Part shown: positions 1 through 64,000 of the stretch, one piece after another
How the letters are laid out: each line of letters begins with the position of its first letter
Position numbering within the stretch: position 1 is the first letter of the stretch
Origin: Patiria pectinifera
Lineage: Eukaryota; Echinodermata; Asteroidea; Valvatida; Asterinidae
DNA length: 64,000 bases
NCBI GenBank assembly: GCA_029964075.1
Contig: CM057138.1
Location: forward strand, 7,620,932 to 7,684,931
Direction of reading: 5' to 3'
Made by a program: the position numbers and the translations under genes
Notes under the pieces: generated by a model
Database searches by the model: none
What the model saw: the letters and a program-made list of their open reading frames with translations, nothing else
Told to the model about the DNA's origin: nothing

Positions 1-125
1 TGACTTGACTTGTGACTGGACCTAATGACTTGTGACTTGACTTGTTACTGGACCTAATGACTTGTGACTTGACTTGGACTTGCAAACAATGACTTGTGAC
101 TTGACTTGGACTTGCAAAAAATGAC
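1..125. repeat. Short-period minisatellite
   Basis: A degenerate tandem array of TGACTTG/GACTTGTGACTTGACT words with a period of roughly 25-35 bases fills the first 125 bases and runs off the left edge. It has no coding signal. Bases 126-223 that follow show nothing recognisable. Confidence 0.85.
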
Positions 126-536
126 TTGCTGCCACCTCTGCCACTTCTCCCTAAAGAGAGGTTGGCCCAGTCCTCAGAGGTAAAACCGTGAACTTACGTA
201 CAGACAATAAGGAGGAGCGGTTGCAATAGTAACTAGCCCAGGTGGGCTCCCTTTCCTCCCTACGTAACGGAGGGAGTCCAGGGTATAAAGTGCTCAAAAC
301 CGGGCGAAAAAATTTATAACCAGTATTTTCAATATTTTTATTTTGTTGGAGAAGCTAATTTTTACGTCGTAGTATTCTATGTAGCCTTATCTATTGGGCC
401 GCTGGGTTCAGAAATTCCATCTGCGATGCTGACCGACCTTAATGTGGAAAATAAACTCGAAAGCAACGTTAAACTTGTACGTGTTTGTAGACTCTTTTCA
501 TCAGTTTCTCACCGCCGAGTCTATTCTAGTCGTACA

Positions 537-1049
537 CAACCTCGTCCCCAGTGCTTACTTTATTTCCAACCGTGTTTCCAATAGTAAACCCTGGATAGGA
601 AACTTTCTTCCTGTATCCTGATTGGATACCGCAATTGGCTAGTAATGGATTTTTATCGTGTACTTGGTGCTATTATTCACAACGTGCAGTACGTGTTTTC
701 GCGATCATTCGTCCACGCCTTCTCGAAAATACTTATTTCCTTTCCAATTTGCTCATATTAATATGAAATATGATACTGCATGTTGTCTCGATAAGATTGC
801 AACAGTTTGATTTCAAAAATCGTGTTTTCGTAACTCACGCCGTGCTCGCGCTGCTACGAATTGATTCTGTTTTTACCCCAGACTCCGCATACAAAAACAA
901 ACGCTAATGTGTAACGCATATCCATCCACCAGACTGTTCCTCATTTGCATACGTGTGCAAAAATCTTGCACATGCAAATGATCCAATACCAGGGTGAGAG
1001 AGCAGGTAGTGGTGGGCGCGTACTGCTCGACACCCTGGGGACGAGGTTG
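537..1049. mobile_element. MULE-like MITE (family M2, copy 1) nested in M1
   Basis: A 513-bp element with terminal inverted repeats CAACCTCGTCCCCAG and CTGGGGACGAGGTTG. It is flanked by a perfect 9-bp duplication AGTCGTACA (528-536 and 1050-1058). The matching place in the other M1 copy (about 21270-21285) is an empty site with one AGTCGTACA, which proves the insertion. A second M2 copy is at 25725-26249. It has no coding capacity. Confidence 0.9.
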
Positions 1050-1080
1050 AGTCGTACATGATGTACATCTGTGTAGCTTG

Positions 1081-1150
1081 TAGTCTGGTTCCCTAGACCG
1101 GACAATTATTCTCGTCGCTCAATATCACGTCTGGTCCAGGGGCCAGACTA
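1081..1150. mobile_element. 70-bp miniature inverted-repeat element (family M3, copy 1)
   Basis: Starts TAGTCTGGTTCCCTAGACC and ends GGTCCAGGGGCCAGACTA, so the two halves form a near-hairpin. The flanks TGTAGCTTG and TGCAGCATG agree at 7 of 9 positions, as expected for an old 9-bp duplication. It sits inside M1 copy 1 and is also present at 21301-21369, so it entered before the two M1 copies spread or diverged. A third copy is at 25312-25404. Confidence 0.65.
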
Positions 1151-1979
1151 TGCAGCATGAATATGCAGTGCGCACGCGCGATTTGCTTAGTAACCACCCT
1201 CATACGCACGCGCACTTACTTGAAGGCGCGGTCGCTAATCCAATGACCGAGCGTGTTTTCGCGCCAGTTACCAAAAACACGTTTCGGCTTTGGTCATTGG
1301 TTGAGCGTTTTCGTGACATTGGTTGGCTGGAGTGACGTCACTGTTCCAACCAAAACTAAACAAATGAGGGCGCTAGCGTGCATGCGCGCTTTCGTGCGCA
1401 CGTACATGATGTACGACTTGGGAATAAAACTGATGAAAAGAGACTACAACCACGTACAAGTTTAACGTTGCTTTAGAGTTTATTTTCCTGATTAAAGTCG
1501 GTCAGCATCACATGTGGAATTCCTGAACCCCTTGATCAATAGAGGAGGACACATAGAAAATGTAGGCATGAAATAAGCTTCTGTAATGAGGTAAAACGTA
1601 ACAAAAATCTGGTCCAAATTTTGGGTGGTCTTATGTAGAGAATTCTCGTCCTGGACGTTAGTCGTAATGCAATGAAGACTTCGTCCGACCTGGGCTACAA
1701 TAGTAACCAAAGAGAGTATGGTCCTAGAATTGCAAGAATTTAGTTCAGATCAGTTCTATTTCTGCAACCACAACAAAATAAATTTGAAAGTTGAATGGAT
1801 GCCCCGTCATGATAACACAGTTAGCAGATTGTCTTAGCAGACAGGACAACGTAAATGATTTCCTAAACATTCTTTCATGGACACAATGTGGACACAGCTT
1901 CATGGATACAATGTGGGGTCCACATTCAGTGGACAGATCTAACAAGTACAATACAAATTTAGACCTGTGATTGTGGACA

Positions 1980-2640
1980 ATCACACAGCTGTTTTGGCTA
2001 CAGTTTTATCAAGAACTGTCATGTAGGACTTTTTGATGACGTCACACATTTTTTGAAATTTTGTGCATATATCTATGGCCTACCGAACCTAACACAAAAG
2101 GAAATTTGAATGTAGCATGTTTTTTTTTTCAGGAGATATGGAGATGAGCTGAAAGAAATGAAAACTCAATAAAATTCCACATGATGACATTATCGTGACG
2201 TCACCTCAATTTCATCTATAACACATCCCGCTATGGCTACATACCAAGTTTCATTCCAATCAGCAGTGTAGTTCTCTAGATAGAGATCCTTGAGAAATGC
2301 ACTTTTAGGATGACATCACTTGACACATGATGACGTCATGATGACATCCCACGATTTGGCATCATTTTCAGATGATGACCTAAGTGTGTGCCTAGTTTCA
2401 AGTCAATCTAATTACTTTTTATGTCAATTTTTGCAATTAGAAAAAATATTAAAATTTTAAAAATTCATAAAATATCAGTTGATGACGTCATCATGATGTC
2501 ACTTCAGATTTTATTATCAGTACCTACCCACCCACTAAGGTTTACAATGATCGGACACTAAAAGTCTTGCATTTTGGATCTCCAATGGCAAGTACCCCAA
2601 ATAAAGGTGCTCATCTGACATTATTCTGATATTATTATAG
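1980..2640 (-). repeat. CRE-motif-rich dispersed repeat, reverse copy
   Basis: About 660 bases homologous in reverse to blocks at 5620-6850 and 49780-51010. It has recurring TGACGTCA octamers (around 2036, 2200, 2330 and 2485), the block with GGGATGTGTTATA (here TATAACACATCCCG), and CTTTTTGTATTA-like words. No reading frame persists. It lies in an intron of argininosuccinate synthase or just beyond. Confidence 0.7.
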
Positions 2641-3716
2641 TGCATACTGATCCCCTATGAGGAATTTGTTTTTTCCTCTTTAAGTCCAGCAGTAGTTAAT
2701 TTAGTTTTTAAACTAATGCTGAGCCATCAGAACAAACCTCTCATGTTCTGAGAGTCTGCTAAAACTTAATGTATGCCACGATAGCACAGAATATAGGGTC
2801 CATGGGAAGGCCACACTATCAGAGACCAAGATGTAGAGAGTGGGTTCCCGGGTTTACCATTGTAACGGACAGCTTAGTGTGAAGTGCCTACATGTAATGT
2901 AATTCAACTTTTGTTCCAAATAAACATTTTAATTTCAATGTACTGGTAGGGACGTACAGCTTCCTTATTCCATTCAACAACATACACGTACTTTACTTAA
3001 TTCAATTCAAATACTGTCTCAAAGACCATTTTGCACCATAAACAGGATAAAATATGCTTAAAAGTACATTATCTTTAATGCTTGAAGTTCTTTGGTTTAA
3101 GATAAACAGTTATCAATCAAATCAACGTTATCAAGCAAAAGTCAGTTTGGGTATAGTTTGGGCGACTTGGGATAAAAAAACTTGGTTACTCATGTTACAT
3201 TTTTGGTTATTCACGTTACAAAAGTTACTCACGTTACCAAGTTTAGTTGCCTTTTATTCTTAAATGTGTGTATTAGTGTCAGCAAAACTTATCTATGTTC
3301 ATGCAAAGAATGATAATCCTTAATACCAAAATTTAATTCATTAGAAATGTTGGTGAGAAAAAACTTTTGTATCTTTTTGGTTACTCACGTTACATTGACC
3401 CCCAAAAGGTATAAAATACCACTTTTTGACATCAAAAAATGGATGACGGAGCCCTGTGAATTGGCATATGTTTCAGAGAGTAAGACTATCATACATGCTA
3501 GAAATATCTCTTATTGCATTAATAGCAATCAAGGTTTAAATTTTACCAAATTTTTGAGTTCTTGGTAGTAAAAAAATATTTTTCACTTTACGACACAATT
3601 TCTCAAAAAAAGTATGATAAAATTGTGTTTTCTTTGTTAATTTCTCATACTTGAATGTTTAATCTGTAATAAAAATGTGAAGCTCGGCTAAAATATAAAA
3701 CTTTTTTTTCTTAGCC
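2641..3716. other. Gene-free AT-rich stretch
   Basis: No exon or known element was recognised. A short word GGTTACTCACGTTAC recurs, with variants, around 3183, 3210, 3225 and 3380. Minus-strand exon 3 of argininosuccinate synthase was looked for here and not found. Confidence 0.5.
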
Positions 3717-4860
3717 ATGTCCATCAAACCGTGGAATTGCCCCAAAGGTAACATCAAAAGTTCACCGAAAGTTATTAACAGCGTACTTCATAATGAGCCA
3801 TGGTCTACAGTATCCTCCATAAATATTAACGGTGTTTCTATTGATTATCCACACCTTATTGTTGATCATTTTAATTTCACAAACATTGGTGAATCGCTTG
3901 GCAGTCAAATTTCACAAAGCTCAGTAAATTTTCAACATTTTCTTCAAGATGCAAATGTTAATTCTGTATTTTTAAATCCGGTATCCGAAAATGCAATTGA
4001 AAATATAGTTTCTAACTTGCCTAATAAGAAAAGTGCAGAACACAATCACATTGGTAGCAGTATTATTAAAGAAGTGATCTTGGCAATTTCCAAACTTCTA
4101 ACTTTTATTATGAACCTCTCAATCTCTTTCTGGAAGCGCCATGGAAATTGCCAGGGTCACTCCTATTTTAAAAAATGGTGATTCACAACTTGTATTTTTC
4201 CAATTTCTATTCTTACCACATTTTCTTAAATATTAGAACGTATTGTTTACGTACGAATGACGCATTTCCTCAATAAACACAATATATTATCTAATTCCCA
4301 ATTTGGATTTCGGGAAAAACATTTTACTATTCATGCTGTTATTCAGTTGTTAGATAATATTACCAGTAGCATGGATTCACATTCGAATACGATTGGCATA
4401 TTCCTGGACCTCTCCAAGGCTTCTGACACAGTCGATCATCATATTCTTTATCTAAAGTTATTCACTCTCTACAACGCCTTAATTTTACCTTACATTAGGT
4501 ATGGTGTTTTAGCATGGGGGAATTGTGGAATGAGTAATATTAATACAATTGTTGCCCTTCAAAAAAATAATTAACCGTACTGACTTTCGGGCCCACAGCA
4601 ATCCTTTATTTTATAAACACAAAACACTAAAGGTCAATGATATTTACCTTCTACAGTTTGGGACCGTCATGTGCCAGCTTTCAAACAATAACCTGCCTAA
4701 CACTATCTGTTCACTGTTTGTAAAAGCCAGGATGTTCATCGTCATTTTACTAGGTGTTATCATGACATTCATCAGACCTGGGCTCTTAAACATTAACTCA
4801 AAAAACTGTTAAACATGAAGGGCCCAAGCTGTGAAATTCTCTCAATCCGTCTCTTAAAAA
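3717..4860 (+). pseudogene. Decayed non-LTR retrotransposon, reverse transcriptase part
   Basis: Three open stretches (3717-4181, 4257-4574, 4549-4812) line up with a LINE polymerase. The first resembles the region before the reverse transcriptase. The second has the QFGFR motif and FLDLSKASDTVDHH, a mutated form of the usual FLDLSKAFDTVDH motif. After this the sequence jumps to LILPYIRYGVLAWGN, which belongs to the C-terminal part, so the catalytic YADD/FADD box is deleted. Frame breaks show the copy is dead. Clade is not certain (Jockey/CR1/Rex-like). It lies in an intron or flank of argininosuccinate synthase, on the opposite strand. Confidence 0.8.
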
Positions 4861-5029
4861 GGTGTCAAATGTTTCATTATTCAAACGTAAATAAAACCCA
4901 ATTAATTAACAAATATGTGGTAGAATAATCTCATTTTGTAATCTGACCAGATAATTTTAGTTTTATTTCGTATAACCAGCTCTGTACCAATTGTTTTTGT
5001 TATTTAACTCCTATCGTTGTACTTGTACT

Positions 5030-5230
5030 TGTAATTGTAACTGTAATATTAGGAAATATCTTACTCATTGGGATACTCAAGTGCTGGTTCACTCACTCGT
5101 TACAAGTCGTATTGATTATTGTAATAGTCTATTGTATGGTGTAGCACAGTGCGATTTAATGAAACTTCAGAGAGTGCAGAACGCAGCAGCGAGACTAGTG
5201 TGTAGTGAATCAAAATACTGTCAAATCTCG
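5030..5230 (+). pseudogene. LINE C-terminal fragment
   Basis: A short in-frame piece reads VLVHSLVTSRIDYCNSLLYG and then LMKLQRVQNAAARLV, a typical block after the reverse transcriptase domain in CR1-like and related non-LTR elements. It differs in sequence from the LINE remnant just upstream, so it is a separate insertion. Confidence 0.75.
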
Positions 5231-5368
5231 TGAAGTTTACAGGCAATAGGTGGGTTGGTGTCAATTTGATTTGCTTGGTGGAAAGTAACCTGTACAGTTA
5301 AAAATATATCAGTATCATTAGTAGAGTCATTCCTCAACGGTTTAAAATTCCCATCAAAAGTTTCTTAC

Positions 5369-5437
5369 CTTTTTTGCTCCAACCTTAAGAGCTTTGGTTC
5401 GGATCTCCTCAAAATCATCATCTTGCCCGACATCAGC
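5369..5437 (-). CDS. ASS1: Argininosuccinate synthase, coding exon 2
   Basis: This 69-base exon encodes 23 residues, ADVGQDDDFEEIRTKALKVG and then AKK. It is bordered by a good acceptor (TTTCAG at 5438-5443, read on the minus strand) and donor (GTAAGA from 5368 downward). Phase 0 at both ends fits directly onto exon 1, giving IAYT-ADVGQDDDFEE, which matches the IAYxANxGQxEDFEE block of the family. It belongs to the N-terminal nucleotide-binding domain. The enzyme joins citrulline and aspartate using ATP to make argininosuccinate, for arginine synthesis and the urea or nitric-oxide cycle in the cytosol. The next exon (expected to start VFIEDVS-like) was not found and probably lies left of the window. 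Confidence 0.88.
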
Positions 5438-5619
5438 CTGAAACAACAAAGGGTGGAGGAAAGTGTTCGGATGGAAACAAGTTTTTTAATTTTTTTAACA
5501 ACAAAAAAAACACACTAATAAATAAATCCTTAAAATTATGCTGAATAATAATGTCTTCGAAGAATGTGCAGGTCTATTTTGTGATCTAAAACACTGTAAA
5601 ATGAGGGTGTTATGTACGT

Positions 5620-6850
5620 GTTCATTATGCAGGCTTTTCCGACATCAGCGGAAAAGCATTGTTTTTGTATGATTTTCTTTTTCTTCTTCTTGGTCCTCTA
5701 TCCCAATTCCCATAGACTTTGTACATGCTTCATTTTTGGAGTCACTTTTCACAATAAACAACCTTCAATCTTTATAAACTTGGCACAGACTAAGACCCCA
5801 TAGATAAGTCGTGCAAGGACGAGTGACGTCATGATGACGCCATCAAGTGACATGTGAAGTCATCTGAAAGGTTCATTTTTCAAGGGCCAATATCTAGGGA
5901 ACTACATTGTACAAGGCCGATTTGGGTTGAAATTTTGTATGTACACATACTGGGATGTGTTATACATGTAGATGAAAATTGAGGTTACGTCATGACGACG
6001 TCATCGTGTGATTTTATTTATTGATTTTTCCATATTTTCATCTCATCTGCATATCTCATGAACAAAACATGCTACATTCAAAATTCTTTTTGTATTGTTC
6101 GTTAGGTCATAGGCACAAAATTTCAAAAAAAAGTGTGACTTCATCATGACGATATCAAAAATGTGATTTTTTTAAAAACACATACCGGGTACAAGGGAAC
6201 ATTCGATCGTTATGAAACTTGGTTGGTAGGTAGATATTGATAATAGTATAATTGATAATAGATAATTGATTAAAATCTAAAATGACCTTAAAAATGACGT
6301 TGACAGATACCGGGGTATTTTATTAATTTATAAAATGTTTAATTTTTTTTCTAAATGCACAATTTGACATGAAATTTGTAATCAGATTGACTTAAACTGG
6401 GCACAGACTAAGACCTTCACATGATCATGACATCAAAATTCTTTTTGTATTAGGTTCAGTAGGCCACAAATATACAATGTATACCACACAATTTCGAAAA
6501 ATGTGTGACATCATTATGACGTCATAAAAAAACAATTTTTTGAAACACATATAAGGGAATGGTCAATCGTTATGAAACTTGATGGGTAGGTAGGCTTTGA
6601 TAATAGTATTCAAAATCTGAAGTGACCTCATGATGACGTCATCAACTGTTTTTTTATCAATTTATGAATTTTTTTTTAATTGCAAAATTTGACATGAAAT
6701 GCCGTTACCTGTACCGGTGGATTGACTTCGAACTAGGCACAGACCAAGACCCTCAGCTAATAATAATATTGTTCCTGAACAAGTGCCGTTGTAATTACGT
6801 CATCATTTGTCATGTGACGTCATCTTACAGGTGCTTAATTTAAATTTTTA
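5620..6850 (+). repeat. CRE-motif-rich dispersed repeat, direct copy
   Basis: Begins with a hairpin (GCTTTTCCG ... CGGAAAAGC, 5633-5657) followed by a T-rich stretch, then modules in the order seen at 49780-51010: GACGTCATGATGACG, a GGGATGTGTTATA block, CATATCTCATGAAC, CTTTTTGTATT, and an AATCGTTATGAAACTTG block. Modules then repeat, so there are about two partial units. Octamer TGACGTCA occurs near 5823, 6515, 6637 and 6817. It is inside intron 1 of argininosuccinate synthase. No protein is encoded. Confidence 0.75.
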
Positions 6851-6859
6851 TTTTCAGAC

Positions 6860-7559
6860 TTGTAGATCGCCACTCCGTATACTACTTGTGTAAATACGAC
6901 TTGGAACCATCGTGTTTGTCATACTTCCTTTTTCAAGATGGCACCAAAACAGTGTCATGTGAATCTGAGTTTTCGCAGTTTTTTAAACTTGGGCCAAACC
7001 AAAAAAAATGGTGTGTTTACGGTAACCCGACCGACCTGGAATTTTTTTGGCCAAATTGCCGACCTCAAACTTTTTATTGCCATTTTGAAGGTTGATAATT
7101 GACAAATTTCAAACATTTCAAGTACTTTTAATTATTTGCCACGAACAAAAACCATTTTCCACACTTGAATCTGACCATGATTTGACACAAACATACCTGT
7201 GTTAAACGTGCGAAAATCGAATCGAAAAAAACTTGAATTCTCAAACAACGAAGTACGATTATTTTTGCACAAACGCATTGGGGTACGCCTGGCTGGCCGA
7301 CGGACGGCATGGTTCTCCCCACGTACAAACGTGCGTATCGGCCCGATACGCTGGAATTGCGGCCGGCCCGATACGCCGACAAAAAAATGCTGATCACATT
7401 TTTTAGCCCCAGATACGCACAATATAATTATCATACATGCCCTTAAAATGCACAATTTGATCGTTACATACGCCATTATTTCATCTTGACGTGCAAAATC
7501 TTGACCAAAATCCTGTTTTTCTGATGCATGTGTGATCAAAATGCAAACGATGACGTGTT
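6860..7559. other. Intronic sequence without a recognised gene
   Basis: No exon was seen. Around 7270-7400 the GC content rises, with repeated CGGCCCGATACGC words. An open minus-strand stretch overlaps this but shows no domain. It may be the far end of the repeat at 7560-8520. Confidence 0.4.
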
Positions 7560-8520
7560 CTGTCGACCACCAGCGGCACCCAGCTAACATACAGCATGGT
7601 ACACTGGTTCCCTTCGCCAGCTAACGGAATCAATGCTATGATGAAGGACCGGAACCAGTGACTATTGCCTCTCTCCGGTCCATACTTCGTATCATACAGC
7701 ATGATGATGTAGTAGGCCGAAGTTGGATCATAAAAATATTACCAAACAAACATCGCTAGAGAAAGAGAATTTCTGCGAATTAATTCACAGAATGTGATCT
7801 TTACTTTCTGTGTATGTGTTTTCCATTAAAATGACGAGATTGCAAAGCTCGAACTTGTGGCGAAACATCGTCTGCAGTAGTGCAAGATTTTCGGCCACGT
7901 GGGCCGTGAGCACGGCGCGATGTTCGGCCAGCCAGGCGGAATGTTGGCGGTGCCAGCGGCTGTGATGTATGTTAAGCATAAAGTGGAATCACCGACCTCA
8001 AATATATTTTTAATTAAGTTTTAATTTCTTTTGATAGCCAGTCTTGATAATCCAGGCACAAAATAAACATGATTCCTTGCTCTTTGATTAGTACGAATGA
8101 TGCTCCATTAATCCGCACCCCAAAAAAATTGGCGAAATAATTTTCCGACCTACTGACGTTAATTTGAAAGGCATGTAATCGGAAGCAAAAGTTGTTTTTT
8201 TTCTCCACCTTAATTTCTTAATTTGAAACTTACATGTAAATGTAATTCATAAATTTCTAGTAAGAAAGCAATGAAAAACAGGTTGTGAAATGTTTTTTTT
8301 TTTTAAGTTAACAATTTTGATTTTTTTTCTTTAATTACAAAAATATTAGTGACCTACAAGATCTCCTCTGAATTTCAAGGACAAATCTTAAAATAAAGAC
8401 CCCCAGATTGTTCTAAAATGCACCAGAGAGCTTCTAAAGTTCAAACATTTTCGGGTTGTTGAATCACAGCAAATCTTCCCCCACATGTTTGAAAAAATCC
8501 TGGGGAGAACCCTGGCCGAC
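7560..8520 (-). repeat. Dispersed repeat R1, copy 1 (reverse)
   Basis: Read on the minus strand, this segment matches 61980-62870 on the plus strand in several blocks: CCCCAGGATTTTTTCAAAC, GAACTTTAGAAGCT, AAATATATTTGAGGT, GTGGCCGAAAAT, GAGCTTTGCAATCTCGTCAT, GATCCAACTTCGGCC and GTCACTGGTTCCG. The matching copy sits between inverted ends, so R1 is probably a non-autonomous DNA transposon. It is in intron 1 of argininosuccinate synthase. Confidence 0.75.
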
Positions 8521-8915
8521 GATACAAATTAATTTGGATTGAAATGTATCGATTGAATATCTTCAATGCTTGAATAGTGGTTTTATACAATTTTTTTTGC
8601 GAAAGAAACGCATGGGCATGCAGAACTGATATGAAAAAAAAAATTACAAAATAAAATTATTTCCCTACCTACCTACCTGGATTTTTTTCAGGCCGTAACC
8701 ATAAACACACCATTTATTTTGTTTGGCCTCACGGCTTCCTACTACCGTATGCGTATTGTACACGGATGGTATTGGTCCATTGTCAGACTTATATGGCACG
8801 CAGTAACAGCAACAACGTGTACGCATGTTCTGTGTTGCTGCGTTGAACGAAGCGGGATCGGAACTGTGTTTTGCCCATGCTTAACGGCGGCCTGTTCTAG
8901 TCGCATGGCCGTGGT

Positions 8916-9465
8916 TAGCCCCATAAATGTGGCAAATTTACTGGACTAACTCCGTAAATAAAGGCCACACTTCCACCATGTACAAAAACAGGTCGAACTT
9001 TGTCAAATTTTGATTTTCACATTTAGGCTTAGTTTGTAGTTTATTGTTGCTTTACAAGCATACACGCCCTCTTTATAGGCTAATCAGAAAGTGCTGCCTT
9101 TTTCAGATGTCTAATTTTCATGAAATTTCATGTTGAAATTTTGATACGTAAACGTGTGCAAACGAATCTGGAAATTTCACGAAAAATAGACATCTCAAAA
9201 AGGCAGAAATTTCCAGAATCGTTTGCACACGTTTGCGTATCAAAATTTCAACATGAAATTTCATGAAAATTAGACATCTCAAAAGGCAGCACTTTCTGAT
9301 TAGCCTAAAGAGGGTGAGTATGCTTCTAAAGCAAAAATAAACTACAAACTAAGCCTAAATGTGAAAATCAAAATTTGACAAAGTTCGACATGTTTTTGTA
9401 CGTGGTGGCAGTGTGGCCTTTTTTTATGGAGGTAGTCCAGTAAATTGGCCACATTTATTGGGCTA
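8916..9465. mobile_element. Foldback (long inverted repeat) element F1, copy 1
   Basis: Two arms of about 250 bases are near-perfect reverse complements around a short centre near 9190. Ends read TAGCCCCATAAATG and CATTTATTGGGCTA. Flanks GGCCGTGGT (8907-8915) and GGCCGTAGT (9466-9474) differ at one base, giving a 9-bp duplication like those of MULE-type elements. It has no open frame. The right arm of a second copy is at 20710-20975 plus 24454-24491. Confidence 0.85.
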
Positions 9466-9474
9466 GGCCGTAGT

Positions 9475-10559
<1,085 letters not shown>

Positions 10560-10712
10560 AGCTCTGAATTCATGGTCTGCAGGTAATTCTTGAGGATGTG
10601 GATTGAGTTCAGCCTGGGGTTATGGTGCATGTGCCCTTGGGCAAGGCATTTTGTCACTCACTGCTTCTCCCACCCAGTAAATTGGGTACCTGTGATGGCA
10701 GGGATGGTTATT
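10560..10712 (+). mobile_element. Degraded tRNA-headed SINE fragment
   Basis: The part GTGCCCTTGGGCAAGGCA, then TTTTGTCACTCACTGCTTCT, CACCCAG and GGGTACCTGTGA matches the SINE at 63392-63741 closely. The tRNA-related head is eroded (GGTTATGG in place of the B box). The right end is cut by the hairpin-headed repeat that starts at 10714. Confidence 0.75.
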
Positions 10713-10940
10713 AGGTGTTGGGCCTTTAGCCCAACACCTATTGTTATTGTAAGAATTTACTGTTTTTGTTGTTATTCTTCTCAGCAAAAATGTTTCCAGA
10801 ACTGTTTGTCAAAATGAAAACATATTGAGTTTCCATTGTCGATAAATAAATGCACAACCCACTGAAGATGTGCTTTTTTGTAATTACGTCATTATGACGT
10901 CATAATGAGTCATGTGACGTTACTTCAAAAAATAATAAAT
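10711..10940 (+). repeat. Hairpin-headed CRE repeat, short copy
   Basis: A perfect 12-bp stem, TAGGTGTTGGGC with GCCCAACACCTA around a CTTTA loop (10714-10742), is followed by TTGTTATTGTAAG, a T-rich tract with TTTTTGTTGTTATTCTTCT, and near 10890 ATTATGACGTCATAATGAGTC then CATGTGACGTTAC. This has the same layout (hairpin, T-rich tract, CRE octamers) as 5620 and 49790 but a different hairpin sequence. Confidence 0.6.
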
Positions 10941-11870
10941 TTAATCTTTGAAATTCAATATAAAATCGACCATGAGAGACCGAAACTTGAATTTTGCGGT
11001 AATCGACATACATGCTCTTCATTTTATCTTGTGCGCATAAAATCACATGACCCTTCCTTCTGGTCGAAACCGGAAGTGCCTAATAATTTAAAAGTGGAAA
11101 AAGATATGAACTTGCTTTCAACAATGTTAGTCTGTGGGTGGGTTGACCTTTTCAAAAAATTGATCGGTGACGCCATGAAGAGATCGAGCGCCCTCTAGCG
11201 ACAGGTTAAAAAATGTCCAAAACGCATTTTCAGTTGATGTCTGTGGCGAACTTTGCAGTAATCGCTTCAAAATTAATATACGTACATGATCACCTTAATG
11301 CAGACAAGACCTGTGCGCGAAAAGAGAATTGATTATGTAATCAGACCGGAAGTTGCAATGAAAAGACCTCTTTTCCTTTGAAAAATGCAAAAAAAAATCA
11401 ACCGTCACAGATATAATCAAGTTTTGTGCTTTAAATGTCACTTTAATAATAGGTCTAAAACTTCCCAAGGTTTGGTTACAATACGTTAACTCAAAGATGC
11501 CCTGCAGCCCCCTTGAAATTTGAAATTGAACACGCCTACATCTTGAAACGCTCATTTAATGCCACATGCATTGTGTGTACAGCAAAATGGGGATGATTGT
11601 GTACAAAAGGGAAAATCCCGAAAACAGTTTGCTACATGATTGCGTACGCTTTTTTCTAAAAACATGCGCATTGGGGTAAAGAGGGTATGGCGAGCAATAT
11701 TTTGTATTGTGCTAATGGTGTAGGACCTTTACCTTTAGAGATAACTATATGAGTTATTTAATGGGTTTTGTAACGATTGTACTTACATTGATAAATTTAC
11801 AGTACAGCAGCATACGCACGTGCAGATCCTCACCTGACTCTTTTTAACTATCCTCTGTATAATTACTACA
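10941..11870. other. Gene-free stretch
   Basis: No exon or known element. A few short open stretches occur on both strands without motifs. Confidence 0.4.
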
Positions 11871-11879
11871 CGCGTTATT

Positions 11880-11975
11880 TTCAACCCTCAACCCTAAACA
11901 TCAACATCAACAATCAACAATCAACATTAACATCAACATCAACAATCAACAATCAACGTCAACATCTACAATGGC
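11880..11975 (+). repeat. CAACAT/CAATCAA simple repeat
   Basis: A low-complexity array of CAACATCAA and CAATCAACAA words spans about 95 bases. Beyond it, 12040-12140 carries a reverse copy of the GTCAAGACTGTGGGAGAA motif family seen at 51530-51960 and 55180-55600. Confidence 0.8.
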
Positions 11976-12140
11976 CCAACACCATTTGGTCGTTCCTACA
12001 ACTATTGAATGAATATTTAAATGGTCATTTAATGAATATTCTTCTCCCACAGTCTTGACCCAATTTATGTAAAACTTGGTCAGTTATATCATTGGACCAA
12101 GCCTCACAAAACTTGTTCACAGAATTTGGCCAGTGATCAC

Positions 12141-13840
12141 CTATTGGTCAATAGGGATCATTTTATAAAAAAAAATTTAAAAAGCTGTTTTACATTTCAA
12201 ATTTTTGCAGCCCTGTTCAGTGTATTTCTTTATCTCTAATTCTCAAATTTCATTTTCCTGACTTATTTTGTAGTTGAGTTGTTTCAAGTTTATCATTTTT
12301 TAAACGTATGTAAAAACAATATAAAAACATAGGATTTCTGGGAAGGTTTCAAACCACCAGGCATGATACTGTGAATGTTGTGTGGCATTCAAAAACGATG
12401 TCATCCATGCGCGTGGCCGACAGGCAATTGCACGCACGTGCCGCACTCTCCATAGACTTTGTACAGCGGCAGTGCCACCTGTGTAAAAGGTAGCCGCATA
12501 TTCGGCCAGATACTCCGCCGCAGAATAAAAAGTACGGAGGCCATTAAACAACACTATTGCTGTGATTAATTTTTGATGGTTTATGCAGATTAATCTACAG
12601 GCTTTAACTACTGTTTCATGTATTGTCTTGGCGGCTATTTTATGTAATGTTTCGGTGGGCTTAATGTCAAATGTTCATGGTTGTTTCTCTTACATTCTTT
12701 TGCCGATCTCAGCCACATGTAGCAATGGTCACCTTTTGGTCAGTGCGAGTCAGTATTCAGACAAATCGTTTAAACGGCAATTTAGGCTGATATCCGTGCT
12801 TCTAGAAGCACGTTAGCTCTACTCGTAATTTACTTTCTATTTGCAAGTTCCGAAACGCTGCTTTGACCTAGCTTTCAATTTGACTTGGCCGAGTCGTGAA
12901 CGTGCTTCAGATAAATTACCAGGTAATAATTGTAAATATACGAATAGCAGGCCTAAGTTATAAGCAGGGAAATTAAACAAAATTTATTATGCAATATAGA
13001 TTTAGTTACATTCCACATAATCAGAAACGTTTCACAAGAGCAATAAATGAAGGAACCCAATTAATAAATCGAAATAAAAATCTTAAACTAACTATACAAA
13101 TATTGCATGCTAAGGAATGAATTCATATCTCGGATCTTGAAAAAAATCAGAAAATAACAAACGTTCAATGGAATTCTTAGACAGTCAGTGTGAAAAATGC
13201 AAGGCAACGCAAAGTGTGAACCAAATGAATGAATGAAAATAAAAATCTTCAACTGTACAAATGTTTATTACATATGAATGATTACAATACATGTCCGACA
13301 ATGAAGGAAAGAAAAAGATTCATACGAATCTTGAAAGACTGAAAGAAATAAGCAAGGGGCCTATTCAATGGATTAGTTAGACAGTCAATACAAACTAAAG
13401 CACATTAATGGGTAAAGCAATGCAAAGAATGAAACCCAATGAATAAACAGGGAAACATCTTTAACTATGAAAACATGATTTGATAACAATTTTTATTATT
13501 TTTTTTAGTATCGTACATAGACTGGCAACAAGTCTAGTAGTACATCATGACGGCGTGCAATTGGCGGATTCGGGTTTGCTGCTCTAGGTACTAGTGTCTT
13601 CATTCAGTCTCAGAATAGTTTTGCTTGACCGAACAACCCAGATTTTCTTAACACCCGATACTTAATTTTGGGGGCCTTCCATCAATAAATAGTAATGAAA
13701 ATAATCCTTGGTTTACCGGCCGTGCCATGTTTGGTCGTGAACGAGACAGAAAAAATTCCGTACTGAGCCACCACCCTGAGCTCCTCCACAAAGTCTATGG
13801 GCCATGACAGAACATTTTAAAGTATTATCAATGCACCTCG
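12141..13840. other. Gene-free AT-rich stretch
   Basis: No supported gene. Around 12400-12540 a GC-richer segment carries GCCGCATATTCGGCCAGA-like words. From about 12960 to 13500 two loosely similar segments with AATGAATGAA and AATAAAAATCTT words suggest an old tandem duplication. Confidence 0.4.
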
Positions 13841-13940
13841 TAGCCGGCTACCAAGTCACGGTTGATTGCCCTCAATAAACCTTCTCAGAGCTACTGGTAC
13901 ATGTATGTACTATGCGTCATGCTCCACTGCACTCCGACTG

Positions 13941-14165
13941 CGTATCCGCGTAGCCGGCAACTGGGTAGTTGGTTTAGACTTAAAAAAAATTCAGCAACTC
14001 CCATTACTGTTGTGTTGCTTCGTTCTCAAGCATATAAGGACTCCCACTTCATAGCAGCATAGCCGGCAACAGGGTAGTTGGTTTGGACTTCAATTTTTTC
14101 CAGCAACTCCATTCATTTTGTGTTGCTTCATTCTCAAGGGGACCCCCACTCAGTAGCTATATTAC
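13941..14165 (+). repeat. Two tandem ~110-bp units
   Basis: The unit CGTAGCCGGCAACTGGGTAG, TTGGTTTAGACTT, CAGCAACTCC, TGTGTTGCTTCGTTCTCAAG appears at 13941-14055 and again, with changes, at 14056-14165. A fragment (CGCGTAGCTGGCAATGGACT) recurs near 15450. Confidence 0.7.
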
Positions 14166-14214
14166 ACCAATACACCATTTTTATTTTTTTTGGTAAATAT
14201 GGTTGAATTATACA

Positions 14215-14720
14215 TCACATTGAAGCTTTGGATGGGAGAAAGACAATGGTGCAAAAATAAATACCACAGATGCTTCTCTTCAGGAGTTATGCCCTCCCAA
14301 AGACACCATACTCATGGAACTCTTCCGGTCGTCATTTGAGTCAACGTGATTGTTTCGTTAGAAATGAGCATATTTTTTGTTTTAAGTTCTAATTTAGTCA
14401 AACTTTGCATCAAATTAAAGCTCTAGATGTGTGAATTACAATGGTGCAAACGATATTGCCATAGGTGCTTCCTACCAGGAGTTATTCCCTCCCAAAGACA
14501 CCATACTCTATGGATTCTTCTTGTCGTAATTTGAGTCAACGTGACTGTGTCCCTTATTAAATTAGCATACTGTTTATTCTAAGTTCAAATATAGCCGAAA
14601 TTTACATAAAATAAAAGCTCTGAAAAGGAGAAAGACACTGGTGCAAACGATATTGCCACAGGTGCTTCTGTTTAGGAAGTTATGTCCACCCCCACCCCAC
14701 TTCAACACCCTATCACTAAT
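14215..14720 (+). repeat. Three diverged ~185-bp tandem units
   Basis: The unit contains AAAGCTCT, GAGAAAGACAATGGTGCAAA, GATATTGCCACAGGTGCTTC, AGGAGTTATGCCCTCCCAAA, GACACCATACTC and TGAGTCAACGTGA. It begins near 14215, 14400 and 14598; the last is incomplete. It is satellite-like with no coding potential. Confidence 0.75.
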
Positions 14721-15580
14721 CATCCCACCAAAACACAACCCATTCAATATCACCCGGCCCCACTCCAGTCGCACCCTACTTATTAAACGTGATGGATGCA
14801 AAATCTGGCGAAATTGAGAAGGCACCAAATTTTGTTTTTGTCCATTTCGCACTGAGCAAAACAGATTTCAGCTTGAAATCTTGACTTTCTGGGCAGAAAA
14901 TAAGGCACTAAATCCATTTATGGCTGTATAAAAAGTGTCCCCTAAGGTCTTACATGTACCTTCTAAAAACTGATGCAAACTCGATCAAAATGATTTATTT
15001 TCTGTAAAAAACATTAAAAAAACTCTTTTTCTGGAGCTATCCATAGATTTTGATCGTGAAAGTAGCTTTCATTGATAACAAGAAAAACTCCTCAGGTTAA
15101 CTTTCGACCTTTTAAAACGAGTATAAAAGTCATTTAAAGCGGAAAAACAGGTCATTTTTGTGACCGCCTTCAACCCCCAATTTCGGGTCATTCAAACAAA
15201 ATTGGCGATCGTGTGTTGGGCCACGAAAAATCAAAGCTCTGAAAAACTCATCAAAAGTCACTTTTTCACGTCCATGTAAGAAAATCTTACAGTGACATAA
15301 TTTTGATAACATTTCAAGCAAGTTTGGAGAGTTTGGGGTGAAAAACTGAAAGGTGAGTGTTCTGTAGCGATTTAAACTCGGTAATTTTACGTGTGACCGA
15401 ATAGGAAATGTCAATATCGCGAACCCGCTGCGATAGCTACACTCAGTATCCGCGTAGCTGGCAATGGACTTGAATTGTTTCTTTTCCAGTGATTCCAACC
15501 TCGTAGGCAGAGAATTTAGGGGTGTATTTCCAAGTAGCGGGGTATTCTGCAATTACTCCGTACCAACAAGTGCACAGGAG
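14721..15580. other. Gene-free stretch with an open minus-strand frame
   Basis: Minus-strand 15130-15552 is open for 140 codons but shows no domain or motif, and the composition is ordinary. I do not call a gene. Nothing else is recognised. Confidence 0.4.
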
Positions 15581-15583
15581 ATA

Positions 15584-17267
15584 GAGCTATATTAGCGTAG
15601 AGCAAATTGAAACACTCATTTGCTGATCGTGCATTTCGGTTTTGGGCGTATCGGCTTCGATGACGCACCGGTATGGAATACAAATGCAGATATGCAAATA
15701 GCCGTACAAAAGCCGTAAAAAATTTCTAGTTTTCCATTGGTTTGTGCACAAACATGGATGCGCTCATCAGGCATTACTGTCATGTTTGTACATCGAGTTT
15801 AGAACTCTGGCATGTCTAGCACAGCCATTTTCCTAGTTCTGGATAGCAAACATCATTCAGACTGCTTTCGGCTCAACTACTCCACGAATTCAAGTGACAT
15901 TGATTAAAAAGTTTATCTTGAGTGATGGAGAGACCACCAAATAATTTTCCAAATTTAAGCTCTCTTCATTTTGATTTTACGACGTCAAAAGTACCGATGT
16001 CACTTTTCCTAGTTCCGGATCGGTTCAATCAGTTCCGAATCGATCAAAACTGCTTCACTCGAAAAAAAAAAATCACGCGAGAAAATCTTTTTTTTTTCAG
16101 CCAGAAGTTGAACCAACCGAATCAAGCATATTTTTAGCTAGGATGATCCTAAGCATTATGTTTATGATTGTTAAGAACCCACTTAATCTGTAACTCTTTA
16201 GTACGGTTGCTCCCGCACTAGAACTTTCTGTATTTAATGAATGTTTGTTGTGGTGGCTACGCGCGGGTAAATACCCTATATAAGCACTGACTGGCTTTTA
16301 TTCGCTCTCAGTTGGTGCCTATGTACAACCATTAGGTGCGATTTTCATTAGCGCATCGTTGAGCCAGCATCTCCCGCCGTCCTACCGATCCACGTACCCC
16401 TCATCGCTGGATCGTGGCTGAGGCTGACGGTACTACCGGACGGAGACCTGGACTGTCGTGGCCTGCTTGATGTGGCTGACTTCCCAGTGCTCAACGCTGA
16501 CTTACCTGTGGCTTGGCTGATCTACGGCTGGGTGCAGAGATGCTTGGTTCGACGGCTGCGCTAATACCATTGTGGGCACTGGCTGGGCGGGGCCTGTTCT
16601 TGCTACTGGTTCCTTATTGGTAATTATATTCGGCCGAATACAATTTGCCTTTTGTGTGTGTTTTGCTTAGTAACTTTATTTTGCCGGCTTGTTCTTTACT
16701 GTATTTTGCCTGTTTGTATAAATTCCTGCTTTGCTAATTTCTTTGTAATTTATTTTGCTTTGCCTGTGTCTAATGCTTTGAGGTTCTTGCATAACGTTTA
16801 AAGTTGAAGACTAACTGAGAATGTTTGTATCACCCACTGTCCTGTTGATTGATTTGGGAGAATTAATTAAATTTTGTTAATCATTTATTGGTCTCTTTTT
16901 GCCTTTGATTCATAAGTCATGATTCCCGTTTTTATTACTTATTTCTTTCTGCCGTGCGTTCCCCGCACGTAACATGATATACTGAGGAGAAAATTTATAG
17001 TCGATTCGCAGCTCCTGTGATTTTCTACAAACCGTCCAAACATGTCGAAGTGCGACACAGAAATCTGGCCAAAATTCCTCTTCTAAAGATTTTATCGCAA
17101 AAATCTTTGTGTATCAAGGAGCTTACATTTTACTTTTCAAATTGCACATTGTCAAAAAAATTTTTTATTGGAGACTATAAATCCAAAAGAGGCAGGTTTT
17201 TATTTTAAGCTATCCGGAACTAGGAAAAATCCGGAACTAGGAAAACGACTGTAATTTAATATAGCTC
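15584..17267. mobile_element. Probable TA-flanked inverted-repeat element carrying a solo LTR
   Basis: The left end GAGCTATATTA and right end TAATATAGCTC are inverted copies, each beside TA, as in Tc1/mariner-type elements. Further in, TTTTCCTAGTT followed by CTGGATAG (about 15831) faces CTATCCGGAACTAGGAAAA (about 17210). The solo LTR at 16169-16974 lies inside. No transposase is visible. The boundaries are tentative. Confidence 0.5.
16169..16974 (+). mobile_element. Solo LTR of an LTR retrotransposon
   Basis: 806 bp starting TGTTAAG and ending ACGTAACA (TGTTA...TAACA), with a 4-bp duplication TGAT at 16165-16168 and 16975-16978. A TATA box (CTATATAAGCACTG, about 16276) sits about 110 bases in, consistent with an LTR promoter on the plus strand. 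The right part is T-rich. No internal region or second LTR is present, so it arose by LTR recombination. Confidence 0.8.
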
Positions 17268-17289
17268 TATTAGTCAGGGAGCTTAGGCC

Positions 17290-17700
17290 AGCTTTTGGTA
17301 AGGATGTGGACATTCCGGACAAAAGCGCCAAATTTTCCATACATGCTTCTTATTGCCTTAGCTTTCAATTTTTGATAGGAACCAACTCATCCAATAACAA
17401 TATGGCGGCCATCTTGGATTTTAAAGACGGCGGCCATTAAAAACCTATTTTTAACCATATAAGCCACTTAGGGTTAAAGTTGTGGTTTCTAAACATACAT
17501 TTTCAGGGTCAAGGAATGCAACTTCATGTATACCATTTATGACAGTGTCAAATGTTCAGTTTGTACACTATTGTGGCCATCTTCGATTTTAAAGATCCGC
17601 CAGACAATAATTGCATTTACTGATATCTCAGCTACTACCCCATATCAAATCACAGTCTAGGTGTCAAAACATACATTTTCAGGGTCAGGAAATAGGCCTA
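17290..17700 (+). repeat. Two diverged tandem ~185-bp units
   Basis: The block GGCCATCTTGGATTTTAAAG, then a later CTAAACATACATTTTCAGGG, occurs at about 17408-17520 and again at about 17575-17690. The first unit contains CAATATGGCGGCCATCTT. It is non-coding. Confidence 0.6.
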
Positions 17701-17739
17701 CAACTCTTTTATTCAGAAGAGACCAAGATGATTTTAGTT

Positions 17740-18900
17740 ATACACATAATTATAATACTGTTAACCACCGTCGCCTCCTGAAAAAAGATCTTGGAGCTGA
17801 CCCAATACCTCGCATTTACAGATCATATCGGAGCCCTTCACAAAGACAGATGCTTCTTTGTTGTTCAGAACAAAACAAAAACGCTGTCGACGGCAAGAAA
17901 CATCCTACCTCAAGGCACTGTGCTAGCTCCGTTCTGTATAACGTCTACACAAAACAAATCACAATTTAATAGACCAGGGCACTGAGCGTTTCATCTACGG
18001 AGACGATCTTTGCGTTACATCTCAAAAGATTCCGTTCGAAGCCATAGAAGCAAAACTTACCTCAGCACTTAGCCGTCTCTAGTATGAGTGCAATCACCTC
18101 AGTGCCAATCTCGCTAAGATCCAAGTCTGCTCGTTCCATCCCAGGAACGTTAACCGCGAAGCCAACCGACCCCTTAACATCAAATGGTCGGGAACATCAT
18201 TGGCCTGTTAGCGTGTCCCTCCATCGTATCCTGCCATTCAAGTCATCCATATTTAGTTCCCCGTAACAACATCATAAAGAAATGGAACAACCTCTGAAAA
18301 GGAGCCAATCCACACACCCTAAGATGAACCGTTTTGGCTCCATGCCATTCTTCAGCAGAGTATGCGTGTCCCGTCTGGGAGAGATTAAGCCCATACCATG
18401 AAACCTAACCCAGCCTTAAACAACATGCAGATTGATCACTGGATGCTTGAAACCCACGAACACAAGAAATTTGCACCTCCTTGCTTCGGTTTTCCATAGG
18501 GAAGTTGCCAGCCGAGCTAAGATGTCCAAATATTGATAAATGACGAGTTTCGCCTCCTCCAGGGATGGCAAGCTTCGGCACAAAAGGCTGAAGTCAAGAA
18601 AAGCTTCCTCAGCCATGTCCACTCCTTCACAACAGCCAGGGAAGTGGCAAGACTCCAACACTGGAAGCAACAACTGGGAGCAAACGCCCACCGATTGTCA
18701 TGGTAATACTATAACAACGTCGGAAAACCTCTCAACAGGTGCTACATCGACATGGGTTCAATGAAAAACTATCAGCCACTTCAGAACCAGGACTAGCTGA
18801 TCACAGACCCGCCTTTATCAAATGGAGAGCTCTACAAAAGTGGTTCAGCTGCATGTAGTTGTGGAGAGGCAGAGTTGTATCACATCGTGTAGTGCCAGAG
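17740..18900 (+). pseudogene. Decayed non-LTR retrotransposon (reverse transcriptase region)
   Basis: Translated in pieces across frames it reads LPQGTVLAP (RT block), FIYGDDLCVTSQK (the catalytic box, YADD changed to YGDD), then SANLAKIQVCSFH, and further on CPVWERLSP and a C-terminal tail. The order matches a LINE polymerase from the RT palm to the end. Many stops and frame breaks show it is dead. The exact clade is not resolved. Confidence 0.75.
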
Positions 18901-18939
18901 ATTTCTACCTGCCTAGGTTCAAAGATGGCATTGACCCAG

Positions 18940-19440
18940 TAAACAGGACGGTATTGGGCCGATACCAGCTAATTACGGGTTTGTTGTGGCAGTACCATAC
19001 AGTTTAAACGGTACAAGACCAGAAGCGGACTAATGCTGGCTCGATTGCGCCAAAACGGTTCCGTGTTGACGGTACAGACACCACAGAGTTGGAATCGGTC
19101 CAGTGCTCGCCCTATTAATTGGCAAACGGTAATGGAAACACTGTTCAGAGCCTGCATTGGACAAGTGCTAGTCTTTTTAAGGCAAACAATAACAGCAAGA
19201 CGGCGCACAGCCTTAACCGGGCCATTGCCGGTCCTCTTACGATAAACCATGATGAAAAGATGGTAAAAGGCATAAATCGGGCCAGTGTTGGTCCCTTTAT
19301 GGGAAACCATAATGGCAAGACGGTACACAACCTGATTGGTACCGGTGCCGGCCCTTTCAAGTCAAACCATAATGGCAATAGGGTACATAGCCTGAATCGG
19401 GCCAGTGTTGGTCCTTATATGGCAAACCATATGGCAGCCG
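18940..19440 (+). repeat. 60-bp minisatellite, partly open in frame
   Basis: About eight diverged units with words TCGGGCCAGTGTTGGTCC, GCAAACCATAATGGCAAGAC and GGTACACAGCCTGA. The last five units keep an exact 60-bp period, so one frame (19119-19454, no ATG at the start) encodes 20-residue repeats of the type NHNGKTVHSLNRASVGPFMA. It abuts the TTAA-flanked element at 19447. A protein is doubtful. Confidence 0.8.
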
Positions 19441-19446
19441 TATTAA

Positions 19447-20003
19447 AGATATAGTCCATCATTTGTAATTTGTGCATTTTGTTCGTATGAAGCAACAAAA
19501 GTGTTCAAAATCTAATGAAGGATACTGAACAACTAACCTGATAAAGTTTTAGCTCAGCTTCAGCTGTATATTCCGAGAAAAACAGCATTCTAGGATCTCA
19601 ATTTCAAATCAAAAGTTGCTGAATCATGTTTTGAATTGTTTTGAATTGCAGCTATACGCGATGTCGCGCACTGATCCGACGAATTATAGCAACTGCGCGC
19701 CTGTGCGTTGTGCCAATGCTTGCGCGCGCTGCGCCGAATAACAAAACGAACTACTAATTTAAATTTTCCTACGGTGCGTCTTAAGGTAAAGTCACGAATC
19801 CTGTGCTCCACCGCTAGACCACACGTGTTAAGATGCACCATTGGAAAGGCCTTCTTTCGTTGATTACTTCAAAATGATAGCTTGCCAGAAAGATTAATTT
19901 CACAGGGAGTTTAGTACACTTTACTATCTTTCAACCAAATATGTTTTTCAACAATAATACGCCAGTTACTTTTTCGGATGGCTGCAAATGATGGACTATA
20001 ACT
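19447..20003. mobile_element. TTAA-flanked MITE (family T1, copy 1)
   Basis: The ends TATAGTCCATCATTTG and CAAATGATGGACTATA are inverted copies. TTAA precedes the left end, and the right flank is a changed TTGA/TGAA. The interior is about 80% similar to copy 2 at 44676-45213 (shared GATGTCGCGCACTGATCC and GCCAGTTACTTTTT). TTAA targets suggest a piggyBac- or Kolobok-type origin. Confidence 0.8.
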
Positions 20004-20231
20004 TGAAGTATCTGGACAAAAATCAAAAATTGAAAGCTAGGCCATTCACTAGGCTGCCTGACTATATCGCAGAGGGTGACAAGTGATGGCCAGATATGGG
20101 AATCTTTCCAAAGAAATTCTAGGGAAGTACTCAAGCTGCATACGAAATGATGTACCGCGGAATGACAACGGAACGTGTCGTTGTTTACGTGCCACGGCTC
20201 GAGATATGAACGGGACAGAATGGCCAGACAT

Positions 20232-20710
20232 GCCACTTGCGGGCTAGATAAGCTACGATGAGTACGAACTGCTGGCAACAACTTACCGGATCTTGATGCT
20301 AACAAAGAACAAGTAGTAGCTTAATACTCTTCAGCCTTAGCTTAGGTGATTCCGGTCAGAAACAGCTTAACGAAATTCAAATTGCATGCATCAGCAATAA
20401 ATCTCGCGTGAATTGTGCACGTGCACTACAAATTAATCACCATCGGCCGTACGTCGTATCGTACCCGTACAGGTATGATGATTATTTCCACATGGTCCAC
20501 AATGGGGCCAGTTAGTTTGTGCGCATGCGCCAGTATTTCCCACGGTTAATTCATACTTTGCTTAACGTCAAAAACTTACAACTGAAGGGATCATAATCAT
20601 TCTTTTTGCTTTAACAACGGGTTGCCCCCAAGAAATTATGATTTATTTAAATTAAAGAATATAAATAAAATGCTAATTAGTTTTACAAGGCAAAAAAACT
20701 TGAACAACTT
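20232..20710 (+). repeat. Direct repeat D, first copy
   Basis: About 480 bases from GCCACTTGCGGG to CAAAAAAACTTGAACAACTT, over 90% identical to 24492-25020. The two copies are separated by 3.8 kb of nested insertions. Neither has LTR-style TG...CA ends. Confidence 0.85.
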
Positions 20711-21300
20711 AGCCTTTAGTCAAGTCTAATTTTTGTGAAATTTCATGTTGAAATTTTGATATGCAAACGTGTGCAAATGAATCTGGAAATTTTACGAAAA
20801 ATAGACATCTGAAAATCGCAGCACTTTCTGATTAGCCTATAAAGAGGGTGAGTATGCTTCTCAAGCAAAAAAAACCCTACAAACTAAGCCTAAATGTGAA
20901 AATCAAAATTTGGCAAAGTGCGACACGTTTTTGTACATGTGGATGTGTGACCTATGTTTTAATACGGAGGTAGTCTAGCCCAGGTGAACTCCCTTTCCTC
21001 CCTAAGTAACGGAGGGAGTCCAGGGTATGAAGTGCTCAAAACCGGGCGAAAAAATTTCTGACCAATATCTTTAATATTTTTACCTTGTTGGAGAAGCCAA
21101 TTTTTACGTCGTAGTATTCAATGTGTCCTTATCTATTGGGCCGCTGGGTTCAGAAATTCCATATGCGATGCCGACCGACCTTAATCTGGAAAATAAACTC
21201 GAAAGCAACGTTAAACTTGTACGTGTTTGTAGACTCTTTTCATCAGTTTCTCACCGCCGAGTCTATTCTAGTCGTACATGATGTACGTCTGTGCAGCGTG

Positions 21301-21369
21301 TAGTCTGGTTCCCTAGACCGGACGATTATTATCGACGCTCATATCACGTCTGGTCTGGGGGCCAGACTA
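21301..21369. mobile_element. 70-bp miniature element M3, copy 2
   Basis: TAGTCTGGTTCCCTAGACC to GGGGGCCAGACTA, at the same place inside M1 as copy 1. Flanks TGCAGCGTG and TGCAGCATA agree at 7 of 9 bases. Confidence 0.65.
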
Positions 21370-22249
21370 TGCAGCATATGCAGTGCGCACGCGCGATTTG
21401 CCTAGTAACCACCCTCATATGCACGCGCACTTACTTGAAGGCGCGGTCGCTAATCCAATGACCGAGCGTGTTTTTGCGCCAGTTACCAAAAACACGTTTT
21501 GGCTTTGGTCATTGGTTGAGCGTTTTCGTGATATCGGTTGGCTGGAGTGACGTCACGGTTCCAACCAAAACTAAACAAATGAGGGCGCTAGCGTGCGTGC
21601 GCGCTTTCGTACATAGGCCTACGTACATTGTACATGACGTACGACCACTGGGCAAGATTACCATATGCGAAGTTCACTAATTTTCCTCTGTATTGACTAA
21701 CAAGCCCCCAAATAGCAATTTCATGTCATCAAAGTCAATTTGAGCAGTGAAAAAATACAAGCATTTTCTTAGAAAACACTTAGAATTTTTCAGTCCAATC
21801 TCATAGGGTTTGTACACAGGGTGTTGAATGAACTTCGTATATGGAAATCTTTCCGACCACTGATCTCTATATAAAGACTGGATAGCGGATATGCATACAA
21901 CATTCACACAGTAGACTTTGCATATTGACCAATTCGCCCCCGGTCTCACGAAGATGGCCGCGTAGAATGCGAACGTTCTACGCGTAAATACGCGCGCATT
22001 GTATCAACAGTTGACACGCATTTTGGTCACGTACACATATTATGATGTTCTAAAAGGGACACATTTCCGTACTGATTATTATTTCAAAAATGCCGAAAAA
22101 GTGATTTGCGGCATTATAAAAGTAACCACGACGTTAGAAAAATTGTATTAAACCTTGGTCAGTTGGTCAGTGGTGGTGGCCAAAATATATAGTTCGTCCT
22201 TCGAAATTCGAAGATGACAGCCAACATCTCCATACTAGTTGGTGTTGTG

Positions 22250-24081
22250 TGTTCGCAGATAGCTAATAAGTCCAATTCTAGCTAGGAAGCTACAGTCCTA
22301 CACTGGACACACTAGGTTGGGGGTGGGGGTGGACGCGTAGGGAAGCATCTAGCTGACGAGATTTTCGTTGCTGTCGTTTCAGCTCAGCCTCCCTGATGCG
22401 ACGGGCTTCGAAGCTTGATGCACCTTCGTGTGATAATCTTCTCCATGCCGTACGATCATGGGCAAGTTCTTCCCAGCTGCTCACATTGAAGTTGCATTGC
22501 TTCATGGTTGCTTTAAGGCAATCCTTGTATCTCTTGAATTGACCACCAGTCGATCTTTTGCCTGTTGTTAGTTCACAGTAGAAGATCTTTTTAGGGAGTC
22601 GATCATCAGGCATCCGTACTACATGACCTGACCAGCGAAGTTGAGCTCTCATGATCAAAGCACCTACACTGGGCAATTCCGCTCGCTTAAGGACTTCAGT
22701 GTCTGGGACCTTGTCTTGCCATCTGATGCGCAAGATCTTACGCATGCAGGAAAGGTGGAAGTGGTTCAGCTTTCTGATGTGGCGGCTGTAGGTTGTCCAA
22801 GTTTCACAGGCATACAGCAGGGAAGTCAGGACTGCAGCTTGATACACACGCAGGTTAGTTTTCAAGCTTATGCCTCTCCTATTCCACAGACGCTCACGAA
22901 ATCTTCCGAAAGCTGAGCTGGCTTTGGATATCCGATTTGTGATTTCCTGGTCTATGTGGACCTCTCTTGACAGGGTGCTGCCCAAGTATGTAAACTTGTC
23001 AACAGAATGAAGGATGTGATCTCCAATGGTGATAACGGGTGGAACATATGGCTTACTTGGAGCAGGTTGAAACCAGGCGCGGTTCTACGGGGAGGGGGGG
23101 GGGGGGGCTAGGGGGGGCTGTAGCCCCCCAAAAATTTTGTCTAGCCCCCCCAAAATAAATTCCGTAAAAAAATAAAATTGCATTAGCAAAAAGAAGGATT
23201 GTGATGTACATGCGAACGGTCTCCCCCTAGAGAAGAAATAGTCGTGACAAGGGTGCATTAGATAATATAGTGTGAATGATTTTAGGATTTTATTGGCGCT
23301 CCCCATTGAAAATATGGCATGAGCCCCCCCTCCCCCACTTATTGATTTTCGGAGGCCAAAGTATCTGGAAAAAATAACCGGTCTACATTTCAGCACGCCT
23401 CCCTGAAAATTTTTTTTTGATCCACCGTGCTAGCCCCCCCCAAATTTTGGTTCTAGAACCGCGCCTGGTTGAAACATCACTTCTGTCTTTTTCAGATTGA
23501 TTGAAAGTCCAAAGCGTGAGCAAGCCGTTGCGAAGCAGTCCATGATGAGTTGTAAGTCTTCCTGGGTGTGGGCGACAAGAGCACAATCATCTGCATATGT
23601 ATAGGAGTTCACGAACTACTTCATCGAATACCTTTGTTTTTGCTTGAAGTCTTCTCAGATTGAAGAGTTTACCATCAGTCCTGAATCTCATCTTCACGCC
23701 GATGCTGATGTCACGGAAAGCATCAAGGAGCATGCTAGCAAACACGACACTGAAGAGCGTTGGGGCAAGGACACAGCCTTGTTTAACTCCATTTGATACT
23801 GGGAAGGGTTTTGAAGACTCCCCATCGTCCGTTACTCGCGCCATCATACCATCATGAAACTGCTTTACCATCTCGATATACTTTTCAGGGCAGCCAATTT
23901 TGGACAGTAGTTTCCAAAGTCCTTTTCTACAGACGGTGTCAAATGCCTTTGTCAAGTCGACGAAGACACAGTAGAGGTCGGTATTCTGCTGGCCAAAATA
24001 TACGTCAAGTGAACCGAACCGCGACGTTACAAAAGAAATCATGCTGTCTATAAAGAAGGCAACTTGTCCTTTGTAGATCAC
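22250..24081 (-). pseudogene. Non-LTR retrotransposon polymerase, split by a hAT MITE
   Basis: The minus strand encodes LYCVFVDLTKAFDTV (RT), NGVKQGCVLAPTLFSVVFA, then TYADDCALVAHT (catalytic YADD), FGLSINLKKTEVM, and after the MITE FTYLGSTLSREVHID, LLYACETWTTYSRH, RWSGHVVRMPDDRLPKKIFY and a basic C-terminal tail. A one-base frame slip lies just before YADD near 23600. The MITE at 23077-23469 splits the gene after TEVMFQP. The 5' part with the endonuclease is missing. The clade is not settled. Confidence 0.88.
23077..23469. mobile_element. hAT-type MITE (family H1, copy 1) inside the LINE
   Basis: The ends CAGGCGCGGTTCTA and TAGAACCGCGCCTG are flanked by an 8-bp duplication GTTGAAAC on both sides. 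Poly-C/G tracts lie just inside each end. It is non-coding. The sister copy is at 33062-33449. Confidence 0.9.
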
Positions 24082-24491
24082 CAGCCGGTCTCACCAATAT
24101 GGCGTCAAAGTCGTTCATTGTGCGGCTCTTTATTAGCTATCCAGTCTTTATATAGAGATCAGTGCGTACGACTCTGGGAATAAACTGATGAAAAGAGACT
24201 ACAAACACGTACAAGTTTAACGCTCCTTTAGAGTTTATTTTCCTGATTAATGTCGGTCAGCATCACATATGGAAATCCTGAACCCAGCGGCCCAATAGGT
24301 AAAGACACATAGAAAATGTAGGCGTGAAATAAGCTTCTGTAACGAGGTAAAACGTAACAAAAATTTGGTCCAAATTTTGGGTGGTCTTATGTAGAGAATT
24401 CTCACCCTGGACGTTAGTCGTAATGCAATAAAGACTTCGTCCAACCTGGGCTAGGAGGTAGTCCAGTAAATAGGCCACATTTATGGGGCTA

Positions 24492-25020
24492 GCCACTTGC
24501 GGGATAGATAATAAGATAAGCTACGATGAGTACGAACTGCTGGCAACAACTTACCGGATCTTGATGCTAACAAAGAACAAGTAGTAGCTTAGTACTCTTC
24601 AGCCTTAGCTTAGGTGATTCCGGTCAGAAACAGCTTAACGAAATTCAAACTGCATGCATCAGCAATAAATCTCGCATGAATTGTGCACACACTACAAATT
24701 AATCACCAGTACTAGTACCATCGGCCGTACGTCGTATCGTACCCGTACATGCCGTACCCGTACCCCGTACAGCAGGTATACATGATAATTATGTCCACAT
24801 GGTACACAATGGGGCCACTTAGTTTGTGCGCATGCGCCAGTATTTCCCGCGGTTAATTCATACTTTGCTTTACGTCAAAAACTTACAATTGAAGGGATCA
24901 TAATCATTCTTTTTACGTTAACAACGGGTTGCCCCCAAAAAATTATGATTTATTTAAATTAAAGAATATAAATTAAAAAATGCTAATTAGTTTTACAAGG
25001 CAAAAAAACTTGAACAACTT
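24492..25020 (+). repeat. Direct repeat D, second copy
   Basis: Matches 20232-20710, with small insertions (a duplicated GATAATAAGATAAG and an extra CGTACCCGTACCCCGTACAG). Confidence 0.85.
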
Positions 25021-25264
25021 CAGTACACTTTCCAAGCAATCGGCCCGCGTGCATATTGATTGCTTGCCTGTCCCCTCCCCGCCCCCGGCCCCGCCCCCTC
25101 AGAAAACTTCTCTGATAAGCATGTAAGCACTGCTAAATCTCAATGTTTCTTTTCAATTCCCCTTTTTATTTATTTTTTTGTTCTTTAATTTATTTCATTA
25201 TTTATTAAATTATTTCTCCATGTACTGGTGTTTTGAACATTTTTTTCTTCATCAATGAAAATCC

Positions 25265-25530
25265 CGCCCGCAAGGTTCTCAAATTGCGATCGCCTTTGCG
25301 CAAGTTGTAACTAGTCTGGTTCCCAGACCAAAAGATTCCGACTATTCCTGATGAATCTTAGACGTGAGCGTCGGGAATAATTGTCAGGTCTGGGAACCAG
25401 ACTAAAGTTGTAACGAGCGCACGCAAATTAAAATGGCGCGGTGTAATTTGCGTGCTTCGCAATTCGGGAGTCCCTCGCCCAAGTAAACTTGCGTGGGGGA
25501 CTCAAATTGCGCTCGACACATCTAGCTTGA
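25265..25530. repeat. GC-rich repeat arm G1 with a MITE insertion
   Basis: AAATTGCGATCGCCTTTGCG, then AATTAAAATGGCGCGGTGTA and GGACTCAAATTGCGCTCGAC match the right part of the element at 26268-27194 (27040-27190). It is interrupted by M3 copy 3. Confidence 0.7.
25312..25404. mobile_element. 93-bp miniature element M3, copy 3, with intact duplication
   Basis: TAGTCTGGTTCCCAGACC and GGTCTGGGAACCAGACTA form perfect 18-bp inverted ends. A perfect 10-bp duplication AAGTTGTAAC lies at 25302-25311 and 25405-25414. The empty-site form (CAAGTTGTAACGTGCGC) survives at 27062-27080. Confidence 0.9.
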
Positions 25531-25724
25531 GTAACTCCAGCTGTAGGAACGGAATGGGAAATTTCACTTTTCAATTCATCCGACTCGTAAGCAAACTTTA
25601 GTACCTCAGACTCCTTGTTACCTCAGGTGGCGTATCTAGTAATTTGGAGGTCGTTTTGAGGTAAATCTGATGTGTTTGTTGGCCAATGTTTTTGTTTTTT
25701 TGGTCAACGTCTAGGCCTAGACCC

Positions 25725-26249
25725 CAACCTCGTCCCCAGTGCTTACTTTATTTCCAACCGCGTTTCCAATAGTAAACCCTGGATAGGAAACTTTCTTCCT
25801 GTATCCTGATTGGATACCGCAATTGGCTAGTAATGGATTTTTATCGTGTAAGCCTACTTGGTGCTATTAATTATTCACAACGTGCATGCAGTACGTGTTT
25901 TTCACGATCATTCGTCCACGCCTTCTCAAAAATACTAATTTCCTTAATTTGCTCATACTAATATGAAATATCATACTGCATGTTGTCTCGATAAGATCGT
26001 AACAGTTTGATTACAAAAATCGTGTTTTCGTAACTCACGCCGTGCTCGCGCTGCTACAAATTGACTCTGTTTTTACCCCAGACACCGCATACAAAAACAA
26101 ACGCTAATATGTAATGCATATCCAGGCACCAGACTGTTCCTCATTTACATACGTGTTCAAAAATCTTGCACATGCAAACGATCCAATACCAGGGTGAGAG
26201 AGCAGGTAGTGGTGGGCGCGTACTGCTCGACACCCTGGGGACGAGGTTG
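25725..26249. mobile_element. MULE-like MITE M2, copy 2
   Basis: CAACCTCGTCCCCAG to CTGGGGACGAGGTTG, with a 10-bp duplication GCCTAGACCC at 25715-25724 and 26250-26259. It is about 95% identical to 537-1049 along its length. No coding capacity. Confidence 0.9.
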
Positions 26250-26267
26250 GCCTAGACCCGTGAACGT

Positions 26268-27194
26268 GGCTGTCGAGCGTAATCTGAGTCCCACGCGCAA
26301 GTTTAAACCTGCGCGTGCAGGAATTTACTTGCTTCAAATTGCGCGCGCAAGTTTAAACTTGCGCGTGCAGGAATTTTACTTGCTTCAAATTGCGCGCGCA
26401 AGTTTAAACTTAGACGGCACCCTTCCCCGACTGTTTCTAAGCATTCTAAGCACCCCGGTTGGTAAGGACGCTTCATCAAAATGAAAATACTTTTTAAATT
26501 ATATGAAAATATCATTTCGTAAACCAAGTTTATCAAATTGTAGAGCACTCAATGTCTTTCTTTATTAAAAAAAAGTTAATGTTAATTACACCCAGTTGCA
26601 AATTAAAACATATAAGGTCCATCTTGGTTGCCGCACAGAAATAACACGCACCCTTATACAAAGCAACATCCCTACATTTTGTGAGGGATTATCTGAATAA
26701 AGGTTTTGTATTTTTAAAAGGAAATGTTGAAAAAAAATCATATTAATCAACATTGCATACAAAAACAAAAAAACAATAGGATAGTGAAACCATAGAACTA
26801 AGATCCCCAAACGCCCCCCCCCCACCTCAAATTACTCAGGAGAGTGCGAAATACTTAATAGTTAAACCCTAGTCCATAATTAAACTCCCTCAGTCATGGG
26901 AAGTTCGTGGTGGAAAAAAACAAATGCCATGCAAAGTAGATAAAAACGCCGTCACAATTTCGTGAGCCTGTGATTGCCATTTGCTAACATTGTACGTACA
27001 CTTTACCTTGTGCACGCAAGTTTAAACTTGCGCAAGGGTCTTAAATTGCGATCGCCTTTGCGCAAGTTGTAACGTGCGCGCGCAAATTAAAATGGCGCGG
27101 TGTAGTTGGCGTGCTTCAAGAGTCACTCGCGCAAGTTTAAACTTGTGCGCGCAGGTTTAAACTTGCGCGTGGGACTCAAATTGCGCTCGACAGC
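26268..27194. mobile_element. Inverted-repeat element G1 rich in GCGCAAGTTTAAACTTGCGC palindromes
   Basis: The left end GCTGTCGAGCG, TGAGTCCCACGCGCAAGTTT and the right end AAACTTGCGCGTGGGACTCA, CGCTCGACAGC are inverted copies of about 45 bp. Inside each end, the palindrome AAGTTTAAACTT flanked by CGCGC recurs (three times at 26298-26412, three times at 27018-27170). The middle is AT-rich and non-coding. No clear target duplication was seen. Confidence 0.75.
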
Positions 27195-27248
27195 TATATA
27201 CATAGCCATGCTTCAGTCAATAGTAAAACGCAGTGGCTTTGGGAGCAA

Positions 27249-27703
27249 CTATAGAATGCAGGGCCACGCCGGAGCAAGGTTTTTATTTTTCTGCTTGGAG
27301 GCGTGGATCGAGGCTGGCGAAGTGAGGATAGGAGTATAGGCTACAATATAATAATATGCAAACCTGCAAAAGTGCTAAGAACAGCGAATGCACTTGTCTT
27401 CTCATCAATGATCGGAAGGGAGGGCGCGCTTGTAAATGTGTCGGGTCGCGGAGTCGCAGAGACTAGACGCGGGGCACTGCAGTCGTGGAGACGCGGAGAT
27501 GCGGGGCACTGGAGCACTGCACTGGAGTCGCGGAGTCGCAGATAGAGACGCGGGGCACTGAAGTCGCGGAGCTAGGCGCGGAGTCGCAGAGACGCGCGCC
27601 GATAGAGGGCGCAATTCTCGGAGGTAGGTCGACTGCGGCTCCACGCCTCCACGCAGCCGTTCGGAGGCGCAGATGTAGAGTGTAGTGGCCCTGCATTCTA
27701 TAG
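27249..27703. mobile_element. Inverted-repeat element with a GC-rich repetitive core
   Basis: The ends TAGAATGCAGGGCCAC and GTGGCCCTGCATTCTA lie next to TA on both sides, suggesting a Tc1/mariner-type target. The core 27430-27610 is a scrambled array of GCGGGGCACTG and GAGTCGCGGAG words. Open frames on both strands over this core are products of the repeat, not genes. Confidence 0.7.
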
Positions 27704-27904
27704 TTGTACCTGGCTTTCTCTACGGCAGCCGTAACGCATTTCCCATTTTCTATCATTACGGTAGTACTGCAACTTTTGTAAAAATATGAGAAGAAAATAT
27801 GAAATTAGAAGGAAAAAAGTGAATTTGAACGTAATGAAATTCGGACTTTATTTCCCTTTTAAATAAAATCCTCCAAAGCCTCAGGTTAGAAAAAGAAAAA
27901 AGTT

Positions 27905-27985
27905 CGAGTGCAAAACTCAGATGCGAACCCACAACCTCGCGGTGCAAATTCCTACCCTCTATCGCCTGAGCTGTCGCACTGCTCG
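27905..27985 (-). repeat. tRNA-like sequence (tRNA pseudogene or SINE head)
   Basis: Read on the minus strand it has an A-box-like AGCTCAGGCGATAGAGG and a B box GGTTGTGGGTTCGCATC at tRNA-like spacing, and the ends AGTGC and GCACT can pair. It is not a clean cloverleaf and no SINE body was matched, so a pseudogene is most likely. Confidence 0.5.
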
Positions 27986-27989
27986 CTAA

Positions 27990-28750
27990 AACGTGGGGAA
28001 ACATATAATTATATACCTGCGTGCATATCAAAAAAGTATCGTAGAGGGCGCTAAACAACGGCTGCCGTTAGTAACGATAGCCACTTTGACAGTAAAAACA
28101 CTCTATTGTGATCCGCGGTTACTAAGATGGAGTGACCGTTCTAGCCGAATTTCGGCTACATTTGACAGAATATTTGCATACCAAAATGAGTTGTACAGAA
28201 AATCAGCAGAACATTTTTTTCGGCAAAATTATGAAGATGAAGGAAACTGAAAAAGATTAGAGAAATATGGCACATTTGGTTTGAAAAACACAATGGAACA
28301 GCAGTATATTACTATATTCTGGATGATTTGGCAGACTTTTATATAATATTACGTTCATCCTGCCATGTAAGACGGTTAGTCGGGTACCCACTGGTGCATG
28401 GTGATACTCCTACCGTTTTGCGCATGCGGAACTCGGGGTACCAGTGTGTCATGCCTGTCTTTGATTTTCTAATCATTTTGAAAACATTCGTTGTGACAAA
28501 ATTGTGCCGTACTTTACATCAAATTTCTTGGCAATGACAGATCCAACACTCGCGTAAATTCACAGGAAGCCCAACAAGTAAGTGATTTACCTATGGGCAA
28601 AATTATACATGGTTATATGTAGCGGATCAAAAGATAGAATGCTTTCGCTTGTATTTACCCGAGGGAAGCGCGTGGCGTTGTATACAACGCCACGTTCACG
28701 GGTCTAGTCAACGTCCAGACGTCAGAATAGTGTCGCGCGACGATTCTCAT
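27990..28750. other. Gene-free stretch with a 24-bp palindrome
   Basis: No exon was recognised. A perfect palindrome CGTGGCGTTGTA/TACAACGCCACG lies at 28671-28694. Confidence 0.5.
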
Positions 28751-28843
28751 GGTTCTGTATCTGTATCTGTATCAGTTGCTCCAGCTAAACGGTAGAATCC
28801 GCATCCCGCTAGAGTTGGGGCGGCTGTGCTGGAGCTAGTTGAC

Positions 28844-31086
28844 TTAGGTTTTGGTTCCCTCCCCAATGACGTGGTCTACTAAGGCTTGTGTTAACTGGTT
28901 TAAGTCGGGTATGGTGGTGATAGTGTTTGGCAGGTTGTTCCAGATGGGGATCGTTGACGGGTAGCAAGTGGTGCTGTAGAGCTTGGATTTAGCGTTGGGT
29001 CGGTGGTATGAAAACTGGTGCAAGCTCCTAAGGCTTTTGTTTTCAACGAGGTTGTGAGAGATCTTGTACATCATGATTAGTCTAGCAATGGAGCGATGTG
29101 TTTCTAGTAGAGGCCAACCAAGCTGGTTCAACATATCTGTGACACTAGCAAGCCTGGTGAAGTTGTTACAACACATCCTGGCAGCGTATCTCTGGATACC
29201 TTCAAGTTATTTTTTTTCTTCCTCAGTGAAGGTGGCCCAGCCGCAGACACCATACTCTAGTTTGGGGCGGGCGAGAGACTGGTAAAGTTGGGATTTAACC
29301 TTTCTGCTACAGGATTTGAAGTTTCTGATGATGATGCCAATGGTCTGCCTAGCGTTGTTGGTAATTTTGTTGATGTGACACGACCAGCTACAGTCAGCAC
29401 TCAGGATGAGGCCAAGATATGGGTGATTGGTAGTAGTTTGGAGAGGTCTCTGGTTGATTTTATACGTACTGATGAGTGGTTCCTTTTTGGTGGTGATATG
29501 CATGGCAAAGCATTTGTCTGGATTGAATTTCATTTCCCATTCCCTCTCCCATCTGCACAGAGCATCCAAATCGTTTTGCAGGGATGTAGCATCAGATGTT
29601 TCTTCTACTTCTCTGTAAAGTATGGCGTCATCAGCGAACAGTCTGGTTTTCGAAGAAACATATGAAGGGATGTCATTAACGTAGAGGAGAAACAGCAGCG
29701 GTCCCAAGACAGTGCCCTGGGGGACTCCAGGTAAGACTTCAGCTATTTTAGAACTTTTACCCTCCAGGACGACTTGCTGGGTAGATGTTGTAAGGAAAGT
29801 TGAGATCCACTTGTGCACATTACCGGTGATGCCATAGTGCCTCAGTTTGGTGAGAAGCCTCTGATGTGGGACGCGATCGAATGCTTTTGAGAAATCAAGT
29901 AATATTGCGTCAACCTGTTTGCCTTTCTCGATTGATTTAGCTATGTCATCAATGGTAATGAGGAGTTGAGTGTCACACCCTCTGCTTTTTTTAAACCCAT
30001 GTTGGCAGTCTGTCAGAATCTGGTGCTGCTCAATGTGGAACATTATATGACGATGGATGACGTGCTCAAGACATTTACATACCACAGATGTTAGTGATAT
30101 GGGGTGGTAGTTACTGGGGTCACTTTTACTGCCTTTTTTTAAGACAGGAGACACGTTGGCTGTAGTCCAGTCATCTGGGAGGTCACCAGATTTTAAAGAT
30201 TGGTTAAACAGCGCTGCTGGTAGTGGTGCCAACTCCACGCTGCATTCCTTAAGGATTTTATTAGGAATGTTTTCTGGTCCCGACGCCTTGGAGGGGTTCA
30301 AATCACGAAGAAGTTTCTCGATACCCTCAGCCACGATCTCAAGTGATTCAATGTCTGGAACAGACTGCTGTAGATTAGGAAGGTTGGATGTGTTTTCCTT
30401 GGTGAAAACTGATTTGAAGAAGGAGTTGAGAATGTTTGCCTTCCCAACTTGGTCTGAAACGGTGTCAGTGCCATTCTTCAGTGGATGGACGCCTACATTG
30501 TCAGTTCGTTTTGATTTGACATATTTCCAGAACTTTTTTGGGTTATGTTGGAGATCTTCCTCAAGCATACTGGAGATATATTGCTGGTGAGCTCTGTTGA
30601 GGTCTCTTCTATACATTTTCCGGGCGCTTCTGAACAGTTTGGAGTCCTCAGCAGAGTTAGTTTTCTTCTGTTTATTATACATACGTTGAAGCTTTCTGCT
30701 TTGACGACGGAGTGCAGGAGAGAACCATGGCAAGTTAAATCTCGTTGAGGAGTACTTGGATGGAATGAACTTTTCAGTAAGCGCGTTGAGGGTGTCCCTC
30801 AGAAGAATCCAATTTTCATTAACTGTCCTTAGATTCAATTCATGGAGGAAATTTTCACCAAAGTTCTTCAAATCATAATGGAGGTCTTCAAACTTCCCTT
30901 TTTTGTACAGGAAGAATTTCCGACGAACTGGTTTGGTAGTTACACATCCAGCGTTAATCAGAATTGTCACCATGCTGTGATCTCCACAACCAAGAAGCAC
31001 CCTGGTGGATTCAACGATGGTGGGGTTGTTTGTCATAAACAAGTCAAGAATACTTTCCTTCCGGGTGGGCTCAAGAACAAATTGGT
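28844..31086 (-). pseudogene. LINE polymerase (endonuclease end, reverse transcriptase, C-terminal domain)
   Basis: Coding order: LDQFVLEPTRKESILDLFMT (end of the APE-type endonuclease), a linker with ALRRQSRKLQRMYNK, then the RT palm with DFSKAFDRVPHQRLL, GVPQGTVLGPLLFLLYVND, LFADDAILY (catalytic FADD) and NHPYLGLILS. It continues to LEYGVCGWATFTEEEKK. There a TAA (29207-29209, in a run of eight As) interrupts; the same frame stays open after it (LEGIQRYAARMCCNNFT to the end at 28844). About 730 codons are otherwise open, so the copy is fairly young. Confidence 0.9.
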
Positions 31087-31860
31087 CTAAGGGTTGAAGG
31101 AGTTACAGATGTCAACTAACTTCCTGCACTGAGCTGAAAACTGGGCGCCAACCTTAACCAACCTATCATCCCAATTGATGTCTTTCAAGTTGAAATCTCC
31201 TCCCAACTTAGACTTTGTTTTTGCTGTGTCACGCAGGGAAGGATTTCTCTTCCTGGTTTTACAAAGCGGTTTGGGGGATGATGCAGCAAGGGGTTGTACA
31301 TCACTCAAAGACTGGTCTGAGTCAAGTGGAGTAAAGGGATTTTCAGTTTCAAAATCAGTCACAATACTAAATAGCGAACCAGAAAAATTGGGGTGACCAC
31401 ACCCATCACAAATCCATGAGGTACTACAATTAGCCAGCAGGTTGTAAGTTTTACTACTCATGTTGATGCAAGCGGCATGATTCCATTTTTCACACTCTTC
31501 ACATTGGATACCCTTCTCTGGATAATAACCTACTTCCTCTCCACAAACACCACACGGTGCAGGGGTGTCTTCAAGCGAAGAGTTTAATGGAGGGCCTGGG
31601 TTTCGGTTGACATCAATTCCAAGTCCAATCAACAAAACATGGGTCCAGGATAGGCCATGAGAGTTTTTCAGAGTTTTGATAAATTGTCTACGAGGCAGTA
31701 ACGCAGTTGCAAAATAACTGGTGCTTGTTGTGCCAATATCATGATCACATTCTGTCAGCCTTGTGTCTACGGTTTTACTTACAGTTTTGCAGATCCCATC
31801 ACTAATACGTGCAAAAGCAAGCAGGAATCCAATCTCAAAATAACTAATGGTGAACTCCAT
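31087..31860 (-). pseudogene. LINE 5' frame: NPGP motif, PHD finger, fused to GGDFN
   Basis: 257 codons from a true ATG. Residues 77-90 read LIGLGIDVNRNPGP, matching the 2A-like DxExNPGP pattern except that E is replaced by N. Residues 103-154 form a C4HC3 PHD zinc finger (CGVC, CEEC, WNHAAC, CDGC). Residues about 222-226 are GGDFN, the APE-endonuclease motif, and the frame stops soon after at FNP. In complete relatives several hundred endonuclease residues would lie between the PHD finger and GGDFN, so an internal deletion is inferred. The PHD finger is typical of the first frame of CR1/L2-like elements. Confidence 0.8.
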
Positions 31861-32338
31861 GGTGGTTTAATCCAAGTCAAAAAGCTGCTGAAGAGGCAGT
31901 AGGAAGTCCAAGTACAAACTTCGATGTCGGTCTATAAATTGCACAGTGTTTTTTTTTTTAAATGGCCGACTTCAAGATTCATTTACACAGTTGACTAAAA
32001 ATGACAAAATTTGACGAAAATTCACGCAAACGACGAACAATAAACCAATATGCAGATCCTTGAAAACATCAAAAGCGATAAAAATGGGTTAAAAGACCAG
32101 GATGGCCAAGGAAATGCAAAAAATCAAAGATTAAAAAGCAAAAAAAAAAGCTGGTTTCTGGAGAATCGCCACCAAAATCATCGAAAAATTTCATATTTTA
32201 GTCTTCGTTGTTCTGTTTGAAGTCAATGGATGTCTGCTGCATCGTATGAGGTACGGGATAATATGGGTCGGGATAATATGGGGAAAATAGGGTAGGTAGG
32301 TAGGGAGTTTTGGAATTTTTTTGGCCATTTTTGAAAAG

Positions 32339-32478
32339 AATGTTGCAACCTGACGCCTATTTATTTTTCACGATAAGACATGAATCTGGGACTGAGAAAT
32401 ATTTCCAATTTTAGGATATATTTTCTTGACTCTCAATAGACGTACACAATTATGGAAGTGGCGTCAGGTTGCAACATT
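32339..32478. mobile_element. 140-bp inverted-repeat (hairpin) element
   Basis: AATGTTGCAACCTGACGCC and GGCGTCAGGTTGCAACATT are perfect 19-bp inverted ends around 102 bases of AT-rich sequence. No target duplication is clear. Simple GGGATAATATGGG and GGTAGGTAGG words lie to its left. Confidence 0.65.
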
Positions 32479-32639
32479 TTTCCCAATGTTTGTGTGTGTA
32501 CAATCATGGAGGTTAAATAAGTATGACACTATTTGCTCTTCAAGTTCAACGTTTGTTTATTCACTCTCAAGCAATGACTACAGTGTCTGCAACAAAGAAG
32601 ATACAAAATAACACCAACAAGTTAATGTTAATATCATAT

Positions 32640-34120
32640 GGTAAAGTCACAGTTCTCAATAATACGCCCTCCCAAGTCTTTGGAGGGGAGTGACAAAGAC
32701 TGATATGATAGTTGAAAGTCCCCATTGTTTAACCATGCTGGTGGTTTGGTCTGTCGAGTTGAGTAACACGTGGTAGGGGTAGTTGAGTGAGGAGAGGATC
32801 GAGGCTGCAGGTTGAGGCTCCATGGTGGGGATAGGTTGCTCCTTGAGGCCGGGGGCATTGTGTGGCAAGAGGGCTGGTAGAGCTCTTGGAACAGGGCCGG
32901 TGGCCATTGGGCTTTGGGATGGTTGTGAGTGGATGGTTGTTGGAGGTGGTGTCGGGGTGGCTGGTGGTGTCGTTGCTGCACCTAGTGAGGAGTCCTGGGT
33001 GGTGGGAGGGTTGGTGTGGATCGGCTGAAGTGTGGTATGGGGCAGCCATGGGGGCTTGGCAGGCGCGGTTCTATAGGGGGGGCTAAGGGGGCTTTAGCAC
33101 CCCAAAAATTTTGTCTAGCCCCCCCAAAATAAATTCCGTAATAAAATTGCATTAGCAAAAAGAAGGATTGTGATGTACATATGCAAACGGTCTCCCCTTA
33201 AAGAAATAGTCGTGACAAGGGTGCATTTGTAGTTTATATAGTGTGAATGATTTTAGGATTTTATTGGCCCTCCCCATTGAAAATATGGCATGAGCCCTCT
33301 CTCCCCCACCACCACCAATTGATTTTCGGAGGCCTAAGTGTCTGAAGAAAATAACCGGTCGACATTTCAGCACGCCTCCCTGAAAAAAATTCTGGATCCG
33401 CCCTGCTAGACCCCCCCCCCCCAAAATATTGGTTCTAGAACCACGCCTGGGGCTTGGCCATCTTAGCTGGGGAAATCAAGGCTGTTACCTGGCCAGGTGC
33501 CATTGCCAATGGTGCACGAGGTATGACAGGCAGGTACTTACGCAGGAATTTCCTGTTGTGCAGTGTGACACGTCCAGAGCTGTCCACTCTCACCACATAC
33601 TGGTCAAACCGGCGCCAGTCTTGGCCAGTCTTGTCCCACTTGGTGGGGTTGGGGCCGGTCTCAGGTTCTGGATGCGGACACAGTCCCCAAAGATAAGCGG
33701 ATGAAGGGTTCGGATATGCTCAGTGAGGCGCTCTGCAGTACCCATGTGAAGGTTTCGCAGTGCCTCCTCGCGAGAGGAGGAGGGTCTCCCGCCATATTGT
33801 GTGGGGCTGGTACTTGCCGGGATGGATGGGTATAAAGTCTCTTATGGGCCATCCGAATATGCACATGGCAGGGGAGAGGTGTGTGTCGCGGTCAGTGGTA
33901 TTGCAGTACTGGAGCATGGCCCGTTGGAACTTGTCAATGTTCAATGTGCCGTCACGATTTTGACTCCTACCTCTGCGCGACAATTGCTGTGGGGAAAGGC
34001 GACAGAAGACATGCGGTGGTTCTTGCCCCAACAGAGTAAGAATGTTGCCGTCTGGCTGGACTTGAACTGCGGGCCGCCATATCTGATGTTAACTCATCGC
34101 TGATGCCGTAAGTGACAAAG
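32640..34120 (-). pseudogene. Gypsy-like LTR retrotransposon, integrase C-terminal part, split by a MITE
   Basis: The minus strand encodes FQRAMLQYCNTTDRDTHLSP, AMCIFGWPIRDFIPIHPGKY, then an arm with VRIQNL-like and YVVRVDSSGRVTLHNRKFLR sequence, and a proline/serine-rich tail near 32700-33030. This is the usual end of a gypsy-type integrase after the catalytic core. Several stops and frame changes occur, and the hAT MITE at 33062-33449 interrupts the tail. Confidence 0.8.
33062..33449. mobile_element. hAT-type MITE H1, copy 2, inside the gypsy remnant
   Basis: CAGGCGCGGTTCTA to TAGAACCACGCCTG, flanked by the 8-bp duplication GGGCTTGG on both sides. It is about 85-90% identical to 23077-23469. 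Confidence 0.9.
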
Positions 34121-34129
34121 ATGCGGCAC

Positions 34130-34788
34130 ACAGGGCAGCAATGAGTCTGGCAGAGCTATTAGCAGCTTTCTACACAATCGTGTATCAGTCTAGTGTATCA
34201 GTCTACAGCCACCAGGTAGTTCTGGCCTCTGTAGTGGAAGTAGTCAGCCACAAGGCATTGGAATGGGTAGGCCGGTTGGATGGGAGGGGTAGGTGGTGCA
34301 TGCACTTGGCTGTGAGGGTGCCATGCAGTTGCAGGGTGAACAACGCGCTTGCATCTCTGTGATAGCTGGTGTCATACCTGGCCAGAAAAATGAGGACACC
34401 GCCCTCGAGCACATCTGTGAGACACCCAGGTGGGCTGAGTGCAAGGCCTGAAGCACCTGGTCATGGAGGGAGTGTGGGATGACTATGCAGTCATTGTAAA
34501 GGACTACCCCATCGAAAGTGGTTAGGCCATCACAAATTGGTGATACTGGCAGACTGCGGGGAGGGGGGGGGATCGCCTCTGAGCTCAGGGAAGCCATCCA
34601 GGATGACTTAGAGCAATCTAGACATTGAGGGATCGCTGGTGGTGGCGAGACGTACATCATCCCATGTAATTGATGTGATCACCTCAGTGGGCCGAGAGGC
34701 TGCCGGGGTGCAATCTGAGTAGAAGCTCAGCAAGGAAGTCATGTGGCAGCCCAGGCTGGGTGATCTGTCCAGAAGGGTTGAGTACAGT
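34130..34788 (-). pseudogene. Gypsy-like integrase N-terminal zinc-binding region
   Basis: On the minus strand IPHSLHDQVLQALHSAHLG, then SFFWPGMTPAITEMQARCSP and CN give the H-H-C-C zinc-binding domain of a gypsy-type integrase (HxxxxHxnCxxC). The catalytic DDE core is not intact. It begins inside the 51-bp inverted repeat at 34738-34788. Confidence 0.75.
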
Positions 34789-35246
34789 AGCACTGCAGTT
34801 GCCCCTCCTCTAAGCCCTTTTGCTGTAAGACTGGCTGGAAGATCACACTCATCGGGAGTCGCTTCACCTCGGGGGGCAAATTAAGTCCCACTATGCCCCA
34901 GTGGACGGGGAGGCACTGGCAGTTGTTGATGCACTGGACAAGGCATGCCACTTTCTCTTCGGCTGCTCTGACCTCATTGTTGCCGTGGATCACAAACCCC
35001 TCCTAAAAATGTTTGACAACCGGTCCCTCGACGACATCCCAAACCCTCGCCTCCACAACCTAAAAGAGAAGTCTCTGCGCTACTGGTTCCGAGTCATTCA
35101 CATACCTGGCATGCTCCATGCTGCAGCCGATGCGGTCTCTTGCCACCCAGTTGGCGAGCCTGTGCAGCGTACGTGGCCTTCAAGATGATGTTGCGACTGT
35201 ACTCAACCCTTCTGGACAGATCACCCAGCCTGGGCTGCCACATGAC
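34738..35246. repeat. Perfect 51-bp inverted repeat flanking an inverted RNase H segment
   Basis: Bases 34738-34788 and 35196-35246 are exact reverse complements (the arm contains CCAGAAGGGTTGAGTACAGT). In an intact element this spacer lies once, between RNase H and integrase. Here RNase H is on the plus strand and integrase on the minus strand, both reading towards their own copy of the spacer. Confidence 0.85.
34860..35188 (+). pseudogene. Gypsy-like RNase H fragment
   Basis: VDGEALAVVDALDKACHFLF, then LIVAVDHKPLLKMF, IPNPRLHNLKEKSLRYWFRV and IHIPGMLHAAADAVSCHPVG are the RNase H domain of a Ty3/gypsy polymerase (EALAVV, VDHKPL and the ADAVSRHP-type end, here with R changed to C). The reverse transcriptase before it is missing. 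Confidence 0.85.
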
Positions 35247-35559
35247 ATCTTTACATGAACTTCTTCACTGCTGTCGATATTGTCACGACGAAATTTGATT
35301 TATTGTTGATACCTGTAGTGACCTCGCTTGCTACACAGTGGCATGGCCATGGCCCCCCATCCCCCTCCATAAAAAATTGGCCCCCCTTTCACCACCCCCC
35401 CCCCCCCCCAGGAAATGTTCAATCGAAAAAGAAAACAAAACCAAGATTAGCAGATTTAACGTGCCTTTATTAACAATTTAAATGTATTCTTGCCAAAAAT
35501 CATGTTTTTCGCACTTGGCTGTATAATTTTCCCCTTCTCTATTTGATTTTACGGAGGCC

Positions 35560-36045
35560 TATACCCTAATTGGCACTCAGTTTCCCACTGCATTTCTAGT
35601 GAGATAGTCCCTTTTCCTAATTATATTTGCCTATGGGTCACCTATACCCTTCCACCCTGTTCCCTACCTGCTAGTCAGTTAGCCTATGGGTCGCCTATAC
35701 CCTTGGCACCTTGTTCCCTACAGTTCTAGTATGTTAGTCCCTTGCCCTAATTAGTTCAGCCTATGGGCATGGGCGTCGCGAGGGGGGGGGCAAGGGGGGG
35801 CACTTGCCCCCCCCCCCTGGAAAAGGAAAAAAAAAAAAAAAAAAAAAAGGAAGAAAAAAAGTTATTTTGATGAGTTGGGGGGGGGACAAAATGTCCCTGC
35901 CCCCCTCTAAAACTGATAAGTCGAGAATGTGTTGAGAAATACAAGCATTTTTTGGCAAATTTTTTTTTTGCCCCCCTCTAGAAAAAATTCTGGCGACGCC
36001 CATGCCTATGGGTCACCTATACCCTTGGCTCACAACTCCAATCTA
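35560..36045 (+). repeat. CCTATGGGTCACCTATACCC tandem repeats, split by a hAT MITE
   Basis: A unit of about 70 bases with CCTATGGGTC, CCTATACCCTT, TTGTTCCCTA and AGTCCCTT words repeats from about 35570 to 35767 and resumes at 36005-36035. Confidence 0.7.
35768..36004. mobile_element. hAT-type MITE (family H2)
   Basis: CATGGGCGTCGC to GCGACGCCCATG, with an 8-bp duplication CCTATGGG at 35760-35767 and 36005-36012. Poly-G/C and poly-A tracts are inside. Confidence 0.88.
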
Positions 36046-36760
36046 CACTAGTGACAACTAAAGTGTCGTCATGAGAACAAACATCTAGCATCCACGGAAT
36101 TGGAACCTGAACATCCTCCTCACCTCCATATTGTACTCAAGAAGGATCTGCAGCTGAACAGAACACACCGTTAAAGACAATCAAAGTCAATCGGTTCTTC
36201 TCAGAACCACAAACAACTCACAAAAGAGATTATGTCTTCATGTCACTACTGCTAGTTAATTTACAGCATTTGTGGACATGGTTGCCGACAAATGCATGTC
36301 TGTGGTAATCTTGGCTCTGATCACAATGTGAGTATATTGCCCTCCCACCACCCACCCCATCCCACCCTTCCCCTCCCCACCCTTCCCCTCCCCTTCCACC
36401 CTGTCCTTCTCCAACACCCACTCCCCCACAAAAATATTAATGTCTCTGATTTTCTGCCAACTTAAACCCATATTGGCCTTTGGTGCAAGAAGATCTCCAG
36501 CTGGATTATTGATGGTCTGTACTGCTTCCCTAGAAGATGTTTTTGGAGCACTGCTTCTGCTACCATTCTGATTACGGATGTTCTTTGCTGCAGTCCAGAC
36601 CGATATTTTTTGTAAATTGCCTTGCACACGCACAGTTACTAACTTCTGCTGGGGAAAGGCCAGTGATTGGGTTTATTGAAACTAGGTATGTGTGACAAAT
36701 GTTGTTATTTTATAATTATCATGACTGTTAAAAGGCAAAGGAGGATCCAGAAAGAAGGAA
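36046..36760. other. Gene-free stretch
   Basis: An open minus-strand frame at 36256-36633 includes WTAAKNIRNQNGSRSSAPKT and then a glycine-rich product of a CCCCTCCCC tract. No domain is recognised and I do not call a gene. Confidence 0.4.
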
Positions 36761-36767
36761 GATGAGA

Positions 36768-36835
36768 CATATGTAAGTTGTACGTATGACATATAATTTC
36801 GTATGTACGACATGTAAGCCATACGCAGGACATTT
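36768..36835. repeat. ACGACATGTAAGTCGT minisatellite, left patch
   Basis: GTATGACATATAATT, CGTATGTACGACATGTAAGC and CATACGCAGGACAT match the start of the array at 39096. Confidence 0.75.
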
Positions 36836-37316
36836 AAAGGAAACATGCAATCCAAAATTTTCATAACGTATTTTATTTTATATATACATTCATTTATGTG
36901 TATTAAATGTGAATTAAAAGCAGAACTGGTTCTGGTGTACGTTGCGTGTGGTAATTTGCCATCCAAAATTGAACCCCCCCCCCCCTTTTTGATTTTCGCG
37001 GCAACTCCAAATGAGGGCGCTGTTCATGACGTAAACAAAGGCAGAGAAATCCAGTGCCCGTAAATGACGTCTGGGTACGAGACGGATTAGCGAAGCTACT
37101 GTAAGTAAGATTTGAGGCTTTGCATGGTGGAGATACTAAATAATGAAGGGTTTGCGGAAACACCATGTGCGAATAGTTTCTCAACTAGGAGAATGGTTCT
37201 GAAGAGAACCAGAGGTATAAACTCGACGTTCCGGTCAGTATGCTCTGACCGTCTTCAGGAGAGTGCCTAAACTCTAAGAAAGTGAATACTTAAGTAGCAA
37301 AAGGCGGAGTCAATGA

Positions 37317-38093
37317 AGTGCGAAGTTGCATCCTGTGAGGATGCTAAGTGGGCAGGATCCTGGAACAAGCTTGGTGCTCACTGGGGTGGAACAGTAGGGT
37401 TGCTGTGTCAGTAGAGAGAGGACCTAGGGTATAGGAGACCCATCAGTCTAGAGTGGTAGCTGAGGACCTAGGGTATAGGAGACCCATCAGTCTGGAGAAG
37501 TGAGAGCCAGATGTCGTTGAGGTGAAACCCGATGTCTTGCGGAACTGTGTTGTGCTTGCGGATCTCGATGGCTTCCCGTATGCGTCTTGGATGCCAGAAC
37601 TGGATCGGTGCGATGAGTTCGGCCGCTTCCCAATCAACTTTGTGGTCGTTGATGTGGGAATGTTTGACAATGGCCGATTTGTCATAATCCCCTCGCCGTC
37701 CATGTGCTCTGTGTTCCTTGAGCCTAGTGGGAAGGTTCCGACCGGTTTCGCCGATGTAGACTTTGCCGCATTCACATGGAATGCGGTAGACTCCCGCCTT
37801 GGAGGAGGAGTCCTGCTTGTCCTTGTGAGTGTGGAGGCTGCCGTTGAGGTGAAACCCGATGTCTTGCGGAACTGTGTTGTGCTTGCGGATCAACGACATC
37901 TGGCTCCCACTTCTCCAGACTGATGGGTCTCCTATACCCTAGGTCCTCAGCTACCACTCTAGACTGATGGGTCTCCTATACCCTAGGTCCTCTCTCTACT
38001 GACACAGCAACCCTACTGTTCCACCCCAGTGAGCACCAAGCTTGTTCCAGGATCCTGCCCACTTAGCATCTTCACAGGATGCAACTTCGCACT
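37317..38093 (-). mobile_element. Penelope-like element remnant with 204-bp inverted arms
   Basis: Bases 37317-37520 and 37890-38093 are almost perfect reverse complements (arms with CCTAGGGTATAGGAGACCCA). Between them lies the GIY-YIG endonuclease coding region on the minus strand. A 46-bp direct copy (37518-37563 and 37845-37890) duplicates the HNTVPQDIGFHL segment. Penelope-like elements often insert with inverted or tandem terminal repeats, and this looks like such a rearranged, truncated copy. Confidence 0.8.
37468..37899 (-). pseudogene. Penelope-like GIY-YIG endonuclease domain
   Basis: GVYRIPCECGKVYIGETGRN, then LPTRLKEHRAH, SAIVKHSHINDHKVDWE, PIQFWHPRRIREAIEIRKHN and TVPQDIGFHLNDIWLSLL. 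VYRI...VYIGETGR is the GIY-YIG signature of Penelope-like elements, including the CxC upstream and the R and E catalytic residues. The reverse transcriptase is not joined to it; a decayed relative is at about 41090-41520. Confidence 0.88.
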
Positions 38094-38800
38094 GTTCCCA
38101 TCGTGGGCCCTGGTACGTGTGTTGATGCGGGGTGTCTCCGGACGATCAAGCCCGGCCAGCCCTGCTTTATCAACAGGCACAACTCGGCAGCGTTCCGAGT
38201 GGAACGGAGTGTCTGTTGCGCCGTGGTGCACAGCGCGACACGATTCCCCATGGGATGCATCCGTTGTATGAATGTGTGTGTTACGGGGCAGTTCCGGGGG
38301 GAACGTGCACCCGGTGAATTGGTGTTTGTGAAACGGAGCTGTTCCGGAGGAAAACATGCGTCCGTTGTATGGTGTGTGTGTTACGGGGCTGTTCCCATCG
38401 TGGGCCCTGGCACGTGTGTTGATGCGGGGTGTCTCCGGACGATCAAGCCCGGCCAGCCCCGCTTTATCAACAGACGCAACTCGGCAGTGTTCCGAGTGGA
38501 ACAGAACGTCTGTTGCGCCGTGGTGCACAGTGCGGCGCGATTCTCCCATGATGTAGCATGTGGGCCTAGCTGGCTCCCCAAAACCCTGAAAAAGTCCAAC
38601 TCCGAGTCATCCAACGTGACGAACGCTTTGCTGGCCATCTCACCAGGTTGGTTTACGCTCTGCGAGGCCCTGATCCAGCGTGCGTACCCACCGCGTGGCG
38701 AGTCGGACGCCAGACTAACTCGACCCAGTGTATTCATGGTGAAAAACACTCCAAATTCTACCTGTTTTTCCTCCGTCAGGCATGCCACGGCTGCCACCAA
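38094..38800 (-). pseudogene. Internal leader/gag-like region of an LTR retrotransposon
   Basis: Directly downstream (minus strand) of the LTR at 38801-39095. A primer-binding-like TTGGTGGCAGCCGTGG begins right at the LTR edge. A frame then reads MNTLGRVSLASDSPRGGYAR, and later AFVTLDDSELDFFRVLGSQL. A GC-rich segment is duplicated 297 bases apart (about 38092-38260 and 38389-38556). The region is cut off at the Penelope arm. No protease or polymerase is left. Long opposite-strand frames here are shadows. Confidence 0.6.
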
Positions 38801-39095
38801 TGTAACGTAGAACGAATCGGGGGTTCTCACACGCCAGACGAAGGGAAACCACAGACACTATTCTTCAGGGTTTCGGGGCTCTCCGGCCATTTATTCTTTC
38901 CACTTTCTTTACACGAGGCTCTCTCTTTATACAACTCACAACAAAAGGAACGCTATACAAAGGTCACACTACTGAGTCGACGCAGTCCGGCAACGGGTCT
39001 CCCTGGCCCAGCAGCAGGGGTCCCAACGCTACGGTTGCACCGGACCGTGGGTCCGTGCTGGCGCCCTCTGCCGGCGGCCCGGCACCGCCGTTACA
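38801..39095 (-). mobile_element. LTR (295 bp) of an LTR retrotransposon
   Basis: On the minus strand it starts TGTAACGG and ends CTACGTTACA (TGTAACG/CGTTACA inverted ends). It has a TATA box (GTTGTATAAAGAGAG near 38930) and AATAAA near 38900 in the proper order for promoter and polyadenylation, and is followed by a primer-binding-like site. The second LTR is not in the window. Confidence 0.75.
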
Positions 39096-39365
39096 GTATG
39101 ACATATGATTCGTATGTATGACATGTAAGCCATACGCATGACATGTAAGTCGCACGACATGTTAGCCATACGACATGTAAGTTGTACGACATGTAAGTCG
39201 TACGACAATGACATGTATGTCCTACGACATGAAATTTGTACGACATGTAACTCCACGTACGACATGTAAGTCGTACATACGACATGTAAGTCGTACGTAC
39301 AATATTTAGTTCAGACAAGTTAAAATTCATAAGTCTGTATATGAGATTAAGTCGTAGGTACGATA
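39096..39365. repeat. ACGACATGTAAGTCGT minisatellite
   Basis: About a dozen degenerate units of 18-24 bases, each a partial palindrome (GACATGTAAGTCGTACGACA). Apparent proteins rich in MSY and LTCR from this region are products of the repeat. Confidence 0.85.
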
Positions 39366-39369
39366 TGTG

Positions 39370-40700
39370 CTTTGCACGAGATATCCTGAAACTGTTGGTT
39401 GAAGGAGAGATTTTTTTTTCCCCATGATCCTAAAACAGCTTATTTTTAGATTTTTTTTTTTTTTTTAAAGTCAGTGGTATGGGGAGTGCGAGCGCTTTTT
39501 GCCACTGACCGAGAAAAAACACAGCGTGTTTTACCACATGGACCAACCGTGCTGCATGGTGCCTTCATAGACGGTCCGAACATGGCCATCTGTGCACGGT
39601 GACACTTGCCGGCAAGTGGGTCGTGCTGTTCGCCGTTTGTTAACGGTCATAACTTTTCATCCTTCCTTTTATTTTTCACCCAAACCATGCATTATATTTT
39701 TCATATTATCCTACTATTATTTCAGATTTTAAATTTTTTTTCCTCAATATTTAAGCGCAATTAAGCCAGACAAACATCATCATGTTGAACACGTACATCA
39801 TAAATCAAAGAGCCTGAGCAAGAAATGATTATGCTCGGACTCTAGAAAATAAAATCCATTTAAAAGACGCAAACCTATTCGTAATAACTCGTTCATTTAC
39901 CTTGTAATAATGTTTTTTGAATATCTTTATATTGAAATGTTGTGATATTGAGTGAGGGTATATGTTTGGAAAAACTGGAGAACACGTCACTATCATTTCC
40001 AAAATTCCATCACAAAAATTGTGAAATAAAATCAACAATAAACTCATTTAATTTAATCCCGTGGATAGATTTCACACGAGTTACGCACAACTAAGTGGAT
40101 ACGTATACGTGTGTAAAACCCACTAACACTATGCACACTATACATGACGACACTGACGACACGTCTGGATGACTTATGTACACATTATGCACAGCCCTGC
40201 TTTATTATTCATGCTGGTATGCTCGTAAGGTATGCTCGGAATTTTCCGGGTCGGTCTGCACGAACTGCCAAGACCGGATTTGGTTCGTCTCGTCGATAGT
40301 GCCCTCTACCGTTGATGTCGTTTGGCTGTGCTTGCCAGCGCGCGCGCTATATACATGTACACCAACTGCACATAGACGAAAATTTAAAAAGCCGGTCTTG
40401 GGCCAAGACTAGTATAGGGCTACCTCTGAGACAATGCGCGTAAATGCTATCCGAAAACTTTCTCATAGAAATGCACACATTGCATATCAGATGTGATTTC
40501 TTTTTCATTGTGGACCATGTGGACAAATTTTGAGCATCGCATAATGCAATCATTGACTTTTCGTGAATTCGAAATGGAGCCTGAGCAAGTGACGTCTGAG
40601 AAACCACCACTTCTGTATTTTGGACAATGAGCGTCATGATCGACCTGATTTGCCTTTGCATCGAGCTCCGACCATTAGGTGTGGCACCCCTGCAGTGGTT
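39370..40700. other. Gene-free stretch
   Basis: No exon recognised. Around 40230-40400 the sequence is GC-richer, with a GCCAAGACCGG / CCGGTCTTGGGC inverted pair (about 40267 and 40391) that may mark another small MITE. Confidence 0.4.
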
Positions 40701-40884
40701 TGTATGGACCCTTTGTAGGCGATGCCTGTCTGCCCGAGAAATATTACATCCATGAGACTAATTTCCCAATCAGCAGGTCCTGTTCTCCGACCTACAAATG
40801 ATCCAAACGCAACTTCAACAGCGACTCTCTAACCGCCCGCACAGTAAGTAGTCGAAAGCACCCTTCCGACCCTAGCACCAATAG

Positions 40885-41070
40885 CACATGTTGAAGTATT
40901 CTACCTGTACTCCAACCGCAACAAGACTCGCGCAAGAGACCATTACCTTGTCACATCTGTAGAGGCCCCGAGGTATAACATTTGCAAGCTCACCGAATCC
41001 CAGCTGAGATCTGCATCATACCGAGTAAAGAAGTCGGAGTACTACTGTACAAGCTTTCCTCCCACTGGGA
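40885..41070 (+). pseudogene. LTR-retrotransposon polyprotein C-terminal fragment
   Basis: VFYLYSNRNKTRARDHYLVT, then SVEAPRYNICKLTESQLRSA and SYRVKKSEYY match the end of an integrase region of BEL/Pao- or gypsy-type elements (pattern YLYSD.NK.RARDRYLV...QLR..SYRVK.SE). It is open in one frame for about 60 codons. Similar but frame-broken sequence starts near 40740. Confidence 0.7.
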
Positions 41071-41089
41071 ATACACTTGCCATCCGGGA

Positions 41090-41520
41090 ATACACATACC
41101 ATCATCCGCAAGTGGTGTTGGAGATATGAGCAGGAATTGGTTGGCTTGTAGTGGATGCTGCTGGGCAAGCGCTCCCCTATGATGGAGACTGTGATGTTGA
41201 AGAAAGAGGGATGTGTTGCTGACAACAGCTGTGTATTATAGTGCTGGGTGGAAGTTGTTTGCGAAGTCAACAAAGCGAGATATTTCCTATTTTGTTTCAG
41301 TGGAGATTCCGATGATGTCGATGTAGCACTTGAACTGAACCAGGTTAGGTCCTGAGTATTCTGTTAGTATCTTCTCCACAAAGCCGACGAATTAACAGTA
41401 CAAACGTCCCATACAGTTGCCTATAGCTACTCCTTTTGTTTGTAGAATGTAGATAATGTTTGCCATTGAAGACAAAGTTATTGAATGAAAGCACCAATTT
41501 GGCAAGATGAAGCAGAATGT
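41090..41520 (-). pseudogene. Penelope-like reverse transcriptase fragment
   Basis: Across shifted frames the minus strand reads LVLSFNNFVFNGKHYL, then TKGVAIGNCMGRLY, GPNLVQFKCYID, RFVDFANNFHPAL and LPSSIHYKPTNSCSYLQHH. This is the order of Penelope-like RT blocks (FNG.HY, GVA.G...G, YIDD-type core, KPT). The YIDD box and frame are broken. It may belong with the endonuclease piece at 37.5 kb. Confidence 0.7.
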
Positions 41521-41639
41521 GCCTCGAGGGAGTTCTCTCATCAAGGTGGTCAAGAACACCACGGAGAAAAGGTTCTTGGCTGCAACTGGAGATATCTATG
41601 GCTTGCGGTTGTTGTTCAATGGCGGTAAGGCTTGCCCGC

Positions 41640-41975
41640 TGATCAGGGCCGTCAATCGCTTTTCAAAAGCGGGGGTAGGGGACACACCTTGATCAGAACT
41701 AATGCGAGAGCGAACCCCTTATGGTGTGGGGTTCGGGGCCCGATTAATTAGGGCCCCAAAATAATTTGGATTCTAGATGCTCTGTGGTGCGATCTGAGGC
41801 AATTTCTGACCACTTTAACCAATATTTTCTTTGCAAAAGATACATTGTAGTACGTAATAGGGCCCTGTAAATGAGACACAGGAGTTCAAAAATATGGGGG
41901 GGGGATTTAATATTGTGGCCCCATCCTTCAAAAAGTGGGTGGGGGGCCCCCTAAGATTGACACCCATGCTGTTGA
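41640..41975 (+). repeat. GGGGCCC-palindrome repeat family P1, copy
   Basis: TTCGGGGCCCGATTAATTAG, GGCCCC, then GATGCTCTGTGGTGCGATCT, GAGGCAATTTCTG. The same order occurs at 57605-57660 (partial), 57945-58025, 61755-61880 and 62036-62115. Confidence 0.7.
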
Positions 41976-44670
41976 TGCATTATTCTTATGCATGAAGAGC
42001 CATATTACAAGTACAGTGTATATCAAACTGTTGACTCCAAACAAAAAAATACAAATAAATCCTTTTTAATTTTATTGTAAATCAGTATTTTACTGAGAAA
42101 AATCATTCAAATTTTTTTTTGTCACAGGAAAAAAAAATCCCACTTCATACAAAATCAATGGTTCTAACGTTGCTATTGTGAATAATGAATTAATTCTTTC
42201 TTTAAATACAAAGTAATATAAACTGCTTTTCTGAGTAAATTCTGGAAGTCCAATCATTTATATCCATAAAACCACTCACTTTTAACTGCACAGTTTTGTT
42301 ATGAAACAGCGGCATCCCCTGTTTAGTTGATTTCTAAATAATTTCAAACTATATTTACTTTGAAGAAAATGTTGACAAGGACTATGAAACAGCACCAATG
42401 TTTTTAATCTTTTGACTAGGGACAAAATTCACTGAGCCACTAAGCAAATTGCTTAAGTCAAATCATAGCTGAGAAACAGTTTCAGGTACCATGCATGTCA
42501 TGACATGGATTTTGGCTGGTAACCTAAGATATCTTAGTAATTTGTGAACTTAAACCTAGGGACACTAATGGAGCAGTCAGTTAGCTAAAATGTTCAAAAG
42601 AGCTGTCTGCCAAGCATGGATGTAAACAAGTTTGAAAAACTTTGTCCCGGGCATAGTTATCATGTAATTTCAAAAAATCAAAATACGACAAGCCAAGACA
42701 AACAGATATGTAATCAAGTGCATCACAAATGCGTCACAAGGAAATAGCAATGACAAAGGAATGCACTTGTAAAGGTTTACCCAAGTAGCTTGTCACTGAA
42801 TGACTTGTGACTGACAACTCTAAAGACGGTTATTTGCATCATGAAATCACAACAATCCCTGTCAACACTGTCGATTTGGCATGGTGAAGTATTCTCTCTT
42901 TTTTTTCTGAACAAAATGCCATTATTCTTTTGTTTCTGTAAAGAAAACCACGAAAGATCGCTTAATATACAATTATAAAATACCATTGACTACACAATGC
43001 CTTTCATAAAGGCCTTATCCTAAATGTTGTTTACACATGTTTATATACTGTTGACTTCCCTTCATACAAATGTTAGACCTCTTCATTTCATGTACACAGA
43101 TTATCACCTCCCTGCTGTTCACATTAATAAACCATCCCAAAAGGAACTGTACAGTCACAAAAGTTAATCATCAGTTTTACATTAACATCAAATTATAATT
43201 GTTACCATGTCTATGTAACTACATGTATACATACGTCTCTTACACAATTTACAAATATGAAAGAGCTTCCAGTACAGAATAAATGTTAAATAAAGAAAAC
43301 TCAAATCAAATGAAACAAAATAAACAGAAGTGAAAGGATACTGATGACAAATACTTGGAGGTATTGGCAAAAACAGTCTTTTAGCTACCTGCAATTTTGG
43401 TCTTATTTCCAGGGGGTGCATTGCAAACACCAATATGAAATGGACTATGTTTTCAGGCACAAGACTATGGTCAATTTCAGTTTGGTGCCTATAGAGTATA
43501 GACTTGCATGCAAACTGACCAAAAAGGCAGCCGCTAATGTCTGCAAGGTCCCTCAAAATGCTTAAGAAACCGCTGGGCCTTACTTAAACACATATGGCTG
43601 TTGTTACATACATACATACAGTATACACACAGTCGTGTTTACGTTACATACCTAGTTTCAGCCATGCAACTGCACATTTAGAAAAAACGAGGAAACTCCA
43701 AACCACACAAGACTTTGTACAGTGTTTTTCAATTTGTAATGGCATTCATGTGAAGTCAAAAAGGAGGAAATCAGCGGATCCGAGAAAAAATTGCATGGCT
43801 GCTAGTTTGGACATTCCTTTGTTTTCATTTAGGGAATAAAAAGCTGTGGAAAAAAAATCATTTTACTCACTGTGAAAACTCTTTCAACCCCATTTTTTTT
43901 ACTGTGATTCCCCAGAGTGTTTCTCTTCATTTTGCGACATTTTGAGCAAGTGTGTATTTGCCTGCAATCCGGGACCCCCTATTGTCCATCTTTTGTTTGT
44001 ACTCAAAACTTTTTATGAAGACATCCCATATGTTTTGTACATGATCGCCAAATTGGGGACCTTCGGGAATTGGGGACCCTATTGTCCTCTATTGTTCAAT
44101 GTCCCCTATTGAATGCAGAAACAAACTCACACACACAGATCTACATGTACAGACATGCATCATTATAATCTTACTTGTTGAGTTTTCTCAATGACATAAA
44201 TTATGCTGATCACTTCAAATTAAAAAAGGGAAACAGTCAAAAAAGCTTTGGCCAAACAAAAACATGTATGTAAAATTCTTGGTGACCTTAAAATTGAAAG
44301 GCTGTAGATCGATTGTCTTTTTTTGGGGGGGGGGATATTTAAAAACTGTGTGTTAACTTTTATATTTCATTCGCAATTTACAAACAAGAAACTTGTACTA
44401 AAATTTGCCAATTATAGGGGTACATTATATTTTGTAAACATGGCAGTAAATTTTTTGGCTTTTTCTTTAACAAAGTGTCAAATTACTGACTGACTTTAAG
44501 CTATTGGTAATATTTTTGGTGTCAATCTTTGCTTTCAATATTGAATGGCCATTCAGTGATGACTGATCATGCCTCAATGGGACAACATTTTGTTACTGAG
44601 TAAATTTCATGTCTCTTAAATTCTTCAATGTCAATACAAAACAATGTACATAACCCTATGTTCTCTTTAT
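41976..44670. other. AT-rich stretch without coding signal
   Basis: Little repeat content. This may include the end of a long 3' UTR of the Vav-like gene and its downstream flank. A minus-strand AATAAA is near 42070, but no single polyadenylation site can be chosen. Poly-G (10) is at about 44323. Confidence 0.35.
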
Positions 44671-44675
44671 TTTAA

Positions 44676-45213
44676 AGGTATAGTCCATCATTTGCAATTT
44701 GTGCATTTTATTTGTTTGAAGCAACAAAAAGTGCTCAATATCTAAAGAAGTGTGCTGAACAACTAACCTGATGAAGTTTCAGCTCAGCTTCAGCTGTATA
44801 TTTCGAGAAAAACAACATTCTAGGATCTCGATTTCAAATCATAAGTTGCTGAATCATGTTTTGAATTGGGCCTGCATTCAGCGTCCAAGACACGTTCTCA
44901 CTGAGCCGGTTGCAGCTACACGATGTCGCGCACTGATCCAACGAATTATAGCAACGGCGCGTGCATGTGCGTCGTGTCAATGCTTGCATGCACTTTACCG
45001 AATAACAAAACAAACTACTCATTTGAATTTCCTACGGTGCTTCTTAAGAAGCACCGTTGGAAAGGCCGTCTTTGTTGATTTCTTCACAATTCTTGCCAGA
45101 AAGAATAATTTTACAGGGAGTTTAGTCCCCTTACTATCTTTCAACCAAGTATGTTTTCTAACAATAATTACGCCAGTTACTTTTTGGATAGCTGCAAATG
45201 ATGGACTCTGGCT
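44676..45213. mobile_element. TTAA-flanked MITE T1, copy 2
   Basis: AGGTATAGTCCATCATTTG at the left and CAAATGATGGACTCTGGCT at the right, with TTAA on both sides (44672-44675, 45214-45217). It is homologous to 19447-20003 throughout. Non-coding. Confidence 0.88.
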
Positions 45214-45832
45214 TTAACCTATGAGTCAACAAGGATCATTCATGCAACAGGTTAGGTAAAAACACCCTTAAAACAATTATCCCACCCAATCAAAGCGGTG
45301 GGGTTACTGATTAGTTTGCCTTACTTTAAAATCTCATTTGAGAAATTGGTGCACATGTATTTACACCATTTCTAAAAGGAAAAGTCTTGCATCATCATTG
45401 ATCTTTTGGTTGTTCATCACTGAAATGTTCTGTATATAGGGTCTTCAAGTACAGTAAATGTGGTTCCGGATTTCAATTAATTCATGCAAATTTACTTTTT
45501 CATGACAAAAACAAAAACAATTGCTTACTTCTATTGTTCTGAAATGCTCAGACTGAGATCAAAAATGTGCAATCCACATACCTCATACTATATTACAGCA
45601 GATCATCCATATATTGTTAATTTGAAAGTAGTTAATTACATCAACATGATCTTTATTTCAACTTCCAATTGAATAATATCCTGTGTATTGTTTTTCTAAT
45701 TTTATACAGCTTCAATAGTTACCTCTGTCATCAAAAATATGTTATATAAACTGCTTCAAAAATTTATCGGCACATACTTTACAAACGTATTTTCCATCAC
45801 AGCTCAAGTGCTATTAAATATTAAGTAGATGC

Positions 45833-47293
45833 CAGCGTTGTAGTCGAGTCACCAACGTGTTCTTAGTTGTTCACCAAACTAATCACTTTTTTTTTAAAAT
45901 TTATTTTTCAATCATCCATTCTGTCTTTTTAGTAAATCTCAATTGTATACAGGGTGTTTCAATAAAAAGGAAACCCAACTTTGGAGAACCAATATGGACA
46001 GACTAAATGTTTACTGGCTATAAAACTGGTATCATCTGAAAGCGTAATCCCTATGCTTTTCAATGATACCTTGTTTACATTTCCAGGGTCATGCATCACT
46101 GAGCGCCAGGTTTTGATGCAAAATTGCAGTTGGTTCACTTTCATGTCAAACACAATAGGCATGGTGTGCATGAGAATAAGTATTCAAGAAGACTTGAGTG
46201 CATAAAAAGAAACCCCAAAAAACAAAAAAAAGTCGAGTTGGTTTCAAAACTGGATTTTATTGTGTCATGAATTTCTCGTTTTGACCAAGCCACGTTCAAA
46301 GCAATGTGCTATTTTTCCGAGGATTAACATTCAAGCCATCTCAGCCAGACATCTCCGTAGCAATAGGCACACCATGCCCAGTGTTTTTTTTTTATTAAAA
46401 TGAACCAACTGCATTTTTGCATCTAATGTTCAAGACAATGATGCTCTGTGATGCATTACTCAGAAAACCTACACGCGGTACCATTGAAAAGCATAGAGAT
46501 TACGCTTTCAGATGATACCAGTTTTATAGCCAGTAAACATATGGTCTGTCCATAATAATTCTTTGAAGTTGGGTTTCCTCTTTTTTTTTAACACCCTGTA
46601 TAGTTTACCTGTGTGTGTACATTTTGTTTAGACCCAAAATGTGTTTTCCTTTTAATTCCCAATGTACAGTGCTAAGAATGATCTAACACCAAAAACCCTA
46701 CATGCTCTTACTTCAGTCTTCCCCATACTGCATGAAAATGTCCTGATTACAAAGTCTGAAATTGAAAGGTTATGCCAATATTCTGAGCACCTTGTTATAG
46801 TTTTGACTGATTTTGGTGGGGGCATTGAAGTAAAATCCTAAAATTTTGAAATTCGTTTTGGTGACTCTTATTTTTTAGTTTCCCATGGTTTCCCAAAATA
46901 ACGCGATATGTACATGTACTAGGCCTATCCGGTGTAATGCAAAGTAGTGTCCGCCTACTATTAGCATTGCCGAGAATATTGCACTATTGACTATAGCGTG
47001 CATCCGGTGTGCGCCGCGACACTTTTTGGCACCGGGCCCTGGTGCTCATCGTGCAGGCGCTAGGCGTGCATGCACAGCCCCTGGATACGATTTTTCATGG
47101 CACCGTGTTTTGTCTATGGAGTAAAAAAGAATGCTACGTTCGTCGCATAAATACGTAACATTATGTTTTTTTCTTTTGATGAAAATACGTGACTTGAGTC
47201 GCGAGTCACCAAACTCGAGTCAAGTCCGAGTCACGAAAAATGTGACCGAGTCCAACTCAAGTCCGAGTCCTGGACTCGAGTCCTACAACACTG
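45833..47293. mobile_element. hAT-like non-autonomous element with a nested TA-flanked element
   Basis: The left end CAGCGTTGTAGTCGAGTCA and right end GGACTCGAGTCCTACAACACTG are inverted relatives. The 8-bp flanks GTAGATGC (45825-45832) and GTAGGTGC (47294-47301) differ at one base. The right 100 bases are full of GAGTC/GACTC words. No transposase. A second element is nested at 45950-46598. Confidence 0.75.
45950..46598. mobile_element. TA-flanked long inverted-repeat element (Tc1/mariner-type MITE)
   Basis: CAGGGTGTTTCAA to TTAACACCCTG, with TA at both borders. The arms are over 200 bases and about 85% matched (shared AGCGTAATC..., GGTATCATCTGAAAGCG and AAACCCAACTT). It is inserted in the hAT-like element. 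Confidence 0.85.
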
Positions 47294-47301
47294 GTAGGTG
47301 C

Positions 47302-49221
47302 TAACAAGAACCTGTGTTTGTATGTCTGGACTGCATATCCACAGTCAATTCTCTAAACAAAAAGACTTCATATAGATTGTTCCACACAACTCATCAATTT
47401 CCTGTATAATATTTTTCTGCCTAGCAGGTCCATGACATTTGGCCTAGCCTGAAACACATGGTTCAAAGGTACTAACAATGCCACCCCTTCCAAATTTAAG
47501 GACTTTACTTTAATAAGACACTGTCCCATTAATTACACTTGTGAAGGTATTTCAGATTAGAGTGTTTAGTGTGAATCTTCCAAGCATAAGCTTTTGAAGT
47601 CCCTCCTAGGTGAGGCCAATTTGTAAGATTGAATAGGATTGAACATGCAAAGATTTACTCAATGAACACGGTTGCTACGTTTGCTTAGGTTGAGAATTTT
47701 TAACAAGCGGACACCTTTACCTTGGATAACCAAGACAATTTAAATGAAGAACAATATTGATTCCCTAAAATGTTGATCTCCTTAAAGAAAATACAAAAGC
47801 ATACAACACTTCTTATACATGAAAACATGGGATACACCTTAAGTCAATTAAAGCAATGTACATTTCTAGACCCTTTCCAGAATGGATTATTTTATTTTAA
47901 ATTGGAGGGGGGAGGGAACAATGGGTAGGCTCATTGGTTAAGCAAACTGGCTTGCCATACAATTCTTAGTTCAATACATGTATTGTAATGGAGGATCAAA
48001 CATACAACTCAACTATTTTGTTGGAAAGGACCAAGCCTTATGATTCACCCTCACTCCATGCAACTTAACCAACAAAACAATACTCATAGGCATAGGCATA
48101 AGATTAAAAAAAAAAATCTGCAGTGGTTTATGACAGTGAATAAGCAAGACCAAATATCCCAATAAGCAACAATGCACACCTCCCCGTCTTCATTAGTAGA
48201 CGGTCATATATATGCCTGCATACCTGAGTAAGTGCTACTTCATTTAGTATGGTGCACAATAAGCAATTCCTTTCTGTGAAGCTTAACATTACCTAACTGA
48301 ATTTCAAATTTCACTCTTTTAATTGATTCAGTTAAAAAGAACTAATATACACTATATTTTTTTTTTTCAGATGTTCATTTGAAAAAAAAAAAAAATTAAT
48401 TTCAGCTACATGTTTAATAACCTTCAACTTCAATATGTAGAGCCCCCTTGCGGTTGGTCCAAACATATATCTGCAATGATTACAAAAAATACTAACTACA
48501 AAAAACATATGAATTCCTCTCTGTAACAGAAAATGGTTCAACTTTTCAAATGCACAATTGTTCACCCACTATATGAATTGTCCTGACTGAAGGAAAGTGG
48601 GGTTCTGAAAGTCATCTTCGGACTCTTTGCCCCATCCTTTCACCTGAACAAAAACCTGGGCTTATCTCAATTTGAGTATCAACAGAATTTCACATACCTA
48701 TTTTTTTTGGGGGGGGGGGGGGGGGGGGGGGTTCTTAAACTGAAGGCCATATTAACAATTTGACCTTTTTTTCTGCTGGATGTGGCAAACATAACAGAGG
48801 CCTTTCTTCTGGTGTAATTCAAGGGACAGAGTGTTTCAGAAATTTGCAAACGTGTCTGCTTTAAAGGAAGAGTTGAAAATAAACACAATTAAATCAAACA
48901 GTGTCTTTGATTAGTAGACAGAAGACAGAAATTATGCTTGCACAATTTTATGTGTTTAAAACCTATTTACTACACGGAAAAGACAATTTGGCAACAGTCA
49001 TGGAAAGGTCCTGCCATACCACAGAAATGGCTCTACCATACCAATAGGAAGTCTGTCCAACATAAAACAAGAAGCTCTGCCATAAAGTCCAGAAAACTCT
49101 GACACACAGATGAGATGGTTCCACTGCTCTTTGTACAATCTATTTCTTAAAGCTAAGGACCTGGTATTTCTGTTGTAATTACTGAGATGGTTCTTTTAAC
49201 TTTGCAGGAGAGCACAGGCTG
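47302..49221. other. AT-rich sequence below the Vav stop codon
   Basis: This would be 3' UTR or downstream flank of the Vav-like gene. No other exon seen. A 22-base G run preceded by T8 lies at about 48700-48731. Confidence 0.4.
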
Positions 49222-49278
49222 TCAAGGTAGTGCAGCATTTTCATCCTCTTCAACGTATGTGTAAGGGAAGTATCCAAT
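49222..49278 (-). CDS. Vav-family exchange factor, last coding exon
   Basis: A good acceptor (TTTGAAACAG, ending at 49279 on the minus strand) starts an 18-residue exon, IGYFPYTYVEEDENAALP, followed by TGA at 49222-49224. It joins in phase 0 to the exon at 57328-57509, giving GGR-IGYFPYTYVEED. This matches the end of the C-terminal SH3 domain of Vav proteins (GRxGWFPxxYVEE), with the usual W changed to Y. FP..YV supplies the last strand of the SH3 fold. The short tail after the SH3 is normal for Vav. Confidence 0.85.
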   Translation of the reverse strand: MGYFPYTYVEEDENAALP

Positions 49279-49784
49279 CTGTTTCAAAGAACAAAGGATA
49301 AAAATTAACTTTCCAATCTCCAACTGCTTTCAAAGAGCTACTAACCCTTTCAATACCATATTGTTGATTAACCTGGCTCTCAACACTTACACATTCTTTG
49401 TTCCGTCTTGCAGAAATCACTACAGCATGAAAAATACCCAACAAGTAGAAAGCTCAAAAATTTCAGCTGAAATATTCACTATCAAGAAATGATTTGCATG
49501 GAAAACATGAGTGAAGTCTGTACCTTAAACTAACTCCTGCACATGTGATATGAAAAACAAGGCCATTTATGCAAAAAAAAGAAATTATTTCCCCTTTTGA
49601 CCTTGTCCAATTTATCAATCTGCAAGCCAATGATCTGCACATGGATACGTAATAGAGAATGGACGAGGAACTATAGATTCGTGCCAAGTCCATTTTTAGC
49701 ACGAATCTACAATCCTGAGTCTATTCTCTGACTTAAACTTTTTCTTCAAAATAACAAAGGTTTATTCAAATGAGTCCATGCATC

Positions 49785-51015
49785 TCTCCGTGTTTTGGGC
49801 TTTTCCGCTGAAAAGCGGAAAAGCCTTTGTTTTTGTTCTGATTCCCCCCCCTTCTTTTTTATCTTTTTGGGTCCACCCCAAATCGCATTGACTTTGTACA
49901 CATTTTTGGTGTGACACACTTTTGACCTAAAACAAAGTCCTATTCCAATGAAACTTATCTCAGGTAAACCCTATACTATAGTGAAGTTGTGTCTCAAAGA
50001 GTGACGTCATGATTACGTCATCATGGGTCACGTGACGTCATCCAAAAAGTGCATATTTTGAAGGCCTACATGTATATCTACAGACCTATAAGTCAGATTG
50101 GGTTGAAACTCGGTATGTTTGTAGACCGGGATGTGTTATAGGTAGAAATTGAGGTGACGTCACGATGACGTCATATTTTTTTAATTTTTTTTTGGAGCTT
50201 TAAGCCATATCTCATGAACGCAAAATGCAAAACTGAAAATTCTTTTTGTATTATGTTTGTTAGGTACATGTAATACATGTATGTCCAAAATTTAGAAAAA
50301 AGTGTGATGTCACGATGACGTCATCAAAAATGCCATTTTTGAAAACACATGAAGGGGAAGGCCCAATCGTCATGAAACTTTGTAGATAGGTAGATGGTGT
50401 CACAAGTATGCAAAATCTTAAATGACGTTACCATGACGTCATCAGTAGATTTTTTTTATGATTTTTTAAATATTTAAAATTTTATTACACTTAAAAAATG
50501 TTACACTTTGTTTCATGGCAGTGGCGTAGCCAGGAATTTTTCAGTGGGGGCTGGAACATTTCATGGGGGGGGGCGTCATGTAGATCAATGATAATTTTTT
50601 TAGAAACTCAAAATCTCAGTGGGGGGGGGGGCGACTGGGGGGCCACAAGGTTTCATGGGGGGGCTGTCACCCCCACGCCCCCCCGTGGCTACGCCACTGT
50701 TTCATGGGATTAACGTCAAACTTGATGCACATCAAGACCACAATAAAAATGTTTGCATGACGTCATCATGGGACACGTGACGTCATCAAAAATGTGCATA
50801 TTTTTAAGTCCTTTATACAGAACAGTACATGTAAGTCCGATTGGGTTGACACTTGGTATATAGGTACACCGGGATGTGTTATGGGTAAAAATTGAGATGA
50901 CGTCATGATGACGTAATTGTGCGACTTTATATGAATTTTTGAATGTTTGGCATATAAACTCAATTTTTTAAAATGTGACGTCACGACGACGTCATCAAAA
51001 ACGCGATTATCCCAA
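49785..51015 (+). repeat. CRE-motif-rich dispersed repeat, best copy
   Basis: Begins with a perfect 11-bp-stem hairpin GCTTTTCCGCT/AGCGGAAAAGC (49798-49823), then TTTGTTTTTGTT and a T-rich tract, then modules with paired CRE octamers: TGACGTCATGATTACGTCAT (50000), GTCACGTGACGTCATCC (50025), GGTGACGTCACGATGACGTC (50153), GATGACGTCATCAAAAA (50315), CCATGACGTCATCAG (50433). After a hAT MITE the modules start again (50755-51000). No protein. It lies in the last Vav intron. Confidence 0.8.
50519..50699. mobile_element. hAT-type MITE (family H3)
   Basis: CAGTGGCGTAGCCA to TGGCTACGCCACTG, 181 bp, with an 8-bp duplication TTTCATGG (50511-50518 and 50700-50707). It splits the CRE-rich repeat. G-rich tracts inside. 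Confidence 0.92.
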
Positions 51016-51529
51016 ACGCATATAACAGAAGTTCCCATTGTTGTGAAACAGTTTATACATACATTTTAACATCGCTCTAGTCTTTTAATAAGCCTGATCC
51101 AGTTTTTATGGTATCATTATTTCAGATATATAAGTAATTTTGGATTATTTTTTTAATACCTTATCAATTTTTAAAATATTGTATAATCCAGGTTCTCGTA
51201 CTTTTTAGATGAATCTCTTTTTATTTATATGTTTTATATGTTTTATATGTATCAATAATGCTATACTATTGTAAGCAAGTCTCTTCAGACACATTATAGT
51301 GGCTGCCGACTTGGTGTTATTTAAAAAATAAACCAGAATAATAATAAAAATAACTGGTGATTACAAAATCTTACCAAATTACAGTATGGTACTAGTTCGC
51401 AACATTATCACCGTTCAATTTGTTTCCCATTTTACTTCATATGGGCTGAGCATGTAATTGACCAAAAAGTGTCAAATCAGGTGAAGAGTGTTGGCAAAAA
51501 AAGTGTTTTACGAGTTTCAGTAAAATGAT

Positions 51530-51957
51530 CTGTACTGACCATTAGGTGACCATTGGCCGAATTATTATGTGAGCAACCAATATGAGGCTTGGTCCAATGA
51601 TGCACATGTAACTGACAAAGTATGACATTAATTGGATCAAGACTGTGGGAGAAACCATTTTGTATTTCTAAAGAAAACTACCACTAGTGACCACTAGGTG
51701 ACCTTTGACCCCACATGCTGGTCACTTAAAATAGGACTCGGGTCAAGGAAGATCCTGTCCAAAATTGTATTTGGCTTAGATCGGCCACGAAATTTGGCAG
51801 AGCAAAAAGACCACTGAGTGACCACTACCTGAAATCTAATAAACTGCTGTACAGGATATGGGGTAAGCATGTAATTGACAAACAATTGTTGAAATCAGGT
51901 GAAGATGTTGGTAAAAGGCGTTTTACCTGTTTCTGTGAAATGACTTCTACGGACCAT
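51530..51957 (+). repeat. GTCAAGACTGTGGGAGAA motif array, left part
   Basis: Words ACCATTAGGTGACCATTGGC, GGCTTGGTCCAATGATG, TTGGATCAAGACTGTGGGAG and GGAAGATCCTGTCCAAAATT recur here and at 55177-55600, the other side of the 3.2-kb insertion. A diverged reverse copy is at 12040-12140. Confidence 0.7.
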
Positions 51958-51960
51958 TTA

Positions 51961-54900
51961 GCCAAAAAAAAAGTCTCCGGTTTCTGGTATGCGCATGTGT
52001 CGCCAATATCGGAGATGAAACTGGCATATGGCAAAAAAATCGGAAAATAGGCCGAACAAATACGTGTCCGAAATCTGGGCCGCACTGCAGTTACACACAT
52101 GTACATGCATGTACAATACACTAAATGCCCAATTTCCGGACACCAACTCCTGCTTTATTTTCGATTAATAAATACCTTGGAGAGTTGATGGTTTCTGATT
52201 GGTCGAGACTCGATCACAGGGCCGGGCATTAACGGTGATAATGGACCGGCTTCAAAGATCAAGCGAATAAATGGCCCCTGAACCAGCATTGATTAAGCCC
52301 CGTTTAGCCCCATGCAAGCCAATGATTGGTCAAAATATAGTAACAGTCCTGCGGTAGCTTGTAACAATAGAGCACTGCACATGCGCTCAACCCCCATTGC
52401 GTGAGACTGACGCGCGCGTACGCAACACAGTTGCTAGGAATGCGTGCGTGCGCGCGCGTAAGGACGTTTTGAAACGACATCGTACAGCATAGCAGTGCAG
52501 CTACGACGACATCAAAGCAAAACTTGACAAATTAAAACCAGACAAGTGCCCAGGGCCCGACCAGATTCACCCCAAAGTACTCAGAGAATGCAGTGAGGAG
52601 CTGTCATTACCATTGTACCATGTCTACAGAAAGTCACTTGACAGTGGAGAACTACCTAAAGACTGGAAAACAGCCAGGGTAACCCCTATCTTCAAAAAGG
52701 GATCTAGGACAAAATCTGGTAATTACAGGCCAGTCAGCCTGACATGCATTCCCTGCAAGGTAATGGAGTCATTAATCAAGGACAAGATGACTGAGTTCGT
52801 ACAACAACATGAGATACTATCTGACAGGCAGCACGGATTCACCCAGGGTAAATCATGTTTGACAAACCTGCTTGAAACACTAGAAATGGTTACCCATGAC
52901 TTAGATGAGGGCAGCAGAGTAGACATCATCTTCTTGGACTACCAAAAAGCCTTCGACTCAGTCCCACATAGACGACTACTAGGAAAACTGTCTACATATG
53001 GAATTGAAGGAAAGATAGCCAAGTGGATTGAGGGATTTCTAGTTGACAGATCTCAGGTAGTAGCAGTAAGGAATGCTGAATCAAATCATGCAGACGTTGC
53101 AAGCGGAGTTCAAGGATCGGTGCTAGGACCGCTTCTTTTCATCCTGTACATCAACGACTTACCTGGAACAGTAAAATCAAATGTTCAGATGTTCGCCGAT
53201 GATACTAAAATGTTCACAACGATAAAGTCACCGGAAGACGCAGTGTAACTACAAAGTGATATCGATGCACTGCTGAACTGGTCCAAGACATGGCTCCTAC
53301 GATTTAACGCAGACAAATGCAAAACCATGCATATGGGAAACAACAACCCAGGATGTGTCTACCAGATGGGAGATACCAAACTACAAGAAACAGATCAAGA
53401 AAAAGACTTTGGAGTGTATATCTGCAACAACTGTAAGTCGTCGGTTCAGTGTGCAAAGTCTGCCCAGAAAGCGATGAATAGCCTCAGAGTTATCAAAAGA
53501 ACCTTCAAGCATATAACCAAGGATAGTTTTGCTGTATTGTACAAAACATACATAAGGCCTCATCTTGAATACTGCGTCCAAGCATGGAACCCAGGGCTGC
53601 GGAAAGATATCCACACATTGGAGAAGGTGCAAAGAAGAGCAACCAAACTGGTTCCTGCTGTAAGACATCTTAGCTATCCAAACAGGCTAGAGGCACTCGA
53701 CCTGTACAGCCTAGAACAAAGGAGAACAAGAGGCGACCTTATAGAAGTGTTCAAGATTTTCAACGGATTTGACAAAACAGAACCAACAAGATTCTTCAAA
53801 ATCTCCAACACAAGAGAAACAAGAGGACACAACATGAAGATCTTTCAGACTGGGATGAACAAAGCTCTGAGATGCAGGCAAGATTTTTTCTCCCAGAGAG
53901 TAGTCAACACTTGGAACGATCTACCAAGTTATGTTGTGAATGCCAAGACCACAAATTCTTTCAAACATGAGCTCGACGAGTACTGGAAGAGATATGGGGT
54001 CATAAAGGCTTATAAAGCCTAATACTTATTCCCATTAAATCGTAAGTGTAAGTGTAAGTGTAAGTGCATAAAATGCCTGAATTCCGGTTAGAGTAATGGA
54101 GTCATCAATAAAGAAGTTCACCTCTTACTTGAGAAAGTGGAGGGAAAAGTCCGAAAGACAAGGGCACCTTTCATAGTGCTTCAATCATGTCCACGATTCA
54201 ACCACACAACTCCACTACTCCACTTGCATTCATACATGGGATAAAAAAATCAGGCATTATCGTCTTTCTCTTCCAACAAATGCCAGTGAAATGTTTCGAT
54301 AATGCTCTCTTCGCTATCCTCGAGATAATCATCATGATTTTTAAAGCATTGCATTTTGTGCAACTAAATCTGAAACCTCCAAAAATCGCACAACATAATG
54401 ATTTTATCCACTGGCACTGGATCGTTCACAAGGCTACCCGTTCCGGACCAGCCATGTGCTAGCGGACGGTACGATGCGGTACGTACGCTGGTACCATTGC
54501 ATATTCGCACGCACGTGCGACACAGTGATTTTTCCATGTCGCCTGTCAATGTTTAACCTTTTGTTCAGCCGGAGAAGGCTCCGATCAGTGTTATGCCCTG
54601 TGTTTCTACCGTTGAAACACTCCAATAACGACTGGTGAAAGAGATTAATACTACGTTCGCGATGATTTTAACTTGCCATTTCCATCGACTTTTCTTCGAA
54701 ATTATGGTTGAAATAAAATGACATTTTGTGAAAAAAATCGTTAGAAAATCTAATTTTTTGGGACGCACTGTAAAAAAATCGGAAATTTCGTTGGAAAATT
54801 CAAAAAGTTGGATTTCCGATTAAAATCGGAAAAGTTTCATCTCTGGACCATAGCCATGCGCGTCGGCAAAATTAAAACTTTTTTTTTTCAATGTAAGATG

Positions 54901-55173
54901 ATGTCTCAAAACTGCCAAACTCAGTAGTTTGACTGGAATCCTGCTGCTGCACAATTTTAACGTGTTTTTAGATGGGGTTATGATCGAGAATAAGCTTTAT
55001 GTGGCCTCTCTGGACTCCCATATATTTGCACTAAGTTTAGTCGGGCACCATTTGCAGTCATCAGCCGACATTTGAAGCAAAAAAGTCGGGTAAAAAAAAA
55101 AAAAAAGCCGCGTCGCCACACCACTTTTTGGACAAGCTCCATACCAGAAACCGGAGACTTATTTTTTTGGGCC
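51961..55173. mobile_element. PIF/Harbinger-like element (TTA duplication) carrying a LINE
   Basis: The left end GCCAAAAAAAAAGTCTCCGG, TTTCTGGTATG and right end CATACCAGAAACC, GGAGACTTATTTTTTTGGGC form inverted repeats of about 33 bp. TTA lies on both sides (51958-51960, 55174-55176), and joining the flanks restores the host word ACCATTTAGGTGACCATTGG. A 3-bp TTA target is typical of PIF/Harbinger. No transposase is visible. The LINE at 52495-54070 is inside. Confidence 0.75.
52495..54070 (+). pseudogene. 5'-truncated non-LTR retrotransposon polymerase with one stop
   Basis: Open from DDIKAKLDKLKPDKCPGPDQ to KRYGVIKAYKA (about 52503-54022) except for a TAA at 53246-53248, most simply a CAA changed to TAA. 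RT blocks: NYRPVSLTCIPCKVMESLI, QHGFTQGKSCLTNLLET, IIFLDYQKAFDSVPHRRLL, GVQGSVLGPLLFILYINDL, MFADDTKMF (catalytic FADD), then KDFGVYICN and the C-terminal YIRPHLEYCVQAWNPGLRKD. A GTAAGT microsatellite tail follows at about 54041-54066. The endonuclease is missing by 5' truncation. The Q of the usual GVPQGSVLGP box is present but P is lost. It is a young copy, since only one stop is seen. Confidence 0.9.
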
Positions 55174-55176
55174 TTA

Positions 55177-55600
55177 GGTGACCATTGGCCAAATTATGTA
55201 TGCAATCTATATCAGGCTTGGTCCAGAAATATAAATAACCAAATTTGACATTAACTGGATCAAGACTGTGGGAGAAGTATTTCGTAATTTTGAAGACTAC
55301 TGACCATTCGGTGACCATTGACAAAATTCGGTGAACAACCCATATGAGGCATGGTCCTAAGATGTTACTAACCAAGTTTGACATTAATTGGGTCAAGACT
55401 GTGGGAGAAGAAGCATTTTGTGTTTTTTAAGAAATGATCACCATTGACCACCAGTGACCACTAAGTGACCTTTGACCCTGCATGCTGGTCAATTGTGAAA
55501 GGATTCCGATCAAGGAAGATCCTGTCAAAATTTGGCTGAAATCGCCCAAGGAATTTGGCAGATATTGGCAGATATAGCATTTCTAGTGAGCATTTGCCCA
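55177..55600 (+). repeat. GTCAAGACTGTGGGAGAA motif array, right part
   Basis: Two tandem copies of the unit ACCATTGGCCAAATTATG, TGGTCCAGAAATATAAATAA, TGACATTAACTGGATCAAGA, CTGTGGGAGAAG follow the right end of the 3.2-kb element. A GAAA tetranucleotide run lies at 55602-55624. Confidence 0.7.
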
Positions 55601-55629
55601 AAGAAAGAAAGAAAGAAAGAAACAGGACG

Positions 55630-57327
55630 ATCACAGTACATGTATATCAGCGTGCTCCACCAGGCTGATTTAAAAATCCGTAATCCATGGTATCTGTGGT
55701 TCATTACGAATCTATAGTTTGCTGTAGATTCATGAAAATAATCTACACTTTTAACAATAGTGTGATGTCACAAACATAGTTTAATTCTGAAATAGTTTGT
55801 CTGAATGATAACAAAAATGGAGAGCAAAATAAACTAACATGTCAGCTTCTTGAAAAGCACTCATAGTATTTGTTGGAGTGCTCTCTGTGTGGTTTCCTTC
55901 TCGACTTATTTGCCAATTAATTTCCTTAATTCAGCTGGGGTTTGGATTATTGTCACGGTACATTGCCAATGACAGTGAGAGGGTTAATATCAGGAAACAT
56001 GAATATTAACACTAACACATATTCTTCTCAGAACCACCTCTCTTTTATACATAGTGGAATCCTGTGGTTTACCTGCAAACTTCTAATAACTTGTAACCAG
56101 GTCGGGTTTCAGTACTTACTTTTACCCGACAGGTTCCTTTACTCCAGCATTCATTTCATAACTTTTGTAACTTCGTGGTTGTGTCATTTCACACGCATGA
56201 CATGTGAGCAGCCATTGCGATCATGCTTTTTGCCGAGCACCCTCTCGCGGCCAACTGAACTTTTTTTTGCACAGCGCGCGCCGCCTAGAATTTTGCTCAA
56301 CTATGCAAAGGGCGTAGCGAGCAGGCGAGTTTAACATTCCAAGCACTTTGTTCAAATTAGATAGCTGACATTCCAGGCGTTTCGGTTAGTTTTCTTGTAA
56401 GGCTAGCTGCGAAATGTTTGTGAATCTCCATTTTTCCTTTTGAAACAAAAACAAATTGGTAACTTCTGAACAACACGAGTATGCAAACTTTAACTTAAAT
56501 TTTAGTGTTGCTATAATATTTATGTTCAAATTTATCATTTGAAATAGACTTTCCCATTTTCCCAAAACTATCGGTTTTCTTTAAAGTGCTATGAACATTC
56601 GGGAATTTGTTATTAGGGCATGGTATATATTCTTACTTCATTATTTTATAACATAACTTGGTGAATAATTCATTTCTATTTTCGGATTTAAAATTGCACT
56701 ACATGTATATAAAATATTCATATTCTTGCATAATTGTCATTTAAATAATTCTTCTGTTTGGGCAACAGTCATTTTATGCCACAGTTTGTTCCTTTACTGA
56801 TGCATTTATAAAAAGTGTTTTGATTTACAAATAAGGAAAACAGTTTTTCCCAAATTAATTTGAATTAAATATTGTTAATAATGTATTTTGACCTGGAAGT
56901 TATTCCCATAATTCATTAGTCATTTATTGTTTTTATGCATTTCAGATACTATCCTTGGAGTGACAGCTCACTAGCCTATTTTCCCTTTTTGACGGTCGTT
57001 TTATATACCCAACAAAGTTCCGTTCTACATACCCAAAGTTCCTACTATAATTCTTTTTGTAAATACCCGATCATTTGTATATATATTGTCTCGTATTTGT
57101 CTTGTAAATAAAATATTTTGATATTATTGTCGAACAACAGAAAATTTCGCTCCGCCAAGTTATTTTTATAAGTGGAGCCACTCGGTTGTAGGAGAGTGAA
57201 CCATAGTAAACCAATTTATTTAGCTCTCCCCGGTTACAAACTGAACGGATTTTTTTCCGTGGGGGGGGGGGGGTAGTGGCACTTTCTTGGGTTTTAAGCA
57301 ATACTTGACAACAGAGATGGGACTGAC
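55630..57327. other. Last Vav intron, upstream part
   Basis: AT-rich with no exon or clear element. Around 56190-56330 there is a GC-richer patch (AGCGCGCGCCGCC). Confidence 0.45.
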
Positions 57328-57509
57328 CCTTCCTCCGACTGCACCCTTCCACCAGCCCCTGTTCTGGCCAGCCTTGCTGATGATATCCACTCTGTCTCCC
57401 TTCTGTAGGGGCAACTCGCCAGACTCACGAGCTGTGAAAGGGAACAGGGCCCTAGCTGTGCCAATGACGGTGTAGCGCTTAGGCTTAGGATTCTCTCGAC
57501 CAGACGGAC
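57328..57509 (-). CDS. Vav-family exchange factor, exon encoding most of the C-terminal SH3
   Basis: An acceptor (ATTTGCACAG, ending at 57510 on the minus strand) and donor (AGG-GTCAGT at 57327) bound 182 bases that encode 60 residues: GRENPKPKRYTVIGTARALF, PFTARESGELPLQKGDRVDI, ISKAGQNRGWWKGAVGGR. ALFPF is the ALYDY motif, GDRVDI the middle strand and GWWKG the conserved tryptophan pair. Adding the exon at 49222-49278 completes the domain with IGYFPYTYVEED. The GTAxAxxxFxARxxxELSLxxGD pattern with a YVEE(D/E) end points to Vav, a Rho/Rac guanine nucleotide exchange factor in receptor tyrosine-kinase signalling, where this SH3 recruits partners. The SH2, first SH3, DH and PH exons were not found here. 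Another SH3 protein is possible but fits less well. Confidence 0.82.
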
Positions 57510-57604
57510 CTGTGCAAATAAACGAAGAAGTGATTAAACAATTTAAATACCACTGCCGCTGGAACAAACTTCTAATTAATACGAAAGCGGAGCGCAAAGC
57601 CCTT

Positions 57605-58030
57605 ACGTTGTGGCTTAATTTGGAATATGGATGCTCTGTGATGCAATCTGAGGTGATTCCCAGCCACTTTCATTTGACTTTTTTAGCAAAAGTTTTTTTG
57701 AGATTATAAAGACAATTTATTTCATTATTTTGTTAAATAATGAAATAAATGTTGCTCTTAAAACGTTTAACTGTACTGAAAAGTGGAGAACCCTGTATTT
57801 TTATCTCCATTTTTGGTTCCATCTAATTCTGGAGAAAGAATTGTATCATTACGCATGACATCGCATGTAAATATTATTGTTGCAAGGCTGCTTTCTTACA
57901 TTTAGTAAATTTCGTTGTGTATGTTTTGTTTTATTTTCAAGGACTTACGGCGTGGGGCCACAGGGCTAGGGCCCCGCTTTAAGGCCCCGGAAAATGTTGG
58001 ATTCTGGATGCACTGTGATGAAATATACTG
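57605..58030 (+). repeat. P1 repeat family copies and an AT palindrome
   Basis: GGATGCTCTGTGATGCAATC near 57629, and TTACGGCGTGGGGCCACAGG, GGCCCCGCTTTAAGGCCCCG near 57947-57990, belong to the P1 family. A perfect 15-bp-stem palindrome TTTATTTCATTATTT/AAATAATGAAATAAA lies at about 57716-57749. Confidence 0.65.
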
Positions 58031-60120
58031 AAGTAATACTGTTTTGGGGTTTAAGTTAAAACAAATGGTTCCACTGGAAGCGGATGAATTTCTGTACATA
58101 AAAATATTCAAATAGTTCTAACTCACCAAACGATGTAACTCTCGATATATTTGCAGTGTTATTTGTTTGTTACAGGAAATGGCAAATTTAAATGACTACA
58201 AGACCAAATGCATCTTTATGTTTAAGATCGGTAGATGGCAAGTTTGGGGCTAGGCAAGGATTTATTGGTCTGCTGAGTTTTATGAGGAAAAACTTGCAGA
58301 GGGTAAAATGTGAATAGTATTTTTATTAAAACGAAACTACACTGGAATTGGCGTAAAGCATGACTAGTTTCAATGAAAGCCTATTTGTTGGTGTTGAGTA
58401 CAGAATGCTAGCAACGTCAATGAACTTTTAAATGAAAAGAAAACCTTCAGGGGAAAGGTATGAACATTTGCCCCTATTGAAAGATCGAATGAAAAAAATT
58501 CCTGGCAAGCATAATCAACTTTGCCACCATTGTCATGGCCGAGGTTATTGCTTTCGGGTCAAAGTTTCGATCATGGCGGAAATATCATAGACATGTCATG
58601 ATTTTAGATACCTTGAGAGAAATATTGATTCTGCACTGCCTGAAGATTTAGAAAATACCTCCTCTTGATATTTTACAGTGTTTGTGCTAGACTTTCAAAG
58701 CACCGCGCTTAGCCGCGACAAAACTAGAAACGAACAAAACGAAGGAGATATTTGTAGAGCAAGCATAATGTGTAGCGTAGCGGCGCAATTTCATCGTTGT
58801 AGAACACTGCTGGCTGGAACACATTTTTGCCCGGGAGTAGGGGGTGGCGAAGCATATTCCAGCACCCCAATCAAAAAGTTGGGGGCGCTGCAGCACCCAC
58901 AGCATCCCGCGGGCTTGTTAAATACTGCATTGTTTATTGGCATCTTTCTCTCCAATAGAGCCTGAAAGTTCAACCCTGGTGGCGCGCTTCTGGAACCCTT
59001 GAAGAGAAAAATTTACGTGCAGAAATTCTAAAATTTGCAATTATTTTTGGTACATTAATTTCTTAAAAAAATCACCCTCGAAAAAGGTTTTCATAAAATT
59101 TTTACTAGCATCTCAATTTATGGAAACTGAAAAATCGCCTGACGTGAAAGAGAAATATCATGCCAATAATTGACCTCTCACTTCCGAAAATCTAAAATAT
59201 ACGTGGACTAGTAAAACTCAATGTACTCGCCCAAAGATGAAAATTTATGAAATAATTTTGTTGCGGTCATTGGGTGAAATTTTAATAGAAGACTATGATG
59301 TCTTTTAGGATTAACAATTGTTTCAATAACCTAGAAGGACTCATTAACATTTACAAAAAAATCTAAAATGAACGCTGATAAGGACTGCATTCAAGCCAGC
59401 TCGACTAAATCTAGAACCCAGCTGCTGTAGGTAGGTAAATCTCCGCGTTGTTATACATTTTCGTTCTCAATAAGGTACACAGTGTAAAAACAAACATGAA
59501 CAAACAAGGAGATCTAGGAACGAAAATGCCAGAGGTGAAAGGTAATACAATTCATTTTTACCCAAGAGAAAGGGCAACCCAGTGTAAAATGCGCATAGGC
59601 GGGCTGCACAAGGCTTCTAGAAGCTCGCCGCATGACCTTTACTTTTAGGCCCTACATGTATATCGCATTGTTTGTTCAGTGAAGCATGAATCACTACAGC
59701 ATGAAATATTACCCACAATTTTAATCAAAATTTACACTACAGTTATAAAAAAAGTGTTTGTGTGAAGTTTGTTCCTTGCACTTTACCCTTTCAAGTGATG
59801 TCAAAATCAAGGGCATACATGCATGTTCACAAATAGCAAACTTATGGTTCTTTTTTTGATCTGGTCTCATTTATCAAACTGCAAGCCATAATTGTTCCAT
59901 AGTGGTGGGGACAAAACACCAGTTGTACAATAGGTTTTGCTGGGTCCAGTCGATAGCTGCAGTATAACAACTTGGTCCAAAGTTCCCCAATTCAATCAGA
60001 AAAGATGCTTTATACCGGTAGTTTAGTAATTTTGGCACAGCAGAAATGCCCACAATTACTTTATCAAAAAAATGCCCACAAAACTTTATCAAAATGTATA
60101 ATTTCACAGAGGACATCACA
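58031..60120. other. Gene-free AT-rich stretch
   Basis: No exon recognised on either strand. Around 58850-58900 a remnant with AGCACCCCAATC and GGGCGCTGCAGCACCC suggests an old MITE. Upstream exons of the Vav-like gene (minus strand) were looked for and not seen. Confidence 0.4.
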
Positions 60121-60149
60121 AGGTGATCCATAGACCAAATCAAACGACT

Positions 60150-60953
60150 GAAGATTGGTGGAAAAAATGGAAACGGTTCACTGATGACACCACTCTGCTT
60201 GCCACCAGCAAGGAGGACCTGATGTCTATGTTGGCCACGGTAAAGGAATCAAGGGCGTCGAGGGGTCTTCTGCTGAACACCCAAAAGACCAAAGTCATGG
60301 TGGTTGATGAAGCTCGGCGGACTTTGTGGACTTCTGGATCAATGGCGACAAGATCGAGGAGGTGCAAGTGTTTGTGTATCTGGGTTTGTTGATCATTAGC
60401 TGTGACAGGTCCATGCAAGAGACCAGGCAGCGTCTAGCAATGGCTGGGATGCTACAATAAAAAATAGTGTACATCTGTAGAAACCGGATTGTTAGCACTA
60501 CCTAAAGGTCCAGCTACCGGGTACCATGAGCAACAAACTTAGCATTGCAGCCTACGCATTTGAATCATGGGCCATGAACAAGGACTACTGTCACCAAGTC
60601 GATTCCACCAAAATGTGGGCGTACTAAAGGGTGCCAAGAGTGTCACAGATGAGGAGGAAAATCAACAAATGTTTACTGGATAAGATTAGAACTGACAAGA
60701 TACTGAGCAAGCAAATGGCACTCAGAAAAAGGTGTTACTGTATTCACCGAAGTGGCCTGGCAGCAGAACTGATCCAGGGCAAAGTAGAGGGCAAACAGCG
60801 TAGAGGACAACCAATGGTAGAGTGGGCTGATGACATCAAAAGGTGGACAAGACTGAGTTTGACGTCAGCTTCATGGCTGGCTTTGGACCATGCACGCTGG
60901 AGAGACTGCATGAAGACTACAGCAGCACAATCCACCAGACCGAGAGAGAGATA
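60150..60953 (+). pseudogene. Non-LTR retrotransposon 3' remnant
   Basis: RFTDDTTLLATSKEDLMSML (the catalytic FADD changed to FTDD), then GLLLNTQKTKVMVVDEARRT, VFVYLGLLI in a shifted frame, and after several breaks SQMRRKINKCLLDKIRTDKI, RRGQPMVEWADDIKRWTRLS and LDHARWRDCMKTTAAQSTRP. The order is the RT palm then the C-terminal domain of a LINE. It is a different family from the other LINEs here and is dead. Confidence 0.8.
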
Positions 60954-60999
60954 ATTTCACTGATACCTCATTTTATTGTATAATCAAAAGTTCCCCACA

Positions 61000-61470
61000 T
61001 ACCTTGTCTAAAGCATAAAAACATATATGTATCATAATTTTGTAGATGTTTGCATATTTTAACCTTACCACCATATTTCACCAACAAAAAAATACTGAAG
61101 TCAAAATTATTTTTGCAACTGGTTTGTTAAGTCTTCAGATATATTCACAAAAGTGTAAACAAATGTGTGACCTCATTATGAAATCATCAAAAATGGGAAT
61201 TAAAAAAAAACTGTACAGTATGTCTTACAAAAGTGTTCGTCTGACTGTTTTAAAAATAATTACAATACTATGAGGTCAATTTTGAAGATGTTGGTTGTGC
61301 AGATAGTCATGATAGTGGTGCGGCATAGCCCCAATATGCCAAACGATTGTGCAATTTGTGATAAAAGCATGAAACTTTGCATGTTGGTTCTTCATGACAT
61401 GAAGACAAATTTCAGATATGGAGCCATTTCATATCTGACCTCTGGTGACCTTTGAGAGGTCAATGAACTT
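61000..61470 (+). repeat. Decayed CRE-repeat relative
   Basis: CTTCAGATATATTCACAAAA, GTGTGACCTCATTATGAAAT, CATCAAAAATGGGAATT and CATGAAACTT words follow the order of the CRE-rich repeat, but the octamers are lost. Confidence 0.5.
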
Positions 61471-61694
61471 TACACACTCTATTCATAACTTTTGTTCTTC
61501 AACACTTCATTTTCCTATGACCCAAGTAATTATGTCATAGGTCTTCATTCAATAAAAATAATGTTCAGTTCAGACAAAGTGGCATTTACAATTGTAAATG
61601 CCACTTTTTTCATGACCCCCGTCTAAAACTGAACTCTTTGTGCCATGAAAAGAATGTTCAGATGTGGGGACATCATAATTATTTGATGTAGTGA

Positions 61695-63213
61695 TCAGGG
61701 ATGTGATTGGTCTGTAACAAAAAAACCTGAAAATTTTATGCATGAAGTGCAAACCCCGGCGAGCGCGAAGCGCGAAGCCATTACGGCGTGGGGTCCGGGG
61801 CCCGCTTAAGGGCCCCGGAAAATTTTTGATTTTAGATGCTCCGTGGTGCAATCTGAGGCAATTACTGGGCACTTTCTGAAGCAGAATTTGTTTTAATTTT
61901 ATGAAGAATTTTCCCTTATTTGTTAAAATGTACTCTTGTTCTAATAAAGTGTTTTCTGTACTCAAAGTTGAGAACCATGCTGTTTTCCCCAGGATTTTTT
62001 CAAACCTGTGGGGGAATTTTTGTTGTGATACAACAACCCGCGAAGCCACGGCGTGGGTTCGGGGCCCGCTTAAGGGCCCCGAAAATTGTTGAACTTTAGA
62101 AGCTTTCTGGTGCATTTTAGAGCATTTCAGAGGAGATCTTGTATTTTTTTTGTAAAAAAAAAATCAAAATTGTAAACTTAAATCACTTCTGCTTCTGATA
62201 ACATGCCTTTCAAAATAGCGTCGGTAGTATTGTTGGAAAAAATTATTTCACCATTTCTATATTTGTAGTAAAGCAAGGAATCGTTTATACATGTATTTCA
62301 TGTATTTTGTGCCTGGATTATTCTCATTTGCGCCACAAAAATTATCAAGACTAGCCATCAAAAGTGATTAAAACTTGCCTCACCTACTTAAAAATATATT
62401 TGAGGTGGGTCATGCCACAATTATGCTTAACGTACATCATGGCCGCTAGCGCCGCAAACATTCAGTCTGGCCGGCCGTACATAGCGCCGTACACCCGGCG
62501 CGGTATCAGTGTGGATTGCTGCACTGTGAACGGCCCATCCCGTGTGGCCGAAAATTCTGCCGGACTGCAGAAACACGCTACGATGTTTCTCTACACTCTC
62601 GAGTTTTGCAATCTCGTCATTTCAATGGAAAATATATACACAGAAAATGAAGATCACGTTCTGTGAATTAATTTTTAGAAATCCTCTTTTTCCATCGATG
62701 GTTGTTTTACTATTTTTACGATCCAACTTCGGCCGATTGATTCCGCACGGAACACGAACCTGTGATGCACTTGCAGTAGTCACTGGTTCCGATCCTTCAT
62801 CATAGCATTGATTCTGTTAGCACGCGAAGGGTACCAGTGTACCATGCTGCACTCGTCTGCACACCTGACCAGCGCAACACGTGCATCTCAACTCAAGTAC
62901 CGACACAGGAACTAGACCTACATAACCACAACCTCGACCCCGAGCGAAAAATCACATAATCGCACTAATGGCAACCGCATGGTCTTCAACTTCGTTCTCA
63001 CATTGGGTGTTCAATATGTGCGTGCGGCATACATATCGATCAACGAAGTTTATGTCCGTAAGTAAATTTCGGATATTTTGGCAAGCATTATGAATAATTA
63101 ATTAGCACATTCTACCCCCCTATTTTCTCAACGGATTCACACGATTCACGTTGGTGGACTTTTGAGGCCCAAAAAACCGGATTTCCGGATAAAACCGGAG
63201 GAATCACATCCCT
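61695..63213 (+). mobile_element. Inverted-end element holding repeat R1, copy 2
   Basis: CAGGGATGTGATT at the left and AATCACATCCCTG at the right are perfect inverted ends, flanked by AGTGAT on both sides (61689-61694 and 63214-63219). The interior 61980-62870 matches R1 at 7560-8520 in reverse, and two P1 blocks lie at 61755 and 62036. A hAT-like origin is possible, but the visible duplication is only 6 bp. A minor open frame ending FCNLVISMENIYTENEDHVL has a diverged partner in R1 copy 1. Confidence 0.7.
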
Positions 63214-63391
63214 GAGTGATACTTTGGAGAGGTCAATGAACTTTGTATATCTTAGTTGCCTTTATTTATCATATTTATTCGTCAAAATGCCATTTTTTTC
63301 CCCAGACCCAAGCCTAACTAGTGCCAAAGAATGGTATTGCTGTTGCACCTATTAGTTTACAGTCATATTATGAATTCAAACCCCACAAACA

Positions 63392-63741
63392 GTGGAGTGC
63401 TGTGGCCTCGTGGTTAAGGGCACTGATTCGTGGTCTATGGGTAAAGCTGCAGGTTGTGGGTTCGAGTCCTGGCGGGGTCACGGTGCGTGTGCCCTTGGAC
63501 AAGGCACTTTGTCACACATTGCTTCTCTCCACCCAGGAGAAAATGGGTACCTGTGAGAGCAGAGATGGTTACTGTGATTGAATAAGCTTCCTTGCATCGA
63601 GCTGTATACTCCCCAGAGAGCTGAGATGGTATTTGGAATGTTTTATGTGCCCAATGAGCAGGGTAATAATGATGTAGCGCCTTGAGCACCAGTCCTGGTG
63701 GATACGTGCGCTTTATGAATATCCACTATTATTATTATTAA
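63392..63741 (+). mobile_element. tRNA-derived SINE, near complete
   Basis: A tRNA-like head has an A box (TGGCCTCGTGGTTAAGG, 63402) and a perfect B box (GGGTTCGAGTCCTGG, about 63458). The body contains GTGCCCTTGGACAAGGCACT, CTTCTCTCCACCCAGGAG and GGGTACCTGTGAGAGC, then GTGCGCTTTATGAATATCCA and an ATT-repeat tail. The body resembles SINEs common in marine invertebrates; assignment to a named superfamily needs a library. A degraded relative is at 10560-10712. Confidence 0.88.
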
Positions 63742-63744
63742 ACA

Positions 63745-64000
63745 ATTTAGAGGTGACCTTTGATCTCGTTTCTCCTTGTTTTATTGGCACATGCAATATG
63801 ATGAGATTGAAATAGTAATCTGTGGGTCTGTTTTGTAATGGAAAATGTACATATGTCAAGCAATATTCACTCTTGTGTACTTATTACACCCTGCTGTATC
63901 CGGATGGACTTGGATAACCACTTTTCAACCTTTTTATCAAGCCCAATTGCCACTGTTAGAGAGTGATGCTTGTCCGATGTGCCTCTTATAATCTGTTGCA
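63745..64000. other. Right-edge sequence
   Basis: No gene or repeat recognised in the final 255 bases. Confidence 0.4.

Follow-up and report, generated by a model that had tools for sequence, protein, structure and literature searches.

What kind of DNA carries a dense set of perfect CRE octamers in a sea star genome, and does their retention reflect selection by the host, selection on the carrier, or neither? The question arises from a 64-kb window (the whole stretch of DNA analysed, C10:7620932-7684931 in an assembly of 613.5 Mb), where TGACGTCA, the exact CRE consensus, occurs 22 times against a mean of 0.69 and a maximum of 3 in 100 dinucleotide-preserving shuffles of the window. The family offers a case in which retention of a transcription-factor motif within a repeat can be divided between selection acting on the transposon and selection exerted by its host.

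The octamers and their repeat family

With the octamers masked for comparison, 17 of the 22 sit in sequence resembling family copies fetched from elsewhere in the genome. The remaining five are at positions 1333, 6815, 10895, 21548 and 60860; BLAST within the window aligns the surroundings of those at 6815 and 10895 to the family, and those at 1333 and 21548 belong to a different repeat, seen at 1185-1395 and 21400-21610 as two copies that are 96% identical and have one TGACGTCA each. An octamer-rich dispersed repeat had been proposed in an earlier, sequence-only reading of this DNA, and these counts bear it out. The copies which that reading placed at 1980-2640, 5620-6850 and 49785-51015, and a decayed one at 61000, are homologous. 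Most of a further copy, placed at 10711-10940, is not: only about 10882-10931 aligns to the family (best piece 82.6% over 46 bp), and this part is therefore called a short remnant (Table 1).

Table 1. Family copies and their parts in the window
Feature	Position	Strand	Basis or detail
5' terminal palindrome, subterminal repeat GGCTTTTCCGCT and its complement	49798..49825	+	arms 49798-49809 and 49814-49825; fold z -6.5
Left flank: T/TTC-rich microsatellite-like stretch and leader	49826..49995	+	alignment of 20 genomic copies
Central tandem modules in the order A-B-C-D-E-A-B-.., with paired TGACGTCA	49996..51061	+	self-comparison and alignments
MITE inserted within module E, with CAGTGGCGTAGCCA as its inverted ends	50519..50699		inverted repeat and flanks
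More diverged copy, modules twice	5632..6844	+	5' palindrome at 5632-5657
More diverged copy, modules D-E-A-B-C, ends not recognised	2034..2551	-	BLAST within the window
Short remnant with two paired octamers, of which one is perfect and the other has a mismatch	10882..10931	+	BLAST within the window
Decayed fragment, module C	61036..61201	+	BLAST within the window

The ordered modules of this dispersed family, part of the same earlier claim, are real by both self-comparison and genomic alignment. Two copies, 5632-6834 (+) and 49798-51061 (+), have a common order and sequence at about 68-75% identity (BLAST within the window); the copy at 2034 has full-length relatives that are at best 76% identical to it. 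The copy at 49798 is split by a MITE, which we take to be hAT-like, with an 8-base target duplication, TTTCATGG. No stop-to-stop frame of at least 100 aa is listed for 49798-51061, which thus has no coding capacity. Left ends are present at 49798 and 5632, and a 3' end was not recognised in any window copy.

The family consensus has module A at its left, followed by modules B, C, D and E of 127, 156, 118 and 172 bases. The module flanks are related to one another, with a mean pairwise identity of 0.51 against 0.39 (maximum 0.42) in 15 shuffled sets. Most modules end in a pair of TGACGTCA octamers 11 bp apart, about one helical turn. The pair, TGACGTCA-NNN-TGACGTCA, is perfect in modules B, C and D of the consensus; in module A the second octamer is TTACGTCA, one letter off, and module E has lost the first. 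Among successive perfect octamers fewer than 60 bases apart, in the window and a 200-kb genomic sample, spacing from start to start is 11 bp in eight cases, 20 bp in five and 31 bp in one. The octamer is itself part of the family consensus (11 perfect octamers in 971 bases). The modules also form higher-order arrays with a period of about 573 bases, one of which lies at C2:4619058-4620577. At 50027-50040 of the window a composite, GTCACGTGACGTCA, joins an E-box palindrome to an overlapping CRE; module A of the consensus has it too.

Element ends and classification

The element begins with a palindromic 5' end, GGCTTTTCCGC..GCGGAAAAGCC, followed by a T/TTC-rich stretch, the central tandem modules and a 3' end. 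The 3' end, met in many fetched loci, consists of the subterminal repeat in inverted form and then a palindrome ending in ..CTCTAG. The position of the 5' end follows from a left-flank search of the genome (749 candidates, 40 scored, 42 matches listed). Among the 42 listed matches, 22 begin at query position 3, which is window position 49798, three begin at position 5 and 15 further inside; position 1 is reached only by the window itself and one 48-base piece. Twenty copies aligned from base 49798 have the palindrome, the T/TTC-rich stretch and the modules in common, and they are preceded by unrelated DNA, by a T-run or by the terminus of another element of this kind. The 5' start is preceded by TT in 17 of the 18 copies (of these 20) matched by script, a count that includes the near duplicates L038 and L039; T-runs mask any target duplication.

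A strict right-end pattern occurs at 482 places, its reversed control at none. For 20 of the 40 left-flank matches a scored right end follows on the same strand, at most 15 kb downstream, where random placement predicts about 0.02; in 16 of these it lies 822-1733 bases away. End pairs in another order or orientation were not found within 15 kb of the 40 matches. Nine of the 16 paired copies start either at the outermost base or two bases further in, and in the others the match falls short of the outer left end by 9-53 bases. The 16 include L040, a complete 922-base copy that supplied the right-end query. The arms of the palindrome covary between copies, as GGCTTTTCCGC/GCGGAAAAGCC and GGCTTTTTCGC/GCGAAAAAGCC. 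Folding of the 3' palindrome gives a modest signal (z of -2.7, -1.2 and -3.6, the last folding another way).

On this architecture the family is best read as a putative non-autonomous Helentron (HINE). As a transposon it belongs to a known kind. The published description of HINE/DINE-1-like Helentrons, in the part available to us, has the same 5' palindromic subterminal inverted repeats with an inverted copy before a 3' palindrome, as well as a microsatellite, central repeats, T-rich insertion and no coding capacity; the difference is that here the central repeats carry paired TGACGTCA (PMC4067079). The Cg_HINE elements of the Pacific oyster likewise have satellite-like central repeats between two flanks, and the flanks are alike, with a subTIR, an IR and a microsatellite on the left and a subTIR and a palindrome on the right; CRE pairs are not mentioned in the available part of that report, and the likeness is one of description, not of sequence (PMC7492417). 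Among the literature matches listed, no paper is titled for a CRE-bearing HINE, and TGACGTCA and Helitron come together only in work on Arabidopsis. A canonical Helitron (5' TC, 3' CTRR, insertion between A and T) was considered and rejected, since the 5' start reads TTGGC in 17 of the 18 matched copies; the 3' CTAG fits the CTRR of such an element, but the 5' side does not.

Several element ends stand head to tail in L008, L030, L036, L038 and L040, as though the T-rich end of one element had served as the insertion site of the next. In L007, short repeats in tandem that contain GGAAAGACGTCTTTCC palindromes adjoin the element at about 1-800 (on the reverse complement).

Genomic distribution and Rep genes

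A 26-base octamer-pair pattern, with at most two mismatches, matches 1119 places in the genome (603 forward, 516 reverse), and its reversed control none; in IMG/VR the pattern has no matches. In a 200-kb sample (20 stretches of 10 kb, chosen at round coordinates on six contigs), 24 of 36 octamers, but only 4 of 100 random sites, fall in family-like sequence. On this evidence a single transposon family may be the source of many of the genome's perfect CREs, in a share that is uncertain because 20 of the 24 come from a single stretch, L016. Work on cAMP signalling in this animal by ChIP or ATAC would need to allow for the family's CREs.

Rep/helicase genes are plentiful, with 148 PF14214 matches in the genome; judged by eye, many of those listed lie on the single contig C7, mainly in its first half (about the first 23 Mb). 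An autonomous partner with the ends described above was not found among the two Rep families read. One of these, a long-frame family, was set aside because perfect octamers and terminal palindromes are absent from the stretches read around three copies. For the other, the part covered was upstream sequence within its open frame.

Divergence of octamers and flanks

Differences from the consensus were counted separately at CpG and non-CpG sites. The alignment holds 41 sequences (38 left-flank loci, two window copies and L005), and those with more than 300 usable sites form a set of 35 copies, of which the left-flank loci, L049 included, are the 32 left-flank-chosen copies. In these 32, non-CpG sites differ less often in octamers (69/1771, 3.9%) than in flanks (1383/20604, 6.7%; p 1e-6). 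Their CpG sites are alike, with 66/591 (11.2%) in octamers and 178/1302 (13.7%) in flanks (p 0.14); the octamer CpG decays about like other CpGs. The lower octamer divergence that the sequence-only reading would count as support for function, with CpG decay set apart, is therefore seen at non-CpG sites and not at the CpGs of left-flank-chosen copies. A smaller set, composed of 19 left-flank loci and the 49798 copy (the near duplicate L039 and w56 left out), gives 28/1027 against 680/12248 at non-CpG sites (p 3e-5) and 34/344 against 109/830 at CpG sites (p 0.14); its singletons do not differ between octamer and flank (p 0.23 and 0.79).

In eleven more diverged elements the non-CpG contrast is 4-fold, with 23/434 octamer sites (5.3%) and 1029/4539 flank sites (22.7%) changed (p 1e-21), an inflated figure because most of these elements were noticed through their octamers. 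Their CpG sites differ at 19/144 in octamers and 117/286 in flanks (p 2e-9), in the same biased set: five members, all from the window, drew attention through their octamers, L005 and L006 were obtained with an octamer pattern, and L016a, L016b and L012, though found in sampled stretches, were selected after an octamer table and BLAST. Two pieces of the 5632 copy in the set overlap by about 80 bases. The sole member taken by its left flank, L049, has 3/48 octamer and 81/490 flank differences on its own (p 0.06). At non-CpG sites the octamers have thus changed less than the intervening DNA as the family diversified, by an amount left uncertain by the octamer-based discovery of many diverged copies.

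Terminal and internal branches were separated in a second set of 32 copies, which includes the 49798 copy, leaves out w56, L005 and L049, and has positions near gaps masked. On its terminal branches octamers changed at 30/1733 and flanks at 450/19461 non-CpG sites (p 0.13), a ratio of 0.75 with an approximate 95% range, calculated by hand from the counts, of 0.52-1.08. The CpG counts there are 39/580 and 76/1263 (ratio about 1.1, p 0.60), and eleven random flank words are equally conserved in 6.2% of draws. On internal branches of the same set the octamers show 0.197 and the flanks 0.403 changes per site (resampling P 0.013). In the 35-copy set the terminal non-CpG contrast is 47/1938 against 834/22383 (p 0.002), but this set adds three more diverged copies, whose long branches mix source evolution with decay; its terminal CpG counts are 48/647 and 126/1424 (p 0.31), and its internal changes, scored as changed sites, are 14/66 and 228/771 (p 0.16).

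The pattern fits constraint on the octamer's non-CpG letters along the active element lineage, followed by scant protection or none. It suggests constraint in source elements and the absence of clear host protection of insertions, although a weak host effect on insertions may exist. Of the selection on octamers that had been proposed for this locus, the slower change across the family stands; a significant slowing on terminal branches does not appear in the 32 copies.

Explanations for octamer retention

We give a probability of roughly 0.68 to the whole account in which the family is a non-coding HINE, its octamers are constrained in the source lineage and they are used by a bZIP-type host factor. 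The HINE, whose ends are the 5' palindromic subterminal repeat and the 3' inverted repeat with its palindrome and which sits in T-rich DNA, would owe its spread to a rolling-circle Rep/helicase supplied by an autonomous partner. The octamers most probably would bind a host factor of the CREB/ATF type, the simplest guess for their user because the octamer is the consensus of that class. Such a factor may maintain access to the source element, or its expression, in germ-line cells; selection would then act on the transposon lineage, and effects on host genes would be incidental. CREB binding would need the octamer CpG, and against this account stands the finding that octamer CpGs differ about as often as flank CpGs (p 0.14).

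Young copies could seem to have retained their octamers simply by being young, and recent spread alone was one of the causes offered by the sequence-only reading. Its support is that 24 of the 32 left-flank-chosen copies differ from the consensus at less than 8% of non-CpG flank sites. It fails as a sufficient cause and is very improbable, for these 24 copies still differ less in octamers (40/1365) than in flanks (873/16137; p 3e-5) at non-CpG sites, and diverged elements keep their octamers too. A less improbable idea, though we still think it unlikely, is hitchhiking, in which the octamers would be the most homogenised part of a satellite-like array subject to unequal exchange or gene conversion and would have no binding function. 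The higher-order arrays with a period of about 573 bases are as it would predict, and satellite-like central repeats feature in the available description of oyster HINEs (PMC7492417). Homogenisation, however, would not be expected to single out the octamers in modules that otherwise drop to about 50% identity.

If insertions acted as CREB/ATF enhancers, purifying selection by the host would keep the octamers. Window copies have changed at 10/138 non-CpG octamer sites and 362/1400 flank sites, differences that include source evolution because the copies came to notice through their octamers and in part represent other subfamilies; one copy appears to lie in an argininosuccinate synthase intron, and the terminal non-CpG ratio is below 1 (not significantly). 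The functional heat-shock elements of Caenorhabditis Helitrons, as far as that study is available to us, are a precedent (PMC6927752). We nevertheless consider host selection quite unlikely, as terminal branches lack significant protection, octamer CpGs mutate about like others and four of the eight octamers in the 2034 copy have lost their CpG. Decidedly unlikely as well is the idea that the pairs are sites for the element's own Rep instead of for a host bZIP protein. Direct repeats about one helical turn apart resemble the iterons of rolling-circle replicons, and here such repeats are arrayed between the terminal palindromes of what would be a rolling-circle element, with non-CpG letters that have changed less than the flanks across the family. 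But the octamer is the exact consensus of a host factor's site, the CRE, and the Rep family read around three copies has no perfect octamer in those stretches. The Helentron signals described, in the part of the account available, are terminal (PMC4067079).

Sites for transcription factors borne by transposons are already known in Helitrons, as the available part of the Caenorhabditis work documents (PMC6927752). There too a rolling-circle transposon disperses such a site, and Helitrons supply many of the genome's heat-shock elements (PMC6927752). The site here is a CRE and there an HSE, and the carrier there is a nematode Helitron; binding and gene induction were shown in that system (PMC6927752). 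The paired CREs might serve the transposon's own life cycle, as sites where a germ-line bZIP protein docks or as iteron-like Rep sites, and might be maintained by selection at the level of the transposon, the family having incidentally seeded a large share of the perfect CREs in the genome. We put this forward tentatively and as on the whole doubtful; if true, a rolling-circle transposon could rewire cAMP/ATF regulation, like heat-shock regulation in Caenorhabditis.

Gene context

An ORF at 10024-10266 (-) holds an argininosuccinate synthase exon (PF00764, E 7.8e-9). Near 5379-5441 (-) a stretch reads ADVGQDDDFEEIRTKALKVGAKK, and we take it by likeness to be the next exon of that gene; on this reading the 5632 copy is intronic, because it lies between the two. 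A limited motif scan found no further argininosuccinate synthase exon beyond 5379-5441. The earlier placement of two copies in introns of this gene is therefore supported for the 5632 copy, given the exon reading, and lacks such support for the 2034 copy, which lies beyond the last exon found. For an SH3 exon at 57220-57669 (-), the top PDB matches are SH3 chains of Vav. Long open frames at 29207-31102 (-) and 52493-54022 (+) look like reverse transcriptase of non-LTR retrotransposons. Tandem repeats at 26294-26411 and 27128-27169 contain the palindrome CGCGCAAGTTTAAACTTGCGCG or part of it.
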